Below are positions 1-56,729 of a stretch of DNA of 56,729 nt, piece after piece. The notes under the pieces were generated by a model. It had not been told where the DNA came from. It did no database searches and saw only the letters and a program-made list of their open reading frames with translations. Position 1 is the first letter of the stretch, and the number at the start of each line of letters is the position of its first letter. The DNA comes from Oscillospiraceae bacterium (GTDB lineage: Bacteria > Bacillota_A > Clostridia > Oscillospirales > Oscillospiraceae): contig CADADE010000029.1 of assembly GCA_902786615.1 (NCBI GenBank), positions 1-56,729 of the forward strand. Reading direction: 5' to 3'. The translations under genes were made by a program, and so were the position numbers.

Positions 1-1
1 G

Positions 2-244
2 ATGGACGAGATCGCCGCGGGCATCGAGATGGCGGTCGCCAAGCGCTGCTTCGTCATGGCGAAGAAGGCGGGCGCCACGGACTCCATCACCCTGACCGGC
101 GGCTGCGCCAAGAACGACGGCTTGAAGGAGGCCATCGAGCACGTCCTGAAGCTCAAGGTCGTGAACCTCAAGACCGACCCCCAGCTCATGGGCGCGCTGG
201 GTGCCGCCGAGTACGCCCGCCAGAAGGGCCTTGCGAAGAAATAA
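2..244 (+). CDS. Acyl-CoA dehydratase activase (BadF/BadG/HgdC ATPase family), C-terminal fragment
   Basis: Only the last 80 residues are inside the window; the reading frame is open to the left edge, so the methionine at position 2 is probably internal. The segment matches the end of the ASKHA-fold activators of 2-hydroxyacyl-CoA dehydratases: a Thr-Gly-Gly-Cys-Ala-Lys-Asn nucleotide-binding stretch (about residues 32-38) followed by a Pro-Gln-Leu-Met-Gly-Ala-Leu-Gly-Ala-Ala helix near the end. In this family a [4Fe-4S] homodimer uses ATP hydrolysis to pass one electron to the dehydratase, in amino-acid or hydroxyacid fermentation. A benzoyl-CoA-reductase-type subunit is the alternative family role. 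Confidence 0.85.
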   Translation: MDEIAAGIEMAVAKRCFVMAKKAGATDSITLTGGCAKNDGLKEAIEHVLKLKVVNLKTDPQLMGALGAAEYARQKGLAKK

Positions 245-257
245 GTCCTTCCTCTCC

Positions 258-287
258 AAAACCGGGCCCGCCTTCCGGGCCCCGGTT
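258..287 (+). terminator. GC-rich stem-loop after the activase gene
   Basis: An inverted repeat of the form AAACCGGG(CCCG)...(CGGG)CCCGGTTT lies 13 bases after the activase stop. The downstream T run is only three bases, so it could be a weak terminator or an RNA-stabilising hairpin before the next gene pair. Confidence 0.4.
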
Positions 288-320
288 TCGCACCAAATGA
301 AAGGAGCGTCATAACAGAAT

Positions 321-560
321 ATGTACGTTATCGGTGAATTGCTTAAAAACTTTGCCCTGTTCAAGCTCATTGCCTGGATCAAGGAGTATGTGCTGGGCAA
401 GCTCTTCCGCGGCCTTCTCAAAACCGTTCTTGTCGCGGTGATTGCCGCCGCCGTCCTGTTCGTGGTCTATTTCTGGAACCTCGACCAGAAGCTGCTGGGC
501 TGGGCTTACAAGCAGGTCAATCTCATCTTCGATCAGAAGCATGTCGATCAGGTATTCTAA
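321..560 (+). CDS. Small membrane protein of unknown function
   Basis: A 79-residue protein with one clear hydrophobic segment (about residues 33-52, rich in Val, Ala and Ile) flanked by basic residues, with an amphipathic N-terminal part. A GGAG site lies rather far upstream (about 14 bases before the ATG). It ends three bases before the next gene, so the two are probably co-transcribed and translationally coupled. I do not recognise a family. A long open frame on the opposite strand overlaps it, but that frame looks like a GC-driven shadow of the downstream gene. Confidence 0.55.
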   Translation: MYVIGELLKNFALFKLIAWIKEYVLGKLFRGLLKTVLVAVIAAAVLFVVYFWNLDQKLLGWAYKQVNLIFDQKHVDQVF

Positions 561-563
561 GCT

Positions 564-1295
564 ATGGATCTTTACAATTCCCTCATTCAGGAGACCAGGG
601 CGCTGACGGACAGGCTCCCCGCGAAGGTCTGGGACTATGACCCCAGGGCCGCCTGGCCCTCCGACAGTTCCAGCGAGTTGGTGCTGCAGAAGGACGCGGC
701 CTATGAGCTGGGCGCGTCCGGCAAGGGCTCGGCAAACTACGTGCTGTTCACCTCGAAGGAGGAGCTTGGCGGTCAGGATCAGGTCGTCCTCATCGGGCGC
801 GATCTGCGGGACATCAAGGGCGACTGCGATTTTGCCCGCATCGTGATCCTGCGCATCGGTGTGCTCGAGGACGACGACGAGGCTGTCTACCGTACGCTGC
901 GCGACATTGAGTTTGCCAAATACCATGTCTACCCCCGGGGCTACATGGTGCGCATCTCCCCGGAGAGCTGCCGCGAGCAGGTGCGCGTGAGCAGGGACGC
1001 CGTGCGGCGCGGTATCAGCTTCCGCTCTCTCGGCATGAACTACATTCAGGCTTACAAGCAGGACCCCAACGTCATCAGCGCCACCGTGATCTTCCTCACC
1101 GATCCCGCCGCCGATTACAAAGCCCTCCTGGCGCTCGCGAAGAAGTCCGCCGACGTGACCGGCACCCTCACCCATATCTTTGAGGGGCTGCCCACGGACT
1201 GCTCCGCGTGCTCGCTCAAGGACATTTGCGACGAGGTGGAGGGCATGAAGGAGCTCCACTTCGGCGTGGGCGCCAAGGGCACGGAGCGCCATTGA
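564..1295 (+). CDS. CdhC/AcsB-like protein (related to part of the acetyl-CoA synthase beta subunit)
   Basis: A 243-residue protein resembling an internal-to-C-terminal portion of the CO dehydrogenase/acetyl-CoA synthase beta subunit (COG1614 type). It has a block beginning with Trp-Asp-Tyr-Asp-Pro-Arg, then an LxKDxAYELG-like motif (about residues 41-51). Near the end is a Cys-rich motif, C-S-A-C-S-L-K-D-I-C (about 217-226), followed by DEVEGMKELHF, similar to the end of synthase sequences. It is far shorter than a full synthase (over 450 residues) and lacks its other domains, so catalysis is doubtful. Its position after a dehydratase activase suggests a metal-dependent accessory role in CoA-ester metabolism; that is inference. 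The family resemblance is from memory of motifs. Confidence 0.6.
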   Translation: MDLYNSLIQETRALTDRLPAKVWDYDPRAAWPSDSSSELVLQKDAAYELGASGKGSANYVLFTSKEELGGQDQVVLIGRDLRDIKGDCDFARIVILRIGVLEDDDEAVYRTLRDIEFAKYHVYPRGYMVRISPESCREQVRVSRDAVRRGISFRSLGMNYIQAYKQDPNVISATVIFLTDPAADYKALLALAKKSADVTGTLTHIFEGLPTDCSACSLKDICDEVEGMKELHFGVGAKGTERH

Positions 1296-1315
1296 GAAAC
1301 ACCATAAAACAAAAA

Positions 1316-1342
1316 AGGCGATGCGAAAGCATCGTCTTTTTT
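1316..1342 (+). terminator. Intrinsic terminator
   Basis: Nine-base stem (AGGCGATGC / GCATCGTCT, one G-T pair) closed by a GAAA tetraloop and followed by five T. It ends the plus-strand pair and lies between it and the convergent yabR gene. Confidence 0.85.
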
Positions 1343-1355
1343 ATATTTTATTCGT

Positions 1356-1805
1356 TTATCTGCTGCGGCGGCGCTGCTTATGCTCGGCATAGATCCGGCT
1401 GCCGGCGATGCGGCTGTCGGACTCCTGCATAAACTTTTTGAGCCGATCCTCAAAGTCCTGGTTCCCGCTGCTCTCCGCCGCCGCAGGCGCGGCCGCGTAG
1501 GCGCGCGGCGCATTGGCGGCGGGCTGCTCCTGCCGTCTCGGCCTCGCGTCGGGCCGGGGAGCCGCCGTCTCGGGGAGGGCGCGCTTGATGGAGAGGTTGA
1601 TTTTCCCCTCCGGCGTCACGCTCAGGAGCTTGACCTTGACCGTCTGCCCCACCTGTACAAACTCGTTTACGTCGCTGACAAAGGCGTTGGCCACCTCGGA
1701 AATATGGACCAGGCCGCTTTTTCCGCCGGGGAGCGCGACAAAGGCCCCGAACTTCGTGATTCCGCTTACTTTTCCTTCAAGAATATCACCGATCTGCCAC
1801 TCCAT
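1356..1805 (-). CDS. yabR: S1-domain RNA-binding protein (YabR-like)
   Basis: A 149-residue protein with one S1/OB-fold domain at residues 1-75: it opens with a GDILEGKVSGITKFGAFV-type strand and contains a GLVHISEVA motif and an INLSIKRA end. The C-terminal half is a low-complexity Pro/Ala/Arg-rich tail. S1 domains bind single-stranded RNA. The gene order yabP-yabQ-divIC-S1 protein is the same as in Bacillus subtilis, where the last gene is yabR. The ATG lies inside the divIC 3' end (20-base overlap) with a GAGAGGA site upstream, so the pair is translationally coupled. Confidence 0.85.
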   Translation of the reverse strand: MEWQIGDILEGKVSGITKFGAFVALPGGKSGLVHISEVANAFVSDVNEFVQVGQTVKVKLLSVTPEGKINLSIKRALPETAAPRPDARPRRQEQPAANAPRAYAAAPAAAESSGNQDFEDRLKKFMQESDSRIAGSRIYAEHKQRRRSR

Positions 1806-2151
1806 GGATTATCCTCTCTGTCTGTCTTGTCTCGCTGATCCGTCCGGCGGATCTGTCCACGCCCGGAGCCTCCTCCGGGTTTTCTGACGGGAAGCGGAAA
1901 ACCCTGTCTCCCGGCAGGACGAGACCCAGTCTCTCCCGCGCCAGCGCCTCCAGCTCCTCTTCGCTCCAGCCCTCGGTGAGATGTCTGCCCACCGCAAGGT
2001 TCTCCTGCTCGATCGCCTCCAGCCGGGCGCTGAGCGCCTGCTCTTCCCGTCCGGCTTCATACAGCTCGCGACGCGACGCTAAGAGGCAGGCCGCCGCATA
2101 CAGCAGCAGCGCGACCAGCACGATCCGCACCAGGGTTTCCCTTGCTTCCAT
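1786..2151 (-). CDS. divIC: Septum formation initiator family protein (DivIC/FtsB)
   Basis: A 121-residue bitopic protein: a short N-terminus, one membrane segment (about residues 8-25), then a coiled coil (about 27-60) ending in the family-typical REELALARERLGLVLPGD-like region, where Gly-Leu-Val-Leu-Pro-Gly-Asp is visible. DivIC/FtsB pairs with FtsL and DivIB in the divisome outside the membrane. It follows yabQ and overlaps yabR. The ATG has an AAAGGA site five bases upstream. Confidence 0.88.
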   Translation of the reverse strand: MEARETLVRIVLVALLLYAAACLLASRRELYEAGREEQALSARLEAIEQENLAVGRHLTEGWSEEELEALARERLGLVLPGDRVFRFPSENPEEAPGVDRSAGRISETRQTERIIHGVADR

Positions 2152-2222
2152 GGCTGTCCTTTCACACGCGGGAGAAGCGGAAACAACCGCTGATTCCTAC
2201 GTGAATACTTCCTAATAATATC

Positions 2223-2603
2223 TCATTCGCGGCGATTTTGAAAGAGTTTTTTTGCGCCGCGCGGAACTTTTTTTGCGATATCTTGAGCTTTGCGAAAAAT
2301 TACTCCAATTTTCTGTATTCCATTCTCCCACATGCATCCGACATGCGCGCTCAGAAGCTGCCCGTACAGCGTAAGTCCCGCGAAGCAGGCCAGCACTTCC
2401 CCGCTGCCGAGCACACCGTTTTCCGCGCGCATGGCGAAGAGGAAGGCGGCGGCCGCCGCCGCGAGGCAAAACAGCAGATCCCAGAGGGCTTCCCCGCCCC
2501 GGTGCCGGATCGGGCGCAGAAGATCGTACAGCAGGCCGAGTCCCGCGCCCAGCGCGCAGCCCAGCAGCAGCGACAGGGCCTGCGCCCGGATGTCCACGCC
2601 CAT
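2223..2603 (-). CDS. yabQ: Spore cortex biosynthesis protein YabQ
   Basis: A 126-residue membrane protein with four to five closely spaced hydrophobic helices, an N-terminal Gly-Ala-Gly-Leu-Gly-Leu-Leu-Tyr-Asp-Leu-Leu-Arg-Pro motif typical of YabQ, and a basic C-terminus. In Bacillus YabQ is a mother-cell membrane protein needed for spore cortex assembly. Its ATG follows the yabP TGA with no spacing, so translation is coupled. Position beside yabP and divIC makes the call firm and indicates a spore former. Confidence 0.88.
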   Translation of the reverse strand: MGVDIRAQALSLLLGCALGAGLGLLYDLLRPIRHRGGEALWDLLFCLAAAAAAFLFAMRAENGVLGSGEVLACFAGLTLYGQLLSAHVGCMWENGIQKIGVIFRKAQDIAKKVPRGAKKLFQNRRE

Positions 2604-2888
2604 TCAGCCAAAAAGCCGCGACCAGAAGCCGCCCCCGGACGCCTGTTCCTCATAGCTCAGCTCCCGCACCTTCCCGCGCACCTCCAGCTCTCCGGCGCTC
2701 AGGTCGATCCTGTCGATATGCAGCCCCTCGCCCCGGATGGCCAGCGCGCCCTGGCTCGTCGCCAGCACGATGAGCGTCTCGTCAAAGCCGTTCACATCCA
2801 CCACGCCCGTCAGGCTGAGCCTCGCCCGGTTCTGCATGTTCAGGCTGTGCTCCTTCTGCTGGGCCTTCTGTGTCTCCACATACGCCAT
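2604..2888 (-). CDS. yabP: Sporulation protein YabP
   Basis: A 94-residue YabP/YqfC-family protein. The hallmark region SLTGVVDVNGFDETLIVLATSQGALAI-type (about residues 24-51) and the following GEGLHIDRIDLSAGELEVRGKV block (about 53-74) are clear, and the protein ends in a short aromatic tail. It is required during sporulation in Bacillus relatives, in the mother cell. A GGGGGTGAG site precedes the ATG. It is the first gene of the yabPQ-divIC-yabR run; the sequence upstream is a dispersed repeat rather than a clear housekeeping promoter, and I did not find a convincing sigma-E site. Confidence 0.88.
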   Translation of the reverse strand: MAYVETQKAQQKEHSLNMQNRARLSLTGVVDVNGFDETLIVLATSQGALAIRGEGLHIDRIDLSAGELEVRGKVRELSYEEQASGGGFWSRLFG

Positions 2889-2955
2889 GCTCTCACCCCC
2901 ACGGAAAGCATATGCAAAGAAGCGGACAGGTATGACAAGGGGCGCGTTGCAAAAC

Positions 2956-3200
2956 GGATGCTGTTGCGTCTTTTATTCCCTTGCGGTAAATCTTCGACAA
3001 GGAAGCACGCAGCGCCGAGCGCGGACGGCTGCGCGAGAGCGTATCGTCCCTGCGGCCCGATCAGCGGGAACGTGCCTGCCGCGAGAGAAAAGCCGCCGAA
3101 ACGCGAAAATGTACATCGCGTCTCAGCGGCCTTTTTCTTTCTTACACCGGGCGCGGCGCATTCTTTCTTTTTGGGCAAGAGCCAAAAAGAAAGAATGGGC
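2956..3200 (+). repeat. Dispersed intergenic element, copy 1
   Basis: This stretch is nearly the same as 20686-20932, in the same orientation, with roughly nine of ten bases shared by eye over the last 220 positions. It contains a terminator-like hairpin (GCCGCCGA...TCAGCGGC then TTTTTCTTT, near 3091-3148) and ends in an almost perfect inverted repeat: CATTCTTTCTTTTTGG and its complement around a seven-base loop at about 3159-3197. It fills most of the gap between the S66 peptidase gene and yabP. Open frames inside it differ at many amino-acid positions between copies, so I treat it as a DNA/RNA element, not a gene. Confidence 0.75.
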
Positions 3201-3218
3201 CACGTCCTCTCTGACGCC

Positions 3219-4259
3219 TTAATAGAAAAACCGAATTCTCTGCTTCTGTGCGTCCACCTCGGCCTCCACGCCGAGGGGCAGGATGCAGCGCGGCGCGGCA
3301 TGGCCGACGGAGAGATTGCAGACGATTGGCTTTTCGGGATCGTCCACGACCTCCCGGAGGATCGCCCGATACTCCGCGTCATAGCTCTCGTCCATGGGCT
3401 TGCCGATCAGAAGCCCGCTGACCGCGTCCAGCACGCCCGCCTCCCTGAGATACAGAAGCCCCTGCCGGTACTTCTCCGGACTTGGCTTTTCCTCGCTGGA
3501 TTCAAGTAGCAGGATCTTCCCCTTCCAGTCCTCCGCGCTCGGGAAGAGTCCGTACTTTGCGCAGAGCGCGGGGGAATCGGCATAGCGCCCGCCATCGAAG
3601 TAGTCAAAGATCGTGCAGATGCAGCCGCCGAGGATTTTTCCGCGAAAGACCGGGGAACCCTGCAAAAGCTCGAAGCCGGTGTTCGGATGCGCGACCGGCG
3701 CGACGCCGAGCTGCGAGGCGTCGAAGCGCTCCCGCCCCTCGTACCAGACGGGGCTGGGGCGGATCTCGGAAACGCGCCCGGTCTCGATGAACTCCTCGAA
3801 GCACTGCCGCGAGTAGGGCAGCATCTCCTTATCCAGCTCGCACAGCTCCGTCAGAAACGCCTGCCCGTAGAACGAGGGCAGCCCCAGCTTGTGGAGCATG
3901 AGGTGGTTCGTCGTCGTGTCCGAGAAGCCGAGAAAAGGCTTCTCGTTCCCCTTCACCGCAGAAGCGAGCTCGCCGTGATCGAAGAGATACGGCAGCAGGC
4001 GGTAGGTGTCGTCCCCACCGATGGCAGTCATGATGAGGTCGATCTCCGGGTCGCGGAAGGCCTCGCAGAAATCCGCCGCCCGCGCCTCGGGGTGCTTTTG
4101 CAGATAATCCGTCCCCTTCAGGGCGTTGCTCGAGAACTTGACCCTGATCCCGTAAGCCTCGAGACGCTTCAGGCCGAGCTCCACTTCATGCTTCACAAAG
4201 TCCTCGCCGAGGATACCGGCGGAGAGGCTCACGATCCCGATGGTTTTGATCTTTTTCAT
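3219..4259 (-). CDS. S66 family LD-carboxypeptidase / MccF-like peptidase
   Basis: A 346-residue cytoplasmic serine peptidase of family S66. The nucleophile serine is in GFSDTTTN (Ser113), with Glu253 in LLLESSEE and His320 in SVGHAAPR completing the Ser-Glu-His triad; GGDD at about 81-84 is the usual glycine-rich turn. Family members either remove D-Ala from murein tetrapeptides (LdcA, peptidoglycan recycling) or cleave aminoacyl nucleotide antibiotics (MccF). The length and single-gene setting do not separate the two. The ATG has an AAAAGGGA site; there is no signal peptide. Confidence 0.88.
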   Translation of the reverse strand: MKKIKTIGIVSLSAGILGEDFVKHEVELGLKRLEAYGIRVKFSSNALKGTDYLQKHPEARAADFCEAFRDPEIDLIMTAIGGDDTYRLLPYLFDHGELASAVKGNEKPFLGFSDTTTNHLMLHKLGLPSFYGQAFLTELCELDKEMLPYSRQCFEEFIETGRVSEIRPSPVWYEGRERFDASQLGVAPVAHPNTGFELLQGSPVFRGKILGGCICTIFDYFDGGRYADSPALCAKYGLFPSAEDWKGKILLLESSEEKPSPEKYRQGLLYLREAGVLDAVSGLLIGKPMDESYDAEYRAILREVVDDPEKPIVCNLSVGHAAPRCILPLGVEAEVDAQKQRIRFFY

Positions 4260-4317
4260 TTTTTATCCCTTTTCGCGCAGCGAAATAATCATAATCTTAC
4301 ATGGGTGCAAGCGCGGC

Positions 4318-4381
4318 TCCTCTCAGTCACCAGTGTGCGCACTGGTGACAGCTCCCCCCGGCGGGGGAGCCAAGGCTCTCC
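4318..4381 (-). repeat. Two-hairpin palindromic repeat, copy 1
   Basis: Two perfect inverted repeats lie side by side: a 10-base arm pair (GTCACCAGTG / CACTGGTGAC, 4326-4349) and an 8-base arm pair (GCTCCCCC / GGGGGAGC, 4351-4370). The same layout, in opposite orientation and with different but still complementary arms, is found at 11728-11780. Similar elements are common between genes in gut Firmicutes. It lies between the S66 peptidase and hisIE and may also act as a terminator for the histidine operon. Confidence 0.7.
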
Positions 4382-4423
4382 TTTTTTGCACCTTTGCTGA
4401 CGTAAGCCGATACGCAAGTTGAT

Positions 4424-5071
4424 TTATGTCATTTTTTCCTGCTTGACCTTGTGGTCGATCACATGGCGGGAGGCGAGCTCCTTATGGACGTCCTCCACGC
4501 TGATCCCGGCCTCGACCATCAGCACCATCACATGGTAGGCGAGATCCGCGATCTCATAGACCGTCTCGCGCTTGTCCTCGGCCTTGGCGGCGATGATGAC
4601 CTCGGTGCACTCCTCGCCCACCTTTTTGAGGATCTTGTCCAGGCCCTTCTGGAAGAGATAGCTCGTGTAGGAGCCCTCGGGCATGTCGCGCTTACGGCCC
4701 TCCAGAAGCGCATACAGGCCCTCAAGGGAAAACTCGTGCCTGCTCTCGCTCTGCCAGACGGGGTTTTCAAAGCAGGAGAAGGTTCCCAGATGGCAGGCCG
4801 GGCCGTCCGGCTCCACCACCACGACCAGCGCGTCCTTGTCGCAGTCGGCGGTGATGGAGACAATGTGCTGGAAGTTTCCGCTGGTCTCGCCCTTGAGCCA
4901 GAGCTCCTGCCGGGAGCGCGAGAAGAAGCACGTCAGCTCCTTTTCCATGGAGATTTTCAGGCTCTCTTTGTTCATATAGGCCACCGTCAGCACCCGTTTG
5001 GTGACGGAATCCACCACCACGGCGGGGATCAGGCCCTTTTCGTCAAATTTGAGTTCGTCGATGTTTACCAT
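4424..5071 (-). CDS. hisIE: Bifunctional phosphoribosyl-AMP cyclohydrolase / phosphoribosyl-ATP pyrophosphatase
   Basis: A 215-residue fusion catalysing steps 2 and 3 of histidine synthesis. The HisI domain (about 1-105) shows the metal-binding [13 protein letters not shown] motif and the Pro-Ala-Cys-His-Leu-Gly site. The HisE domain (about 115-205) contains [19 protein letters not shown] and the [10 protein letters not shown] helix typical of the MazG-like pyrophosphatase. It is the last gene of the operon, starting two bases after hisF, with a GAGGTG site in the hisF end. Confidence 0.95.
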
Positions 5072-5073
5072 AT

Positions 5074-5835
5074 TTACACCTCTCTGACCGGGATATTGTT
5101 CTCTTTGAGCGCCTTTTTCAGTTCCGGGATCGTGAGCTCTCCGAAGTGGAAGATAGAGGCGGCAAGCCCCGCGTCCACCCGGGGGAGGGTCCGGAAGAGC
5201 GTGACAAAATCCTCAATGCAGCCCGCGCCGCCGCTTGCGATCACAGGGACGGAGACGGCATTGCACACGGCGTCGAGCATTTCGAGGTCAAAGCCCTTTT
5301 TCACGCCGTCCGTGTCGATGGAGTTCAAGACCACCTCGCCGGCGCCGAGCTCCACGCCCTTTTTGATCCAGGCGACGGCCTCCATGCCGGTGTTCTCGCG
5401 CCCGCCCTTGGAGAAGACGCGAAAGACCCCGTCCACCCGCTTCACATCCGCCGACAGCACGACGCACTGGTCGCCGTAGCGCTTGGCGGCCTCGAAGATG
5501 AGGCGGGGATCGCGGATGGCCCCGGAGTTTACGCTGACCTTGTCGGCCCCGCATTTGAGCACGCGGTCAAAATCGTCGAGCGTGTTGATGCCGCCGCCCA
5601 CGGTGAGGGGGATGAAGATGGTGCGCGCGACCTCGGTGAGAATGTCGGTGAAGAGCCGCCGCCCCTCGCTGGAGGCGGTAATGTCGTAGAAGACCAGCTC
5701 GTCCGCGCCGCAGTCGCTGTAGTATTTCCCCAGCGCCACGGGGGAGGACACGTCGTTCAGGCCCTGAAAGTTCACGCCCTTGACTACCCTGCCGTTCTTC
5801 ACGTCGAGGCAGGGGATGATGCGTTTTGTGATCAT
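5074..5835 (-). CDS. hisF: Imidazole glycerol phosphate synthase, cyclase subunit
   Basis: A 253-residue TIM-barrel subunit that joins ammonia to PRFAR, giving IGP and AICAR, together with HisH. Visible signatures are the start [20 protein letters not shown] with catalytic Asp11, VGGGI near residue 80, Asp130 in VLSADVKRV, and the second phosphate site around ASGGAG (about 201-206). Its ATG overlaps the hisA stop (ATGA), as in most junctions of this operon. Confidence 0.96.
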
Positions 5836-6545
5836 TTTGCCGCCTCCAACGCTTCCCGCAGGTCGATGGCTCCGGTGTAGTACGCCTTGCCGATGATGGC
5901 CCCGTAGAGCCCCAGCGCGCGCAGAGCCTTCACATCCTCGATGCTTGAGACCCCGCCGGAGGCCGTGATCTGGATATTCAGCGCCGCGGAGAGTTCTCCG
6001 TAAAGCGCCCGGTTCGTCCCCTGCATGGCTCCGTCTTTGGAGATGTCCGTGCAGATGAGGGTTTTCACGCCGGTCTCCTGCATCTCGCGGCAGAAATCGA
6101 AGGCGTCCCGCTCGGACTTTTCAAGCCATCCCTTGATGGCGACCTTGCCGTCCCGGATATCCACGCCCACGGCGATTTTCTCCCCGTACTTTTCCACGGC
6201 CCTGCGCAGGAACGCGGGGTCGGTGACGGCGGCGGTGCCGAGGATCACGCGGTCGATCCCGGCGTCCAGATAACGCGCCACGACCTCCATGCTGCGCACG
6301 CCGCCGCCCACCTCGATAAAGAGCGGCACGGCTTCGCGGATGGCGCGGATCGCGTCCAGATTCGGGGTCTCGCCCGTCTTCGCGCCCTCCAGATCGACAA
6401 GGTGCATGTGCGTCGCGCCCGCCCTGTAAAACGCCTCGGCAAGCGCAGGCGGGTCCTCGCTGTAGACGGTCATTTGGGTGTAGTCGCCCTTGTAAAGCCG
6501 AACGGCCTTGCCCTGTACCAGATCAATGGCGGGAAAAATCAGCAT
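5832..6545 (-). CDS. hisA: ProFAR isomerase (HisA)
   Basis: A 237-residue TIM barrel that isomerises ProFAR to PRFAR. I take the start as the ATG giving [17 protein letters not shown], since that is where family similarity begins; a longer version adds six unconserved residues. Catalytic Asp8 (FPAIDL) and the second acid in ICTDISKDG (about 126-134) are present, with VGGGVRS and ASGGVSS phosphate sites. The start lies seven bases inside the hisH end. Confidence 0.95.
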   Translation of the reverse strand: MLIFPAIDLVQGKAVRLYKGDYTQMTVYSEDPPALAEAFYRAGATHMHLVDLEGAKTGETPNLDAIRAIREAVPLFIEVGGGVRSMEVVARYLDAGIDRVILGTAAVTDPAFLRRAVEKYGEKIAVGVDIRDGKVAIKGWLEKSERDAFDFCREMQETGVKTLICTDISKDGAMQGTNRALYGELSAALNIQITASGGVSSIEDVKALRALGLYGAIIGKAYYTGAIDLREALEAAK

Positions 6546-7162
6546 GTCAGATCCCCCTCGCAAAACGCTCTTAAAATTTCCAGCCCCACCCGGCCGCTCT
6601 TCTCCGGGTGGAACTGGCAGCCGCAGACATTGTCCCGCTGCACCGCGGCGGTGAGCAGCGCGCCGTACTCGGCGTTTGCGATCACGTCCGCCTCGCAGCG
6701 GGCAGCATAAAACGAATGTACGAAATACACGCAGTCCCCCTCCTTAATATAGCGGAAGAGGGGGCTTTTCTTCTCGGTAAAGCGCAGTGCGTTCCAGCCG
6801 ATGTGCGGGATCTTGAGCCCCGCCGGAATAACTTCCGCGATGGGCCGCACCTCGCCGGGGATGAGCGAGAGGCCCGCATGCTCGCCGTATTCCAGACCTC
6901 TGTCGAACAGGAGCTGCATACCGAGGCAGATGCCCATGAGGGGCTTGCCGCGCCTTGCCTCGTCCGTGACGACGGCGTCGAGCCCCGTCGCCCGGAGCTT
7001 TTCGGCGGCGTCCCCGAAGGCGCCGACGCCGGGCAGCAGGATCTTGTCCGCTTTGCGCAGGGTATCCGCGTCGCCCGTGACGACAGCCTCCGCCCCCACG
7101 GCGGCAAGCGAGCTTTTGAGCGAGAAGAGATTTCCCACGCCGTAGTCCACAATGGCGATCAT
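6539..7162 (-). CDS. hisH: Imidazole glycerol phosphate synthase, glutaminase subunit
   Basis: A 207-residue class I glutamine amidotransferase that feeds ammonia to HisF. The nucleophile is Cys79 in GICLGMQ, with His185 and Glu187 in QFHPEKSG; the N-terminus [15 protein letters not shown] is the family start. The ATG overlaps the hisB stop by four bases. A longer in-frame extension upstream runs through hisB and is rejected. Confidence 0.96.
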
Positions 7163-7749
7163 CCCAAAACCCCCTTGGTGCTTGGCAGCTCGTCCGCGCA
7201 GGCGGGGTCTATGGCGACGGCCTTGCGCAGGGAGCGGGCGAAAGACTTGAAGCAGCCCTCGATGATATGGTGGCTGTTTTTCCCGGCAAGCTCCCGGATG
7301 TGCAGGGTAATGCCCGCGTTTGCGCAGAAGGCGGTGAAAAATTCCTCCACAAGCTCCGTGTCGAAGCTGCCGACCTTCTCCGTCGGGATGGGCAGCTCGA
7401 AGCACAGGAAGCTCCGGCCCGACACATCCACCGCCGTGAGGATCAGCGCCTCGTCCATGGGGAGCGTCGTGTCGCCGTAGCGGCAGATGCCCCGCTTGTC
7501 GCCGAGGGCCTCCCGCACCGCGCGGCCGAGGCAGATGCCGATATCCTCCACGCTGTGGTGGTCGTCCACCCCGGTATCGCCGTCGCAGCGGAGCGCGAGG
7601 TCAAAGCGCCCGTGCCTGGCAAAAAGCGTCAGCATATGGTCGAGAAAGCCCACGCCGGAGCGGATCTCGCTCTTCCCCGTCCCGTCCAGATCGAGGGTCA
7701 GGGCGATATCCGTCTCGGCGGTCGTGCGGCGGATTTCAGCGCTTCTCAT
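7159..7749 (-). CDS. hisB: Imidazoleglycerol-phosphate dehydratase
   Basis: A 196-residue monofunctional dehydratase converting IGP to imidazole acetol phosphate. The two manganese-binding repeats are clear: DDHHSVED (about 72-79) and the later [18 protein letters not shown] (about 158-175), plus FLDHML near 36. No HAD-type histidinol phosphatase domain is fused, unlike the enterobacterial HisB, which matters because no separate phosphatase is in the operon. The ATG overlaps the hisC stop. Confidence 0.96.
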
Positions 7750-8810
7750 GGCAGTTCCTCCAAAATTTCCCGGACGTTTTTGAGCAGAATGTCCATCTGT
7801 TCGCGCGTCCCGATGGTGATGCGGTTGTAGTCCCGGATATGCTCCCTGTCAAAATGGCGGACCAGCACGGCGCGCTCCCGGAGCTTTTTGTAAAGCTCCC
7901 CGCCGCCTGCCCTATCGGAGCGGGCAAAGATGAAGTTTGCCGCGGAGGGCAGCACCGTAAAGCCCATCGCTTTCAGCGCTCCCACGGTATAGGCGCGGTT
8001 TGCCATGATCGCGCGGCAGTTTGCCCGGGTGGTCTCCTCGTCCAGCAGCACGCCGAGGCCGAGGGCCAGGGTCATGGAGTTGACGTTATAGGGGTTTGTG
8101 GAAAACTTCATGGTGTTGAGGTCGCGGATCAGCTCCGCGTTTCCCGCGGCAAAGCCGAGGCGCGCCCCCGCCATGGAGCGGGACTTGGAGAAGGTCTGCA
8201 CCACCAGCAGATTGTCATACTCGCGCACGAGCGGCAGGCAGCTCTCCCCGCCGAAGTCCACATACGCCTCGTCGATGACCACGACGCTGTCAGTATTTCG
8301 CTCCAGGATCGCCCGCACCTGCTCCCGCGAGAGCGCAATGCCCGTGGGGGCGTTGGGATTGGCGATGAAGATCGTGCGGCGCAGGTCAAAGTAATCTTCC
8401 GGCGCGACCGTGAAGTCCGCCCGCAGGGGGATCTCGGTATAGGGAACGCGGTTTAAGTCGGCGAAGACCGGGTAAAAGCCGTAGCTGATGTCCGGAAAGG
8501 CTGCGGGCTTGTCTTCGTCGCAGAAGGCCATGAAGGCGAAGTTCAAAATCTCGTCCGAGCCGTTGCCGAGGATGAAGTTTTCCGGCTCCAGCCCGTGCAT
8601 TTCCGCGAGCTTTGCGCGCACTTCCGTCCCCTCGATATCGCAGTAGAGGTTCAGGGGTCTCGTGTGCGCGGCGGCAAAGGCCAGCGCCTTTTCCGACGGC
8701 GGGAAGGGGCACTCGTTGGTGTTGAGCTTGGTGAGGTTCAGGATCTTCGGCTGCTCGCCGGGGGTATAGGGGACCAGCCGGTCATATCTGGTGCTGAAAA
8801 AGCGGCTCAT
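7746..8810 (-). CDS. hisC: Histidinol-phosphate aminotransferase
   Basis: A 354-residue class I/II PLP aminotransferase producing histidinol phosphate. PLP lysine is Lys209 in [21 protein letters not shown] (about 151-157), the DEAYVDF motif (180-186) and the [12 protein letters not shown] substrate-loop start are all visible. It overlaps hisD at its start and hisB at its end, both as ATGA junctions. Confidence 0.95.
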
Positions 8811-10090
8811 GCTTTCTCCTCCTCCAGGCGGATGAGGGCGCTTCTCGCGTGCCCGGTCAGCCCCTCCTTGTACGCGAAGCGGGCGATCTCCGGGGCGAGC
8901 TTTTTGAACGCCTCCGCCGGGTAATAGGTGTACTGGATCTTTTTTACAAAATCGTCCACGCCGAGGGGGCTGCCGAAGCGCGCCGTCCCCGTGGTGGGAA
9001 GGGTGTGGTTCGTCCCGCCGAGATAATCGCCCAGCGGCTCCGGGCAGTTTTTCCCGAGGAAGACCGAGCCCGCGTTTTTCACGTCGTCGAGGTAATCGAA
9101 GGGGTTGTCCACAAAGATTTCCAGATGCTCCGGGGCGACGGCGTTGGCGATCTGCATGGCGCGGCGAAGGCTTGATGCAAGGATGATTTTGCCGTTGTCG
9201 TCGATGGAGGGGCGGGCGATGCTGACGCGCTCAAGCGTTTGAAGCTGCGCCTCGATCTCAGCCTGCACGGCATGGGCAAGCGCTTCGCTCTCTGTCACCA
9301 GCACGCAGCAGGAGAGCACGTCGTGCTCCGCCTGGGCCAGCATATCCGCCGCGACGTGCCGGGGATTTGCCGTTTCGTCCGCCACGACCAGCACCTCGCT
9401 CGGCCCGGCGATGGTGTCGATGGCGACCCTGCCGTAGACCTGGCGCTTGGCCTCCGCGACATAGGCGTTGCCGGGGCCGACGATCTTGTCCACCCTTGGG
9501 ATGGACTCCGTGCCGTAGGCCATGGCGGCGATCGCCTGCGCCCCGCCGACCTTGTAAATGCGCGTCACGCCCGCGATCCTCGCCGCGGCGAGAATGGCGG
9601 CGTTGACCCTGCCGTCGGCTCCGCAGGGGGTGCACATGATGATCTCGCTGCAGCCCGCGATCTTGGCGGGCACCGCGTCCATCATCACCGTGGAGGGATA
9701 GGGGGCCGTGCCGCCGGGGACATAGAGGCCCGCCTTCTCGATCGGCAGCAGCTTCTGTCCCATCACAACGCCGCCGGGGCGGGTGAAGGACCAGCTCTGC
9801 CGAAGCTGCTTTTCGTGGTATTCGCGGATGTTGCGCTCGGCAAGGCGCAGAGTGTCGAGAAATTCCGGCTCCGTCGCCGCCATGGCCTCTTCGATCTCTG
9901 CCTCGGAGACCAGCATGGTCTCAAGCTTCGCTTTGTCGAATTTCTCGGTGTATTTGAGGACCGCCCTGTCGCCGTTTGCCTCCACGTCCGCGAGGATCTC
10001 CTTCACGACGCCCGCCACGTCCGCCTTCGGCGCGTTGCGTTTGAGCAGCTCTTCGTCCTTCAGTTCGCCGTCTCTGTATATTCTGATCAT
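8807..10090 (-). CDS. hisD: Histidinol dehydrogenase
   Basis: A 427-residue zinc enzyme oxidising histidinol to histidine in two NAD-dependent steps. Signatures include YVPGGTAPYPSTVMM (about 120), KVGGAQAIAAMAYGT, KIVGPGNAYVAEAKR, AGPSEVLVVAD, AEHD and the late region APEHLEIFVDNPF. The ATG giving MIRIYRDGEL overlaps the hisG stop by four bases; a longer in-frame extension into hisG is not conserved. Confidence 0.96.
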   Translation of the reverse strand: MIRIYRDGELKDEELLKRNAPKADVAGVVKEILADVEANGDRAVLKYTEKFDKAKLETMLVSEAEIEEAMAATEPEFLDTLRLAERNIREYHEKQLRQSWSFTRPGGVVMGQKLLPIEKAGLYVPGGTAPYPSTVMMDAVPAKIAGCSEIIMCTPCGADGRVNAAILAAARIAGVTRIYKVGGAQAIAAMAYGTESIPRVDKIVGPGNAYVAEAKRQVYGRVAIDTIAGPSEVLVVADETANPRHVAADMLAQAEHDVLSCCVLVTESEALAHAVQAEIEAQLQTLERVSIARPSIDDNGKIILASSLRRAMQIANAVAPEHLEIFVDNPFDYLDDVKNAGSVFLGKNCPEPLGDYLGGTNHTLPTTGTARFGSPLGVDDFVKKIQYTYYPAEAFKKLAPEIARFAYKEGLTGHARSALIRLEEEKA

Positions 10091-10710
10091 TTCTCTGCCT
10101 CCTGTCCGAGCGCCCGGACCAGCTCTTCGATCCGGGGCCTGTGAAATACAAAGCTCGCCTTGTTGGCGATCAGCCTCGCGCTGATGGGGAGGATGGTCTC
10201 CAGCACCGCAAGATCGTTTTCCTTTAAGGTCGTGCCTGTCTCCACGATGTCTACGATCACATCCGAGAGCCCCAGGATGGGGGCAAGCTCGATGGAGCCG
10301 TTTAAGGGGATGATGTCGATATCCCGGCCGAGGGACGCATAATAGGCGGAGGCGATGTTGGAGAACTTCGTCGCCACGCGCAGCGTCCTGCCGAGATCGT
10401 CCCGGTAGTCCTTTGGCCCCGCGACGCACATGCGGCAGCGGCCTACGTTCAGGTCCAGCAGCTCATAAACGTCCGGCGCGTACTCCAGCAGGATGTCCTT
10501 GCCCGCCACGCCGATGTCCGCCGCGCCGCGCTCGACATAAATCGACACGTCCGAGGGCTTGACCCAGAAATAGCGCAGACCCAGTTCCTCGTTTTCAAAG
10601 AAGAGCCTGCGGTTTTCCTCATGGATGGCGGGGCAGGGATAGCCCGCGCGCTCGAACATGCCCAGCACCTTTTCGCCGAGCCGCCCCTTGGGCAGCGCGA
10701 TATTAAGCAT
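10087..10710 (-). CDS. hisG: ATP phosphoribosyltransferase, short catalytic subunit
   Basis: A 207-residue short-form HisG, first and committed step of the pathway. It starts MLNIALPKGRLGE and contains the PRPP-binding stretch DVIVDIVETGTTLKENDL (about 155-172). It lacks the C-terminal regulatory domain of long HisG and therefore needs HisZ, encoded directly upstream with an eight-base overlap. Histidine feedback is expected to act on the HisG-HisZ octamer. Confidence 0.95.
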   Translation of the reverse strand: MLNIALPKGRLGEKVLGMFERAGYPCPAIHEENRRLFFENEELGLRYFWVKPSDVSIYVERGAADIGVAGKDILLEYAPDVYELLDLNVGRCRMCVAGPKDYRDDLGRTLRVATKFSNIASAYYASLGRDIDIIPLNGSIELAPILGLSDVIVDIVETGTTLKENDLAVLETILPISARLIANKASFVFHRPRIEELVRALGQEAEK

Positions 10711-11623
10711 TTCCCTTCACCTCCAGCCGCTCCAGCTTATCCAGATAGCAGGCAAAGCCGATGGCCCCGCCCTGCTTGCCCATGCGGTGCAGCAGTCTGT
10801 CGTACTGCCCGCCGGAGATGACGTTGGACGGCACGCCCCGCACATAGCCCAGAAAGGCGATGCCGTTATAATAGCGCATATCGCCGAGGATGGAGAAATC
10901 AAAGCGCAGCCGCGCCTGGTCAAGTTCCGCCGTGAGGCGCGCAAGCTCCTCCACATATTCCGGCGCGCAGGAGAGCGCCCGCAGCCTCGGCAGCAGCTCC
11001 CCCGGCGTGCCGCTCAGGGCCGCGAGGGTCAGGAGCTTTTCCGCCGCCGCCCCGTCCGCGCCGCAGCCGGTGAGCAGGGTTTTGAGCTCATGCAGATTTT
11101 TTCCCGCGATCATCCCCAGGGCCTGCCGCCGGGTATCGCCCGCAAGCCTCAAATCGTCCAGCATCCCGCTCACGATCCCGAGATGGGACACACTCAGCAC
11201 GCTCTCCTCCGAGATCACCCGCAGACTCTCCTGGGCAAGACCCAGCACCTCGGCGATGCAGCGCGCGTCCAGAGCGCCGATGCATTCCAGCCCCGCCTGG
11301 CGGATCTCCTTAAAGCAGCGGGAGCTCTCCGACACCCGATACACGTTCTCGTCATAATAGAGCTTCTGCACGCTCCCCGCCTCCGGGCGCGCCGAGCGCA
11401 CGATGGACAAGGTCACATCGGGCTTGAGGGCCTTGAGTCTGCCGTTCGTGTCCGTGAAGGAGATCAGCTCCGGCGAGGGCAAAAAGTCCTTGTTTTTCAT
11501 ATACAGCTCGTAATCCTCAAACTTTCCCATCCGATAGGGCGTATAGCCCTTCCGATGGTAAAGGGAGCGGAGGGCAAAACTGATTTTTTCCTCATTGCTG
11601 AGGATTTCGCTGTCGATGGTCAT
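10703..11623 (-). CDS. hisZ: ATP phosphoribosyltransferase regulatory subunit
   Basis: A 306-residue paralogue of histidyl-tRNA synthetase that activates short HisG and carries the histidine regulatory site. HisRS-like blocks are visible: KPDVTLSIVRSA, the SVQKLYYDENVYR region, DMRYYNGIAFLGYV and GGQYDRLLHRMG. The ATG at 11623 is chosen because an AGGAGG site lies just upstream; a longer form starting 45 bases earlier lacks one. It opens the operon hisZGDCBHAF-IE, nine genes all spaced by two bases or overlapping. Confidence 0.92.
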   Translation of the reverse strand: MTIDSEILSNEEKISFALRSLYHRKGYTPYRMGKFEDYELYMKNKDFLPSPELISFTDTNGRLKALKPDVTLSIVRSARPEAGSVQKLYYDENVYRVSESSRCFKEIRQAGLECIGALDARCIAEVLGLAQESLRVISEESVLSVSHLGIVSGMLDDLRLAGDTRRQALGMIAGKNLHELKTLLTGCGADGAAAEKLLTLAALSGTPGELLPRLRALSCAPEYVEELARLTAELDQARLRFDFSILGDMRYYNGIAFLGYVRGVPSNVISGGQYDRLLHRMGKQGGAIGFACYLDKLERLEVKGNA

Positions 11624-11658
11624 GGATGCCTCCTGTGTGGGCTTTTTGTTACTTTCGC

Positions 11659-11687
11659 ATATTAGCACGTTATCAAGCTAAAGTAAA
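11659..11687 (-). promoter_or_regulatory. Probable sigma-A promoter of the histidine operon
   Basis: On the minus strand TTTACT, 17 bases, then TAATAT, placed about 36 bases before the hisZ start. No T-box (no specifier hairpin or TGGN antiterminator bulge) and no histidine-rich leader peptide was found in the short leader. Confidence 0.45.
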
Positions 11688-11727
11688 GGGTTTTTTATAC
11701 ATGGGTATCGGGTTTCATCCGCTTCTA

Positions 11728-11780
11728 AGCTCCCTTTGCGGAAGGGAGCTGTCACAGCCGATCTCCCGCGAGGCTGTGAC
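11728..11780 (+). repeat. Two-hairpin palindromic repeat, copy 2
   Basis: Arms AGCTCCCTT / AAGGGAGCT (11728-11750) and GTCACAGCC / GGCTGTGAC (11751-11780) are each perfectly complementary. This is the reverse-oriented counterpart of 4318-4381: order, spacing and the GAGCTGTCAC junction are the same, but the arm sequences differ with pairing kept. The rest of 11791-11940 is AT-leaning sequence with no gene; a 13-base stretch, AAGCCGATACGCA, occurs both here and after copy 1. Confidence 0.7.
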
Positions 11781-11940
11781 TGAGGGATCGGCCGAGCTGA
11801 ATGAAGCTTAAACAGAGCCTTGCTTAGATTCTGTTTCGATGGGGCTTGCTGCGTTAAGCCGATACGCATTTTTATATAACGGGCGAGTATTATACCAGAA
11901 TACGCGGCGGACGAAAAGAGAAATCCGGGCGGGATGCGTG

Positions 11941-11982
11941 AAAGCGCCCGGCGGAGCCGTATTCCCCCGCCGAACGCTTTTT
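11941..11982 (-). terminator. Stem-loop downstream of cysE
   Basis: AAAGCG-CCCGGCGG and its complement CCGCCG-AACGCTTT bracket an 11-base loop. On the cysE strand the trailing T run is short; on the opposite strand five T follow. It is about 20 bases past the cysE stop and probably terminates cysKE. Confidence 0.5.
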
Positions 11983-12000
11983 CCGCGCAGCTTGTGTCTT

Positions 12001-12927
12001 TTACAGCATCGCCGCCATCTGTGAAAGCTCGATCTCGTTTTCGCTCAGCGTATCCGGCAGATTGTCGCGCAGCAGGATGTCGCCGGACACCGCCGTGCGG
12101 GCCAGCACCATTTTGTACGGCTCCACCGAATGGGTGAGCCACACGCTGCCGCCGATGACGCAGCCGCTGCCGATGCGGGTATTGCCGCCCAGCACCGTCG
12201 CGCCGGAATAGATGACCACGTTGTCCCCGATGTCCGGGTGGCGCTTGATGCCCTTGACGAGGCTGCCGTCCTCCTCGACGGCGAAGCTCTTCGCGCCGAG
12301 CGTCACATGCTGGTAGAGCTTCACGTGCCGCCCGATGGTGGTGGTCTCGCCGATGACGACGCCGGTGCCGTGGTCGATGAAGAAATAGTCCCCGATGGTC
12401 GCGCCGGGGTGGATGTCGATGCCGGTGAGGCGGTGGGCATACTCGCTCATGACCCGCGGGATGAGCGGCACACGCTCCGTATAGAGCACATGGGCCAGGC
12501 GGTAGGTGGCGATGGCGATGAAGGCCGGGTAGCACAGGATGATTTCATCCGTGCTCTTGGCGGCGGGGTCGCCCTGATAGGCCGCCTGCAGATCGGTGTT
12601 GAGCTGGCGGCGGATCTCCGGCAGGTTTGCGAGCATCACGGGCACGATGCGCTCGCGCTCCTCTTCCTCCTGCAGCACCGCCTCCAGGCAGCGCTTGAGA
12701 TGGCCCATGGCCTCGTGCAGATACTGCTCCCGGGCAAGGCGCGCCGGGATGTTCAGGCTTTTGAGATGGCCCGCGTGCTGGGGGAAGAGGGCCGCGATCA
12801 AAAGATCGTCCATGTGCTCCACCCGGCCGCGAAAGCCGGTGAAGTCCATCTGCTCCGCGCCCGGGTCCTCCATGGCCTCCAGGCCGCGCGTGGCTTCGGA
12901 AATCAGCAGTTCCAGATGTCTGTCCAT
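12001..12927 (-). CDS. cysE: Serine O-acetyltransferase
   Basis: A 308-residue enzyme making O-acetylserine from serine and acetyl-CoA. An alpha-helical N-terminal half (about 1-170) precedes a left-handed parallel beta-helix with hexapeptide repeats, containing IDIHPGATIGDYFFIDHGTG and VVIGETTTIG motifs and the catalytic His in this block. The long N-terminus is typical of anaerobic Firmicutes forms. Start chosen at MDRHLELLI, one base after the cysK stop; a longer frame reads through cysK. The product feeds CysK directly upstream in the same transcript. Confidence 0.92.
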   Translation of the reverse strand: MDRHLELLISEATRGLEAMEDPGAEQMDFTGFRGRVEHMDDLLIAALFPQHAGHLKSLNIPARLAREQYLHEAMGHLKRCLEAVLQEEEERERIVPVMLANLPEIRRQLNTDLQAAYQGDPAAKSTDEIILCYPAFIAIATYRLAHVLYTERVPLIPRVMSEYAHRLTGIDIHPGATIGDYFFIDHGTGVVIGETTTIGRHVKLYQHVTLGAKSFAVEEDGSLVKGIKRHPDIGDNVVIYSGATVLGGNTRIGSGCVIGGSVWLTHSVEPYKMVLARTAVSGDILLRDNLPDTLSENEIELSQMAAML

Positions 12928-12928
12928 A

Positions 12929-13858
12929 TCAGCCCTCAAAAAGCTCCGTGGAGAGATAGCGGTCGCCCGTGTCGGGCAGAAGCGCCACGATGGTCTTGCC
13001 CGCGTACTCGTCGCGCTTGGCAAGCTCGATGGCCGCGTGCAGCGCCGCGCCGGAGGAGATGCCCGCAAGCACGCCCTCGCACTTGCCGAGCATGCGTCCG
13101 GCGGCGTAGGCCTCCTCGTTCTGAACCGGGATCACCTCGTCATACACACCGGTATCCAGCACCTTGGGCACGAAGCCCGCGCCGATGCCCTGCAGGCCGT
13201 GCGCGCCCGGCTTGCCGCCGGAGAGGACGGCGGAGGTTGCGGGCTCCACCGCGACGATCCTGACGCCCGGCTTTTTCTCCTTGAGATAGCGGCCCGTGCC
13301 GCTGATGGTGCCGCCGGTGCCGACCCCGGCCACAAAGACGTCTACCCCGCCCTCGGTGTCGTTCCAGATCTCGGGCCCGGTGGTCTCATAGTGCGCCTCG
13401 GGGTTCACGGGGTTTACAAACTGGCCGGCGATGATGCTGCCCGGCAGGGAGGCCTTCAGCTCCTCCGCCTTTTCGATGGCGCCGGTCATGCCCTTTGCCC
13501 CCTCGGTCAGCACAAGCTCCGCGCCGTAGGCCTTCATGAGGACGCGCCTCTCGCGGGACATGGTATCGGGCATGACGATGATGACGCGGTAGCCCCTTGC
13601 CGCCGCGACGCAGGCAAGGCCTATGCCGGTATTGCCGGAGGTGGGCTCAATGATGACGGAGTCGGGGCCGAGCTTTCCCTCGCGCTCCGCCGCGTCGATC
13701 ATGGCGCGGGCCACGCGGTCCTTGACGGAGCCCGCGGGGTTGAGATACTCCAGCTTTGCCAGGAGCCTTGCCTTGAGGCCGAGGCTTTTTTCCAGATTTT
13801 TCAGCTCCAGCAGCGGCGTGCCGCCGATGAGCTGGTCGACCGATGTATAGACGTTCAT
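12929..13858 (-). CDS. cysK: Cysteine synthase A (O-acetylserine sulfhydrylase)
   Basis: A 309-residue PLP enzyme combining O-acetylserine and sulfide to cysteine. PLP lysine is Lys46 in NPAGSVKDRVA; the substrate loop PTSGNTGIGLA (about 72-82) and the phosphate-binding GVGTGGTISGTG (about 178-189) are intact. The ATG for MNVYTSVDQL has an AAAGGAG site; eight additional upstream residues are not conserved. Co-transcribed with cysE. Confidence 0.95.
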   Translation of the reverse strand: MNVYTSVDQLIGGTPLLELKNLEKSLGLKARLLAKLEYLNPAGSVKDRVARAMIDAAEREGKLGPDSVIIEPTSGNTGIGLACVAAARGYRVIIVMPDTMSRERRVLMKAYGAELVLTEGAKGMTGAIEKAEELKASLPGSIIAGQFVNPVNPEAHYETTGPEIWNDTEGGVDVFVAGVGTGGTISGTGRYLKEKKPGVRIVAVEPATSAVLSGGKPGAHGLQGIGAGFVPKVLDTGVYDEVIPVQNEEAYAAGRMLGKCEGVLAGISSGAALHAAIELAKRDEYAGKTIVALLPDTGDRYLSTELFEG

Positions 13859-13893
13859 AGCGCTCTCCTTTACTGAAAACAAACAATACTATA

Positions 13894-13922
13894 TTTATAT
13901 GTCAACTCTGCCGCCATGTCAA
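13894..13922 (-). promoter_or_regulatory. Strong sigma-A promoter of cysK-cysE
   Basis: On the minus strand TTGACA, 17-base spacer, TATAAA. A second copy of TTGACAT overlaps the end of the spacer, giving a direct repeat of TTGACAT 23 bases apart across the promoter, which could be part of an operator. Confidence 0.7.
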
Positions 13923-14029
13923 CTAAAAAAGGTAATAAGCGCCCCTGTTGCATTTTCTTTTCATGGAGAGTAGAATAGACACGTTTCAGTAAATATAATT
14001 GCTTACAGTATAATGAAGGAAGTTCTGAC

Positions 14030-16591
14030 ATGGAAAACGAAAACGAGAACCAGGGCGGCTTTATGCTGAAGCTGGCCGCGTTCATTGTGGACAAGCGAAA
14101 CCTGATTTTCCTTCTGGTGGGGATCATGATGGTTTTTTCCCTCTTTTCCCGCAATTGGGTAGAGGTGGAAAACGATCTGACCGCCTATCTGCCCGCGGGC
14201 TCCGCCACCAAGGAGGGGTTGGACGTGATGGAGCGGCAGTTCATCACCTACGGCTCGGCGAATCTCATGGTCGCAAACCTCTCCTACGGGGAGGCGGAGA
14301 CTCTGTTTGAGACGCTCAAAAAAATCGACGGGGTGCAGAGCGTCGCCTTTGACGACACGACCGAGCATTTCAGCAAGGCCTCGGCCCTCTTTTCCGTCAC
14401 CTTCGACTATCCCGAGTCGGACGAAGCGTGTCTCGACTCCCTCGCGGCGGTGAAGGCCGCCCTCGCCCCCTACGACGCCTATGTCTCCACCACGCTCGGC
14501 GACATGAGCGCCGAGCTTATCGACAAGGAGGTCGGCATGATCACGGCCTTTGTGGCGGTGATCGTGGTGGTAGTGCTCACCTTCACCTCCCAGACCTACG
14601 CGGAGGTGCCCATCATCGGCCTGACCTTCATCACGGCGGCGGTGATGAACCTCGGCACGAACTTCCTGCTCGGCAAGATTTCCTTTGTCTCCAACTCCGT
14701 CACCACGATTTTGCAGCTGGCCCTGTCGCTGGACTACGCGGTCATCTACTGCAACCGCTTCAAGGAGGAGCGCGCATCGCACGAACTGCGCGACGCGGTG
14801 GTCATCTCTCTCTCCAAGGCCATTCCCGAGGTCGGGGCCTCCAGCCTCACCACCGTGGGCGGCCTGATCGCCATGATGTTCATGCAGTTCAAGCTCGGCC
14901 CCGACATGGCCATCTGCCTTGTCAAGGCCATCTTCTTCTCGCTGCTGTCGGTGTTCACGGTGATGCCGGGCCTTCTCATGCTGATGGGCGAGCTGATGGA
15001 AAAGACGCGGCACAAAAACTTTGTGCCGAAGGTCCCCTTCGTGGGCCGCTTTGCCTACTTAACGCGCGCCGTCATCCCCCCGATCTTCGTGCTGCTGGTC
15101 GTCGGGGCCATCCACTATTCCAACATCTGCCCCTATGTCTACGGCTATGACACCCTGGTGACGCCGCGGCTCAACGAGATGCAGATCGCCGAAAAGATGA
15201 TCGCCGACACCTTCTCCTCCCGGGCGATGGTGGCCGTGGTCGTCCCCGGCGGCGACTACAGCGAGGAGCAGCGCCTCATCCACGACTTTGAGGGCTACGG
15301 CCAGATCGACTCCGTGACCTCCATCGCCAACGCCGACGCCATCGGCGGCTACAAGCTGGCCGACAAGCTCTCGCCCCGGCAGTTTGCCGAGCTGATGAAG
15401 CTCGACTATGAGACGGCGGAGTTTCTCTACGCGGCCTACGCCGTGCGCGGGGAGAGCTATGACAAGCTGATCAGCGGCATCTCCAAATACAACGTCCCCC
15501 TGGTGGATATGCTGCTTTTCGTGGTGGACATGGTGGACGAGGGCTATGTCACCCTCGACGCCGATCAGGCCGACACCCTGGCTGACGCCAAGGCTCAGAT
15601 GATCATGGGCAAGCAGCAGCTTGAGGGCGCGGACTTTGACCGTATGCTGGTCTACCTGACCCTGCCCGAGGCCGGGGACGAGACCTACCGCTTCACGGAC
15701 ACCATCCGCACGGTGGCCCAGTCCCATTATCCCAAGGGCCAGGTCTATGTGGTGGGCAACTCCACCAACCAATACGAGTTCCAGAAGTCCTTCCAGGTCG
15801 ACAATATCGTGGTCAGCGTGGTCTCCATCCTGATCGTGCTGGCGGTGCTGCTGTTCACGTTCAACTCCGCGGGCATGCCTCTGCTGCTGATCCTGGTCAT
15901 CCAAGGCGCCATCTGGATGAACTTTGCCTATCCCGCTCTGGTACATAAGGACGTGTTCTTCCTCACCCAGCTCGTGGTCAGCTCCATTCAGATGGGCGCG
16001 AACATCGACTACGCCATCGTCATCGCCAACCGCTATACCGAGGATACCCGGACCATGACGCCGAAGGAGGCCATTATCGAGGCCATGAACTTTGCCTTCC
16101 CGACGATCCTGACCTCCGGCACCATCCTCGCCACCTCCGGCATCCTCATCAGCTTCATCACCACCGAGTGCACCATCAACGGCATCGGCGAAGCCCTGGG
16201 CCGCGGCACCATCATCTCCATCGTTCTGGTCATGTTCGTGCTGCCGCAGATTTTGATCCTCGGCGGCAAGATCCTGGAAAAGACCTCCTTTTCCATGCCC
16301 AAGGTCGCCGCGCGCGCCCACCGCGGCAGCGGCGTCGTGGCGGTGGACGGCCTCATCGTGGGCGAGATCCGCGGCAGCGTCAACGGCGTTTTCCGCGGCA
16401 CCATCAACGGCGATGTGGACGTGCGTCTTCTCTCGGGCAGGCTGGACGCGCCGGACGAAACCGCCGCACCGCCCGAGCTTACGGAACCGCCGGCGGCCTC
16501 GCCTGACGCGCCGGGGCCGGACGACAAGCCCGCTCCGCCCGCCGGGGAAGCGGACGAAAACACGCAAGAGGAGGTGGGCAGTCATGACTAA
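14030..16591 (+). CDS. MMPL/RND-family transporter with acidic C-terminal tail
   Basis: An 853-residue inner-membrane exporter. It has a first membrane helix (about 22-40), an extracytoplasmic loop, a five-helix block (about 170-330), then a second helix-loop-five-helix half (about 340-760), the duplicated layout of the MMPL/RND superfamily. LSLDYAVIYCNRF and GANIDYAIVIANRYTED are the paired GxxxDY-type proton-relay helices. After the last helix comes a short Gly/Val-rich repeat (about 765-800, V-x-G alternation) and a Pro/Ala/Glu/Asp-rich tail. Substrate is unknown; relatives move lipids or hydrophobic compounds. The stop overlaps the next gene by eight bases, so the two likely act together. 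Confidence 0.85.
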   Translation: MENENENQGGFMLKLAAFIVDKRNLIFLLVGIMMVFSLFSRNWVEVENDLTAYLPAGSATKEGLDVMERQFITYGSANLMVANLSYGEAETLFETLKKIDGVQSVAFDDTTEHFSKASALFSVTFDYPESDEACLDSLAAVKAALAPYDAYVSTTLGDMSAELIDKEVGMITAFVAVIVVVVLTFTSQTYAEVPIIGLTFITAAVMNLGTNFLLGKISFVSNSVTTILQLALSLDYAVIYCNRFKEERASHELRDAVVISLSKAIPEVGASSLTTVGGLIAMMFMQFKLGPDMAICLVKAIFFSLLSVFTVMPGLLMLMGELMEKTRHKNFVPKVPFVGRFAYLTRAVIPPIFVLLVVGAIHYSNICPYVYGYDTLVTPRLNEMQIAEKMIADTFSSRAMVAVVVPGGDYSEEQRLIHDFEGYGQIDSVTSIANADAIGGYKLADKLSPRQFAELMKLDYETAEFLYAAYAVRGESYDKLISGISKYNVPLVDMLLFVVDMVDEGYVTLDADQADTLADAKAQMIMGKQQLEGADFDRMLVYLTLPEAGDETYRFTDTIRTVAQSHYPKGQVYVVGNSTNQYEFQKSFQVDNIVVSVVSILIVLAVLLFTFNSAGMPLLLILVIQGAIWMNFAYPALVHKDVFFLTQLVVSSIQMGANIDYAIVIANRYTEDTRTMTPKEAIIEAMNFAFPTILTSGTILATSGILISFITTECTINGIGEALGRGTIISIVLVMFVLPQILILGGKILEKTSFSMPKVAARAHRGSGVVAVDGLIVGEIRGSVNGVFRGTINGDVDVRLLSGRLDAPDETAAPPELTEPPAASPDAPGPDDKPAPPAGEADENTQEEVGSHD

Positions 16592-19500
16592 GCGTGTTTC
16601 TCTCTCCGTTTCGCTCCTGCTGCTTCTCTCCCTGCTTCTCTCCCTCTGTCCCCTCGCCCTTGCCGCGGACGATGAGACCATCCACATCCGCACGGCGGAG
16701 GATCTCATCCGGCTCGCGCGCGACTGCTCCCTTGACACCTGGTCGGACGGAAAGAGCGTCGTGCTGGACAACGACCTCTCCCTCTCCGGCGTCGGCTTTG
16801 ATTCCATCCCCATCTTCAACGGCAGCTTCGACGGGCAGGGCCACACGATCTACGACATGAATCTCTCCGCCGCCCAGTCCCCCTGCGGCTTCTTCCTCGA
16901 GACGGGGAAGGACGCGGACATCCACGACCTGCACGTCAGCGGCAGCGTCTGCGCCCGCGGAGACGACAGCATGGTCGGCGGCCTTGTCGGGCTCAACCGC
17001 GGCATGCTCACGGGCTGCAGCTTCTCAGGCGAGGTCAGGGCCCTTAAACAGGTGGGCGGCATCGCGGGCAAAAACGACGTGTCCGGCATGATCGTCTCCT
17101 GCAGCGCCACAGGCACGGTGCAGGGTCTCACGCAGACGGGCGGCATCGCGGGCGAAAACGCGGGCGCGCTCACGGGCTGCGAAAACCGCAGCTTCGTCAA
17201 CACCGAGAGCGTCGACCCCACCCTGCGCCTGGACAGCATCGACACCAGCTCCATCCTGAACTTTATCCGCAGTCTGCGCACCGACAGCGCGGGCATCACC
17301 ACCGACACCGGCGGCGTGGCCGGCTCCTCCACGGGCTTTATCGAGCGCTGCGGCAACACCGGCGCCGTGGGCTACCTGCATCTGGGCTACAACGTGGGCG
17401 GCATCGTCGGGCGTTCAAGCGGCTATATCAACGGCTGTCTGAACGTCGGCGACGTGTACGGCCGTAAGGACGTGGGCGGCATCGTCGGCCAGGCCGAGCC
17501 CCTGAAGGAGACGGCCCAGGCGCAGGATCTTCTCGCCGGCGTCGGCTATCGGCTTGCGGTTCTCAACCGCTCCCTGAACGACGCGGCGGTCGACGCCCGC
17601 TACGCCTCGGAGGATCTCTCCGCCAGCCTGAACAGGCTCTCCGACTATCTCAGCCCCGTGGCGGACACGATCAGCGCCATGGACCCCGCCGATCCCGAAA
17701 GCGTCTATATGCTGCGCGACATGGTCTCCGACACTTTCTGGAACATCCGCAACGAGCTGGAGGTCATCAGCGAGGAGGTGGACGCGCACTCCGGCATTCT
17801 GCGCGAGGACTTCAACGTTATCAACAATAACCTCAACGCCCTGTCCGACACGGCCATGCAGACGGTGGGCGTCATGACTGCCGCCGCAGATCAGCCGCAG
17901 GAGGTGCTGGTGGACAGCTCCGACGCCGAAGACAACCTGAACCTGACCCTCGGCAAGACCGCAAGCTCGGAAAACCGCGGCAGCATCAACGGCGACAGCA
18001 ACGTCGGCGGCGTCGCGGGCAATCTCTCCGTGGAGAGCGAGCTGGACCCCGAGTCCGAGCTGAGCGTGAGCGGCAGCGATCTGCGAAAAAACCACGTCAA
18101 TCTCTCCATCGTGGTCACCGGCTGCGTCAATCACGGCGACGTCACCGCCAAGCGCGAGTGCGTCGGCGGCATCGCGGGCAAGATGGACATGGGCCTTGCC
18201 TCCCACTGCGCCTCCTACGGCCCCGTCGTGCTGGAGGACGGGGACTACGCCGGCGGCGTTACGGGTCTTCTCTACGGCAGCGTGAAAAGCTGCTGCGCCA
18301 AGTGCTCTCTCAGCGGCAAGCGCTTTATCGGCGGCGTGGTCGGCAACGGCTACAACGCCCGCAGCAGCACCGACAAGTCCAGCACCGTCTCCGGCTGCTA
18401 TACCCTGGTGGAGATCCTCGGCGCCCCGCAGTTTGCGGGCGCGGTGTCAGGCGGCGCCGCCGGGCTTTATGAAAAGAACTATTTTGTCCCGGCGGAGTTT
18501 GCCGGTCTCGACCGGCTCTCCATCCACGGTCAGGCCGAGCCCATCAGCTTTGAGGATTTCACAAAGGTGGAGGGGCTTCCCGAAGAGTGCAAAAGCTTCA
18601 CCCTCCGCTTTGTGGTGGACGGGGAGACGGTCAAGGAGCTTCCCTTTGCCTACGGGGACAGCTTCGACCGCTCCGTCTTCCCCAGCGTTGCCGGGCGTGA
18701 CGGGCGCTACGCCGTGTGGGACCGGAGCGAGCTGAACGATCTGCGCTTCGACACCACCGTCACGGCCTCCTACCGCCTGGACGAGACCGTCCTGCGCTCC
18801 GACCTCACGCGGGAGGACGGGCGCGCCATTGTCTACGTGGACGGGCAGTTCCAGCAGGGCGACGCGCTCAATATGGAGCTCATCCCCGTTGACAGCGCCG
18901 CGATGCTCCGCGAATTCACCGGCAGCTGGAAGGACACCGTGCGCGAGCAGCTCCGCTCCATCCGCGCGGGCGAGCCGGATTATTCCATCCCCGTCTCGGT
19001 CGCGGAGCAGGTGCTTATCCGCTTCCCGGAGGACGGGCAGCGCGCGCACACGGTGCGCTATCTCACCCCGGACGGCCGCACGGAGAACTACCGCCTGTAC
19101 CTGCAAAACGGCGAGGACTGGCAGCGCGTCCACCCGCGCAGCTTCGGCAGCTACTATCTCATCGATACCACCGGCACCGAGGCGAGCTTCCTGCTGGTGC
19201 AGACCGTGCAGTCCTGGTGGTTCGTGGCCTATATCGCGGCGGCGCTTGGGATCATCGCCCTGCTTTTCTTCCTGATACACAAGCTGCTGAGGCTCCTGCG
19301 CGCCCGGCCGAAGAAGGCGAAAGTGCCCCGTGCCGAGCGCCCGGTGCCCCGCTGGCTCAGGGCCCACCGCAAGCCGCTTCTGATCCTCCTGCCCATCCTG
19401 CTGCTGGCGGGGGCGGCCGCCGTCTTCTCGCTGCGCTTCGGCAATCTCGGCCCCGCCGTCTCGGCTTACCGGGTGCTCAAGGACTTCTCCCGGCAGGAGA

Positions 19501-20663
19501 CGGATGTTGAGACCAGCATCCGCCTGCACATTGAGGACCGGGATCTGGAGATGCGCAGCACGGTGCACCGCGTCCTCCGGAACGGACATATGATCCGCTG
19601 CACTGAGCAGTACGGCGTCCCCCTCTACATCTCCGACGGGATGGTGTGCCTTGAAAACGGCCGCGTCTTCCGTCTGACGGACGGGCAGCTCAGCCAGGGG
19701 AAGGTTCTCGATCTGGCCCTCGACGTCTTCCTGCATGAGAAGGTGGAGACGAGCGCGGCCGACGGCGTCACCCGCTATTCGGCCGAAATCGGCGGTGAGA
19801 CCGCCGAGCGCATCCTCCGCCTCTTCCTCTCTGAAAGCGACGAGGAGCTTCTGCACGCAAATGACATGACCGTCGCCATGACCGTGAAGGACGAGCAGCT
19901 GCAAAGCCTCTCCTTTACCGGCGGCGGCAGCGCTCTGGACAGCAGGCCCTTCCGCCTTGACGTGCTTCTCACGCCCGGAGAAATGACCGAGCGCCCCGTC
20001 GTCCCCCAGGCCGTGGCGGACGCCATTGAGACCGGCGGCGGGGAGGATGTGCAGCTTCTCTCCGAGGATCTTCTGCGTCTGCTTGCCGCCTGGCTCAAGA
20101 ACGAGAGCGCCGAGACCGTGAGCGCCGACATCGCCGTCAACGCCGACTGCGGCTCGCTGCGCCTTACGCCCCGCTATCGCTATTCCCGCCGCAGCCTGGA
20201 CGGAACGGACGTGCACTGCGTCAAGAGCGCCCTCTTCACCCTCTACTTCACCGACAGCGCCGCCTGCACCGCCGACGGCCTTTCCCTCAGCGAGGCGCAG
20301 CAGCGTGTGGTGGACGCGGCCCAGCTCATCCCGCTGGCAAGGGAGCTGTGCCTCAAGGGGCAGTTCAGCTGTGCCGCCGCCGGGGAGCGCGCGCTCTACT
20401 CCCTCGTCCTCACGAGCGAGGACGCCGCCGAGCTCGTCTCGCGCCTGCTGCCGGAGCTCAGCCGCCTGAACCTCAGCTACGGCGACTGCAAGCTGCGCAT
20501 CACGGTGGTGGGCGATCAGCTGGACGAAATCGCCCTCGACTGCGGCGCGAGCCTGCGCGTGGTCTCCCGCGATGTGGACGCCTCCGTGCGCCTCACGGCA
20601 AAGTTCAACAGTGACGCCGCCGACCCCGTCCCCGCCGCCGTCAAAGCGGCTCTGGTGAAATAA
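16584..20663 (+). CDS. Large GLUG-repeat surface protein with C-terminal membrane anchor region
   Basis: A 1359-residue protein translated from the ATG with an AGGAGGT site inside the transporter end. Residues 1-27 form a signal peptide ending ALA-ADD. GLUG-type repeats (GGIAGxNxGxxxxC) occupy about 80-310 and 465-620, interrupted by a helical segment (about 310-460). Two hydrophobic helices at about 875-900 and 930-950 are separated by a basic Lys/Arg-rich linker, and a further 400-residue soluble region follows, so the C-terminal domain should be on the same side as the N-terminal repeats. GLUG repeats occur in adhesins and IgA1 proteases. Coupling to the MMPL transporter suggests a joint envelope function. 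Confidence 0.75.
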   Translation: MTKRVSLSVSLLLLLSLLLSLCPLALAADDETIHIRTAEDLIRLARDCSLDTWSDGKSVVLDNDLSLSGVGFDSIPIFNGSFDGQGHTIYDMNLSAAQSPCGFFLETGKDADIHDLHVSGSVCARGDDSMVGGLVGLNRGMLTGCSFSGEVRALKQVGGIAGKNDVSGMIVSCSATGTVQGLTQTGGIAGENAGALTGCENRSFVNTESVDPTLRLDSIDTSSILNFIRSLRTDSAGITTDTGGVAGSSTGFIERCGNTGAVGYLHLGYNVGGIVGRSSGYINGCLNVGDVYGRKDVGGIVGQAEPLKETAQAQDLLAGVGYRLAVLNRSLNDAAVDARYASEDLSASLNRLSDYLSPVADTISAMDPADPESVYMLRDMVSDTFWNIRNELEVISEEVDAHSGILREDFNVINNNLNALSDTAMQTVGVMTAAADQPQEVLVDSSDAEDNLNLTLGKTASSENRGSINGDSNVGGVAGNLSVESELDPESELSVSGSDLRKNHVNLSIVVTGCVNHGDVTAKRECVGGIAGKMDMGLASHCASYGPVVLEDGDYAGGVTGLLYGSVKSCCAKCSLSGKRFIGGVVGNGYNARSSTDKSSTVSGCYTLVEILGAPQFAGAVSGGAAGLYEKNYFVPAEFAGLDRLSIHGQAEPISFEDFTKVEGLPEECKSFTLRFVVDGETVKELPFAYGDSFDRSVFPSVAGRDGRYAVWDRSELNDLRFDTTVTASYRLDETVLRSDLTREDGRAIVYVDGQFQQGDALNMELIPVDSAAMLREFTGSWKDTVREQLRSIRAGEPDYSIPVSVAEQVLIRFPEDGQRAHTVRYLTPDGRTENYRLYLQNGEDWQRVHPRSFGSYYLIDTTGTEASFLLVQTVQSWWFVAYIAAALGIIALLFFLIHKLLRLLRARPKKAKVPRAERPVPRWLRAHRKPLLILLPILLLAGAAAVFSLRFGNLGPAVSAYRVLKDFSRQETDVETSIRLHIEDRDLEMRSTVHRVLRNGHMIRCTEQYGVPLYISDGMVCLENGRVFRLTDGQLSQGKVLDLALDVFLHEKVETSAADGVTRYSAEIGGETAERILRLFLSESDEELLHANDMTVAMTVKDEQLQSLSFTGGGSALDSRPFRLDVLLTPGEMTERPVVPQAVADAIETGGGEDVQLLSEDLLRLLAAWLKNESAETVSADIAVNADCGSLRLTPRYRYSRRSLDGTDVHCVKSALFTLYFTDSAACTADGLSLSEAQQRVVDAAQLIPLARELCLKGQFSCAAAGERALYSLVLTSEDAAELVSRLLPELSRLNLSYGDCKLRITVVGDQLDEIALDCGASLRVVSRDVDASVRLTAKFNSDAADPVPAAVKAALVK

Positions 20664-20668
20664 CGCAA

Positions 20669-20708
20669 AGGGGGGTACAGCAAAAGGATGCTGTTCCCCC
20701 TATTTTTT
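20669..20708 (+). terminator. Intrinsic terminator after the GLUG gene
   Basis: Stem formed by GGGGG-TACAGC and GCTGT-T-CCCCC around AAAAGGAT, followed by TATTTTTT. Its right arm merges into the left end of the dispersed element. Confidence 0.8.
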
Positions 20709-20932
20709 CCCTTGTGGATAATCTTTGACAAGGACATGCGCAGCGCCGAGCGCGGACGGCTTCGCGAGGACGTATCGTCCCTGCGACCCGATCAGCGGAA
20801 ACGTGCCTGCCGCGAGAGAAAAGCCGCTGAAACGCAAAAATGTACATCGCGTCTCAGCGGCCTTTTTCTTTCTTACACCGGGCGCGGCGCGTTCTTTCTT
20901 TTTGGGCAAGAGCTAAAAAGAAAGAATGGGGG
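20686..20932 (+). repeat. Dispersed intergenic element, copy 2
   Basis: Second copy of the element at 2956-3200. Here the internal hairpin is perfect (GCCGCTGA / TCAGCGGC, about 20822-20862, then CTTTTTCTTT), while the terminal TTCTTTCTTTTTGG inverted repeat has lost one pair. It sits in a 348-base gap between the convergent GLUG and inositol-phosphatase genes; the remaining 80 bases up to the phosphatase stop show nothing else. Confidence 0.75.
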
Positions 20933-21011
20933 GCGCAAACACCCAGGCTGCGTCATGGCATATATAAAATGACAGGGGTGCGGCGGTCTTTTGCTGCACC
21001 CCGTTTCTATC

Positions 21012-21788
21012 TTATCTCGTAAGCTTCAAAAATTCCTCCACAGCGCGCTTTCCGCCCGCGAGCACCGACGGGCGCGAGGGATCGAGCGGCAGGGCCGCGC
21101 CGTCGAGCGTGCAGCAGACGCCGCCCGCCTCCTCCACAATGAGCTTGCCCGCGGCGTAGTCCCAGAGGGAGAGGCCAAGCTCGAAGTACACCCCGGCGCG
21201 CCCTGCCGCCGCCGAGCACAGGTCCAGCGCTGCCGAGCCCTCCCGCCGGATATCGAGCCCCGCAAGAAAGGCCTTTTTCATCAGCGCGAAGCCCCGGTCG
21301 GTGAGCGACTCGTCATAGGGCGCGGTGCCGCAGCAGATCACGCTCTCGGAAAGCGCCCCGTCCCATACCCGGATGGGCCGCCCGTTCAGGCGCGCGCCCT
21401 CCCCCTTCATGGCGGTGAAGAGCTCTCTGACGTAGGGGTTGTAGATCGCCGCCGCGCGGATCACCCCGTTATGCATGTACGCCGCCGAGATGCAGCTGTG
21501 GTGAAAGCCGTGCACGAAATTCATCGTCCCGTCGATGGGGTCGATGATAAAGACATGCTCGGCGCCGAGATCGTCGTGCCGGTCGTTTTCCTCGCAGAAA
21601 AAGCGCGCCCCCGGAACCGCGGCGCTGAGGGTTGCGATCAGCTTTTCCTGCACCCTCCGGTCGTATTCGGTCACCACGTCGCGCCGGCCGGCCTTGTTCT
21701 CGGTCAGCACGTCATGCGCCTCCAGGATCAGCGCGGCGGCCTCCTGCTCGGCGCTGCATAAGATTTCAAGCATTTCTCTGTCGTTCAT
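21012..21788 (-). CDS. Inositol monophosphatase family protein
   Basis: A 258-residue Mg-dependent phosphatase of the IMPase/SuhB/HisN fold. Metal-binding motifs are intact: the first acidic pair in FCEEND (about 65-70), DPIDGTMNFVHG (about 81-92) and LSLWDYAAGKLIVEEAGG (about 204-221). The ATG for MNDREMLEIL has a GGGGAGG site; 34 upstream in-frame residues are rejected. It is a single gene. Substrates in the family include inositol phosphates, FBP, 3'-phosphoadenosine phosphate and histidinol phosphate; the last is possible because the his operon lacks its phosphatase. Confidence 0.9.
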   Translation of the reverse strand: MNDREMLEILCSAEQEAAALILEAHDVLTENKAGRRDVVTEYDRRVQEKLIATLSAAVPGARFFCEENDRHDDLGAEHVFIIDPIDGTMNFVHGFHHSCISAAYMHNGVIRAAAIYNPYVRELFTAMKGEGARLNGRPIRVWDGALSESVICCGTAPYDESLTDRGFALMKKAFLAGLDIRREGSAALDLCSAAAGRAGVYFELGLSLWDYAAGKLIVEEAGGVCCTLDGAALPLDPSRPSVLAGGKRAVEEFLKLTR

Positions 21789-21909
21789 GTCATTTCCTCC
21801 CCTTTTCTGGTCACGGCTATTATAGCGTTTTTTTATCTCCCCGTACAGGGCAGATTTGGAAAAAATCCATCCTGTGGCAAATTTTCTCATATTATCACAA
21901 GCCTTTTAC

Positions 21910-21938
21910 TTGACATAACTTGGAGAAGACGGTAAAAT
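21910..21938 (+). promoter_or_regulatory. Strong sigma-A promoter of rny
   Basis: TTGACA, 17-base spacer, TAAAAT. It drives a leader of roughly 170 bases before the rny start. Confidence 0.75.
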
Positions 21939-21995
21939 AACTTAGTTAATATTATGGTGGGGCATGGGGAGCTCCAGCAATGATATTACTTCTCA

Positions 21996-22058
21996 AGTCC
22001 GACGGGTTCGTTTGCCGGCCCGTCTTCCTTATGATAGATAACAGTAAACACCCGGACT
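21996..22058 (+). promoter_or_regulatory. Structured 5' leader of rny
   Basis: The leader can fold into an outer stem (AGTCCG 21996-22001 with CGGACT 22053-22058) enclosing GACGGG (22001-22006) pairing with CCCGTC (22019-22024); the two share one base. No T run follows, so it is not a terminator. RNase Y autoregulation or mRNA stability are possible roles; this is inference. Confidence 0.35.
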
Positions 22059-22117
22059 GCCACGCTATCTGATTCCATCGCGTTATTTAAGAAAGAATGG
22101 AGGTGTATATCCTTACC

Positions 22118-23659
22118 ATGCATTGGGTACTGACAGTTGTCATTGCTGTCGTCCTGGCTGTCGTCGGCTTTGTGGCCGGCATCGCCTACCGCAAGAACGT
22201 TGCCGAGCGCGAGATCACGAGTGCCGAGGAGGAAGCCAGACGTATCGTAAATGAAGCCATCAAGAGCGCCGAGAGCAAGAAGAGAGAGGCGCTGGTTGAG
22301 GCAAAGGAAGAAATACACAGGAACCGCTCCGAATACGAGCGCGAAGTCAAAGAGCGCCGAGCCGAGCTTTCCAAGCAGGAGCGCCGCCTTCAGCAGAAGG
22401 AGGAGAACCTGGATAAGAAGCTCGACGCCGCCGAGAAGAAGAACGAGACGCTTGCCAACAAGATCGCCGCTGCCGAAGCCCAGCAGCAGGAGATCCTGAT
22501 GGTCAAGAAGAGCCAGCTTGAGGTGCTGGAAAAGATCTCCGGCTTTACCGTGGAGGAGGCCAAGGCCTACCTGATCGCCAACATCCGCGACGACGTGACC
22601 CACGAGATGGCCATGAAGGTCAAGGAGGTTGAGGCCCAGTACAAGGATGAGGCGGACGAGCGCGCGAGAGAGATCATCGCCACCGCCATCCAGCGCTGCG
22701 CCGCCGACCACGCAAGCGAAATCACCGTCTCCGTCGTCCCCCTCCCCAACGACGAGATGAAGGGCCGCATCATCGGCCGCGAAGGCCGCAACATCCGCAG
22801 CATTGAAACCCTCACCGGCTGCGACCTGATTATCGACGACACCCCCGAGGCCATCACCGTCTCCAGCTTCGACCCCGTCCGGCGTGAGGTTGCGCGCCTG
22901 GCGCTGGAAAAGCTCATTCAGGACGGGCGCATCCACCCCGCAAGGATCGAGGAAATGGTCGCCAAGGCCCAGAAGGAGGTCAACGCCACCATCAAGGCCG
23001 AGGGCGAGCGCGCCGTGTTCGAGACCAACATCCACGGCCTGCACCCCGAGATCATCAAGCTGCTCGGCCGCATGAAGTACCGCACCAGCTACGGGCAGAA
23101 CGTGCTCAACCACTCTATCGAGGTCTCCCATGTGGCGGGCCTGATGGCCGCCGAACTCGGCGCGGACGTGAACATCGCCAAGCGCGCGGGCCTGCTGCAC
23201 GACCTTGGCAAATCCATCGACCATGAGGTCGAGGGCAGCCACGTCTCCATCGGCGTGGACATTGCCAGAAAGTACAAGGAATCCGAAGCCGTCATCCACT
23301 GCATCGAGGCTCACCACAACGACGTGGAGCCCCACAGCATCGAGGCCTGCCTGGTTCAGGCGGCCGACGCTATCTCCGCCGCCCGCCCCGGCGCACGGCG
23401 CGAGAACATTGAAAACTACGTCAAGCGTCTGGAAAAGCTGGAGGAGGTCTCCAAGAGCTTCCCCGGCATTGCGAGCTCATACGCCATCCAGGCCGGACGC
23501 GAGATCCGCATCATGGTCAAGCCCGAGGATGTCAGCGAGGATCAGATGGTCCTGCTGGCCAGGGACATCGCCAAGAAGATCGAAGAGGAGCTGACCTACC
23601 CCGGTCAGATCAAGGTCCATCTCCTGCGCGAGACCAAGGCCATCGACTACGCCAAGTAA
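22118..23659 (+). CDS. rny: Ribonuclease Y
   Basis: A 513-residue membrane-anchored endoribonuclease that starts mRNA decay in Firmicutes. It has an N-terminal membrane helix (about 3-25), a long charged coiled coil (to about 180), a KH domain with [15 protein letters not shown] (about 216-230), an HD domain with [12 protein letters not shown] (about 358-369) and the C-terminal RNase Y region. I chose the ATG at 22118 (MHWVLTVV), because the GGAGGTG site at 22099-22105 overlaps the earlier in-frame ATG at 22097 and so cannot serve it; spacing to 22118 is a little long. The coordinates would be 22097-23659 with the alternative start. Confidence 0.95.
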
Positions 23660-23667
23660 ACAGCAAA

Positions 23668-23697
23668 CGGGACTGTGTTTTCCACAGTCCCGTTTTT
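23668..23697 (+). terminator. Intrinsic terminator of rny
   Basis: Perfect ten-base stem CGGGACTGTG / CACAGTCCCG with TTTTC loop and five T. Confidence 0.92.
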
Positions 23698-23700
23698 CTG

Positions 23701-24108
23701 TTACCCGAACAGGCGGAAGTTGGAGAGCGATTCCACCAGTCCGTTGAGCTTCTGGATCGCGCCGCCGAGCGCCGTGAGGTCGGTGCTGTTGAGAGCCTCG
23801 GCGATCCTGCTCACGTTCTCGCCGCCCTCCCTCATCACCGCGTTCACGCTCTCGGTCATGCTGTCGAGCTTTTCGAGCGAGCTGCCCGCCTGACGGACCA
23901 GCTCCTGGGTGCTCTGCATGGTGGCGCGCGCCTCGTTGACCGCGTTCAGCGCCGGGGGCACCAGCACCGCGAGGCTCACGATCACCGCCGCCGCCAGGAT
24001 GATCACCGCGATGGCGGTGACGAGGCTGCTGCGCTCGGCCCGCTTCTGTGTGGCTGCCATCTGCCGCAGCAGGGCTTCGGCCTCCGCCGCTTCATTTTTC
24101 TTTTCCAT
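23701..24108 (-). CDS. Membrane protein with extracytoplasmic coiled coil, unknown function
   Basis: A 135-residue protein: a charged cytoplasmic N-terminus (1-28, rich in Glu/Ala/Lys), one membrane helix (about 29-52), then a helical heptad-like region with repeated Ala/Asn/Glu (about 55-125), as in DUF948-type or chemoreceptor-stalk-like proteins but without a signalling domain. The ATG for MEKKNEAAEAE has a GGAGGG site; an upstream extension is not supported. It ends beside the rny terminator, which serves both strands. Confidence 0.65.
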   Translation of the reverse strand: MEKKNEAAEAEALLRQMAATQKRAERSSLVTAIAVIILAAAVIVSLAVLVPPALNAVNEARATMQSTQELVRQAGSSLEKLDSMTESVNAVMREGGENVSRIAEALNSTDLTALGGAIQKLNGLVESLSNFRLFG

Positions 24109-24191
24109 CCTTATCCCTCCAAAACGACAAAAATTTCGGGAGTATTGTAGCATATCTCCCCCGCAATTTCCAGTCCTCCATGAGACGGCAG

Positions 24192-24221
24192 AAAAAAACT
24201 CCTGACCAAACGGCCAGGAGT
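24192..24221 (-). terminator. Intrinsic terminator of the abrB-like gene
   Basis: Ten-base stem (ACTCCTGACC / GGCCAGGAGT, one mismatch) with AAAC loop; on the minus strand it is followed by seven T. It lies ten bases past the stop codon. Confidence 0.88.
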
Positions 24222-24230
24222 TTTTCCGTA

Positions 24231-24476
24231 TCAATACAGCTCTTTCAGCTTCGCAATGCAGTCAGGGCAGACGTTTTTTCCGCGATAATTGACGATTCGC
24301 TTCGTCGCCTCGCAGAACACACAAGCCGCCTGATATTTGCGAAGAATAATGCTGTCGCCCTCAACATATATCTCGAGAGAGTCCTTCTCTCCGATGTTGA
24401 GCGTGCGGCGCATTTCGATCGGCAATACGATACGCCCAAGTTCGTCGACTCTTCGTACGATACCAGTGGACTTCAC
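24231..24476 (-). CDS. AbrB/SpoVT-type transition-state regulator with Cys-rich tail
   Basis: An 81-residue DNA-binding protein. Residues 1-47 form the swapped-hairpin AbrB domain (KSTGIVRRVDELGRIVLPIE, then GEKDSLEIYVEGDSIIL). The C-terminal part carries two CxxC pairs (Cys52-Cys55 and Cys70-Cys73), probably a zinc site, common in clostridial AbrB relatives. Start is GTG, with GAGGGG eight bases upstream. It is a candidate global regulator of stationary-phase and sporulation genes. It is transcribed alone and ends in its own terminator. Confidence 0.9.
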   Translation of the reverse strand: MKSTGIVRRVDELGRIVLPIEMRRTLNIGEKDSLEIYVEGDSIILRKYQAACVFCEATKRIVNYRGKNVCPDCIAKLKELY

Positions 24477-24688
24477 GTAAGCATCCCCTCTGCTTTCTGG
24501 TGAATTTTTGAACTGTAGAGACCTAAAACATTTACAAAGATTGGTAATAAATTACAATTTCGTAAATATTTATAGCACTTTATATCATTTCCCGGAGGAA
24601 AAATCAACCGTAATCTTCAAGTTTGTCAAATGTTCATAAAAAGTTCTTATATTTTGCCATAAAAAGGGCGGAAATCGGGGGGTTTTTG

Positions 24689-25249
24689 GTGAGTATTGCA
24701 ATTTTTACCATTTATTTGTTTTCATTTTTTGCAGCATTTCTTTTGGGAAACAGCGCCGAAGCGGGGGCCTCGCTGCTCCTCGGCGTGCAGGACGCGCTGC
24801 GTTTTGCGCCGGAGCTGGCAGCGGCGCTCTGCCTGTGGTCGGCGGTGACGGAGCTTATAGAGCGCGGCGGCGCGGGGGCCTTTCTCGCGCGTCTTCTGCG
24901 TCCCGTGCTCTCCCGGCTCTTCCCCCGGGGCGCGGCGGAGCCGGAGACACTCTCCGCTCTGTCGGAGAATCTCAGCGCCAACCTGCTGGGCCTCGGCAAC
25001 GCCGCCACGCCTGCCGGGATCCGCGCCGCACGGGGCCTTGCCCGCCTGGGGGCGCGCGCGGAGCTCAACACCCTCGTCGTGCTGAACACCGCCTCCGTCC
25101 AGCTTCTGCCGACCACGGCGGCGGCGCTGCGCGCCACGTTCGGCAGCGCCTCCCCCTTTGACATCACCCCCACCGTCTGGGTCAGCAGTGCGCTCGCGCT
25201 TGCGGCGGGGCTTTCGATGATCCGTCTTCTGAACCGGGCGCGGACATGA
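24689..25249 (+). CDS. spmA: Spore maturation protein A
   Basis: A 186-residue membrane protein of the SpmA/nucleoside-recognition (Gate) family. It contains the conserved NLLGLGNAATPAGIRA segment (about 98-113) and the later ELNTLVVLNTASVQLLPTT block. Start taken as the GTG with a GGGGGG run seven bases upstream; a TTG 66 bases earlier is in frame but has no ribosome site. With SpmB it is needed for spore core dehydration in Bacillus. The two genes overlap by four bases. The AT-rich upstream region (24477-24688) holds the abrB and spmA promoters, which I could not assign with confidence. Confidence 0.9.
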   Translation: MSIAIFTIYLFSFFAAFLLGNSAEAGASLLLGVQDALRFAPELAAALCLWSAVTELIERGGAGAFLARLLRPVLSRLFPRGAAEPETLSALSENLSANLLGLGNAATPAGIRAARGLARLGARAELNTLVVLNTASVQLLPTTAAALRATFGSASPFDITPTVWVSSALALAAGLSMIRLLNRART

Positions 25250-25767
25250 GGGCGCTCGGTCAGCTTCTGGTGCCGGGGCTGGTACTGTTGGCCATGCTTC
25301 CGGCGCTCTCTCGCGGAGTCGATGTGTTTGACGCCATGTGCGCCGGGGCGAAGAAGGGTCTGCTGGTGCTGTGGGGCGTGCTGCCGTCGCTTCTGGTGGT
25401 CTTTCCGGCGATCCGCCTGCTTCGCGCCTCAGGCCTGCCGGAGCTTCTGGGTCAGGCGCTGCGGCCGGTGTTTCTTCTTCTCGGCGTGCCGGAGGAGACG
25501 GGGCTTTTCATGCTGCTGCGCCCCCTCTCCGGCAGCGGGGCGCTCGCGCTCGCGGCGGAGCTCATGCAGCGCCACGGGGCAGACTCGCTCATCGGGCGCA
25601 CGGCGGCGGTGATGCTCGGCTCGAGCGAGACGAGCTTTTACGTCCTCGCGGTCTACTTTGCCGCCGCGGGTGTGAAGGACGACGGGCGCGCCCTGCCCGC
25701 GGCCCTCTGCGCCGATCTGGTGTGCTTTCTCGCCTCAGCCTGGCTCTGTCGCCTGCTGTGGGGGTAG
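25246..25767 (+). CDS. spmB: Spore maturation protein B
   Basis: A 173-residue partner of SpmA with the same Gate-domain fold: hydrophobic helices throughout, a LRPLSGSGALALAAEL motif (about 92-107) and GSSETSFYVLAVYFAAAGV (about 124-142) that match SpmB. It starts within the spmA stop codon. Its 3' end overlaps the convergent tetR gene by 33 bases. Confidence 0.9.
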   Translation: MRALGQLLVPGLVLLAMLPALSRGVDVFDAMCAGAKKGLLVLWGVLPSLLVVFPAIRLLRASGLPELLGQALRPVFLLLGVPEETGLFMLLRPLSGSGALALAAELMQRHGADSLIGRTAAVMLGSSETSFYVLAVYFAAAGVKDDGRALPAALCADLVCFLASAWLCRLLWG

Positions 25768-26406
25768 CGCCCGCAGATAGCGCTCCGCCATCTCGAGCAG
25801 CATGCGCAGCTCGCGCTCGTCGCCGAAGCCGTCGGCTTCGAGGATCTCACCCCGCAGGAGCTTCTGCGACAGGGCCATCACCGCGTGGCACACGCTGTCG
25901 TAAAACAGGCGCGGCGCCTCGATAGGGCGGATCGTGCCGTCCCGGACGCCCGCCTCGTAGGCGGTGAAGAACACCGGGTAAAAGTTCAGCACGCTCGTCT
26001 CATACTCCGCCATCGTCTCCCGCTCAGCCCGGGTCGTGCGCACAAAGCTGTCAAATTCCCCGACAAAGCGGATGAAGGCGGGCTGCTCCCGGAAGAGGCG
26101 GAGATACACCCCGAAGAGGCGGGACACCCGCTCCATGCCCGTGCAGGAGAGATAATCCGCCGCCTCGTACACGTCGGAGACCAGCGTGTCGAGATCGCGC
26201 CATAAGAGCGCCCCGGCCCGGATCACCAGCTTATCCTTCGTGCCGAAGTAGCGGTAGAGCGAGGCCACGCCCACCTCCGCCTTTTCAGCCACGTCCGTCA
26301 TCTTCACGCTCTCAATGCCGTTTTGCAGAAACAGCTCCGCCGCGACATAGACGATCCCGTCCTCGCGCAGATCGCGCAAACTTTTTGCGGAATTCTCATT
26401 GCTCAT
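25735..26406 (-). CDS. TetR-family transcriptional regulator
   Basis: A 223-residue repressor. The N-terminal helix-turn-helix covers about 15-60 (REDGIVYVAAELFLQNG, then VKMTDVAEKAEVGVASLYRYFGTKDKL). The helical C-terminal half binds an unknown ligand. Start taken as MSNENSAK; no Shine-Dalgarno site is seen, so translation is probably weak or near-leaderless. It is divergent from the glycosyltransferase gene and its start is 19 bases from a 41-bp palindrome that is very likely its operator. It probably represses itself and the 26.5-31.2 kb operon. Confidence 0.88.
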   Translation of the reverse strand: MSNENSAKSLRDLREDGIVYVAAELFLQNGIESVKMTDVAEKAEVGVASLYRYFGTKDKLVIRAGALLWRDLDTLVSDVYEAADYLSCTGMERVSRLFGVYLRLFREQPAFIRFVGEFDSFVRTTRAERETMAEYETSVLNFYPVFFTAYEAGVRDGTIRPIEAPRLFYDSVCHAVMALSQKLLRGEILEADGFGDERELRMLLEMAERYLRALPPQQATEPG

Positions 26407-26407
26407 A

Positions 26408-26434
26408 TTGACAGGCACCGCTTTCTGTGATAGT
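26408..26434 (+). promoter_or_regulatory. Candidate promoter of the glycosyltransferase-transporter-galactosidase operon
   Basis: TTGACA, 15 bases, then TGTGATAGT-like extended -10 (GATAGT at 26429-26434); TAGTCT at 17 bases is an alternative. The -10 is inside the palindrome. It mirrors exactly the promoter on the other strand. Confidence 0.45.
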
Positions 26435-26466
26435 CTATCTATCAGATTGATAGATAGACTATCACA
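26426..26466. promoter_or_regulatory. 41-bp perfect palindrome, probable TetR operator
   Basis: Two 18-base arms (TGTGATAGTCTATCTATC and its exact complement) flank AGATT. Each arm has internal repeats of CTATC, so it could hold two repressor dimers. It overlaps both candidate -10 elements. Confidence 0.85.
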
Positions 26467-26484
26467 CGGTTTTGCATTTGTCAA
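26458..26484 (-). promoter_or_regulatory. Candidate promoter of tetR
   Basis: Minus strand: TTGACA (26479-26484), 15 bases, extended -10 with GATAGT (26458-26463). Transcription would run leftward across the palindrome into tetR, giving a leader of about 45 bases. Confidence 0.45.
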
Positions 26485-26518
26485 GACACCGAGGATAGAT
26501 ACTGTGGAGGAACGATAC

Positions 26519-27958
26519 ATGGAGCGCTCTAAAAGCATTTTCGGCAACCGCATCGCGGAGAAGGATTACCGCAAGGCCTGCCGTCAAAAGGAAAAGTTCA
26601 TCAAAAAGTACGGGGACGACAGCGCCCGCGATTATTATTTCAAGGCCGTGGAAAACCCCGTCCTCGCCCCCCTCGGGGTGAAGACCCTGACGCTCACGGA
26701 CAAGCCGGGGCTGGAGCTGCCGGAAAACGCCGTCATCGTCGGCAACATCCGCATGGGCTATGGGCATTACCGCATCTCCATGGCTGTCGCCTCGGCGGCC
26801 CACGCCCTGGGCTATGAACCGTACTGGCTGGATCTCAACTCCTTCCCGGAGTCCACCGCGACGAAGATCATCTCCGGACAGAACGATCTCTACTCCCTCG
26901 GCTCCCGCCTCAGTCAGCGCTCGAAGCTTTTCAACAGATTCGTCTGGGAGCCCATCAACTATGAGGGCTTCCGCAAGCTCACGTACAACGCGGGCGACCA
27001 GAAAAACGCGGAGCTGATGGCGGCGCTCCTGAAAAATCTCCCGAAGGACACGCCCTTTGTGGCGACCCACGCCTGGCCCGCCCAGGCCGCGATCCACGCG
27101 GGCTTTACCCATGTGGTCAACGCCATCCCCGACAACTGGCCCATGGCTCTGCATCTTTCAGAGGGCAGCATCCACACGGTGCAGACCCCCTCGGCCTTCC
27201 TCGGCTACAAGCTGCTGCGCGGCATGGACAAGAAGCGCCAGCTTAAACCCATGCCGAAGGGAACGCTCTTCGATGTGGGCCACTACGTCGACCACGAGTT
27301 TGTGGAAAACATCGAGGCCGACTGCGCCGCGAGATTAAGACGCATGGAGACGGGCGCTCCGAGGCGCTATCTTCTCTCCATCGGCGGCGCGGGCGCGCAG
27401 CAGAAGCTTTTTGAGGACGTCATCCGCCACCTCCTGCCCCAGGTGCAGGCCGGCCGGGTGACCCTGCTCATCAACACCGGCGACCACTTTGAGGTCTGGA
27501 ACTCCATCCTCTCCCACATCCCCGAGCTTGGGGCGCTGGCCGAGACGCACTTCGACAACTACGAGTCTGCGAAGGCGTTCATTGAAAAGGACGAGGGTCT
27601 CACGGGCGTGCAGGTCTTCTGCCATAAGGACATTTTCGCCGCCGTATATGTGACGAATCTTCTCATGCGCGCCTGCGATGTGCTGCTCACCAAGCCCGGC
27701 GAGCTGAGCTTCTATCCCGTGCCGAAGCTCATGCTCCACCGCGTCGGCGGGCACGAGATGTGGGGCGCGATCCGCGCGGCGGAGGTCGGCGACGGCAGCT
27801 ATGAGTGCGAGAAGACCGACGAAGTCCTCGCCATGCTCGACGAGATCACGAACGGCGACGAGCTTCTCCCCGCCTTCTGCCGCTGCATTCTCCGCGCGAA
27901 AGCCGCCGGCGTCTACAACGGCGCGTACGAGGCCGTGAAGCTGGCCGTGGGGAAATAA
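26519..27958 (+). CDS. GT-B-like glycosyltransferase-related protein (MGDG-synthase-like layout)
   Basis: A 479-residue soluble protein. After a basic N-terminus (1-45) comes a Rossmann-like start VIVGNIRMGYGHYRISMAVASAAHALGYEPYWLDL (about 72-106), which has the form of the glycine-rich loop of diacylglycerol glycosyltransferases (family GT28). The C-terminal half contains SIGGAGAQQKLFEDVI and TKPGELSFYPVPKLMLHRVGGHE, the position of the nucleotide-sugar site in such enzymes. No membrane helix is seen. ATG chosen by GGAGG nine bases upstream. First gene of a three-gene run with a GPH transporter and a GH36 enzyme. Acceptor and donor are unknown; the family call is from motif shape only. Confidence 0.6.
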   Translation: MERSKSIFGNRIAEKDYRKACRQKEKFIKKYGDDSARDYYFKAVENPVLAPLGVKTLTLTDKPGLELPENAVIVGNIRMGYGHYRISMAVASAAHALGYEPYWLDLNSFPESTATKIISGQNDLYSLGSRLSQRSKLFNRFVWEPINYEGFRKLTYNAGDQKNAELMAALLKNLPKDTPFVATHAWPAQAAIHAGFTHVVNAIPDNWPMALHLSEGSIHTVQTPSAFLGYKLLRGMDKKRQLKPMPKGTLFDVGHYVDHEFVENIEADCAARLRRMETGAPRRYLLSIGGAGAQQKLFEDVIRHLLPQVQAGRVTLLINTGDHFEVWNSILSHIPELGALAETHFDNYESAKAFIEKDEGLTGVQVFCHKDIFAAVYVTNLLMRACDVLLTKPGELSFYPVPKLMLHRVGGHEMWGAIRAAEVGDGSYECEKTDEVLAMLDEITNGDELLPAFCRCILRAKAAGVYNGAYEAVKLAVGK

Positions 27959-28030
27959 AAGCACCAGGCTCCCATTCCGAAAGATAGCTTTAGAGGATTC
28001 ATATTTATATTAAAAAGGGAGAACACCACC

Positions 28031-29569
28031 ATGCAGAAGAAACCGATCACCAACAAGCTCCTGTGGATCTTTGCCGTCGGCCAGTTCGGCTGGAGCCTTT
28101 TGAGCGGCATCATCGCCACCTGGCTCGTCCACCTCTATACCGGCTCGGCGGAGCGCTTTCTCGACACCAACGGCATGCTGAGCGAGTTTATCTCGCAGCA
28201 CCCGCTCTTTGCCTCGCTGACGCTCTTCGGCATCATCACCGCCGTGGGCCGTCTCTTTGACGCCGTCACCGACCCGCTGATCGCCAGCTGGTCCGACCGC
28301 GCGAATTTCAAGGGCGGGCGGCGCATCCCGTTCATGAAGGCCGCCGCCATCCCCTTCGCGCTCATCACCCTCGCCGTGTTCGTCCTGCCGCAGACGGCCT
28401 CCGTCTCCGCAAACAATGCGATCATCTTTGCCCTGCTGATGCTCTTCTACCTCTTCATGACCATCTACTGCACGCCGTATAACGCCCTCATCGCGGAGCT
28501 CGGCGACACGCAGGAGCACCGCATCAACGTCTCCACCTTCATCTCCTTCACCTACATTGCGGGCTTCTCCCTCTCTACGCTGATCCCGTCTCTGGCAAGC
28601 ATCTTCCAGGGCGGCAAAATCAGCGCCATCCTCACGCCCGTCGCCGCGTCCAAAAACGTGAGCCTGGACGAGCTGATGCTCATGCTCCAGGGCAGCGGAG
28701 AGAACGTTGTGAAGATGGAGCAGGTGCGCGCCATACTGAGCGCGGAGACGCTCCATGATATTCTGCTCGTCCAACAGGGCGCGATGCGCAGCGCCATCGG
28801 CGTTCTGTGCGCGGTGGCCTGCGTGGCCTGCCTGGTCCCCGCCCTCCTGATCAAGGAGCGGGCGTACATCGACTCCAAGCCCGTGCAGACCCCGGCCTTC
28901 GCCTCTCTGGTCAAGACCTTCCGGAACGCGCAGTTTCGCCGCTTCGTCTACGCGGACGTGATCTACTTTTTTGCCGTCACCCTGTTTCAGACCGGCCTTG
29001 CCGACTTTGAGACGCGCCTGATGGGCATTCCCTCCGACAACACCTTCACCCTCACCGTCATCATGACGGTGGTGAGCCTCGCGCTCTATCTCCCGGTCAA
29101 CAAGCTGGCCCCGCGCCTCGGCAAGAAGAAGCTCATTGTCACCGGCTTCTTTGCCTACGCCCTCGTCTTCCTGATCACCGCCCTGTGCGGTCAGGGCTTC
29201 ATCTGGGGCCTGATCGTCGCCGTCAGCGCCGGCATTCCGATGGCGATCCTCGGCATCCTGCCCCAGGCCTGCGTGGCTGACGTGTCGGAGCTCAACACCC
29301 TGGAGACAGGCGAGGACCGCAGCGGCATGTTCTTCGCCGCCCGCACCTTTGCCATGAAGCTGGGCCAGGCCCTGTCTATGGTGATCTACACCTCCGTCAC
29401 GGTCAAGCACCTTGTCAACGGCGAGGCCATTGTGGAAGCAAGCCAGTACCGCACGGTCGCCGTCATTGCGACCGTCACCTGCCTGATCGGCGCGTGCCTC
29501 TTCCTGCTGTACAACGAGAAGATGATCCTCTCCCGCATTGAGACGCTGAAAGCGGGGAAAAAGGCATGA
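28031..29569 (+). CDS. MFS transporter, GPH (glycoside-pentoside-hexuronide) type
   Basis: A 512-residue protein with about twelve membrane helices. The loop DAVTDPLIASWSDRANFKGGRRIPFM (about 78-103) is the GPH-type signature after helix 2. A larger central loop (about 195-260) lies between helices 6 and 7. Members import sugars or glycosides with Na+ or H+. A GGGAG site precedes the ATG, and the stop overlaps the downstream galactosidase gene (ATGA), so an alpha-galactoside substrate is likely. Confidence 0.85.
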   Translation: MQKKPITNKLLWIFAVGQFGWSLLSGIIATWLVHLYTGSAERFLDTNGMLSEFISQHPLFASLTLFGIITAVGRLFDAVTDPLIASWSDRANFKGGRRIPFMKAAAIPFALITLAVFVLPQTASVSANNAIIFALLMLFYLFMTIYCTPYNALIAELGDTQEHRINVSTFISFTYIAGFSLSTLIPSLASIFQGGKISAILTPVAASKNVSLDELMLMLQGSGENVVKMEQVRAILSAETLHDILLVQQGAMRSAIGVLCAVACVACLVPALLIKERAYIDSKPVQTPAFASLVKTFRNAQFRRFVYADVIYFFAVTLFQTGLADFETRLMGIPSDNTFTLTVIMTVVSLALYLPVNKLAPRLGKKKLIVTGFFAYALVFLITALCGQGFIWGLIVAVSAGIPMAILGILPQACVADVSELNTLETGEDRSGMFFAARTFAMKLGQALSMVIYTSVTVKHLVNGEAIVEASQYRTVAVIATVTCLIGACLFLLYNEKMILSRIETLKAGKKA

Positions 29570-31182
29570 GAAGCTTTACGATCCAAAGCGCGGACTTTTC
29601 ATGTACCGGCACGGAGAGCGGGCAGTCCGGCGGCCTGCGCTGGGAGCTGAACGCGACTGACGAGCGCCTCTCCCTGCGCCTGCACAGCGAGAAGGAATGC
29701 GAGCTGCGCAGCCTCTCCCTGCGCTTCGATTTTCCCTTTGAAAAGCACGACATGCTGTACTTAAACGGCTACCAGTCCTGGACCGACAGCCGCGAGCGCG
29801 GCGTGAAGGGCCGTCTGCACAGCCTTGACCGCATCCCCAAGGGGCTCGTGCGGCGCTACAGTCTCGACCGCTACGGCGACAACCGCTTCGTTGCCTACGG
29901 GCACAAGGGCGGCCAGATGCACGGCTTCAGCTACGGCTATGTCCGCCGGGGCGGGGAATACACCCTTTTCGGCTCCCTCGCGGAGGAGAGTGGCTTCACC
30001 GTCCTTCGCTTCGACACAAACGAGAACCGGATCACGCTGGAAAAGGACTGCGCCGGGCACCACTTCACCGGGGACTACCCGGTCTTCGATCTGGTGATCC
30101 TCAAGGGCTCGGAGGACGCGGTCTTCGACGAATACTTCCGCCTTTTGGGGATCGCCCCGACCAGGGCTAAGCGCTTGACCGGCTACACCAGCTGGTACAA
30201 CCGCTATGAGAACATCAGCGAGCAGTCCATTGAGGAGGATCTCGCGGGCTTTGCGGGCTCTGAAAAGCTTCCGGACGTGTTCCAGATCGACGACGGGTAT
30301 GAAAACGCCGTCGGCGACTGGCTGGTGCCGAACGACAGATTTCCCCACGGCATGAAGCATGCCGCCGAGGCCATCCGCAAGGCCGGGATGCTGCCGGGCA
30401 TCTGGCTTGCCCCCTTCGCCGCGGAGAAGAAGTCCATCCTCGTCCGGGAGCATCCGGACTGGCTCCTGCGCGACGAAAGCGGGGAGGCCCAACCGGGCGG
30501 CTGCAACTGGTCGGGCTTTTACGGTCTGGACATCTACAATCCCGACGTGCGCGCCTATCTCCGCCAGGTCTTCGACACCGTGATCCACGACTGGGGCTAC
30601 GGCCTTGTGAAGCTGGATTTCCTGTACGCGGCCTGTCTGATCCCCCGCCGGGACAAGACCCGCGCCCAGGTCATGTATGACGGCATGCGCTTTCTGAGGC
30701 AGCTTGCCGGCGATGCGCTGATCCTCGGCTGCGGGGTGCCGATGGCCCCGGCCTTCGGCATGGTGGACTACTGCCGCATCGGCTGCGACATGACGCTCAA
30801 CTGGCTCGGCGACGCGCAGCTGCGCCCCCTGCACCGGGAGGTGCCCTCCACCCGCAACACCCTGCTCAATACGATCTACCGCCGCCATCTCGACGGCAGG
30901 GCCTGGCGCAACGACCCGGACGTCTTTCTCCTGCGCGACGAAAACATCCGCCTCAGCCCCGCGCAGCGGGAGCTTCTCGCCACGGTCAACGCCCTTTTCG
31001 GCGGGGTGCTCTTCACCTCCGATAATGTGGGCGCCTATGACGAGAAAAAGCGCGCCTTTTACGAGCGCCTGGAGGCTCTCGGCCCGCAGAGCGTCGTCGA
31101 CATCAAGTCCAGGCCCGGCAAGCTCCTCATCCGCTACCGCGAAGGCAGCGATACACGCACGCTGACCATTCCGATGAAATAA
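29566..31182 (+). CDS. GH36-family alpha-galactosidase, cytoplasmic
   Basis: A 538-residue clan GH-D enzyme without signal peptide. The N-terminal beta-sandwich (about 1-195) precedes the TIM barrel, with TSWYNRYENISE at its start and VFQIDDGYE (about 240-248). Nucleophile aspartate lies in VKLDFLYAA (about Asp351) and the acid/base in CRIGCDMTLNW (about Asp408). It is shorter than the 700-residue GH36 enzymes such as the one at 44308-46539, so the two are not simple duplicates. It is the last gene of the TetR-controlled operon; it probably cleaves what the GPH transporter brings in. Confidence 0.85.
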   Translation: MRSFTIQSADFSCTGTESGQSGGLRWELNATDERLSLRLHSEKECELRSLSLRFDFPFEKHDMLYLNGYQSWTDSRERGVKGRLHSLDRIPKGLVRRYSLDRYGDNRFVAYGHKGGQMHGFSYGYVRRGGEYTLFGSLAEESGFTVLRFDTNENRITLEKDCAGHHFTGDYPVFDLVILKGSEDAVFDEYFRLLGIAPTRAKRLTGYTSWYNRYENISEQSIEEDLAGFAGSEKLPDVFQIDDGYENAVGDWLVPNDRFPHGMKHAAEAIRKAGMLPGIWLAPFAAEKKSILVREHPDWLLRDESGEAQPGGCNWSGFYGLDIYNPDVRAYLRQVFDTVIHDWGYGLVKLDFLYAACLIPRRDKTRAQVMYDGMRFLRQLAGDALILGCGVPMAPAFGMVDYCRIGCDMTLNWLGDAQLRPLHREVPSTRNTLLNTIYRRHLDGRAWRNDPDVFLLRDENIRLSPAQRELLATVNALFGGVLFTSDNVGAYDEKKRAFYERLEALGPQSVVDIKSRPGKLLIRYREGSDTRTLTIPMK

Positions 31183-31183
31183 G

Positions 31184-31227
31184 AAACCACGCGCCGAATC
31201 CGTTTCTGCGGACTCGGCGCGTGGTTT
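31184..31227 (+). terminator. Long terminator-like hairpin
   Basis: AAACCACGCGCCGAATCCG pairs with CGGACTCGGCGCGTGGTTT (one mismatch) around six bases. It starts just after the galactosidase stop and lies before the convergent ABC operon end, so it can serve both strands. Confidence 0.85.
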
Positions 31228-31241
31228 GTTTATATCGTTTT

Positions 31242-32036
31242 TTACTTGGTCAGCAGCGTTTCGTCGGAGTCGATGCTGCCGCCCTTCTGGGCGAACATGT
31301 CGATAAGCTGCTGCTTGGTGAGCTTCTTTTTCTCCTCCCCCTCGATGTCGAGGATGATGTGCCCCTCGTTCATCATGATGAGGCGGTTGCCGTGGCGGAT
31401 CGCGTCCTTCATGTTGTGGGTGATCATCAGGGTAGTGAGATTATGCTCCTGCACGATCTGATCCGACAGCTCCAGCACCTTGGCGGCGGTGCCGGGGTCC
31501 AGTGCCGCGGTGTGCTCATCGAGAAGCAGAAGCTTCGGCTCGCGCAGCACCGCCATCAGAAGCGTGACCGCCTGGCGCTGACCGCCGGAGAGCAGGCCGA
31601 CCTTGGAGGTCAGGCGATCCTCCAGCCCCAGGCCCAGGATTTTCAGCTTCTCATGGTACTCCTCGCGCTCGGCGTTGGTGACGCCCCATTTGAGGCCGCG
31701 CGGCTGACCGCGGCGGGCGGCGAGGGCGAGGTTTTCCTCCAGCTGCATGTTGGGCGCGGTGCCCATCATGGGGTCCTGGAACACGCGGCCGATCAGGTGG
31801 GCGCGCTTATACTCCGGCAGGGCGGTGATGTCGTGCCCGTCGAGGATGATGCGCCCCTCGTCCACGGGCCAGACGCCCGCGACGGCGTTGAGCATGGTGG
31901 ACTTGCCCGCGCCGTTGCCGCCGATGACGGTGACGAAGTCGCCGGGCCTGAGGTGCAGGCTCAGGCCGTTGAGGGCCTTTTTCTCATTGATGGTGCCGGG
32001 GTTGAAGGTCTTGGAAATGTTCTCGAGCTTCAGCAT
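31242..32036 (-). CDS. ABC transporter ATP-binding protein (TrpZ/COG1101 type)
   Basis: A 264-residue ATPase. Walker A GGNGAGKST (about 38-46), Q-loop VFQDP (about 86-90), signature LLSGGQRQ (about 148-155), Walker B LLLLDEHTAALDP (about 169-181) and the switch histidine ITHNMKDA are intact; the E-H-T variant after Walker B is typical of this subfamily. Start at MLKLENISK with GAGGAG upstream; a longer frame reads into the permease gene. Third gene of the binding protein-permease-ATPase operon. Confidence 0.9.
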   Translation of the reverse strand: MLKLENISKTFNPGTINEKKALNGLSLHLRPGDFVTVIGGNGAGKSTMLNAVAGVWPVDEGRIILDGHDITALPEYKRAHLIGRVFQDPMMGTAPNMQLEENLALAARRGQPRGLKWGVTNAEREEYHEKLKILGLGLEDRLTSKVGLLSGGQRQAVTLLMAVLREPKLLLLDEHTAALDPGTAAKVLELSDQIVQEHNLTTLMITHNMKDAIRHGNRLIMMNEGHIILDIEGEEKKKLTKQQLIDMFAQKGGSIDSDETLLTK

Positions 32037-32041
32037 GCTCC

Positions 32042-32986
32042 TCAGGCCCCCTTCCTTTTCAGCTTGGCAAAGGAGCTCTTCTTCTGGCCCCGCAGATAGG
32101 GCACGGCGAGAAACAGCGCCACGACGATGGCGGTGAAGAGCTTCAGGTCGTTGGAGTTGAGCTTCAGCCACAGGACGATGACGATGACGAGGTAATACAC
32201 GATGCCGCCGATGACGGTAAAGGTCAGCGTACCGTAGAAGTTGAGGCGTTTGCCGAGGATGGCGTTGCCCACCACCTCACCGATAATGACGGCGGCAAGG
32301 CCGATGACGATGGCGCCGCGGCCCATGTTGATATCCGCGAAGCCCTGATACTGGGCGAGCAGGCCGCCGGCGAGGGCGACAATGCCGTTGGAGAGCGAGA
32401 GGCCCAGCACCTTCATATTGTCGATGTTGATGCCGAGGGCGCGGCTCATGGCGGGGTTATTGCCGGTGGCGCGGATGGCGGAGCCCTGCTCGGTGCCGAA
32501 GTACCAGTAGAACACGCTCACCAGCGCGACGGCGATGATCGCCCCGGTGAGGATGGCGGACGGGATGTTGCGGGAGGAGAGCAGCAGATTGTATTTATCC
32601 ACGCTGACGGCCTTGTTCGCCGCCATGCCCATAATGTGCAGGTTCACGGAATAGAGGGAAAACTGGGTCAGGATACCGGCGAGGATGGCGGGGATGCCGA
32701 GCTTTGTGTGCAGGATGCCGGTCACAAAGCCGGCGAGAAGCCCCGCCAGCATGGCGATCAGCAGCGCCGCCCAGGCGGGCCAGCCCGCGAGGATCAGCAT
32801 GACGGTCACGGCGCCGCCCGTGGTGAACGAGCCGTCCACCGTCAGATCCGCCACGTCCAGCAGGCGGAAGGTGATGTAAATGCCCAGGGCCATGATGCCC
32901 CAGATAATGCCCTGGGACACGCCGCCGGGCATATTGCGGAAGAGCTTCAGAATACTCAGCGAAGCGAAATAGCTTGTTATTGTCAC
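32042..32986 (-). CDS. ABC transporter permease (TrpY/COG4120 type)
   Basis: A 314-residue permease with eight to nine membrane helices, starting GVSQGIIWGIMALGIYITFRLLDVADLTVDGSF (about 22-54), a family hallmark. Start is GTG, with a GAGGTG site seven bases upstream. Such permeases pair with COG2984 binding proteins and are predicted to move aromatic amino acids or related small molecules. The ATPase gene follows after five bases. Confidence 0.88.
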   Translation of the reverse strand: MTITSYFASLSILKLFRNMPGGVSQGIIWGIMALGIYITFRLLDVADLTVDGSFTTGGAVTVMLILAGWPAWAALLIAMLAGLLAGFVTGILHTKLGIPAILAGILTQFSLYSVNLHIMGMAANKAVSVDKYNLLLSSRNIPSAILTGAIIAVALVSVFYWYFGTEQGSAIRATGNNPAMSRALGINIDNMKVLGLSLSNGIVALAGGLLAQYQGFADINMGRGAIVIGLAAVIIGEVVGNAILGKRLNFYGTLTFTVIGGIVYYLVIVIVLWLKLNSNDLKLFTAIVVALFLAVPYLRGQKKSSFAKLKRKGA

Positions 32987-33005
32987 AGATCACACCTCAG
33001 ATTTT

Positions 33006-33030
33006 GCCCCGGCGGTGAAACCGCCGGGGC
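33006..33030 (-). promoter_or_regulatory. Hairpin between binding-protein and permease genes
   Basis: Perfect 11-base stem GCCCCGGCGGT / ACCGCCGGGGC with three-base loop, not followed by T on the operon strand. Such hairpins after a first binding-protein gene protect its 3' end and raise its level over the membrane parts. A like hairpin is found at 49053-49081 in the sugar ABC operon. Confidence 0.6.
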
Positions 33031-33061
33031 TTTGGTTACGGGAAATACGCGGGGACGGCGC

Positions 33062-34018
33062 TTACGCGGCAGCCTCGATGGCCTCGTAGCCCTCGGGGAC
33101 GGTGATGCCGAGAATGTCGCAGTTCGTCTTGTTGAACTTCTTGGCGAAGGGGGCGTACTGGATCTCCATCGTGGCGACGTCCGCGCCCTCGGAGAGGATC
33201 TTCGCGGCCATCTCGCCGGTCACGGTGCCGAGATCGTAGTAGGAGATGGAGAGGGTGGCCACGCCGCAGCCGGCGCAGAGGTTCTCCTCACCGCAGACGA
33301 TGGGGATCTTCTTGGACAGGGCCACGTTGTTGATGAGCTCCGCGTTGGAGGCGGCGGTGTTGTCGGTGGGGATGTAGAGCACGTCGCAGTCGTCGCAGGC
33401 GTTATTCGTGACGGCGGAAACGTCGTTGGAGTCAGCGAAGGTGTAGTCCGTGACCTTGTAGCCCATCTCTTCGAGGACGGGGCGCATCTCATCGGCCTGG
33501 AACTTGGAGTTGGGCTCGCCGGAGCAGTAGAGCAGGCCGACGTTCTTGACGTCGGGGAACAGCTCGTTCAGCACGCCTGCCAGCTCCTTGGCGGGCACGC
33601 CGTCGGAGGTGCCGGAGATGTTGGTGCCGGTGGAGCCCTTCCAGTCGTCGATGTCAAGCGCGGAGGCGTAGTCGGTGACGGAGGTGCCGAGCACGGGGAT
33701 CTTGTTGGTGGCAGCCTGGGCGGCCAACAGGGCGGGCGTGGCGTTGGCGAGGATCAGGTCGACCTCGTCGGACACGAACTGGTTGCAGATGACGGCACAG
33801 GTGGCGGAATCGCCGGAGGCGTTCTGCTCGACAAAGCTGACCTTGTCGCCGAGCGCCTTGGTCAGGGCGTCCTTGAAGCCCTGGGTGGCGGCGTCAAGCG
33901 CGGGGTGCTGCACCAGCTGGCAGACGCCGACGGTGTAGGAATCGGCGGCAAAGGCGGAGGGGGCGGCCAGCGCAAAGACCATGGTCAGCGCGAGGATGAG
34001 CGTCAGGATCTTTTTCAT
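33062..34018 (-). CDS. ABC transporter substrate-binding protein (TrpX/COG2984 type)
   Basis: A 318-residue exported two-domain binding protein. Residues 1-24 are a signal peptide ending in Ala-Phe-Ala followed by Ala-Asp; there is no lipobox cysteine, unusual for a Gram-positive binding protein. The mature part shows the family pattern VGVCQLVQHPALDAATQGFKDAL at its start and ILANATPALLAAQAATNKIPVLGTSV (about 92-117). The upstream leader peptide is tyrosine-rich, which points to tyrosine or a tyrosine-linked signal as the regulated ligand. First gene of the operon, with an AAAGGAG site. Confidence 0.88.
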   Translation of the reverse strand: MKKILTLILALTMVFALAAPSAFAADSYTVGVCQLVQHPALDAATQGFKDALTKALGDKVSFVEQNASGDSATCAVICNQFVSDEVDLILANATPALLAAQAATNKIPVLGTSVTDYASALDIDDWKGSTGTNISGTSDGVPAKELAGVLNELFPDVKNVGLLYCSGEPNSKFQADEMRPVLEEMGYKVTDYTFADSNDVSAVTNNACDDCDVLYIPTDNTAASNAELINNVALSKKIPIVCGEENLCAGCGVATLSISYYDLGTVTGEMAAKILSEGADVATMEIQYAPFAKKFNKTNCDILGITVPEGYEAIEAAA

Positions 34019-34166
34019 TTCGGTGTTCTCCTTTTATTGTATTTGTGCTTTTGGTTTTCGGCGGGGAGGGATAAATCGTGAGCGCCGCCCGGATGCAAGT
34101 CCGTGCGGCGCCGATCAGGGGCTTTGCCCCTTCTCATAAGACCTTTTTTGGCAGCACGAACCGCTA

Positions 34167-34223
34167 TTACTTTTTATAATAGTAATAGGAATACAGTCCG
34201 TATGCACTACGCGGTCTCAGCAT
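34167..34223 (-). CDS. Tyrosine-rich leader peptide of the TrpX-type transporter operon
   Basis: A reading frame of 18 codons on the transcript leader encodes MLRPRSAYGLYSYYYYKK, ending in tandem stops TAA TAG. Six of 18 residues are tyrosine, four of them consecutive. A GGGAG site lies nine bases before the ATG; another in-frame ATG six bases earlier is too close to it. The frame starts about 22 bases after the expected transcript start. The last codons lie in a stem (CTATTACT 34182-34189 with AGTAATAG 34164-34171), so a stalled ribosome would change folding. It is too short for routine gene calls. Function as a tyrosine attenuator is inference. Confidence 0.75.
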   Translation of the reverse strand: MLRPRSAYGLYSYYYYKK

Positions 34224-34252
34224 GATCATGTCTCCCTTTCGGTGATGGCTAT

Positions 34253-34281
34253 ACTTTAGCGCTTTTTGGCGCTAAAGTCAA
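34253..34281 (-). promoter_or_regulatory. Promoter of the TrpX-type operon with internal operator
   Basis: Minus strand TTGACT, 17 bases, TAAAGT. A perfect inverted repeat, ACTTTAGCGC / GCGCTAAAGT with six-base spacer (34253-34278), spans the -10, the spacer and part of the -35, so a bound dimer would block RNA polymerase. Confidence 0.75.
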
Positions 34282-34515
34282 TGGCGTTTTTCTCCTCTTT
34301 TTGCTTTTCGGTAAAAAGCTACAGGAATTGGAAGGGTGCAAAACCCTCTTTTGTGGAGTTTTTTTGCCGTTTCGGAAGTACGATCCCCTGATCGAAATCC
34401 GGCAGCCCTTCCGGCAAAATTTCTTGTCTGCTTTCTGTCAGGGAATCGTATAATTTCCCCGCAGGCGGGAAATACTCCCGAGTGAAATGAATTTGTGCGC
34501 CGCACCGCCGCAAAA
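34282..34515. other. Intergenic region with candidate LCP promoter and small hairpins
   Basis: No gene is supported here. A TATAAT at 34450-34455 with a weak TTGTCT 19 bases before it could start the LCP transcript. ATTTCCC/GGGAAAT forms a hairpin at about 34453-34473. The segment around 34318-34375, with GGGTGCAAAACCC, looks like low-conservation repeat sequence. Confidence 0.35.
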
Positions 34516-34518
34516 TGG

Positions 34519-34562
34519 CTGTCCCGTCATTGCGAACCGGTGCGCACACCGGTGTGGCAATC
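34519..34562 (+). repeat. Short palindromic dispersed repeat
   Basis: CGTCATTGCGAACC-GGTGCGCACACC-GGTGTGGCAATCCG has outer arms ATTGCGAACC/GGTGTGGCAAT that pair imperfectly and an inner GGTGCGCACACC palindrome. Elements of this form occur widely between genes in gut Firmicutes. It lies in the LCP leader. Confidence 0.5.
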
Positions 34563-34635
34563 CGTTGGCCTTTTGCGGCAGGAGGGCACGCCTGCGGCGT
34601 CACAGGCAATTTACGCTTGCAAAGGGGCGAGGGAA

Positions 34636-35889
34636 ATGGACATGAAAAACTGGAAGCGGTGGCTGATCATCGCAGGAAGCGGCGTGGCCGCTGTGGCCCT
34701 GGCGGTCGTGGGCGGCTATTTTCTCTGGGAGCAGCCGCCGGAGATCGCGTCGGGAAACCCGGTGCTCACGGATCTGAGCCAGGCGGCGGAGACCCCGGCC
34801 GCGCCCTCCGCCCTGCCGAGTCCCACGCCGGACAAGGGCACCGCCTTTGAGACCGAGCGGCAGGACGGGGTCTACACCCTCCTGCTCGCGGGCAGCGACG
34901 ACGGCACCGGCAACACCGACACCATCATGGTCGCAAGGCTCGACACCGTTCGCCACACGGCAAACTTTGTAAGCATCCCGCGCGACACCCTCATCAACAT
35001 CGACAGCCCCATCCGCAAGCTCAACGGGGTCTACTGGACGGCGGTCTACAGCGGGGCCGACGGCAGCGAGGCGCTGCGCCGGCATGTGAAGAAGTTGACC
35101 GGCTTTGACGTGGACTGCTATGCCGTCATCGCGCTGGATGCCTTCCAGCGGGCGGTGGACGCCCTCGGCGGCATCTGGTTCGACGTGCCGCAGCGCATGT
35201 ATTACGAGGACGGCCCGGTCATCGACCTCGAGCCCGGCTATCAGCTTCTGAACGGGGAGCAGGCCATGTGGCTCTGCCGCTTCCGCAGCGGCTATGTCAA
35301 CGGGGATCTCGACCGCATCAAGGTGCAGCACGATTTTCTCAAGGCCGCCGCCGACCAGTTTCTCCAGCTCGGCAGCATCCCGAACATTCCCGAGGTGGTC
35401 TCCATTCTGGCCGAGAGCATGGACACCAACATGACCGCCTCCAACATGGCCTGGTTTGCGCGCCAGCTCCTGCGCTGCCGCAGCGAGGATATCCGCTTTT
35501 TCACCGCGCCGAACACCCCGGCCTATGTGCACGATCTGAGCTACACGTTTCTGGATCTCTACAACTGGATTCAGATGATCAACGACTGTCTCAACCCCAG
35601 CGCCCAGCCGGTGAGCGAGGGTCAGCTCGACCTGGTATATCTCCGGGGCGGCGAGGTCTGCTGTACCTCTACCATTCAGGGCATGTCCTATTTCTCGCTG
35701 GGCAAACGCCAGAGCGCGCCGGAGGAAGCGCCCGCCGAAGAGCCTGTTGAGGAGCTCCAGACGCTGCCGGAGGAGATTCTGCCCCCGCCGGAGAGCTGGA
35801 TCACCGAGACCCCGCTTGAGGACGCGCCGAGCGCCGCGCCCATCCCCTACAGCGCCCCCACGGACGACGACTGGCTGACGGAGCTGTAG
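34636..35889 (+). CDS. LytR-CpsA-Psr (LCP) family protein
   Basis: A 417-residue protein with a short cytoplasmic N-terminus, one membrane helix (about 9-30), a Pro/Thr-rich linker and an extracellular LCP domain (about 75-330). Family residues visible are the GSDDGTGNTDTIMVARLD block (about 91-108), the SIPRDTLINI motif (about 117-126) with its arginine and aspartate, and the later DRIKVQHDFLKA region (about 228-239). The tail is acidic and Pro-rich. LCP enzymes attach teichoic acids or capsule polymers to peptidoglycan. Start is ambiguous between ATGs at 34636 and 34642; each has a purine-rich site about eight bases upstream. Confidence 0.88.
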   Translation: MDMKNWKRWLIIAGSGVAAVALAVVGGYFLWEQPPEIASGNPVLTDLSQAAETPAAPSALPSPTPDKGTAFETERQDGVYTLLLAGSDDGTGNTDTIMVARLDTVRHTANFVSIPRDTLINIDSPIRKLNGVYWTAVYSGADGSEALRRHVKKLTGFDVDCYAVIALDAFQRAVDALGGIWFDVPQRMYYEDGPVIDLEPGYQLLNGEQAMWLCRFRSGYVNGDLDRIKVQHDFLKAAADQFLQLGSIPNIPEVVSILAESMDTNMTASNMAWFARQLLRCRSEDIRFFTAPNTPAYVHDLSYTFLDLYNWIQMINDCLNPSAQPVSEGQLDLVYLRGGEVCCTSTIQGMSYFSLGKRQSAPEEAPAEEPVEELQTLPEEILPPPESWITETPLEDAPSAAPIPYSAPTDDDWLTEL

Positions 35890-35968
35890 CGTTCTCTTTT
35901 ACAAAGGCGAAACAACTTTTGGGTATTTTCCGAAACATCTTTATAGTATTCTATACTTGCAAGCAGGA

Positions 35969-36040
35969 AAGAACTTCATATGGAACGAAAGTTCTTCTTA
36001 AATCAGGCAGAGTGGTCAGGCACTCTGCCTTGATTTATTT
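35969..36040 (+). ncRNA. Candidate small RNA or double-hairpin terminator upstream of rpsF
   Basis: First hairpin AAGAACTT / AAGTTCTT with the 12-base loop CATATGGAACGA; second hairpin pairs AAATCA-GGCAGAGTG with CACTCTGCC-TTGATTT and is followed by ATTTA. TATAGT and TATTCT lie at about 35943-35952. It may be a short RNA starting near 35955, or only the end of the LCP transcript. The 304-base gap 35890-36193 otherwise holds the rpsF promoter and leader. Confidence 0.4.
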
Positions 36041-36087
36041 AAAGCAGCACCGTGCATTATTTTTTGTAATAATTTTCTGAAAAATCC

Positions 36088-36115
36088 TTGACAAATTGAG
36101 CAAAAAGGATATAAT
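36088..36115 (+). promoter_or_regulatory. Consensus sigma-A promoter of rpsF-ssb-rpsR
   Basis: TTGACA and TATAAT, both perfect, 16 bases apart. Confidence 0.9.
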
Positions 36116-36120
36116 TATTA

Positions 36121-36193
36121 GGCCTGTCCGAGAGGCGGGCTATCCTTGCTCCCGACTTGAGCGGGGGCCAAAAGACCAAAAGGAGGTGCAACC
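36121..36193 (+). promoter_or_regulatory. rpsF operon leader, probable S6:S18-binding RNA
   Basis: The leader between promoter and rpsF is GC-rich and contains two CCGA-starting stretches followed by G-rich arms (GTCCGAGAGGCGGG and CTCCCGACTTGAGCGGGGG). This resembles the known autoregulatory S6:S18 motif found in front of rpsF in many bacteria. AAGGAGGTG is the ribosome site. A covariance-model search would be needed to settle it. Confidence 0.5.
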
Positions 36194-36490
36194 ATGGCAA
36201 AAGCAAGCGAAAAGTACGAAGTAATGTACATCATCAACCCCAACTTCACGGAGGAAGAGACCCAGGCGGTTGTTGAGAAGTTCAAAGCACTTGTGGAAGC
36301 AAATGGTACGCTCGAGGAAATGGAGGAAATGGGCAAGCGCAAGCTGGCTTATGAGATCAACTACATTTCCGAAGGCTACTATGTGCTCATGAAGTTCACG
36401 AGCGGCCCCGAGTTCCCCGCTGAGCTGGACCGTATCCTCGGCATTACCGACGGTATTCTGCGTCGCCTGATTACTCTGCGCGCAGAGTAA
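36194..36490 (+). CDS. rpsF: 30S ribosomal protein S6
   Basis: A 98-residue S6 with the alternating beta-alpha fold: KYEVMYIINPNFTEEE start, GKRKLAYEINYISEGYYVLMKF core and RIDGILRRLITLR-like end. S6 pairs with S18 (rpsR, two genes on) on the small subunit platform. A very strong AAGGAGG site precedes the ATG. Confidence 0.96.
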   Translation: MAKASEKYEVMYIINPNFTEEETQAVVEKFKALVEANGTLEEMEEMGKRKLAYEINYISEGYYVLMKFTSGPEFPAELDRILGITDGILRRLITLRAE

Positions 36491-36502
36491 GGGGTGAATT
36501 CC

Positions 36503-37015
36503 ATGCTCAACCACATCGTTATCATGGGTCGTCTGACCCGCGATCCGGAGATGCGGACCACGCAATCCGGCGTCACCGTTACGACCTTCACCGTTGCCGT
36601 TGACCGCGATTTCGGCGGGCGCGACGGCGGCGAAAAGCAGACCGATTTTATCGACTGTGTTGCCTGGCGGCAGACCGGTGAATTCATCAGCAAGTATTTC
36701 ACCAAGGGCCGCATGGCAGTCGTCTCCGGGCGGCTGCAGAGCCGGAAATGGGAAACCAAGGAAGGCGAGAAGCGCACCAGTTGGGAGGTCGTCGTCGATA
36801 ACGCGTATTTCGGTGACAGCCGCCGTGACAGCGACTCCAATCGTTCCGACAATTACGGCAGCAATTACGGGAACAGCTATTCCAATGCCTCGAACAGCTA
36901 CTCCTCCAACTCCGGGAACAGCTACGGTGGATATGACTCCGGCCGCAGCGGGGCGCCTGCCCCTTCCAACACCTTTGTGGAGCTGGATGATGGCGACGGC
37001 GAGCTGCCGTTCTGA
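36503..37015 (+). CDS. ssb: Single-stranded DNA-binding protein
   Basis: A 170-residue SSB: OB fold at 1-110 (MLNHIVIMGRLTRDPEMR start, FTVAVDR, ISKYFTKGRMAVVSGRLQSRKW), a Ser/Asn/Tyr/Gly-rich linker (about 115-155) and the acidic tip DDGDGELPF that binds partner proteins. ATG at 36503 is used since AAGGGG lies eight bases before it; the GTG nine bases earlier overlaps that site. Standard rpsF-ssb-rpsR order. Confidence 0.95.
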   Translation: MLNHIVIMGRLTRDPEMRTTQSGVTVTTFTVAVDRDFGGRDGGEKQTDFIDCVAWRQTGEFISKYFTKGRMAVVSGRLQSRKWETKEGEKRTSWEVVVDNAYFGDSRRDSDSNRSDNYGSNYGNSYSNASNSYSSNSGNSYGGYDSGRSGAPAPSNTFVELDDGDGELPF

Positions 37016-37039
37016 ATTTGAAATAAGGAGGATACAGCT

Positions 37040-37279
37040 TTGGCTTTCGATAAGAACAATCCCAAGAACCGCAAGCGCAGAAAAGTTTGCCAGTTCTGCG
37101 TTGATAAGGCCACCTTTATCGACTATAAGGACGCTGCCAAGCTTCGCCGCTTCATGTCCGAGCGCAGCAAGATCCTGCCGCGCCGCACGACCGGTGTTTG
37201 CGCCATGCATCAGCGTGAGCTCACCGAGGCGATCAAGAGAGCCCGTCAGATCGCTCTCCTGCCCTACGTGACCGACTGA
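37040..37279 (+). CDS. rpsR: 30S ribosomal protein S18
   Basis: A 79-residue S18. It has [66 protein letters not shown] sequence along its length, with Cys17, Cys20 and a third Cys that may bind zinc. Start is TTG with an AAGGAGG site 11 bases upstream. Last gene of the operon. Confidence 0.96.
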
Positions 37280-37291
37280 TATCAAAATACG

Positions 37292-37323
37292 AAAGACAGA
37301 CGTTCCGGCGTCTGTCTTTTTTT
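37292..37323 (+). terminator. Intrinsic terminator of rpsF-ssb-rpsR
   Basis: Stem AAAGACAGACG / CGTCTGTCTTT, six-base loop, seven T in total. Confidence 0.93.
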
Positions 37324-37336
37324 GCGCCCCGCTCGC

Positions 37337-37365
37337 TTGACGAACAGGGCCGCGCGTGTTAAACT
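37337..37365 (+). promoter_or_regulatory. Promoter of tRNA-Leu
   Basis: TTGACG, 17-base spacer, TAAACT, about ten bases before the tRNA 5' end. Confidence 0.75.
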
Positions 37366-37374
37366 GTAGAATAC

Positions 37375-37460
37375 GCCGGTGTGGTGGAACGGTAGACACC
37401 GGGGACTTAAAATCCCCTGGGAGCGATCCCGTGCCGGTTCGAGTCCGGCCACCGGCACCA
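37375..37460 (+). tRNA. tRNA-Leu (anticodon UAA)
   Basis: An 86-base class II tRNA. Acceptor arms GCCGGTG / CACCGGC, anticodon loop CTTAAAA in the stem GGGGA/TCCCC, long variable arm GGGAGCGATCCC, T-arm CCGGTTCGAGTCCGG and an encoded CCA end. It marks the border between core genes and the accessory region to the right. Confidence 0.95.
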
Positions 37461-37782
37461 CGTCAGAAGAAGCCAACTGCACTCCGCTTCCGCCGGGGCG
37501 GCGAAAGCTCCGTATCCGTTGGCTCCTTCTTCCTTTCCGAAACGGGAGTCTCAAAATTTATCCCTTCAAGATATTATTCTTGAAGGGATATTGGCGTTTT
37601 AGCTTGACATCTTTCTGGTTCTACCAGAGGGGATAAAAAATCTTGGTAATTAATAAAGCCTTTACGTTTCTGAGTTGATGGTTTGCCAACACATCAGCAG
37701 AATACGAGAAAACTTTATATGGGATAAATATTCCAGCTCACAGCAAACCGGAAACTGTACAGATAGAGTTAATAAGAAGCAG
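37461..37782. other. Intergenic stretch after tRNA-Leu
   Basis: No gene is supported. Imperfect pairing of AGAAGAAGCCAAC with GTTGGCTCCTTCTT (37466-37530) may end the tRNA transcript. A perfect 11-base hairpin TCCCTTCAAGA / TCTTGAAGGGA lies at 37561-37588, and CTGGT/ACCAG at 37615-37627. No copy of the tRNA 3' end was seen elsewhere in the window. Confidence 0.45.
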
Positions 37783-37826
37783 AAGAAAAAACCAAGCGGG
37801 AGACTGTTGCATGAGCAGCCTCCCGC
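37783..37826 (-). terminator. Intrinsic terminator of the gltS-rraA operon
   Basis: Stem GCGGGAGACTG / CAGCCTCCCGC (one mismatch), followed on the minus strand by TTGGTTTTTTCTTC. It starts about ten bases after the rraA-like stop. Confidence 0.85.
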
Positions 37827-37836
37827 TATCAGTATC

Positions 37837-38487
37837 TTACAGGTTTTCCAGTTTCTCGATCAGCTTGTCAAAGCCGTAGATTTCCAGAGTTGTTTTCCCA
37901 GCAAGGAGCTGTTCGACGATGTGCTGTTCCTTCTCAAACTTTTGAAAGGCCTTTTCAAATACCTCGTCCTCGCGAGCCTGAGGTACGACGACCACACCGT
38001 CGCAGTCGCCCAGCACAATATCGCCGTTGTGAACCTCAACGCCGCCGCAGATGACAGGTACGCCGATCTGCGCAAGGCTGGCTTTCACGGTACCGGAGGG
38101 ATTGACGCCGCGTGAAAAGACGGGGAAGCCCATCTCCCGGATATCCTCGGTATCCCGGCAGCTGCCGTCCAGAACCACACCCGCGAGGCCGCGAACCTTG
38201 CATGCGAGGGCCATGATGTCGCCGAAGTGACCGCCTTGGTCATAGCCTCTGAGGTCGCACACCAGCACATCACCGGGCTGGGCTGCATAGATGCCCTGAT
38301 GGATCGCCAGATTGTCGCCGGGCTGGCACTTTACCGTGACGGCGCGGCCCAGCATATGGCACTTGGGATCGACGGGCTTGATGCCGGAGTCCATCACACC
38401 CTGCCGTGGTACGGAATTGTTGTTGTCAGCCACATTGCCGGTGGGCAGCACCACAAGCTGCTCACGCTTTTCCTTGGTCAGTTCCAT
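37837..38487 (-). CDS. RraA-family aldolase-like protein (HMG/CHA aldolase type)
   Basis: A 216-residue RraA-fold protein. The metal/pyruvate-binding motif is VVLDGSCRDTEDI (about 102-114, with Arg-Asp), preceded by GDVLVCDLRGYDQGGHFGDIMA and followed by VFSRGVNPSG. Enzymes of this family split 4-hydroxy-4-methyl-2-oxoglutarate or 4-carboxy-4-hydroxy-2-oxoadipate to pyruvate and an oxoacid, or decarboxylate oxaloacetate; the RNase E inhibitor RraA lacks key residues that are present here. It is transcribed after gltS, so the substrate may be a dicarboxylate brought in by that transporter. AAAGGAG site. Confidence 0.85.
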   Translation of the reverse strand: MELTKEKREQLVVLPTGNVADNNNSVPRQGVMDSGIKPVDPKCHMLGRAVTVKCQPGDNLAIHQGIYAAQPGDVLVCDLRGYDQGGHFGDIMALACKVRGLAGVVLDGSCRDTEDIREMGFPVFSRGVNPSGTVKASLAQIGVPVICGGVEVHNGDIVLGDCDGVVVVPQAREDEVFEKAFQKFEKEQHIVEQLLAGKTTLEIYGFDKLIEKLENL

Positions 38488-38503
38488 GATGCTGCTCCTT
38501 TCG

Positions 38504-39679
38504 TCAGGCGAGGAAGTTGATGAACGCCGTGATAATGATGGGGTTCATGATGTTGATGAAGATGACGGTCACAACCGGCAGGACAAACCAAGCCGTGGGT
38601 GCAGGGCCGTTTTTGTCGATGACGGCGGCCATGTTGGCGACGGCGTTCGGGGTCTGGCCGAGACCGACACCGCAGTGACCGGCAGCCATGACGGCGGCGT
38701 CGTAGTCCTTGCCCATGGTGCGGAAGGTGACAAAGTAGGCCCAGAGCATCATGACGGCCGCCTGCGCCAGCAGGATCACGATCATGGGGAGAGCAAGGTC
38801 AATGAGCTTTGCGATGTTCAGACTCATAAGTGCCATGGAGAGGAAGAGGTTGAGGCAGGTGTTGCTGATGACATCGATCTGGTGCATCTTGATGTCAATG
38901 TGCCGCGCGTCGGCGATGTTGCGGATAAGCGCGCCGCCGAAGAGACAGCCCACATAGTAGGGGAAGTTGAGACCGGTGAGCTTGAGCAGGGCGGAGATGT
39001 AGGAGCCGATGAAGGCTGCCAGAAGAATGAGGAGGACACTGCTGAAAAAGCTCTTGCTCTCGAGTGGGAATACGACCTTTTCTTCTTTGGCCTGTGCCTC
39101 GGCGCTGCTCTTGAGATTGTACTTTTTGATGAGGCGCTCCGCCACGGGGCCGCCGGTGAGGCTGCCGAGCAGGAGACCGAAGGTAGCAGCCGCGACGCCG
39201 ATGGTAGTGCCGCCGTCAGCACCCAGTGCCTCGAGGGTCGGGCCGAAGGACGCGCCGGAGCCCACACCGCCGGACATGGAGATGGAGCCCATCGCAACGC
39301 CAAGCAGCTTGTTAAGGCCGAAAGCGCTTGCAAGACCGACACCCACCAGGTTCTGAACAACCAGGAAGGCCACCGCGCCGATGGCGAGGATCATACCAAG
39401 CTTGCCGCTCTTTTTCAAAATTGCGTAGCTGCAGGTGAAGCCTGTGCCGGTGAAGAACAGGTTCATGAAGAAATCCTGCAGAACGCTGTTCATTTCCACT
39501 GTGAAAGTGCTGGTACGCACGCCGATGAAGATGAGAATGCTGCAGATGAGGCCGCCGATAACAGGTGCGGGGATGAAGTACTTCTGGAAGAACTTGACCT
39601 TGCCCTTGATGAAGCTGCCGAGCAGATAGACCAGAACGGCAAGACCTACGGTTTGGATGACGTCGAGCTTGATGACCAC
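38504..39679 (-). CDS. gltS: Sodium/glutamate symporter (GltS family)
   Basis: A 391-residue symporter with ten or more membrane helices in two inverted repeats; the paired loops show SGGVGSGASFGPTLEALG (about 132-149) and GHCGVGLGQTPNAVANM (about 332-348), the GltS hairpin motifs. Start is GTG, with AAGGAGG nine bases upstream; earlier in-frame residues run into the LysR control region. Its real substrate may be another dicarboxylate, as it is coupled to an RraA-type aldolase. Confidence 0.9.
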   Translation of the reverse strand: MVIKLDVIQTVGLAVLVYLLGSFIKGKVKFFQKYFIPAPVIGGLICSILIFIGVRTSTFTVEMNSVLQDFFMNLFFTGTGFTCSYAILKKSGKLGMILAIGAVAFLVVQNLVGVGLASAFGLNKLLGVAMGSISMSGGVGSGASFGPTLEALGADGGTTIGVAAATFGLLLGSLTGGPVAERLIKKYNLKSSAEAQAKEEKVVFPLESKSFFSSVLLILLAAFIGSYISALLKLTGLNFPYYVGCLFGGALIRNIADARHIDIKMHQIDVISNTCLNLFLSMALMSLNIAKLIDLALPMIVILLAQAAVMMLWAYFVTFRTMGKDYDAAVMAAGHCGVGLGQTPNAVANMAAVIDKNGPAPTAWFVLPVVTVIFINIMNPIIITAFINFLA

Positions 39680-39731
39680 GAGAGGATCCTCCTTGTAATG
39701 TTTTTTTGGGGTTCCGGGTTTCTCTGGTCTC

Positions 39732-39760
39732 AATATAGCATATGAAAATAAACTTGTAAA
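39732..39760 (-). promoter_or_regulatory. Promoter of gltS-rraA
   Basis: Minus strand TTTACA, 17-base spacer, TATATT. Confidence 0.7.
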
Positions 39761-39779
39761 ACGAATAGAACAGATATAT

Positions 39780-39800
39780 AATATCGGCAAAACCGATATT
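39780..39800. promoter_or_regulatory. LysR binding site
   Basis: Perfect palindrome AATATCGG / CCGATATT with five-base centre; it contains T-N11-A (TCGG-CAAAA-CCGA), the LysR-family box. It lies 20 bases before the lysR start and 20 bases upstream of the gltS -35, fitting autoregulation and activation of gltS. Confidence 0.75.
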
Positions 39801-39820
39801 TAATCCAAGGGGGTATCCTG

Positions 39821-40744
39821 ATGACCTACGAGCATATTGAGACCTTTTTGACAGTCGTCTCCTGCGGCAATATCTCTGCGGCAGCAAACGAACTCTTTGT
39901 GACTCAGTCCACCGTCAGTACACGCATTCAGCAGTTGGAGGAAGAACTGGGAGCGCAGCTTGTGATCCGTTCACGCGGGCATCGGAATATTGAGCTTACC
40001 AGTTACGGACAGGCTTTTGTCCCGATCGCAAGCCAGTGGACAAGCCTCTGGAAGCACACACAGAAGCTCAAGGCGGCAGAGGATACCCGCGTTCTGACCA
40101 TCGCCAGCATCGACTCGGTAAACAACTACACTCTTGTGCGCCTGTTCAATGAGCACATTCGCCGCCATCCAAATGTGAAGCTGCGTATCCATACACACCA
40201 CTCCAACGAGATCCACAGTCTGGTACAGACACGCATGGCTGACCTTGGCTTTGTGTTCAGCCGTGTCAGCTATCCGAACATCATCTCTCGCCCGGTTTAC
40301 CGGGAACTCATGTATCTGATCTGCCGCAAGGACGGGCTGTATCATGAGGACATGCCCTGTACGGAGTTAAAGCCGGAGAACGAAATCTTCCTTCGCTGGG
40401 GTCCGGACTACCAGCAGTGGCATGACCGACACTGGAGCCCGGAGAGCTATGCCGCCATCACTGTCAACACCGGCTCTACGCTGCAGCGCTTCCTGAACGA
40501 GCCGGAGCGCTGGGCTGTTGCGCCGATGTCCATCATCCATCAGATCAGCCACAACAGCGACCTGACACATTACCGCCTGCAGACGCCGCCGCCTCCGCGT
40601 ATCTGCTATGAAATAAGAAACCGCTATCCCACCATGGGACAGCAGCAGGCAATCGACGTTTTCCATCAGGAACTGGAGGAATATATCGTTCAGAATCCGG
40701 ATATATGCTCCTTCGAGGACTGGATGCTGCAGCCACAGAAATGA
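39821..40744 (+). CDS. LysR-family transcriptional regulator
   Basis: A 307-residue regulator. The winged helix-turn-helix is at 1-60 (MTYEHIETFLTVVSCGNISAAANELFVTQSTVSTRIQQLEEELGAQLV pattern), then a linker helix and the periplasmic-binding-like ligand domain (about 90-290). It is divergent from gltS-rraA with a palindromic LysR box between, so it most likely senses the imported dicarboxylate or its product. AAGGGGG site. GC content is lower than in the his and cys genes, which suggests separate acquisition. Confidence 0.9.
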   Translation: MTYEHIETFLTVVSCGNISAAANELFVTQSTVSTRIQQLEEELGAQLVIRSRGHRNIELTSYGQAFVPIASQWTSLWKHTQKLKAAEDTRVLTIASIDSVNNYTLVRLFNEHIRRHPNVKLRIHTHHSNEIHSLVQTRMADLGFVFSRVSYPNIISRPVYRELMYLICRKDGLYHEDMPCTELKPENEIFLRWGPDYQQWHDRHWSPESYAAITVNTGSTLQRFLNEPERWAVAPMSIIHQISHNSDLTHYRLQTPPPPRICYEIRNRYPTMGQQQAIDVFHQELEEYIVQNPDICSFEDWMLQPQK

Positions 40745-40752
40745 ACAAAGGG

Positions 40753-40782
40753 GCCGCTGCAAAATGAGAGTTTTGCAGCGGC
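40753..40782 (+). terminator. Intrinsic terminator of the lysR gene
   Basis: Perfect 12-base stem GCCGCTGCAAAA / TTTTGCAGCGGC with a six-base loop; the T run is inside the right arm. Confidence 0.75.
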
Positions 40783-40813
40783 TCCCAATTTATATCCGTA
40801 TATGCCGCTTGAC

Positions 40814-40960
40814 CTAAGTGGTCAGCTTGACGGGCAGCTGATTCAGATCGGTGATGTCCAGGAAAGAATCACCGTACTGGATACTGTGATCTTGCAGGTA
40901 ATAATTGCAGGAAGATATTACAAAATACTTTTCAATCCCTGATTCTTGTATCGTGAAACT
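40814..40960 (-). pseudogene. Out-of-frame coding-like remnant after the transposase fragment
   Basis: In the frame shifted from the transposase fragment, the minus strand is open from about 40960 to a TAG at 40814-40816 and reads like real protein near its end (SCNYYLQDHSIQYGDS, then DITDLNQLPVKLTT). I do not recognise it. It may be the 3' end of another gene joined to the transposase fragment. Confidence 0.35.
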
Positions 40961-41142
40961 AAAACCGTAATATATTGCGTATGATAACCTGTTCTTTCGC
41001 TGATTTCTTTATTGTGGTGACCCTCGGCGCGCATTTGTAATACTTCCAGTCTTCGCAAAGCTCTTCTGTCTGAACAAGTCTTCTTGCAGACTGCGATTTG
41101 TTCTATTTCTCTATCTGTGAATTTATAAGACATTTTCTCCAA
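40918..41142 (-). pseudogene. Truncated IS630-type transposase, N-terminal helix-turn-helix
   Basis: A 74-residue fragment whose pattern RRALRRLEVLQMRAEGHHNKEI, then TGYHTQYITVLVSRYKNQGL, is that of the first helix-turn-helix domain of IS630-family transposases. It stops before the second domain, and the DDE catalytic part is absent. No intact terminal inverted repeats were seen. It lies between the LysR cassette and the sugar locus, so it is a scar of past rearrangement. Confidence 0.65.
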
Positions 41143-41218
41143 AACCTTTCGTTAATCAAAGCAATGTTCACAAGATGGAAAGTGTCGCCTTTTCATCACG
41201 CAATCAATCCGCGAATGA

Positions 41219-42856
41219 TCATTCGGTTTTGTAAGGCTTTCTATAGATTCTCGCTTCATAAGGACGTAATCTTTGAGGTTCCGAAATATTCGGATAACTG
41301 ACAAACAGAAGTTCCCCAGCCGCGTTCTCGGGATACAGCGGATTATCAATCGCTTCGCCATAGAAGTTGCAAAGCACTAAGAGTTGAGTGTCTGCGTCGG
41401 TACGGGTATAAGCGAAGATCGCCTCGTCCTTCTCTAAAAGCAGCTCAAAATACCCGCGTTGGAAAACAGAGTGCTGTCTGCGAAGGGCAATCAGCTTCTG
41501 ATAGCAGTGCCAGACGGAGTCCGGGTCTGCCTGCTGCGCCGCGGCATTGATGTCGAGGTAATTCGGATTGACCCTGATCCAGGGCTTTCCCGCAGTGAAG
41601 CCCGCATTTTCTGCGGTGCTCCACTGCATGGGCGTTCTGGCGTTGTCGCGGCTCGTAGTATGGAGGGAATATAAGATCTCCTCCTCGTTGAAGCCGTCTG
41701 CGCGCATTTCCTGGATATGATTAAACACGCCGATGTCGCGGTAATCCTCCAGCGCGTAATCCGCGTTCGTCATGCCCAGCTCCTGCCCCTGATAAATATA
41801 GGGCGTCCCCTGCATGCCGAACAGCAGAACAGCCAGCATCTTTGCGCATTCAACACGATACTTTTCATCGTCGCCCCAGCGGGAAACACAGCGCGGCAAA
41901 TCATGGTTTTCCCAGAAAAGGCTGTTCCACCCCCTGCCGTAAAGCTCCGTCTGCCAGCGGCCGAGTACCTGCTTGAACTGCTGGAAAGGAAGCGGAACAA
42001 GCGCCCGGTTTTCCCGGCCCGGCATGCGGTCGAGCTTGATATGCTCAAACTGGAACACCATGGACAGTTCGCTCCCGTCAGGATTGCTGTACAGCTTTGC
42101 GCTCTCGGGGGTGGCGCTCCATGCCTCGCCCACGGTCACAAGCTCTGTACCCTGGAGAACCTCGCTGCTCAGCTCCCGGATATATTCGTGCAGCCGGGGT
42201 CCGGCAACCCGGATCTTTTTATCCGGTTCCTTGCCGAAGTGATCGACCACATCCAGCCGAAAACCGCCCACGCCGCGCGCTGCCCACCAGCGGAGTATCT
42301 GATACAGCTCCTGCCGCAGGGCCGGATTCTCCCAATTGAGATCCGGCTGTTTTATGGAATACTGGTGGAAGTAATACTGCCCAAGGGCCGGTACCCACTC
42401 CCACGCCGACCCGCCGAAGGAGGAGAGCATGTCGTTGGGGGGCATGTCCGGTTTTCCGTCACGCCAGATATAGTAATCATGATAGGGATTATCCCGGCTT
42501 TTCTTCGCCTCCAGGAACCAGCGGTGCTCATCGGAAGAGTGGTTGAGCACCATGTCCAGGATTATCCGGATGCCGCGTTTTTTTGCCTCGGCAATAAGCC
42601 TGTCCATATCGGCCAGCGTGCCGAACAGCGGATCAATGTCCCTATAGTCGGACACATCGTATCCGTTGTCATCCTGCGGAGAGCGAAATACCGGGGACAG
42701 CCAGACGGCGTCGACCCCCAACTCGGCCAGATAATCGAGTTTTGAAATGACACCGGGCAAATCGCCCATTCCGTCGCCGGTGGCGTCCATAAAGCTGCGG
42801 GGATAGATCTGGTAAATGACAGCCGATTTCCACCATGGCTGCGCGGCGTTGTTCAT
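41219..42856 (-). CDS. GH13 alpha-glucosidase (oligo-1,6-glucosidase/sucrase type)
   Basis: A 545-residue cytoplasmic enzyme with a TIM barrel and C-terminal beta domain. Four conserved regions are present: DMVLNH (about 101-106), GGFRLDVVDHF with nucleophile Asp202, acid Glu244 in TVGEAWSA, and Asp319 in FWENHDLPR. It acts on alpha-1,6- or alpha-1,2-linked short glucosides such as isomaltose or sucrose. Last gene of the sugar locus on this strand, 12 bases after the GH32 fragment, with an AGGAG site. Confidence 0.92.
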   Translation of the reverse strand: MNNAAQPWWKSAVIYQIYPRSFMDATGDGMGDLPGVISKLDYLAELGVDAVWLSPVFRSPQDDNGYDVSDYRDIDPLFGTLADMDRLIAEAKKRGIRIILDMVLNHSSDEHRWFLEAKKSRDNPYHDYYIWRDGKPDMPPNDMLSSFGGSAWEWVPALGQYYFHQYSIKQPDLNWENPALRQELYQILRWWAARGVGGFRLDVVDHFGKEPDKKIRVAGPRLHEYIRELSSEVLQGTELVTVGEAWSATPESAKLYSNPDGSELSMVFQFEHIKLDRMPGRENRALVPLPFQQFKQVLGRWQTELYGRGWNSLFWENHDLPRCVSRWGDDEKYRVECAKMLAVLLFGMQGTPYIYQGQELGMTNADYALEDYRDIGVFNHIQEMRADGFNEEEILYSLHTTSRDNARTPMQWSTAENAGFTAGKPWIRVNPNYLDINAAAQQADPDSVWHCYQKLIALRRQHSVFQRGYFELLLEKDEAIFAYTRTDADTQLLVLCNFYGEAIDNPLYPENAAGELLFVSYPNISEPQRLRPYEARIYRKPYKTE

Positions 42857-42868
42857 AGCGTTCTCCTA

Positions 42869-43465
42869 TTAATCTTCCACAGAGATATCGTATTTCTCCA
42901 CATCCAGGAGGACTGCGCCGTCTGCTGAAAAGCGGATGCCCTCCGCCGTCAGCGGGGTGTACAGCGTCATGGAGGCAGCACACTCTCCTTCACCCGCAAA
43001 GAGCTCAAGACTGTATTTGTCCATGATGATCCGAAGATCGAGCTCTCCGTTTCGCACAGGGGCCGGGAACTCGCGCACATGCACCACATCATGCGGAAAA
43101 CCGCTGTTCAGACGGTCCATGCGCACAATGCCCTCCTGCGCTCTGACAGAGATCTCCGAATACAGATTTCCTCCCTCCGCGACGCGAACGCGGAAGCAGT
43201 GGTACGCCTCGTCCTCCGCCGGGCGGACATGAAGCGTCATATCCAGTACACGCCCCGACACGCCGGGCAGACTCTGCCACTGGGTTATACGCACGCCGTG
43301 AAAGCTGAGCCCGTTGCGGCGGAAGCTTTCCAATTCCCGCAACGGCCACTGGCACAGACGGCCGTTGCTGATACGAAGCTCACGCGGCACAGTCATCTGT
43401 CCGTTAAAGGGCAGGTTTGGATGCCCCACGCGCGAGCTTGCCCAGCTCTGCATCCATCCGATCAT
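42869..43465 (-). CDS. GH32 beta-fructosidase, C-terminal fragment of a split gene
   Basis: A 198-residue product that begins at MIGWMQSWAS, which in intact GH32 enzymes lies inside the fifth propeller blade; it then runs through the conserved MTVPRELRISNGRL segment and the C-terminal beta-sandwich. Its ATG overlaps the stop of the N-terminal part (ATGA), so it could be made by translational coupling. It has no catalytic residue of its own. I read the pair as one broken gene (43462-44295 plus this). Confidence 0.75.
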   Translation of the reverse strand: MIGWMQSWASSRVGHPNLPFNGQMTVPRELRISNGRLCQWPLRELESFRRNGLSFHGVRITQWQSLPGVSGRVLDMTLHVRPAEDEAYHCFRVRVAEGGNLYSEISVRAQEGIVRMDRLNSGFPHDVVHVREFPAPVRNGELDLRIIMDKYSLELFAGEGECAASMTLYTPLTAEGIRFSADGAVLLDVEKYDISVED

Positions 43466-44295
43466 GATAGACCGTAGTCAACGGCCTGCACCTGCTCATC
43501 CAGCAAACGATGCTCTTCCCGGTCATACCGGCCGATATGACAGACGATTCCGTCTCCGGGATGGAACTCCAGCCCATCGTTCAACATCTCGTGGGCGCTG
43601 TGAAGCAAGACGGCCTTTCCGTCCAGAAAGAAGAAATCCGGGCATTCCCACATGGTTCCGTAATGTCCGTGACCGGCGGCGAGAACCCCGATATAGCGCC
43701 AGTGCTGCGCGTCCTCACTGTCATAGAGGAGAATCATGCCGTTTTCCTCTGTACAGAGGTTTGCGACTGCCGCATGATACCCCTCCTCGTCGCGCCAGAT
43801 TTTTGGGTCGCGAAAGTCCACATGGCTGCCGCCCGCTGGCAGCATGGAATCGTCGATCACCGGGTTGAGCGGGGATTTTTGATAATTGTTTCCATCTCCG
43901 ACAGCAATGCACTGGGTCTGAAATTCGTCCCCGTCGTCCGTCTTTCGCACGCCCGTGTAAAGCAAAAGATGATCTCCGTCCGACAGTTCAACGGCGCTGC
44001 CGGAAAAGCAGCCGTCTTTATCATATTCCGCGTCGGGGGCCAAAGCGGCCGGGAGATACTCCCAGCGGATAAAGTCCTTTGTTTTTACATGTCCCCAGTG
44101 CATGGGGCCCCAGCTCACATCATAGGGGTAATATTGAAAAAACAGGTGATACTCGCCCTTATACAGGGAGAAACCGTTTGGGTCATTGATCCAGCCGATC
44201 CCGCCTGTAACATGGAAGACAGGCAGCGTATCCCGGACACGCTCTCTGTTGAACTGTTCATATTCACGCGCTTTGCGCAGCATTTCACTTTCCAT
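43462..44295 (-). CDS. GH32 beta-fructosidase (sucrose-6-phosphate hydrolase type), N-terminal part of a split gene
   Basis: A 277-residue product with the catalytic five-blade propeller start. Nucleophile Asp38 (WINDPNG), transition-state Asp163 (FRDPK) and acid/base Glu217 (WECPDFF) are all here. It ends VDYGLS-stop where relatives continue with a DFYAPQ-type strand. About 16-17 codons of that strand are missing and the frame shifts, as after a short deletion. Activity on sucrose, raffinose or fructans would need the C-terminal fragment to assemble with it; loss of function is more likely. Starts 13 bases after the GH36 stop. Confidence 0.8.
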   Translation of the reverse strand: MESEMLRKAREYEQFNRERVRDTLPVFHVTGGIGWINDPNGFSLYKGEYHLFFQYYPYDVSWGPMHWGHVKTKDFIRWEYLPAALAPDAEYDKDGCFSGSAVELSDGDHLLLYTGVRKTDDGDEFQTQCIAVGDGNNYQKSPLNPVIDDSMLPAGGSHVDFRDPKIWRDEEGYHAAVANLCTEENGMILLYDSEDAQHWRYIGVLAAGHGHYGTMWECPDFFFLDGKAVLLHSAHEMLNDGLEFHPGDGIVCHIGRYDREEHRLLDEQVQAVDYGLS

Positions 44296-44307
44296 GATAG
44301 CTCTCCA

Positions 44308-46539
44308 TTATCCGTTCTTTGTTTTCCAAACCAACTGTGCGCTCGGCGTATCGCCAAGCATGGGCGGCAGGGTGACACCCGCGTACATGAGCGCTGCGCC
44401 GGTCATGCACCCGGTGCAGCCCGCAGGCATGGCTGCGTCACAGCCGTAAAAGGCACAGTCCTCCAGCCTGTATTCCACATCCGGGTCCAGTCCCCGCAGG
44501 CAGATGTGCAGCGGCCTGGGATTGGCTTCCGGATTTGTCAGGACGATATTCAAAAGCGTCTGACCCTGATCGGGCGACACAAACTGCCATGCCGTAAAAG
44601 GCGGCTTTCCGCCCTCCGTCAGCCTGTAAAGCGCCCCACTGTCGATTAACTGGCTTAAGGCGCGAAAACGCCGCAGCTGTTCCCGGATCTCGCGCTTCTC
44701 ATCCGCCGTCAGTTTGGCGGGATCCAGTTCATAGCCGAAGGTACCGCTCATTGCCACTGTGGCCCTTGTGCCGAGAGGAGTCGTACGCCCTGTCTGATGG
44801 TTGGGCGCTGTGGAGACATGCGCCCCCATGGACGACACCGGATAGCCGAAGGAAGTCCCGTACTGAATGGAAAGCCTTGAAATGGGATCGGTGTTGTCGC
44901 TGCACCAGATCTGCGGGCAGTAGGCAAGCATCCCGGCGTCGAAGCGTCCGCCGCCCCCGGCGCAGCCTTCAAACAGCACCTCCGGGAATTCTTCGGTCAG
45001 CCGCTCCAGAAGCTCGTATAAACCCAGCACATAGCGATGCGCAAGCTCGCCCTGCCGGTCGGCAGGAAGAGAAGCGCTGTAGAGATCGGTGAGGTGCCGG
45101 TTCATATCCCATTTGACGTAGGACAAGGGCAGTTCCCGCAGCAGCCCGGAAAGCGTCTCATGGAGCCAGTCCACAACTTCCCGCCGCGAAAGATCCAGCA
45201 CGAGCTGATTGCGCCCCACGGCGGGCTTCCTTCCCGGCACCGTCAGCGCCCAGTCGGGATGTGCACGGTAGAGATCGGAATCTTCGCTGACCATTTCCGG
45301 TTCTACCCAGAGGCCGACCTTCAGATCAAGGTCGCTGATCTGTTTCAAGAGCGGCTTGAGGCCGTGCGGCAGCTTGCGCGGATTCGCTGTCCAGTCGCCG
45401 AGGCTGCTGTGATCGTCATCCCGATGACCGAACCAGCCGTCGTCGATCACCAGCATGTCTACGCCCAGGTCTTTTGCCTCACGCGCCAGATTGAGCAGTT
45501 TCGTCTCGTCAAAGTCGAAATACATGGCCTCCCAGCTGTTGAGCAGGATCGGCCGTTCGGCAAGCGCTCTGTCATGGCGGCAGATGTTTTCGCGGATAAA
45601 ACGCTGGCAGATATGGGACAGTTTGTGAAAGCCCTCCGCGCTGTAGGTAAGCAGCAGTTCGGGTGTCTCAAAGCATTGTCCCGGCGTCAGGCACCAGGAG
45701 AAGCCGTCAGGGTTGATGCCCGATACGATGCGTACGGATCCGCTCTGATCCAGTTCGATATCCGTGCGGTGATTGCCGGAATAGACAGGCATGACGCCAT
45801 AGCAGGCCCCCGCCGTCTCCGTGGCATCCGGTTCACAGACGATCACAAAAGGGTTATGCTGATGACTGGAGGCGCCCCGGCCGGAGGCGATGGTTTGGAT
45901 GCCGTTGAGCAGCGCTCGCCGCTCAAGCTGCCGCTCCAGTGTATGGCGTCCGTGAAAATGGATCAGCTCCCAGCTTCCGAAGGGGATATCCAGGCACGCC
46001 GACGCTGCCCTGTACAGCCGGATCATCTGATCGCCGTCATTGCGGAACCGTACAGCCCGGGTGATCATGTCCTTGGCCTCGAATACGCCGTAAAGCAGCT
46101 CCACTTCCAGACCCGAAGCCGCGTCCGAGAGCGTGATGCTGAGCGTCTCGCACTCTCCGCCGCGGTCAAAGGCCGCGGGGAGACCGTTCAGCGCGTATTT
46201 TCCGGGCCGGATCTGATGGCGGAGATAGCGCAGGTCTGCGCCGATCTGGCCGCGCTCCGTTTCCGCTTCCACAGAAGAAAGACGGAAATCGGCCCCGTTT
46301 GACCCGCTGTATTCCTGCGGCATCGTGTCCAAGGACCAGCCGCGGTTATCCTGCAGTTCATAGGGATTGGCGGAAAAGCCGCAGTCTCGCGGAAGATGGA
46401 GGTAATCAAAGCAGCCTTCGGCGCGGCGGCCGTAATAGAGATGCAGCAGATAGCCCAGCGGGCCGATCTGCATCTGATATGCCGTGCTGCGGGTTTGCAG
46501 GGTAAAGGTCTGTTTTTCCTTGTCAAATATGATACTCAT
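44308..46539 (-). CDS. GH36 alpha-galactosidase
   Basis: A 743-residue cytoplasmic enzyme of the long bacterial GH36 type: N-terminal beta-supersandwich (about 1-320), TIM barrel (about 325-640), C-terminal beta domain. Nucleophile is about Asp478 in YVKWDMNRHLT, acid/base about Asp548 in WCSDNTDP; LVIDDGWFGHRDDD and GRNQLVLDLSR are also conserved. It removes alpha-1,6-galactose from raffinose, stachyose or melibiose. Start MSIIFDKEK is chosen for GGAG nine bases upstream; a TTG 18 bases earlier is unlikely. Confidence 0.93.
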   Translation of the reverse strand: MSIIFDKEKQTFTLQTRSTAYQMQIGPLGYLLHLYYGRRAEGCFDYLHLPRDCGFSANPYELQDNRGWSLDTMPQEYSGSNGADFRLSSVEAETERGQIGADLRYLRHQIRPGKYALNGLPAAFDRGGECETLSITLSDAASGLEVELLYGVFEAKDMITRAVRFRNDGDQMIRLYRAASACLDIPFGSWELIHFHGRHTLERQLERRALLNGIQTIASGRGASSHQHNPFVIVCEPDATETAGACYGVMPVYSGNHRTDIELDQSGSVRIVSGINPDGFSWCLTPGQCFETPELLLTYSAEGFHKLSHICQRFIRENICRHDRALAERPILLNSWEAMYFDFDETKLLNLAREAKDLGVDMLVIDDGWFGHRDDDHSSLGDWTANPRKLPHGLKPLLKQISDLDLKVGLWVEPEMVSEDSDLYRAHPDWALTVPGRKPAVGRNQLVLDLSRREVVDWLHETLSGLLRELPLSYVKWDMNRHLTDLYSASLPADRQGELAHRYVLGLYELLERLTEEFPEVLFEGCAGGGGRFDAGMLAYCPQIWCSDNTDPISRLSIQYGTSFGYPVSSMGAHVSTAPNHQTGRTTPLGTRATVAMSGTFGYELDPAKLTADEKREIREQLRRFRALSQLIDSGALYRLTEGGKPPFTAWQFVSPDQGQTLLNIVLTNPEANPRPLHICLRGLDPDVEYRLEDCAFYGCDAAMPAGCTGCMTGAALMYAGVTLPPMLGDTPSAQLVWKTKNG

Positions 46540-46580
46540 GCAGATTTGCTCCTTCAATCTATTAAAATCACAAACGTGAA

Positions 46581-47183
46581 TTACTTTTCGATTTTATCAA
46601 ACACACTGCTGAGAAGCACGGCGCATACATAAACAGGCAGCGACAGCCCCACCAGAAGCAGGATCAGGGAACCAAAGCTGAACCAGTGGATACAGGCGAG
46701 CCAGAAAACAACAGCAAAGACGAGCATGACAAGCGTCCTTGGGAAAAAGCCCACTGCAAGCCGCGCCGCGTTTTGAAGCGTCTTCCATAGTGTATTGCTG
46801 TAGCGGGAGAGCAGGGCAAAGACATAGAAGGCCAGCGCAAGAAGGATCAGCGCCAGCGCAAAAATCGTAGCGCGCATCTGCGGCACATACGCCAGTGCCG
46901 CGAGATAATCAAGGTACAGCAGCACCGCACACGCCAGAAACAGCAGCCATGCCAGCGTCCCATTCTTGAAGTTTGCCTTGAAGGCGCGGAAATAGTCCCT
47001 GCCAAGCTCCCCATCCTCCATGCGCACGAGGCGGATGCATGCGTCGTTGAGCGCCGTGAAAGCCGCGCCTGCCGTAACGATCGGCAGAGAGCAAAAAAGC
47101 GTCAGCAGATTCAGAATCACGATATCCGCCAGCATCGACAGGGTGCGCATCACGGGGTTATCCATATCAAAAAACCACTTCAT
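46581..47183 (-). CDS. YesL-like (DUF624) membrane protein
   Basis: A 200-residue protein with five membrane helices and the family start MKWFFDMDNPVMRTLSMLADIVILNLLTLFCSLPIVTAGAAFTAL. Such proteins nearly always accompany sugar ABC importers in Firmicutes; their function is unknown. GGGAGGG site before the ATG. It lies after a strong hairpin at the end of the permease pair and 41 bases before GH36. Confidence 0.88.
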   Translation of the reverse strand: MKWFFDMDNPVMRTLSMLADIVILNLLTLFCSLPIVTAGAAFTALNDACIRLVRMEDGELGRDYFRAFKANFKNGTLAWLLFLACAVLLYLDYLAALAYVPQMRATIFALALILLALAFYVFALLSRYSNTLWKTLQNAARLAVGFFPRTLVMLVFAVVFWLACIHWFSFGSLILLLVGLSLPVYVCAVLLSSVFDKIEK

Positions 47184-47245
47184 CAGCCGCTTCCCTCCCG
47201 GCTTAAAACAGGCAATGTGTGCCTGCGTCAATTCATTTTATGGAA

Positions 47246-47273
47246 ATACCCCGCCCCGGCAGGGGCGGGGTAT
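47246..47273 (-). terminator. GC-rich hairpin after the sugar permeases
   Basis: Perfect 12-base stem ATACCCCGCCCC / GGGGCGGGGTAT with GGCA loop. T run is weak, so termination may be partial and allow readthrough into yesL and GH36. Nearly the same hairpin is at 52514-52543. Confidence 0.65.
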
Positions 47274-47290
47274 ATGTCTTGTGCGGGGGA

Positions 47291-48166
47291 TCAGCCCTTG
47301 ACGCCGCCGGCGGTAACGCCCTCGACGATGTAGCGCTGCAGGAAGAGATAGAGGATCAGGATCGGCAGCATGGCCAGCAGGAGCGCCGCCATAACAAGGC
47401 CGATGTCCGTGGAGTAGGTTCCATAGAACGCCTGGGTCGCGATGGGGATGGTGTACAGGTTCTTCTTGGTCAGTACCAGGCTGGGGAGCAGGTAATCGTT
47501 CCAATAAGCCATGGCATTGATGATGCCGACGGTGGCGATGGTAGGCTTAAGCAGGGGGAAGACGACCTTCCACCAGGTCTGCCAGCGGGAGCAGCCGTCG
47601 ATCGTAGCGGCCTCCTCAAGCTCCAGCGGAATGTTGGTCTTGATTGCCCCGTGGAACATGAACACCGCCATGGAGGTTGAGAAACCGACGTGCATGAGGA
47701 TGAGCGTAAGCCTGTGGTTGAGCACGTTGAAGATGCCGCCGTAGACGCTCACCAGGGGGACCATCAGCACCTGAAAGGGAATGACCATCGAGGCGATCAT
47801 CAGCGAGAAGATCAGCGTGCAGAATTTCCAGCGGCCGTTTCTCACAATGACGAAAGCCATCATGGAGGAGACAAGGATCGTCAGTACCGTAGCCGAGCAG
47901 GTGATGATGAAGGAGTTGGTAAACACCGTCCAGAACTTCATCTTCTTCATGGCTTCGGGGAAATTCTTCAGCGTAAAGCCATGGGCGCCGACCAGCGCGA
48001 GCGGGTTGGAGACGATATCAGCCTTACTCTTGAAGACATTGATAATGACCATAAAGAAGGGGAAGACGAAGCAGAAGAACATCAGGAGCAGGAAAATCCA
48101 CATGAGAGCATGCGAGATTTTTTGCCGGCGCGCGGCTTTTTCGTTGTCGGCAATATCGGTCATCAT
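47291..48166 (-). CDS. Sugar ABC transporter permease, MalG type
   Basis: A 291-residue permease with six membrane helices. The ATPase-contact EAA loop LELEEAATIDGCSRWQTWWKVVFPLLKP (about 184-211) is intact. It starts inside the stop of the other permease gene. No ATPase gene is in the locus, so a shared MsmK-type ATPase is needed, as is common in Firmicutes. Substrate is likely an alpha-galactoside or sucrose-family oligosaccharide, from the glycosidases beside it. Confidence 0.92.
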   Translation of the reverse strand: MMTDIADNEKAARRQKISHALMWIFLLLMFFCFVFPFFMVIINVFKSKADIVSNPLALVGAHGFTLKNFPEAMKKMKFWTVFTNSFIITCSATVLTILVSSMMAFVIVRNGRWKFCTLIFSLMIASMVIPFQVLMVPLVSVYGGIFNVLNHRLTLILMHVGFSTSMAVFMFHGAIKTNIPLELEEAATIDGCSRWQTWWKVVFPLLKPTIATVGIINAMAYWNDYLLPSLVLTKKNLYTIPIATQAFYGTYSTDIGLVMAALLLAMLPILILYLFLQRYIVEGVTAGGVKG

Positions 48167-49011
48167 GCTTCGACCTCTCCTTTCTTACCAACCATGACCT
48201 GGGTGACACCGACAATGGCGCAGACCAGGAACAGAATGACAGCCTCAGCCTGACCGAGACCGTAGTTCTTGTAAGTAAACGCCTGGTTGTACACGTGCAT
48301 GGCCGCCATGACGGAGGAGCCGAAGGGCTCGCCCTTGGTCAGGGACAGGTTCCTCAGGAAAATGCACTGTACGAAGGAGGAGCGCATCAGGGGGACGGTC
48401 ACGTTCCACATCGCCTGAGAGGGCGTGCAGCCGTCGATCATGGCGGCTTCCTTCACATCGTTGGAAACGCTCATGAAGCCGGCCACATAGATGAGCATCA
48501 TGTAGCCCGCGTACTGCCACACTGACACCAGGATCAGGCAGAACATGGCCCCGTTCGGCGTGGACAGCAGCGACACGGCGCCGGCGTTTCCGAGAGCTTT
48601 GCCGATGGCTACAAAAGCGCGGTTGAAGACGAACTGCCAAACATAGCCAAGGACGATGCCGCCGATGAGGTTCGGCACGAAGAATCCGGCGCGGAAGAAG
48701 TTCTGTCCCTTGACGCCGCTGGTCAGAAGATACGCCAGCAGGAAGGCGACAATGTTGATCAGGATAACGGCAAAGATGGAGTAAATCACAGTACGGCCCA
48801 TGGCCTGCCAGTAGGTCGTATCCTTAAAGGCGTCCGCAAAATTCTGCAGACCCACAAAGGGCTTGGAAAGGCTGACGCCGTCCCAGCTGGTGAAGGTCAG
48901 ATACAGACCATAGAGGAACGGCACAATCACGACCGCCAGGAACAGCACGGTTCCCGGGCCGGCAAACATGAGGTACTGCTTTACTTTATACGATAAAGAA
49001 TCTTGCTTCAT
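48163..49011 (-). CDS. Sugar ABC transporter permease, MalF type
   Basis: A 282-residue permease with six membrane helices and the EAA loop DVKEAAMIDGCTPSQAMWNVTVPLM (about 181-205). It forms the membrane channel with the MalG-type partner, which overlaps it by four bases. It follows the binding-protein gene after an 86-base gap that holds a hairpin. Confidence 0.92.
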   Translation of the reverse strand: MKQDSLSYKVKQYLMFAGPGTVLFLAVVIVPFLYGLYLTFTSWDGVSLSKPFVGLQNFADAFKDTTYWQAMGRTVIYSIFAVILINIVAFLLAYLLTSGVKGQNFFRAGFFVPNLIGGIVLGYVWQFVFNRAFVAIGKALGNAGAVSLLSTPNGAMFCLILVSVWQYAGYMMLIYVAGFMSVSNDVKEAAMIDGCTPSQAMWNVTVPLMRSSFVQCIFLRNLSLTKGEPFGSSVMAAMHVYNQAFTYKNYGLGQAEAVILFLVCAIVGVTQVMVGKKGEVEA

Positions 49012-49052
49012 AAAGCCTCTCTTTCCCTATTCGCATTTAGCGGTATGAGGAG

Positions 49053-49081
49053 GCCGGGCACCGGTATCCCCGATGCCCGGC
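49053..49081 (-). promoter_or_regulatory. Hairpin between sugar-binding protein and permease genes
   Basis: GCCGGGCA / TGCCCGGC, perfect eight-base stem with 13-base loop and no T run. It probably stabilises the binding-protein mRNA and lowers downstream expression. Confidence 0.55.
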
Positions 49082-49097
49082 TGGGTGCAATGTGAGC

Positions 49098-50351
49098 TTA
49101 GTGAGCGCCGACTTCGGCGGTGGCCCAGTAAGCGGTGATTTCGTCAGCAAGACCGGCGCGGTCGATCTGATCGGCCAGGTACTTCTGGAAGGAGATGCCG
49201 ACCTTGGCGTAGTGGTCGTCGGGAGCGTAGCGATAGTCAGCGATCATGGCACCGGCGTCAACGTACTGCTTAACGGAAGCGCCGAGAGGATCGGAGACAG
49301 GAATGGTGATGTTGCCGAAAGCGGGAACCAGCGCGCAGGTGTTTACCAGGAAGTTCTGACCGTCTTCCTCAAAAACGAGCCAGTTGAGGAACTCCTTGGC
49401 AGCAGCCTGCTGCTCCTCGGAGACAGAGTTGTCGATGAAGAAGTACTTGGAGCCGCCGCCGACGAGCTTCTCATTGTAACCATCAAGGTCAGAAGGAACA
49501 GGCATCATGCCCATGTTCTCGGCAGGATCAAAGTCCTTGATGTCGGACCAGTCCCAGTTGCCGCCGAACTTGAAGGCGATGTTGCCCTGGGCAAGGTTCA
49601 TCTCGGTATCTTCACGGACAGCGGAAAGAGGCGCGGCCTTCATCCAGTTGTTGGCCTTCAGGACGTCGAAGGTGTCCATCAGGGCGTTGAAGACGTTATC
49701 CTCGGCCAGCTTCACAGAGCCGTCCTTGATGCCGGCGATGAAAGCGTCGGGATCATCGTGCATCTCATAGACTTCCTGCATGAAGTGAGCGCCAAGGGAC
49801 CAGTCCTCCTTCTGGAGGCCGGTGGGGCCTTCCATGCCGCCGGCAACGAGCTTGTCGCAGAGGGCGGAGAACTCAGCGGTGGTCTTGTAAGCGGCGGGAT
49901 CGAAGGCTTCGCCGGTGATCGCCTCGATGGCGTCAGCATTGTAGAGGATGCCGCGGGCTTCCACGCAGAACGGGAAGCCGAGGACCTTGCCGTCAACGGA
50001 GATGGCCTGGGTGGTCTCGGCGACCCAGGGCTCGCCGGTCTGGTCAAGGGCGTGGTCGGGTCCGAGGGAGAAGATGTCCTTCGCATCGACCATGGCCAGG
50101 ACGTAGGGATCCTTGGAGGCGTACTTGGTGGACATGTGAGCCGCGACCGTGTCGCTGGAGTAGTAAACCTCTACCTCAACGTTCTTGTGGGTGTCCATGT
50201 ACTCTTCTGCCATCTCTTCCATCTGGCTCTGGATTTCCATCTTGGAGTTGAAGATGGTGAGGGTGACCTTGTTTGCCGCGTAGGCAGTGCCGGACAGGGA
50301 AAGCGCCATGACCATGGCAAGCATGAGAATCAGTGCAATTGCTCTTTTCAT
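49098..50351 (-). CDS. Sugar ABC transporter substrate-binding protein
   Basis: A 417-residue family 1 extracellular sugar-binding protein. Residues 1-25 are a signal peptide ending TAYA-AN; no lipobox Cys is present, as in the other binding protein of this window. The mature part has the two-lobe pattern with VTLTIFNSKMEIQSQMEEMAEEY at its start and a GNWDWSDI segment. The last 46 residues (from DYRYAPDDHYAKVG) are matched by the remnant at 52569-52718. First gene of the importer operon, with AAAGGAAG site. Confidence 0.9.
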   Translation of the reverse strand: MKRAIALILMLAMVMALSLSGTAYAANKVTLTIFNSKMEIQSQMEEMAEEYMDTHKNVEVEVYYSSDTVAAHMSTKYASKDPYVLAMVDAKDIFSLGPDHALDQTGEPWVAETTQAISVDGKVLGFPFCVEARGILYNADAIEAITGEAFDPAAYKTTAEFSALCDKLVAGGMEGPTGLQKEDWSLGAHFMQEVYEMHDDPDAFIAGIKDGSVKLAEDNVFNALMDTFDVLKANNWMKAAPLSAVREDTEMNLAQGNIAFKFGGNWDWSDIKDFDPAENMGMMPVPSDLDGYNEKLVGGGSKYFFIDNSVSEEQQAAAKEFLNWLVFEEDGQNFLVNTCALVPAFGNITIPVSDPLGASVKQYVDAGAMIADYRYAPDDHYAKVGISFQKYLADQIDRAGLADEITAYWATAEVGAH

Positions 50352-50434
50352 TTTTTACTTCCTTTCCTGTTATTATTGTTGATTATGTGTACCGTCCTCT
50401 TTTATGTTGTCCGGCAGGCCTGAACGACCACCTC

Positions 50435-50454
50435 TAACATTTCATGAAACGTTA
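50435..50454. promoter_or_regulatory. Candidate LacI-family operator
   Basis: A 20-base near-palindrome centred on TTTCATGAAA with outer TAAC/GTTA arms; one mismatched pair. It lies just downstream of the importer promoter start site, where a LacI-type repressor would block elongation. A cre site for CcpA (TGTAACGTTTCA on the minus strand) is an overlapping alternative. Confidence 0.6.
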
Positions 50455-50471
50455 CACATCTTCTCAATAAA

Positions 50472-50500
50472 AAGATATCATAGCATGGCCGGCATGTCAA
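50472..50500 (-). promoter_or_regulatory. Promoter of the sugar importer operon
   Basis: Minus strand TTGACA, 17-base spacer, TATCTT with TG one base before. Confidence 0.7.
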
Positions 50501-50623
50501 AGCATTTTCCGGTTCCCCTTGTTTTTTTGTGAAGCTGCGACAATTTCAAAGTGTGAAATTCAACATTTTGAACAAAGTATGAATGCCCTGCATCGGAAGC
50601 GCCTGAGAGCTCGTAAAAAAGAC

Positions 50624-50652
50624 TTTTCAATTGGGATTTCCGTTGTTATAAT
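50624..50652 (+). promoter_or_regulatory. Promoter of the lacI-type gene
   Basis: TTTTCA, 17-base spacer, TATAAT. The stretch between it and the importer promoter (50501-50623) shows nothing else. Confidence 0.65.
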
Positions 50653-50684
50653 CGTGTTCAGACAGAGTAAAGGGCGTGTGCACT

Positions 50685-51701
50685 ATGAAGAAACCGGACA
50701 GTCCCACCATGAAGGATGTGGCCAGAGAGGCCGGCGTCGCTCTCGGCACCGTGTCCAAGGTCATCAACAATATTCCCGTGGGAGAGAGCTATCGCCAACG
50801 TGTGGAGGACGCTATAGAGAAGCTGGGCTATCGCGTCAATAATTACGCACGAGGTCTGAAAACCAATAAAACCAACTGCGTGGCCCTGCTGATGCCGTCG
50901 CTGTATCACCCCTTCTTTGCCATCCTGACGGATGAGCTCACCGCCTGCCTGATGCGGCACGGCTACCGCAGCTTGCTGATGATCACGAATTACGATCCTG
51001 AGGCGGAAGAAAAGTGTCTGCTTCTCGGGCATGAGAACAAGGTAGACGGTGTGATCGCGCTCACCTACAGCCCGGACCTCAGGCCTGACGATTCGACGCC
51101 CATGGTGACGATCGACCGCCACTGCGGCGACAGCATCCCCTGCGTTTCTTCGGACAACTTTCACGGCGGGGAGATGGCCGTGGAAAAGCTTGCGGAGCTC
51201 GGATGCGGGCAGCTGCTGTTCATGGGGGTGACGACCGGCATTCCCGGCGAGGTGGATAAGCGTGGAGAAGGCTTTGAGTCCGCATGCCGTCGGCTGCATA
51301 CAGACTATGAGCAAATCATCCTGAACGATGAAGATACCGAAGCGCCCTTCTATACCTTTTTGTCAGAGCATATTCACGGCGGGAAGCTGGACTTTGACGG
51401 CATTTTCTGCAATACTGACAGCCTTGCCTGCCGGGTAATCGCCTTTCTTGCTGAGCACGGTGTGCGTGTCCCGCAGGACGTTCAGATCATCGGATACGAC
51501 GGGCTGGCCGACTATGCGACCGGGCGCTATCCCTGTTCGACGATCGTACAGCCGATCCCCCGCATGGCGGAGGAGGCGGTAAAGCTGCTTCTTGACGCCG
51601 ATAACATTCCAAATCCGGTGAATATCTGCTTACCGGTTCGATATGCCTGGGGCGGTACGACTTTGGAAGAGAGCGCCGTACAATCTATACAGAAAAGCTG
51701 A
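50685..51701 (+). CDS. LacI-family transcriptional regulator
   Basis: A 338-residue repressor. Helix-turn-helix and hinge are at about 6-55 (TMKDVAREAGVALGTVSKVINN, then YARGLKTNKTN). The periplasmic-binding-like domain follows, with IGYDGLADYAT near the end. It is divergent from the importer operon and likely controls it in answer to an alpha-galactoside. ATG at 50685 chosen over a GTG nine bases earlier because of the distance to AAAGGG. Confidence 0.92.
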   Translation: MKKPDSPTMKDVAREAGVALGTVSKVINNIPVGESYRQRVEDAIEKLGYRVNNYARGLKTNKTNCVALLMPSLYHPFFAILTDELTACLMRHGYRSLLMITNYDPEAEEKCLLLGHENKVDGVIALTYSPDLRPDDSTPMVTIDRHCGDSIPCVSSDNFHGGEMAVEKLAELGCGQLLFMGVTTGIPGEVDKRGEGFESACRRLHTDYEQIILNDEDTEAPFYTFLSEHIHGGKLDFDGIFCNTDSLACRVIAFLAEHGVRVPQDVQIIGYDGLADYATGRYPCSTIVQPIPRMAEEAVKLLLDADNIPNPVNICLPVRYAWGGTTLEESAVQSIQKS

Positions 51702-51720
51702 AAGAAAGGGACACGGTATT

Positions 51721-52509
51721 ATGGCAAGCGGAAGAATGGAGTTTCACGCCCAGAGCATCATGCAGCACGCGAACTTTGCCTATGTCCTGCCCAATGACGT
51801 TGAGATGGCAGAGGTCAGAAATCCCCGGCACTATGACCGCCCGACGAAATCCCTGATCCTGCTGCATGGCCTGACGGGGACAGATACCGACTGGCTTTTC
51901 GGCGGCGTCGCGCAGGAGATGGCCATCCAGTATAATCTCGCGGTTTTCATGCCCACGGCAGGCAACTTCTTTTACCTGGACCGGGGTTACCGCGGCGGCA
52001 ACTGGGGGACCTTCGTCGGTGAGGAGTTCCCGGACTATGTGCAAAAGGTGTTCGGCTTCTGCGCAAAGCGGGAGGACACGTTCATCGGGGGCCTCTCCAT
52101 GGGCGGGTACGGCGCGCTGCATACGGCGCTCGCGTGGCCGGAGCGGTTTTCGGCCTGCATCGCGTTATCCTCCGCGCTGCGCATCCACGCCCTCGCCGCC
52201 GGCAGGCAGGACGGCGTCATGCCGCCGGCGATGTTCCGGGATGTATTTGGCGACCCGGCTTCTCTGCTCGACTCCGACCGAAACCCGGAATACCAGTATC
52301 TAAACCTTCGAGCGGCAGGAAAGGATATTCCATCCATCTATCTCGCTATAGGCACCGAAGACAGTTTATACGGCGCCAATCAGGAATTCCGCCGTTTTCT
52401 TGAAGCGCAAGGGGCAGACTTCTGCTATGAGGAAGGCCCCGGCGGCCACAACTGGACCTTCTGGAACCGATATATCGACCGGGGCCTCGGTTGGGTGCTC
52501 CGCCCCTGA
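51721..52509 (+). CDS. FrmB/EstA-type alpha/beta-hydrolase esterase
   Basis: A 262-residue esterase. Nucleophile Ser126 in GGLSMGGYGA, Asp214 in GTEDSLYG and His243 in GGHNWTFW form the triad; LILLHGLTGTDTDW is the oxyanion part. Relatives are S-formylglutathione hydrolases and short-chain (tributyrin) esterases. No signal peptide. It follows lacI by 19 bases, so it may remove acetyl groups from an imported sugar; this is inference. Confidence 0.88.
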   Translation: MASGRMEFHAQSIMQHANFAYVLPNDVEMAEVRNPRHYDRPTKSLILLHGLTGTDTDWLFGGVAQEMAIQYNLAVFMPTAGNFFYLDRGYRGGNWGTFVGEEFPDYVQKVFGFCAKREDTFIGGLSMGGYGALHTALAWPERFSACIALSSALRIHALAAGRQDGVMPPAMFRDVFGDPASLLDSDRNPEYQYLNLRAAGKDIPSIYLAIGTEDSLYGANQEFRRFLEAQGADFCYEEGPGGHNWTFWNRYIDRGLGWVLRP

Positions 52510-52513
52510 AGAA

Positions 52514-52543
52514 TTACCCCCGCCCCGGCAAGGGCGGGGGTAA
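52514..52543 (+). terminator. GC-rich hairpin after the esterase gene
   Basis: Perfect 12-base stem TTACCCCCGCCC / GGGCGGGGGTAA around CGGCAA. It begins four bases after the esterase stop. Very like the hairpin at 47246-47273. It can also serve the remnant gene on the other strand. Confidence 0.7.
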
Positions 52544-52568
52544 GCTGTCTTTACAGGAGATAATCAAA

Positions 52569-52835
52569 TCAGTGCTGAACGGGAGTCACATTGGCCCAGT
52601 AGCTCTGGATGGCCTGTGCGAGCTCCTCGCGGGTGCACATATCGGCCAGATATTTCTGCATCTCCATGCCGAGCTTTGCGTAATGATCATCGGGATCGTA
52701 GTCATATTCGACAGTCGCCATCACCATGAACAGACGAGATTGGCAAGCCGCCGACAAGCGGCTGCTCTCCTCCATGGAGAGTGTCATCATCGGCTCAACA
52801 GCAATCAGTTGGTAAAGCTTCTTGTTTTTCGGCAA
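52569..52835 (-). pseudogene. C-terminal remnant of a second sugar-binding protein, joined to the mobile element
   Basis: The last 50 residues of this frame (EYDYDPDDHYAKLGMEMQKY, then AQAIQSYWA near the end) match the end of the intact binding protein at 49098-50351. The first 39 residues do not match and continue the relaxase frame after its stop. So the 5' part of this binding-protein gene is missing and the break is near 52718. It looks like a scar from arrival of the element to the right. The real ligand is unknown. Confidence 0.7.
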
Positions 52836-52838
52836 TAA

Positions 52839-54548
52839 TCACAGCTCCAAATCCTGCGACGTCTTCCTGTGCGGCGCTTCGCGATGGTGACCCTCCTGCT
52901 GCTTCCGCTTGAGATTCTCGCGGAGGGAGTAGGATGTGACGTCGCTGGACTTTTCACCCAGCAGATTTGAAAGCTGATTTTTCGCCTCGTACATGACGGT
53001 AGAATCGTAGTTCTTGCCGTAAACATCTTCCACAATAGAAACAGCCCGCTTTTCTTCCTCCGGGCGGAGGAAGAGGCGGGCTGCTTCCAGTTTCTCCGGG
53101 TCAAGTGATTCAGCGCGGGCCTCCAAATCGTGATACTCGGTCAGCGCCTTCTCCAGCTCTGCGCTGTACTTTGCTTCGGCAGCCTCGGCCTTTTGTATCT
53201 GCGTCTCTCTGCCGTCGATCCACGCTTTTACATCCTTCATGCCCTTATCGTCATATTTGCCGAAGGTAGACAAGATCTGCTCCTTCTTGGATTTCAGTTC
53301 TTCCAGATCCTCCGTGGCTTTCGCGATGCTGGCATTCAGCCAGCGATTCTCGGAGAACCGCAAGGGGGAAAGTGCCTTCTTCTCGGCCAGCAGTGTCTTT
53401 CTCTCTTCCAGCTTTTGCTTGATTTGCCCAATGACCGTGTTGTACTGCGCGAAGCCTGAGACAATGTCTTCCATGTCCGCCCTCGTTTTCGTAATGAATC
53501 CCTTGGCGTGAACGACCTGATAAGCAAACACGATCATATTGGCCCGCAGCTTTTCCATGGCCTGCGCCAGTGCGGGGATGGAATCCTGCACTGCCTTCAT
53601 CAGTTTCTGAAACTCAGCCTTGAGTTGCCGCAGCAGGGCGTTGTCACGCTTGATCTGCCGGTTCAGCTCACAGCGATCTGAGACGATGCCTTTCTTTTCC
53701 ATCGCGCGGGCGGCCACACCCTCGTGGATCGTGGGCTGCTCGTCTTTGCCCTGATCGGCAAAACTGCGGTGGTCGATTCTCTCGTCAAGGCCTTTCCGCT
53801 CCAAACATTGATTGACCTCATCTGCCCAGGCCGAGCGCCATTTCACAAGCTGCTCCTCGCTGTTCCAACGCTCGGAAATCGGATTCTGCCTGCCGTACTT
53901 GGTGCTTTTTGGATACTTGGATACGCGCTCCAACCCCTGCGCCTCGGCTGCGGATGGTGTCATGTATTCTTTCTTCTTGCCGATCTTGTACTGATACTGC
54001 TTTTCCCAGCCGTCTTTCTGTGCTTCTTTATATTCAGCGGCGGTGAAGCCCCGTTCCTCTCCGTCTTTTACACAGAGATATTCTTTTTCCGTCTTATGCT
54101 GCCAGGTGCCGTTCTCGTTCAGAGGTCGCACGGTCAGCATGATGTGGGCATGGGGATTATGGCCGTCCGTATTGTGAATCGCCACGTCCGCGCACATGCC
54201 CTCATCCACAAATTGCTCCAGAATGTATTTTGACAGCAGATCGACCCACTCGTCCTTGCCCAGCTCAATAGGCAAGGCGGCGACGAACTCGCGGGCCAGT
54301 CTGCTGTCTTTTGTTTTCTCCGCCTCTTCCACAGCGTTCCAGAGCTTTGCGTGCTCCTGCCACTCCGCAGGTGCGAAGTCCGGGAGAAAGATATGCTCCC
54401 AGACGAGGCCCTGCTTCCGTGTGTAATCATGCTGTATGCCGTCGTACTCGTTATAGATGGCGGAACAGCTCATATAGGCCGATGCTGCGCAAGCAGATCG
54501 ACCCGCGCCTCTGCTGATGACCTTCGACTCCAAGTGGTATATTGCCAG
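52839..54548 (-). CDS. mobA: MobA/MobL-family relaxase (MOBQ)
   Basis: A 569-residue relaxase that nicks oriT and leads DNA into the recipient. The N-terminus should read MAIYHLESKVISRGAGRSAC, a family hallmark; the catalytic histidine cluster is HNTDGHNPHAHIML (about 125-138). The C-terminal half is a long coiled coil. The first residue of that hallmark is encoded by CTG, eight bases after a GGAGGT site; the next possible start, TTG at 54533, would cut five conserved residues and has no ribosome site. It is oriented away from the oriT directly upstream. Confidence 0.85.
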   Translation of the reverse strand: MAIYHLESKVISRGAGRSACAASAYMSCSAIYNEYDGIQHDYTRKQGLVWEHIFLPDFAPAEWQEHAKLWNAVEEAEKTKDSRLAREFVAALPIELGKDEWVDLLSKYILEQFVDEGMCADVAIHNTDGHNPHAHIMLTVRPLNENGTWQHKTEKEYLCVKDGEERGFTAAEYKEAQKDGWEKQYQYKIGKKKEYMTPSAAEAQGLERVSKYPKSTKYGRQNPISERWNSEEQLVKWRSAWADEVNQCLERKGLDERIDHRSFADQGKDEQPTIHEGVAARAMEKKGIVSDRCELNRQIKRDNALLRQLKAEFQKLMKAVQDSIPALAQAMEKLRANMIVFAYQVVHAKGFITKTRADMEDIVSGFAQYNTVIGQIKQKLEERKTLLAEKKALSPLRFSENRWLNASIAKATEDLEELKSKKEQILSTFGKYDDKGMKDVKAWIDGRETQIQKAEAAEAKYSAELEKALTEYHDLEARAESLDPEKLEAARLFLRPEEEKRAVSIVEDVYGKNYDSTVMYEAKNQLSNLLGEKSSDVTSYSLRENLKRKQQEGHHREAPHRKTSQDLEL

Positions 54549-54578
54549 TCGCTTTCACCTCCGTGTTTTTGTTTTCTG

Positions 54579-54840
54579 TTTCTCTTTCACAAAAGAGAAA
54601 GCGGGCCGGATGGCCTGCTTCTGCGATAAAGCTGCCGGGTGCAGGTTTTCGCAGGCTGAGGGAGAGGTGTACCGCTCCCTCAGCGCAGACAATGGCGACC
54701 ACTGCCCGCAGGCACGACGGCATTGTCTGGCGCTCTCCGAAGAGAGCGCAATCCGCCTCGCAGAGCGCGCGCCTGACGCAACGCGGCAGTACCACCGCCT
54801 GCCCTGCGGGCAGGTGGTGAGTAAGTGCGCCCTTCGGGAA
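54579..54840 (+). other. Origin of transfer (oriT) region
   Basis: The 338-base gap before mobA is packed with hairpins: TTTCTCTTT/AAAGAGAAA (54579-54600), GACAATG/CATTGTC (54688-54727) with inner TGCC/GGCA, GCGCTCTC/GAGAGCGC with CGAA loop (54730-54749), and an 11-base stem ACCGCCTGCCC/GGGCAGGTGGT (54794-54818). Four bases after the last comes TAAGTGCGCCCT (54822-54833), the nic core of the RSF1010/pGO1/pSK41 (MOBQ) type. By analogy the nick is after TAAGTGCG on this strand, so the DUF3847-ParR-ParM side would enter first and mobA last. Confidence 0.82.
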
Positions 54841-54886
54841 AAAAGAAAACGGAGCGCTCCGGTTCCCCAGAACGCCCCAATTCTCG

Positions 54887-55084
54887 TTAAGAAAGATGCT
54901 CTCGTAAAACATCTTCGAGTTTCGTCAGATCCATCCCCGTAGCAAGGGGAAAGACCTTCTCCAAAATAGCACCTTCCTGAATCAGCCGCCGCGTCCGGGC
55001 CTTTCGTTCCTTTGCGCGATCTCTCATCTGGGCTTCCTCCAGTCGGTGCCTGGCCTGGATCAGCTTCTTTTCGTTTCCTGTCAA
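54887..55084 (-). CDS. DUF3847/TraD-like small mobilisation protein
   Basis: A 65-residue basic helical protein with the conserved KARTRRLIQEGAILEKVFP stretch (about 28-46) found in DUF3847/TraD-type proteins that sit beside relaxase genes in Gram-positive elements. It is probably an oriT accessory protein. Start is TTG, seven bases after an AAGGAAGG site. It ends just beyond the nic region, so it and the relaxase flank oriT. Confidence 0.7.
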   Translation of the reverse strand: MTGNEKKLIQARHRLEEAQMRDRAKERKARTRRLIQEGAILEKVFPLATGMDLTKLEDVLREHLS

Positions 55085-55139
55085 TTTTACCCTTCCTTTC
55101 TGTCAGTTTTTCAAAGAGTAGCAGCAAAATCCAAAACAA

Positions 55140-55195
55140 GTGCAGCCGCAATCACGTTCCCGGCGTGAACCGAGTAAAAGTGACAGCGACTGCAC
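55140..55195. repeat. Inverted repeat upstream of the DUF3847 gene
   Basis: GTGCAGCCGC pairs with GCGACTGCAC (nine of ten) around 36 bases that contain TCACG/CGTGA. It lies in the 169-base gap between the small mobilisation gene and parR. It could be an operator or the parC-like site for ParR. No further repeats were seen. Confidence 0.4.
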
Positions 55196-55253
55196 ATTGT
55201 TTTATAGCCACTTTTCCAAAAAGCAACAGTAAACCTGCTGCAAAGTGGCAGGA

Positions 55254-55634
55254 TTACAGGCTATCCATAAACTCCATCGCTATATCCAGATTTTCGTCAG
55301 TCATAGTGTCCTGAGTAGGCAGGGATGCCAATTTGGCGGCTTGCAGAAGCGCGGCTAAACCGGAAAGCCCGGCATCTGCAGATTGCAGTCCTTCCCTGAT
55401 CGTATCCAAAATCTTTTGCAGAAAAGCATCCTCTTTCTCTCTGGATTCTAAAAAGGGATCATTGACCACACGCTCCTGCCGGGAAAAGTGGTCGTTGATC
55501 GCAGCCACAACTGCACGGCTGTACGACTTGTATTTCTTCCGATCCATGTTTTGCAGATACTCCCATGCCTGTCGGTCCTCCGGCTTGTTCAGGTTCAGCC
55601 GGATATTGGTGTTGATCGTTGTCCGCTCCATCAT
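55254..55634 (-). CDS. ParR/StbB-like partition adaptor
   Basis: A 126-residue protein. Residues 6-50 look like a ribbon-helix-helix domain (TTINTNIRLNLNKPEDRQAWEYLQ, then YSRAVVAAINDHF), followed by an acidic helical C-terminus that in such proteins contacts the ParM filament. It overlaps the end of the ParM-like gene by four bases (ATGATGG). Placement and size fit the centromere-binding partner. The family is very divergent, so the call rests on context. Confidence 0.7.
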   Translation of the reverse strand: MMERTTINTNIRLNLNKPEDRQAWEYLQNMDRKKYKSYSRAVVAAINDHFSRQERVVNDPFLESREKEDAFLQKILDTIREGLQSADAGLSGLAALLQAAKLASLPTQDTMTDENLDIAMEFMDSL

Positions 55635-56554
55635 GCGCCGCCTTTCCGACCAAGCATTTTGGATGCCAGAAGCTCATATCCCCTGGCTGTGGCACAGATG
55701 TCCGTATTGATCGTGACACGGTTGGGATCATAGTCTGTAAAGTTCTGAATCAGGCAGCCTCCGCCGCCGATCACATAGAGCTTCATCAGCTCCGGGTTAT
55801 ACTCATGCTCGCGCAGGCGCCGCATGATACCGTCAGCATATTCAGTCGCTGCCTGTCGGATCACTTCGAGCTGATCCTTGCCAACATCCGCCTCACCGGT
55901 ACGGAGGACTTCTTCCAGCACCGCATCATTCAGTGTAAAGCCGAATTTGCGCAGCACCATCTCCCGCGCGGAAAGCGCGCACTGAAAGGTGCCGTACTTT
56001 TCAGTGAAGCACTTGCTCATGACCGGTTTCCCGTTGATAATATACATGATGTTCATGGTGCCATTGCCGATGTCGCAGAGCATATTGACGCCTTTGAACT
56101 TTTGCAGTTCATTCGCCACAGCGGAAAAGCCCTGCGCAAATATGTCTGCGCCGACGAACTCCACATGATAACTCTCGCCGCGGAAGGTGAAATCCACTTC
56201 CTTGTTCTGCAGCAGATAGTCTTTGAAAGCTGCCTTCTGTTCGCCCACCCAGGTGAGAGGAAGACCCGCCGCCAGATGCACGCGGGCGCTGGTCAGTTTG
56301 CGGATATGAAGCTCAATTCCAACTGCCGCGAGGGTAAGGATGTAATAGTCCTGATCGTCCGCCTTGTTCGCAGCAAACTCCTTATGGCCTTCTCCGATAA
56401 TGTAATACCGGTCTTTGTAAACAAGCATGTTGTGTGTGAAGAGCGGTTCGGCGTCAAAAGCCATCACGCCCGACTTGAAAATTGCGTGGGCCGTCTTAAT
56501 GTTTTCATAACCATGATCGACCCCAATGACGACTGTATTGTTTGTATTTTTCAT
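55631..56554 (-). CDS. ParM/StbA-type actin-like ATPase
   Basis: A 307-residue actin-fold protein that forms filaments pushing plasmid copies apart. Phosphate 1 motif VIGVDHGYENIKTA (about 8-21), phosphate 2 LCDIGNGTMNIMYI (about 167-180) and adenosine VIGGGG (about 265-270) are clear. Start MKNTNNTV is used, with AAGGAG nine bases upstream; a longer frame adds 15 unconserved residues. It heads the parMR-like pair and suggests that the element spends time as a circular or low-copy replicon. Confidence 0.88.
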   Translation of the reverse strand: MKNTNNTVVIGVDHGYENIKTAHAIFKSGVMAFDAEPLFTHNMLVYKDRYYIIGEGHKEFAANKADDQDYYILTLAAVGIELHIRKLTSARVHLAAGLPLTWVGEQKAAFKDYLLQNKEVDFTFRGESYHVEFVGADIFAQGFSAVANELQKFKGVNMLCDIGNGTMNIMYIINGKPVMSKCFTEKYGTFQCALSAREMVLRKFGFTLNDAVLEEVLRTGEADVGKDQLEVIRQAATEYADGIMRRLREHEYNPELMKLYVIGGGGCLIQNFTDYDPNRVTINTDICATARGYELLASKMLGRKGGA

Positions 56555-56610
56555 GATGTTTTTCTCCTTTCTGCCAACTATATGGCAATAAAAATTCATT
56601 CAAAAATGTG

Positions 56611-56651
56611 AAAAGGCGGGCCGTGAGATTGTACTCACAGACCGCCCTTTT
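56611..56651 (-). terminator. Hairpin between the right-edge gene and parM
   Basis: AAAAGGCGG...GTGAG / CTCAC...CCGCCCTTTT with ATTGTA loop and T runs on both sides. On the minus strand it ends the gene at the window edge. Confidence 0.75.
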
Positions 56652-56658
56652 CGGCTTC

Positions 56659-56729
56659 TTATATGGTTTCGTTTTGCGTTTCAGCTGCACGCAGGGCAGC
56701 CAATTCTTTCCGGCGCTGGTACTTTTTCC
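56659..56729 (-). CDS. C-terminal end of an unidentified gene
   Basis: The minus strand is open from the window edge to a TAA at 56659-56661 and encodes KKYQRRKELAALRAAETQ then NETI: a charged helix such as ends many mobile-element proteins. It stops eight bases before the hairpin at 56611-56651. Too short to assign. Confidence 0.45.
   Translation of the reverse strand, partial: KKYQRRKELAALRAAETQNETI

Follow-up and report, generated by a model that had tools for sequence, protein, structure and literature searches.

Background

The trp and phe operons of Proteobacteria are controlled by leader-peptide attenuators. For the Firmicutes, the literature reports His leader peptides before hisS and hisZ (PMC2965389), his operons with leader-peptide attenuators (PMC9413887) and a Leu leader peptide before ilv of Staphylococcus aureus (PMC5794164). 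Attenuation of this kind in Firmicutes is treated as absent or limited to few groups in three papers (PMC1262725, PMC2965389, PMC9413887). The uORFC-13-1 motif of Acholeplasma, known from 24 sequences, is described as a small ORF that has one or more Phe codons and is accompanied by an apparent terminator, located before aroF (PMC8632094). The transporter operon trpXYZ of Streptococcus suis is reported to be under T-box control, the RNA binding tRNA-Trp directly (PMC9382623). The binding protein CD0873 of Clostridioides difficile is reported to bind tyrosine; Glu-263 holds the Tyr hydroxyl and Tyr-279 hinders Trp (PMC6816091). No tyrosine leader attenuator was recognised in the literature searched, the coverage of which was partial, so that an earlier description is possible.

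The window, i.e. the whole stretch of 56,729 bases that was analysed, contains an ABC transporter operon preceded by a tyrosine-rich leader. This leader very probably acts as a ribosome-mediated attenuator of transcription, which would sense how far tRNA-Tyr is charged and adjust the expression of a predicted tyrosine ABC importer accordingly.

Features of the locus

The features of the leader and of the operon are listed in Table 1. The initial annotation, made from the letters alone, had proposed a minus-strand promoter, a leader with its own ribosome-binding site, an 18-codon frame with four consecutive Tyr codons and tandem stops, Tyr codons within a stem, and a first large gene about 150 bases on. 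All of these were recovered, the promoter by consensus match only. Six of the 18 codons encode Tyr and none encodes Phe or Trp. Between the TAA of the leader and the ATG of the substrate-binding protein gene (34018) lie 148 bases. The leader has a minimum free energy (MFE) of -76.1 kcal/mol against a mean of -57.7 for shuffled sequences (z -4.1; 1 of 200 shuffles equally good), and the Tyr codons are located within a stem of this fold. The run of four Tyr codons is the sole one in the window on both strands. A chance origin of the frame was rejected on this uniqueness and on the conservation of the frame in relatives. A composition-blind ORF rule also found a ribosome-binding site and an ATG here, but chose the ATG at 34229, two codons upstream and only 2 nt from that site.

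Table 1. Coordinates of the leader, its predicted RNA elements and the transporter genes in the window
Feature	Coordinates	Strand	Remarks
Promoter-like TTGACT-17-TAAAGT	34253..34281	-	9/12 matches, consensus match only; conserved in leader alignment
Palindrome ACTTTAGCGC-N6-GCGCTAAAGT	34278-34253	-	overlaps -35/-10 of leader promoter
Leader ribosome-binding site GGGAG	34232..34236	-	8 nt before ATG 34223
Leader ORF MLRPRSAYGLYSYYYYKK and stop TAA	34167..34223	-	further TAG at 34166-34164
Helix 1:2 (pause, anti-antiterminator)	34151..34205	-	MFE fold; RNAalifold (upper part)
Helix 1:2, lower part GCATA	34205-34201		pairs with GTGC end of region 2
Helix 1:2, upper part CTATTACT	34188-34181		pairs with AGTAATAG (34171-34164)
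Region 2, antiterminator 5' arm GTTCGTGCTGC	34151..34161	-	pairs with 34109-34099
Region 3 GCCGCACGGAC	34099..34109	-	common to antiterminator and terminator
Terminator hairpin 3:4	34081..34112	-	stem -16.5 kcal/mol; poor U-run GCTCACGAT
Substrate-binding protein, PF04392, CD0873-like	33062..34018	-	E244 and Y260 at tyrosine-specificity columns
ABC permease (BPD_transp_2)	32042..32986	-	profile match
ABC ATPase, MLKLENISKTF...	31242..32036	-	scanned as 31242-32051

The promoter-like sequence is the only one in the 2.5 kb scanned, where 0.5 would be expected. The arms of the palindrome that overlaps it covary among relatives (GCGC/GCGC, GCAC/GTGC, AACAC/GTGTT), and the palindrome is possibly the operator of some regulator. 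With one mismatch allowed, 8 of 11 genomes searched have one site each, always at this leader promoter, and a regulon-wide operator was rejected because the sites are confined to it. CIRCE was ruled out by the spacing. No regulator gene adjoining the operon was noticed when the ORFs of 11 loci were inspected by eye. A gene of the LytR-CpsA-Psr family (34495-35889, plus strand) lies divergently upstream of the leader, and similar ORFs look, by eye, to be divergent upstream in several relatives.

The closest PDB match of the binding protein is CD0873 (6HNI, E 3.5e-45), and its residues E244 and Y260 fall into the columns of Glu-263 and Tyr-279. Among 81 proteins, that of the window included, 79 could be read at the two columns; all 79 have Glu and Tyr there, irrespective of whether a leader is present. 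The homology to a tyrosine-binding protein and the two specificity residues agree with the initial proposal and point to the operon as a tyrosine importer. The label 'TrpX-type', given at the same time, holds for the fold family but not for the TrpX equivalog: the tryptophan-binding protein profile NF041285 reaches 219.8 bits against a cut-off of 390 and was rejected. A Gln of the Trp-binding protein 3LFT is replaced by Tyr in the window protein.

Conservation at related loci

Relatives of the binding protein were sought in one genome for each species and are encoded by 540 of the 564 stretches obtained; the best 80 loci were retained. According to the initial annotation, its reading would fail if related genomes had no Tyr-rich frame in common. 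Such a short ORF, together with the switch, is clear in the same position in 33 of the 80 loci, the assembly titles of which read Ruminococcaceae, Oscillospiraceae, Clostridiales, Clostridia or Eubacteriales. An early composition-blind ORF rule missed 20 loci. The alignment of 33 leaders consists of the window and 32 loci; L002, near-identical to L001, was excluded and was matched later by covariance model R3.

It had also been suggested that Tyr codons should be kept while other codons drift, and this pattern was observed. Among the 11 closest leaders, Tyr was kept in 408 of 560 pairwise comparisons (73%), Phe in 44 of 180 (24%) and other residues in 514 of 1310 (39%). The corresponding counts for 40 importer leaders are 4832/6864, 1582/3861 and 4635/16770; in both sets the sequences are related, and the scoring of the alignment gives an advantage to Tyr matches. 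The leaders make use of either Tyr codon (75 TAT, 69 TAC).

In the other 47 of the 80 loci the switch gave no R3 match at E 0.01; one of these, L019, has no upstream sequence. Since the 47 have the same type of binding protein without the switch, the leader is not required for the transporter as such. Tyrosine-specificity residues are present, with no aromatic leader recognised, in 45 of the 80 loci (e.g. L029, L033-L035, L042, L043). Two distant importer relatives, L054 (3179-3370) and L074 (3120-3320), have a Tyr/Phe-rich short frame of other sequence and, by eye, a hairpin over the aromatic codons followed by a terminator-like hairpin with a T-run. R3 matches them weakly before the binding protein (E 0.41 and 0.86), and their leaders are possibly a diverged or an independent tyrosine attenuator. 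The split of 33 versus 47 is therefore one by scaffold and not by the presence of any aromatic leader.

The T-box (RF00230) and the other amino-acid leader families of Rfam were considered and rejected, with no match at gathering score in the window or in 20 switch loci. No T-box precedes the binding protein in the 36 switch-less loci that were scanned with Rfam. The single T-box in these 36 lies in L080 (6493-6738), about 2.1 kb past the end of the binding protein gene. A TwoAYGGAY RNA was found by Rfam in L045 (1783-1947), a relative without the switch.

Structure of the leader RNA

Comparison and folding of the 33 aligned leaders indicate an RNA able to form three mutually exclusive helices, 1:2, 2:3 and the terminator 3:4, which is rich in GC. 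RNAalifold, run unguided, proposed two helices: the upper part of 1:2, in which the Tyr codons CTATTAC pair with GTAATAG around the stop, and 2:3, in which GTTTGTGCTGC pairs with GCCGCACRGAC. The lower part of helix 1:2 was added by the analyst and was not proposed by RNAalifold. Shuffles and p-values are indicative throughout, as related sequences are not independent.

In helix 2:3, 97.3% of cells are paired in the 33 leaders, against 21.8 to 60.0% when the helix is slid by 1-3 columns, with six two-sided changes versus 1.2 in shuffles. Across 99 leaders of all kinds, 95.1% of cells are paired and 72 two-sided changes were counted versus 12.7 ± 3.6 in shuffles; this alignment was fitted to the structure and leans towards it. 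Helix 1:2 (both parts) is paired in 87.6% of cells (at most 62.1% in slid controls), with 21 two-sided changes versus 9.7 in shuffles, all in the upper part. The values for helix 3:4 are 84.0% paired (at most 42.9% slid) and 19 two-sided changes versus 6.7. The sequence GTAATAG is kept in leaders whose frame ends elsewhere, e.g. L010, L017 and L032. Its pairing with the Tyr codons makes the tandem stops an element of the RNA structure as well.

At least five U occur in the nine bases after the terminator stem in 31 of the 33 leaders. The window has two, the lowest of the 33, and L027 has three; broken runs (GTTTTCRNT) are present in L003, L008, L015 and L018. The initial annotation had noted that no classic U-run follows and had considered a translational, Rho-linked or processing readout. 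The observation stands for the window, where termination may be leaky given the weakest U-run of the set. The readout is nevertheless most likely intrinsic termination, because of the runs in the 31 leaders.

The 33 importer leaders were folded in silico to the end of region 3, with or without a ribosome; the ribosome footprint was taken to end 13 bases past the A-site codon, beyond which the RNA could pair. Mean occupancies cover the 25 leaders with a stop before region 2; the chosen frame extends beyond region 2 in 8 of the 33. Mean antiterminator occupancy is 0.13 in the absence of a ribosome, rises to 0.88 when one sits at the last Tyr codon, and is 0.30 when it has reached the stop. The values for the window are 0.01, 1.00 and 0.09. 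For most leaders the model thus predicts termination without translation, antitermination upon a Tyr stall, and termination when the ribosome is at the stop. Some of the 25 deviate: occupancy exceeds 0.5 already without ribosome in L006, L027 and L041, it exceeds 0.5 with the ribosome at the stop in L012, L013, L017, L025 and L026, and it stays under 0.5 at the last Tyr in L023 and L026. Outside the 25, L009 has a high occupancy without ribosome, and in L018 the occupancy is low for two of the Tyr positions. In control leaders with shuffled codons the no-ribosome occupancy rose to 0.59, and in those with random synonymous codons to 0.54 (25 leaders, 20 versions each). As both controls raise the occupancy, the leader codons appear to be picked for spelling Tyr and for blocking region 2.

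Occurrence before other genes

Covariance model R1 was run over 19 genomes that contain loci of this set and matched in 14 of them; there were no matches in five genomes picked because the locus was without a leader. A second copy of the switch was found in 10 of the 14 leader-bearing genomes, nine times before DAHP synthase and once before prephenate dehydrogenase. In five of the nine, the DAHP synthase gene has one for prephenate dehydrogenase beside it (L095, L098, L099, L100, L101), and the stretches of the remaining four are too short to show it. Samples from the family, order and class of G001, each including G001 and searched with stricter filters, gave matches in 73 of 250 genomes (R2, E 0.01), 47 of 394 (R3, E 0.01) and 13 of 291 (R3, E 0.001), the last being a low rate.

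The second copies from R1 and the matches from family, order and class, except L081, were pooled into a census, and eight duplicates were dropped. This gave 143 further matches in 131 genomes, which were typed by the downstream gene using tblastn. One of nine target gene types follows in 138 of the 143: DAHP synthase (115), binding protein (7), TrpB-like (6), PaaK-like (3), AroB (3), and TyrA, PheA, SSS symporter and TyrS-like (1 each). The references for PaaK, AroB, TrpB-like, SSS and TyrS were drawn from the matches themselves after inspection, so only the classes DAHP synthase, TyrA, PheA and binding protein were named in advance. Of the five matches without a tblastn hit, L139 and L175 show by eye the start of a chorismate mutase-PheA-like and of a DAHP synthase-like gene, respectively, each at a contig end, and L179 stops at a contig end. 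L253 (E 0.0075) and L254 (E 0.0092), where no aromatic gene follows, are probably false matches.

Representative targets were profiled with Pfam (9 proteins) and NCBIfam (8 proteins). The PaaK-like protein of L171 (546.2 vs 646.3), the PheA of L169 (217.6 vs 219, just under) and the TyrA of L135 (140.2 vs 295, Pfam domains present) score below their NCBIfam cut-offs, and the PaaK-like fragment of L153 has no Pfam hit.

Several rare targets were recorded. In L236 (G413, contig C16, 34330-37200) the switch, with the Tyr-Tyr frame MTRNNVFGTGNYYCKE, stands before a small ORF, behind which lies a tyrosyl-tRNA synthetase-like gene; the model match begins at model position 20, and the TyrS label comes from reading the translation, not from a profile. 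In L158 (G080) the switch and a Tyr-rich leader precede a sodium:solute symporter gene (PF00474), a candidate for a second tyrosine importer. A TrpB-like PLP enzyme is encoded behind the switch in L185 (G184), L213 (G292), L238, L239, L240 and L249; the enzyme gene of L238 and that of L249 are each followed by one for an SSS symporter. Phenylacetate-CoA ligase-like genes stand behind a switch with a Phe-rich leader in L153 (G037), L171 (G080) and L227 (G723). The formation of phenylalanine from phenylacetate is a route of the rumen, and these PaaK-like targets with Phe-rich leaders would fit phenylalanine made in this way.

Leader codons and target product

Leader frames were picked by start codon, ribosome site and length, the amino acids not being used. 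This rule gave no frame for L200 and L206 and a wrong one for the TyrS leader L236. Importer leaders (n=40) contain 21.5% Tyr and 12.1% Phe, and DAHP synthase leaders (n=114) 17.1% Tyr and 18.8% Phe; the values are 3.0% and 9.0% when the census leaders are read in their two remaining frames. The leaders of PheA and PaaK-like genes (n=5) are Phe-rich, with a Tyr share of Tyr plus Phe of 0.12 to 0.25. Trp is present in all six TrpB-like leaders versus 11 of 165 others (Fisher p 4e-7, relatedness uncorrected), three of the six being close copies. The TrpB-like leader of L239 has a Trp-Trp pair, and one Trp also occurs in the leader of L179, which was left out of the test. By sequence the leader codons match the product: Tyr for import, Phe for PheA and PaaK, Trp for TrpB-like. 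That the codons are exchanged while the scaffold stays the same is the strongest indication that it is the codons that are sensed.

Proposed mechanism and alternatives

When charged tRNA-Tyr is plentiful, the ribosome would reach the stop codon and cover region 2; region 3 would then pair with region 4 and transcription would stop. When it is scarce, the ribosome would stall on the Tyr codons and keep region 1 open, allowing 2:3 to pair, which would block the terminator and let the operon be transcribed. If the leader is not translated, 1:2 would form and transcription would terminate by default. Copies of the scaffold that carry Tyr, Phe or Trp codons would act in front of further aromatic amino acid genes of these Clostridia. 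What is read from sequence here is the conserved frame, the compensated helices, the target genes and the match of codons to product; from these we infer stalling, dependence on tRNA-Tyr charging, termination in the cell and the import of tyrosine by the operon. The attenuation first suggested by the Tyr codons is in this sense supported by the conserved Tyr frame and by the switch before DAHP synthase and prephenate dehydrogenase, the dependence on tRNA-Tyr being part of the inferred portion.

In control of the TnaC type, the nascent peptide arrests the ribosome upon binding of a small molecule. The leader peptide could likewise be read as a nascent chain that arrests on free tyrosine or another small molecule; the helices would serve in the same way, and a loose pattern R-F-A-x-A-Y-x-Y-Y is seen by eye in importer leaders. 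We regard this as very unlikely, because length and sequence vary except for the aromatic codons, and the aromatic residue follows the target gene, which fits codon reading better. It may also be argued that arrest at high ligand would turn the importer on when it is unneeded. That the short ORF encodes a functional microprotein instead of a regulatory leader is scarcely credible. Its good ribosome site and its conservation in 33 of the 80 loci would suit such a product, but conservation is much stronger for Tyr than for the remaining residues, RNA pairing constrains which codons are used and in what order, and different peptides are found on the same scaffold.

Two variants concern details of the attenuator. 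Control in the window might be linked to Rho or to translation, the U-run having decayed, as the two U in nine bases and the broken runs of L003, L008, L015 and L018 would allow. Against this, the window retains a stem of -16.5 kcal/mol and all three helix pairings, it switches clearly in silico, and just a 2-bp helix reaches the ribosome site of the binding protein in the MFE fold; the variant is judged unlikely. The importer attenuator might also sense Tyr and Phe jointly, which we consider doubtful. Phe codons are also common in importer leaders (12.1% in the 40, compared with 18.8% in the 114 DAHP synthase leaders), and Phe may therefore contribute, but the Tyr share of Tyr plus Phe is 0.64 in importer leaders, 0.48 in DAHP synthase leaders and about 0.19 in PheA and PaaK-like leaders, and the leader of the window contains six Tyr and lacks Phe.

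For the wider set, we hold with moderate confidence that one homologous attenuator has been copied around Clostridia genomes and re-addressed to Tyr, Phe or Trp by codon exchange, and that through ribosome stalling it runs an aromatic regulon of synthesis, salvage, tRNA charging and import, in a phylum in which this task is ascribed to T-boxes.

Comparison with known systems

By its computed features the switch is a ribosome-mediated attenuator, and its target set appears unusually broad and re-addressable. Matches in 73 of the 250 genomes examined for a single family would widen the picture of leader attenuation in Firmicutes. For uncultured Clostridia the switch offers a concrete candidate for the sensing of tyrosine, and it suggests a substrate for a family of transporters to which the label 'TrpX' is often given. 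Aromatic amino acid genes, PaaK-like and TrpB-like ones among them, can be annotated with its help, since its codons vary with the gene behind it.

Attenuators of Proteobacteria, as described for his in PMC9413887, likewise have a short ORF that carries codons for the amino acid under control, helices 1:2, 2:3 and 3:4, and a terminator before the operon. The system described here differs from them in that tyrosine would be the main signal, an importer is a target, the hosts are Clostridia, and one homologous scaffold serves Tyr, Phe and Trp targets. The His and Leu leaders of Firmicutes, compared here by their published descriptions, use the same mechanism for other amino acids and genes; they share with this switch a phylum in which T-boxes are common for amino acid genes. 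The uORFC-13-1 motif, compared in the same manner, also precedes DAHP synthase, but belongs to another lineage and is described for aroF only. The trpXYZ operon of S. suis encodes a transporter of the same family and is reported to be controlled by tRNA charging, as proposed here; the window instead has a leader ORF and no T-box. With CD0873 the window protein shares both specificity residues, and the binding of tyrosine is predicted for it from sequence.
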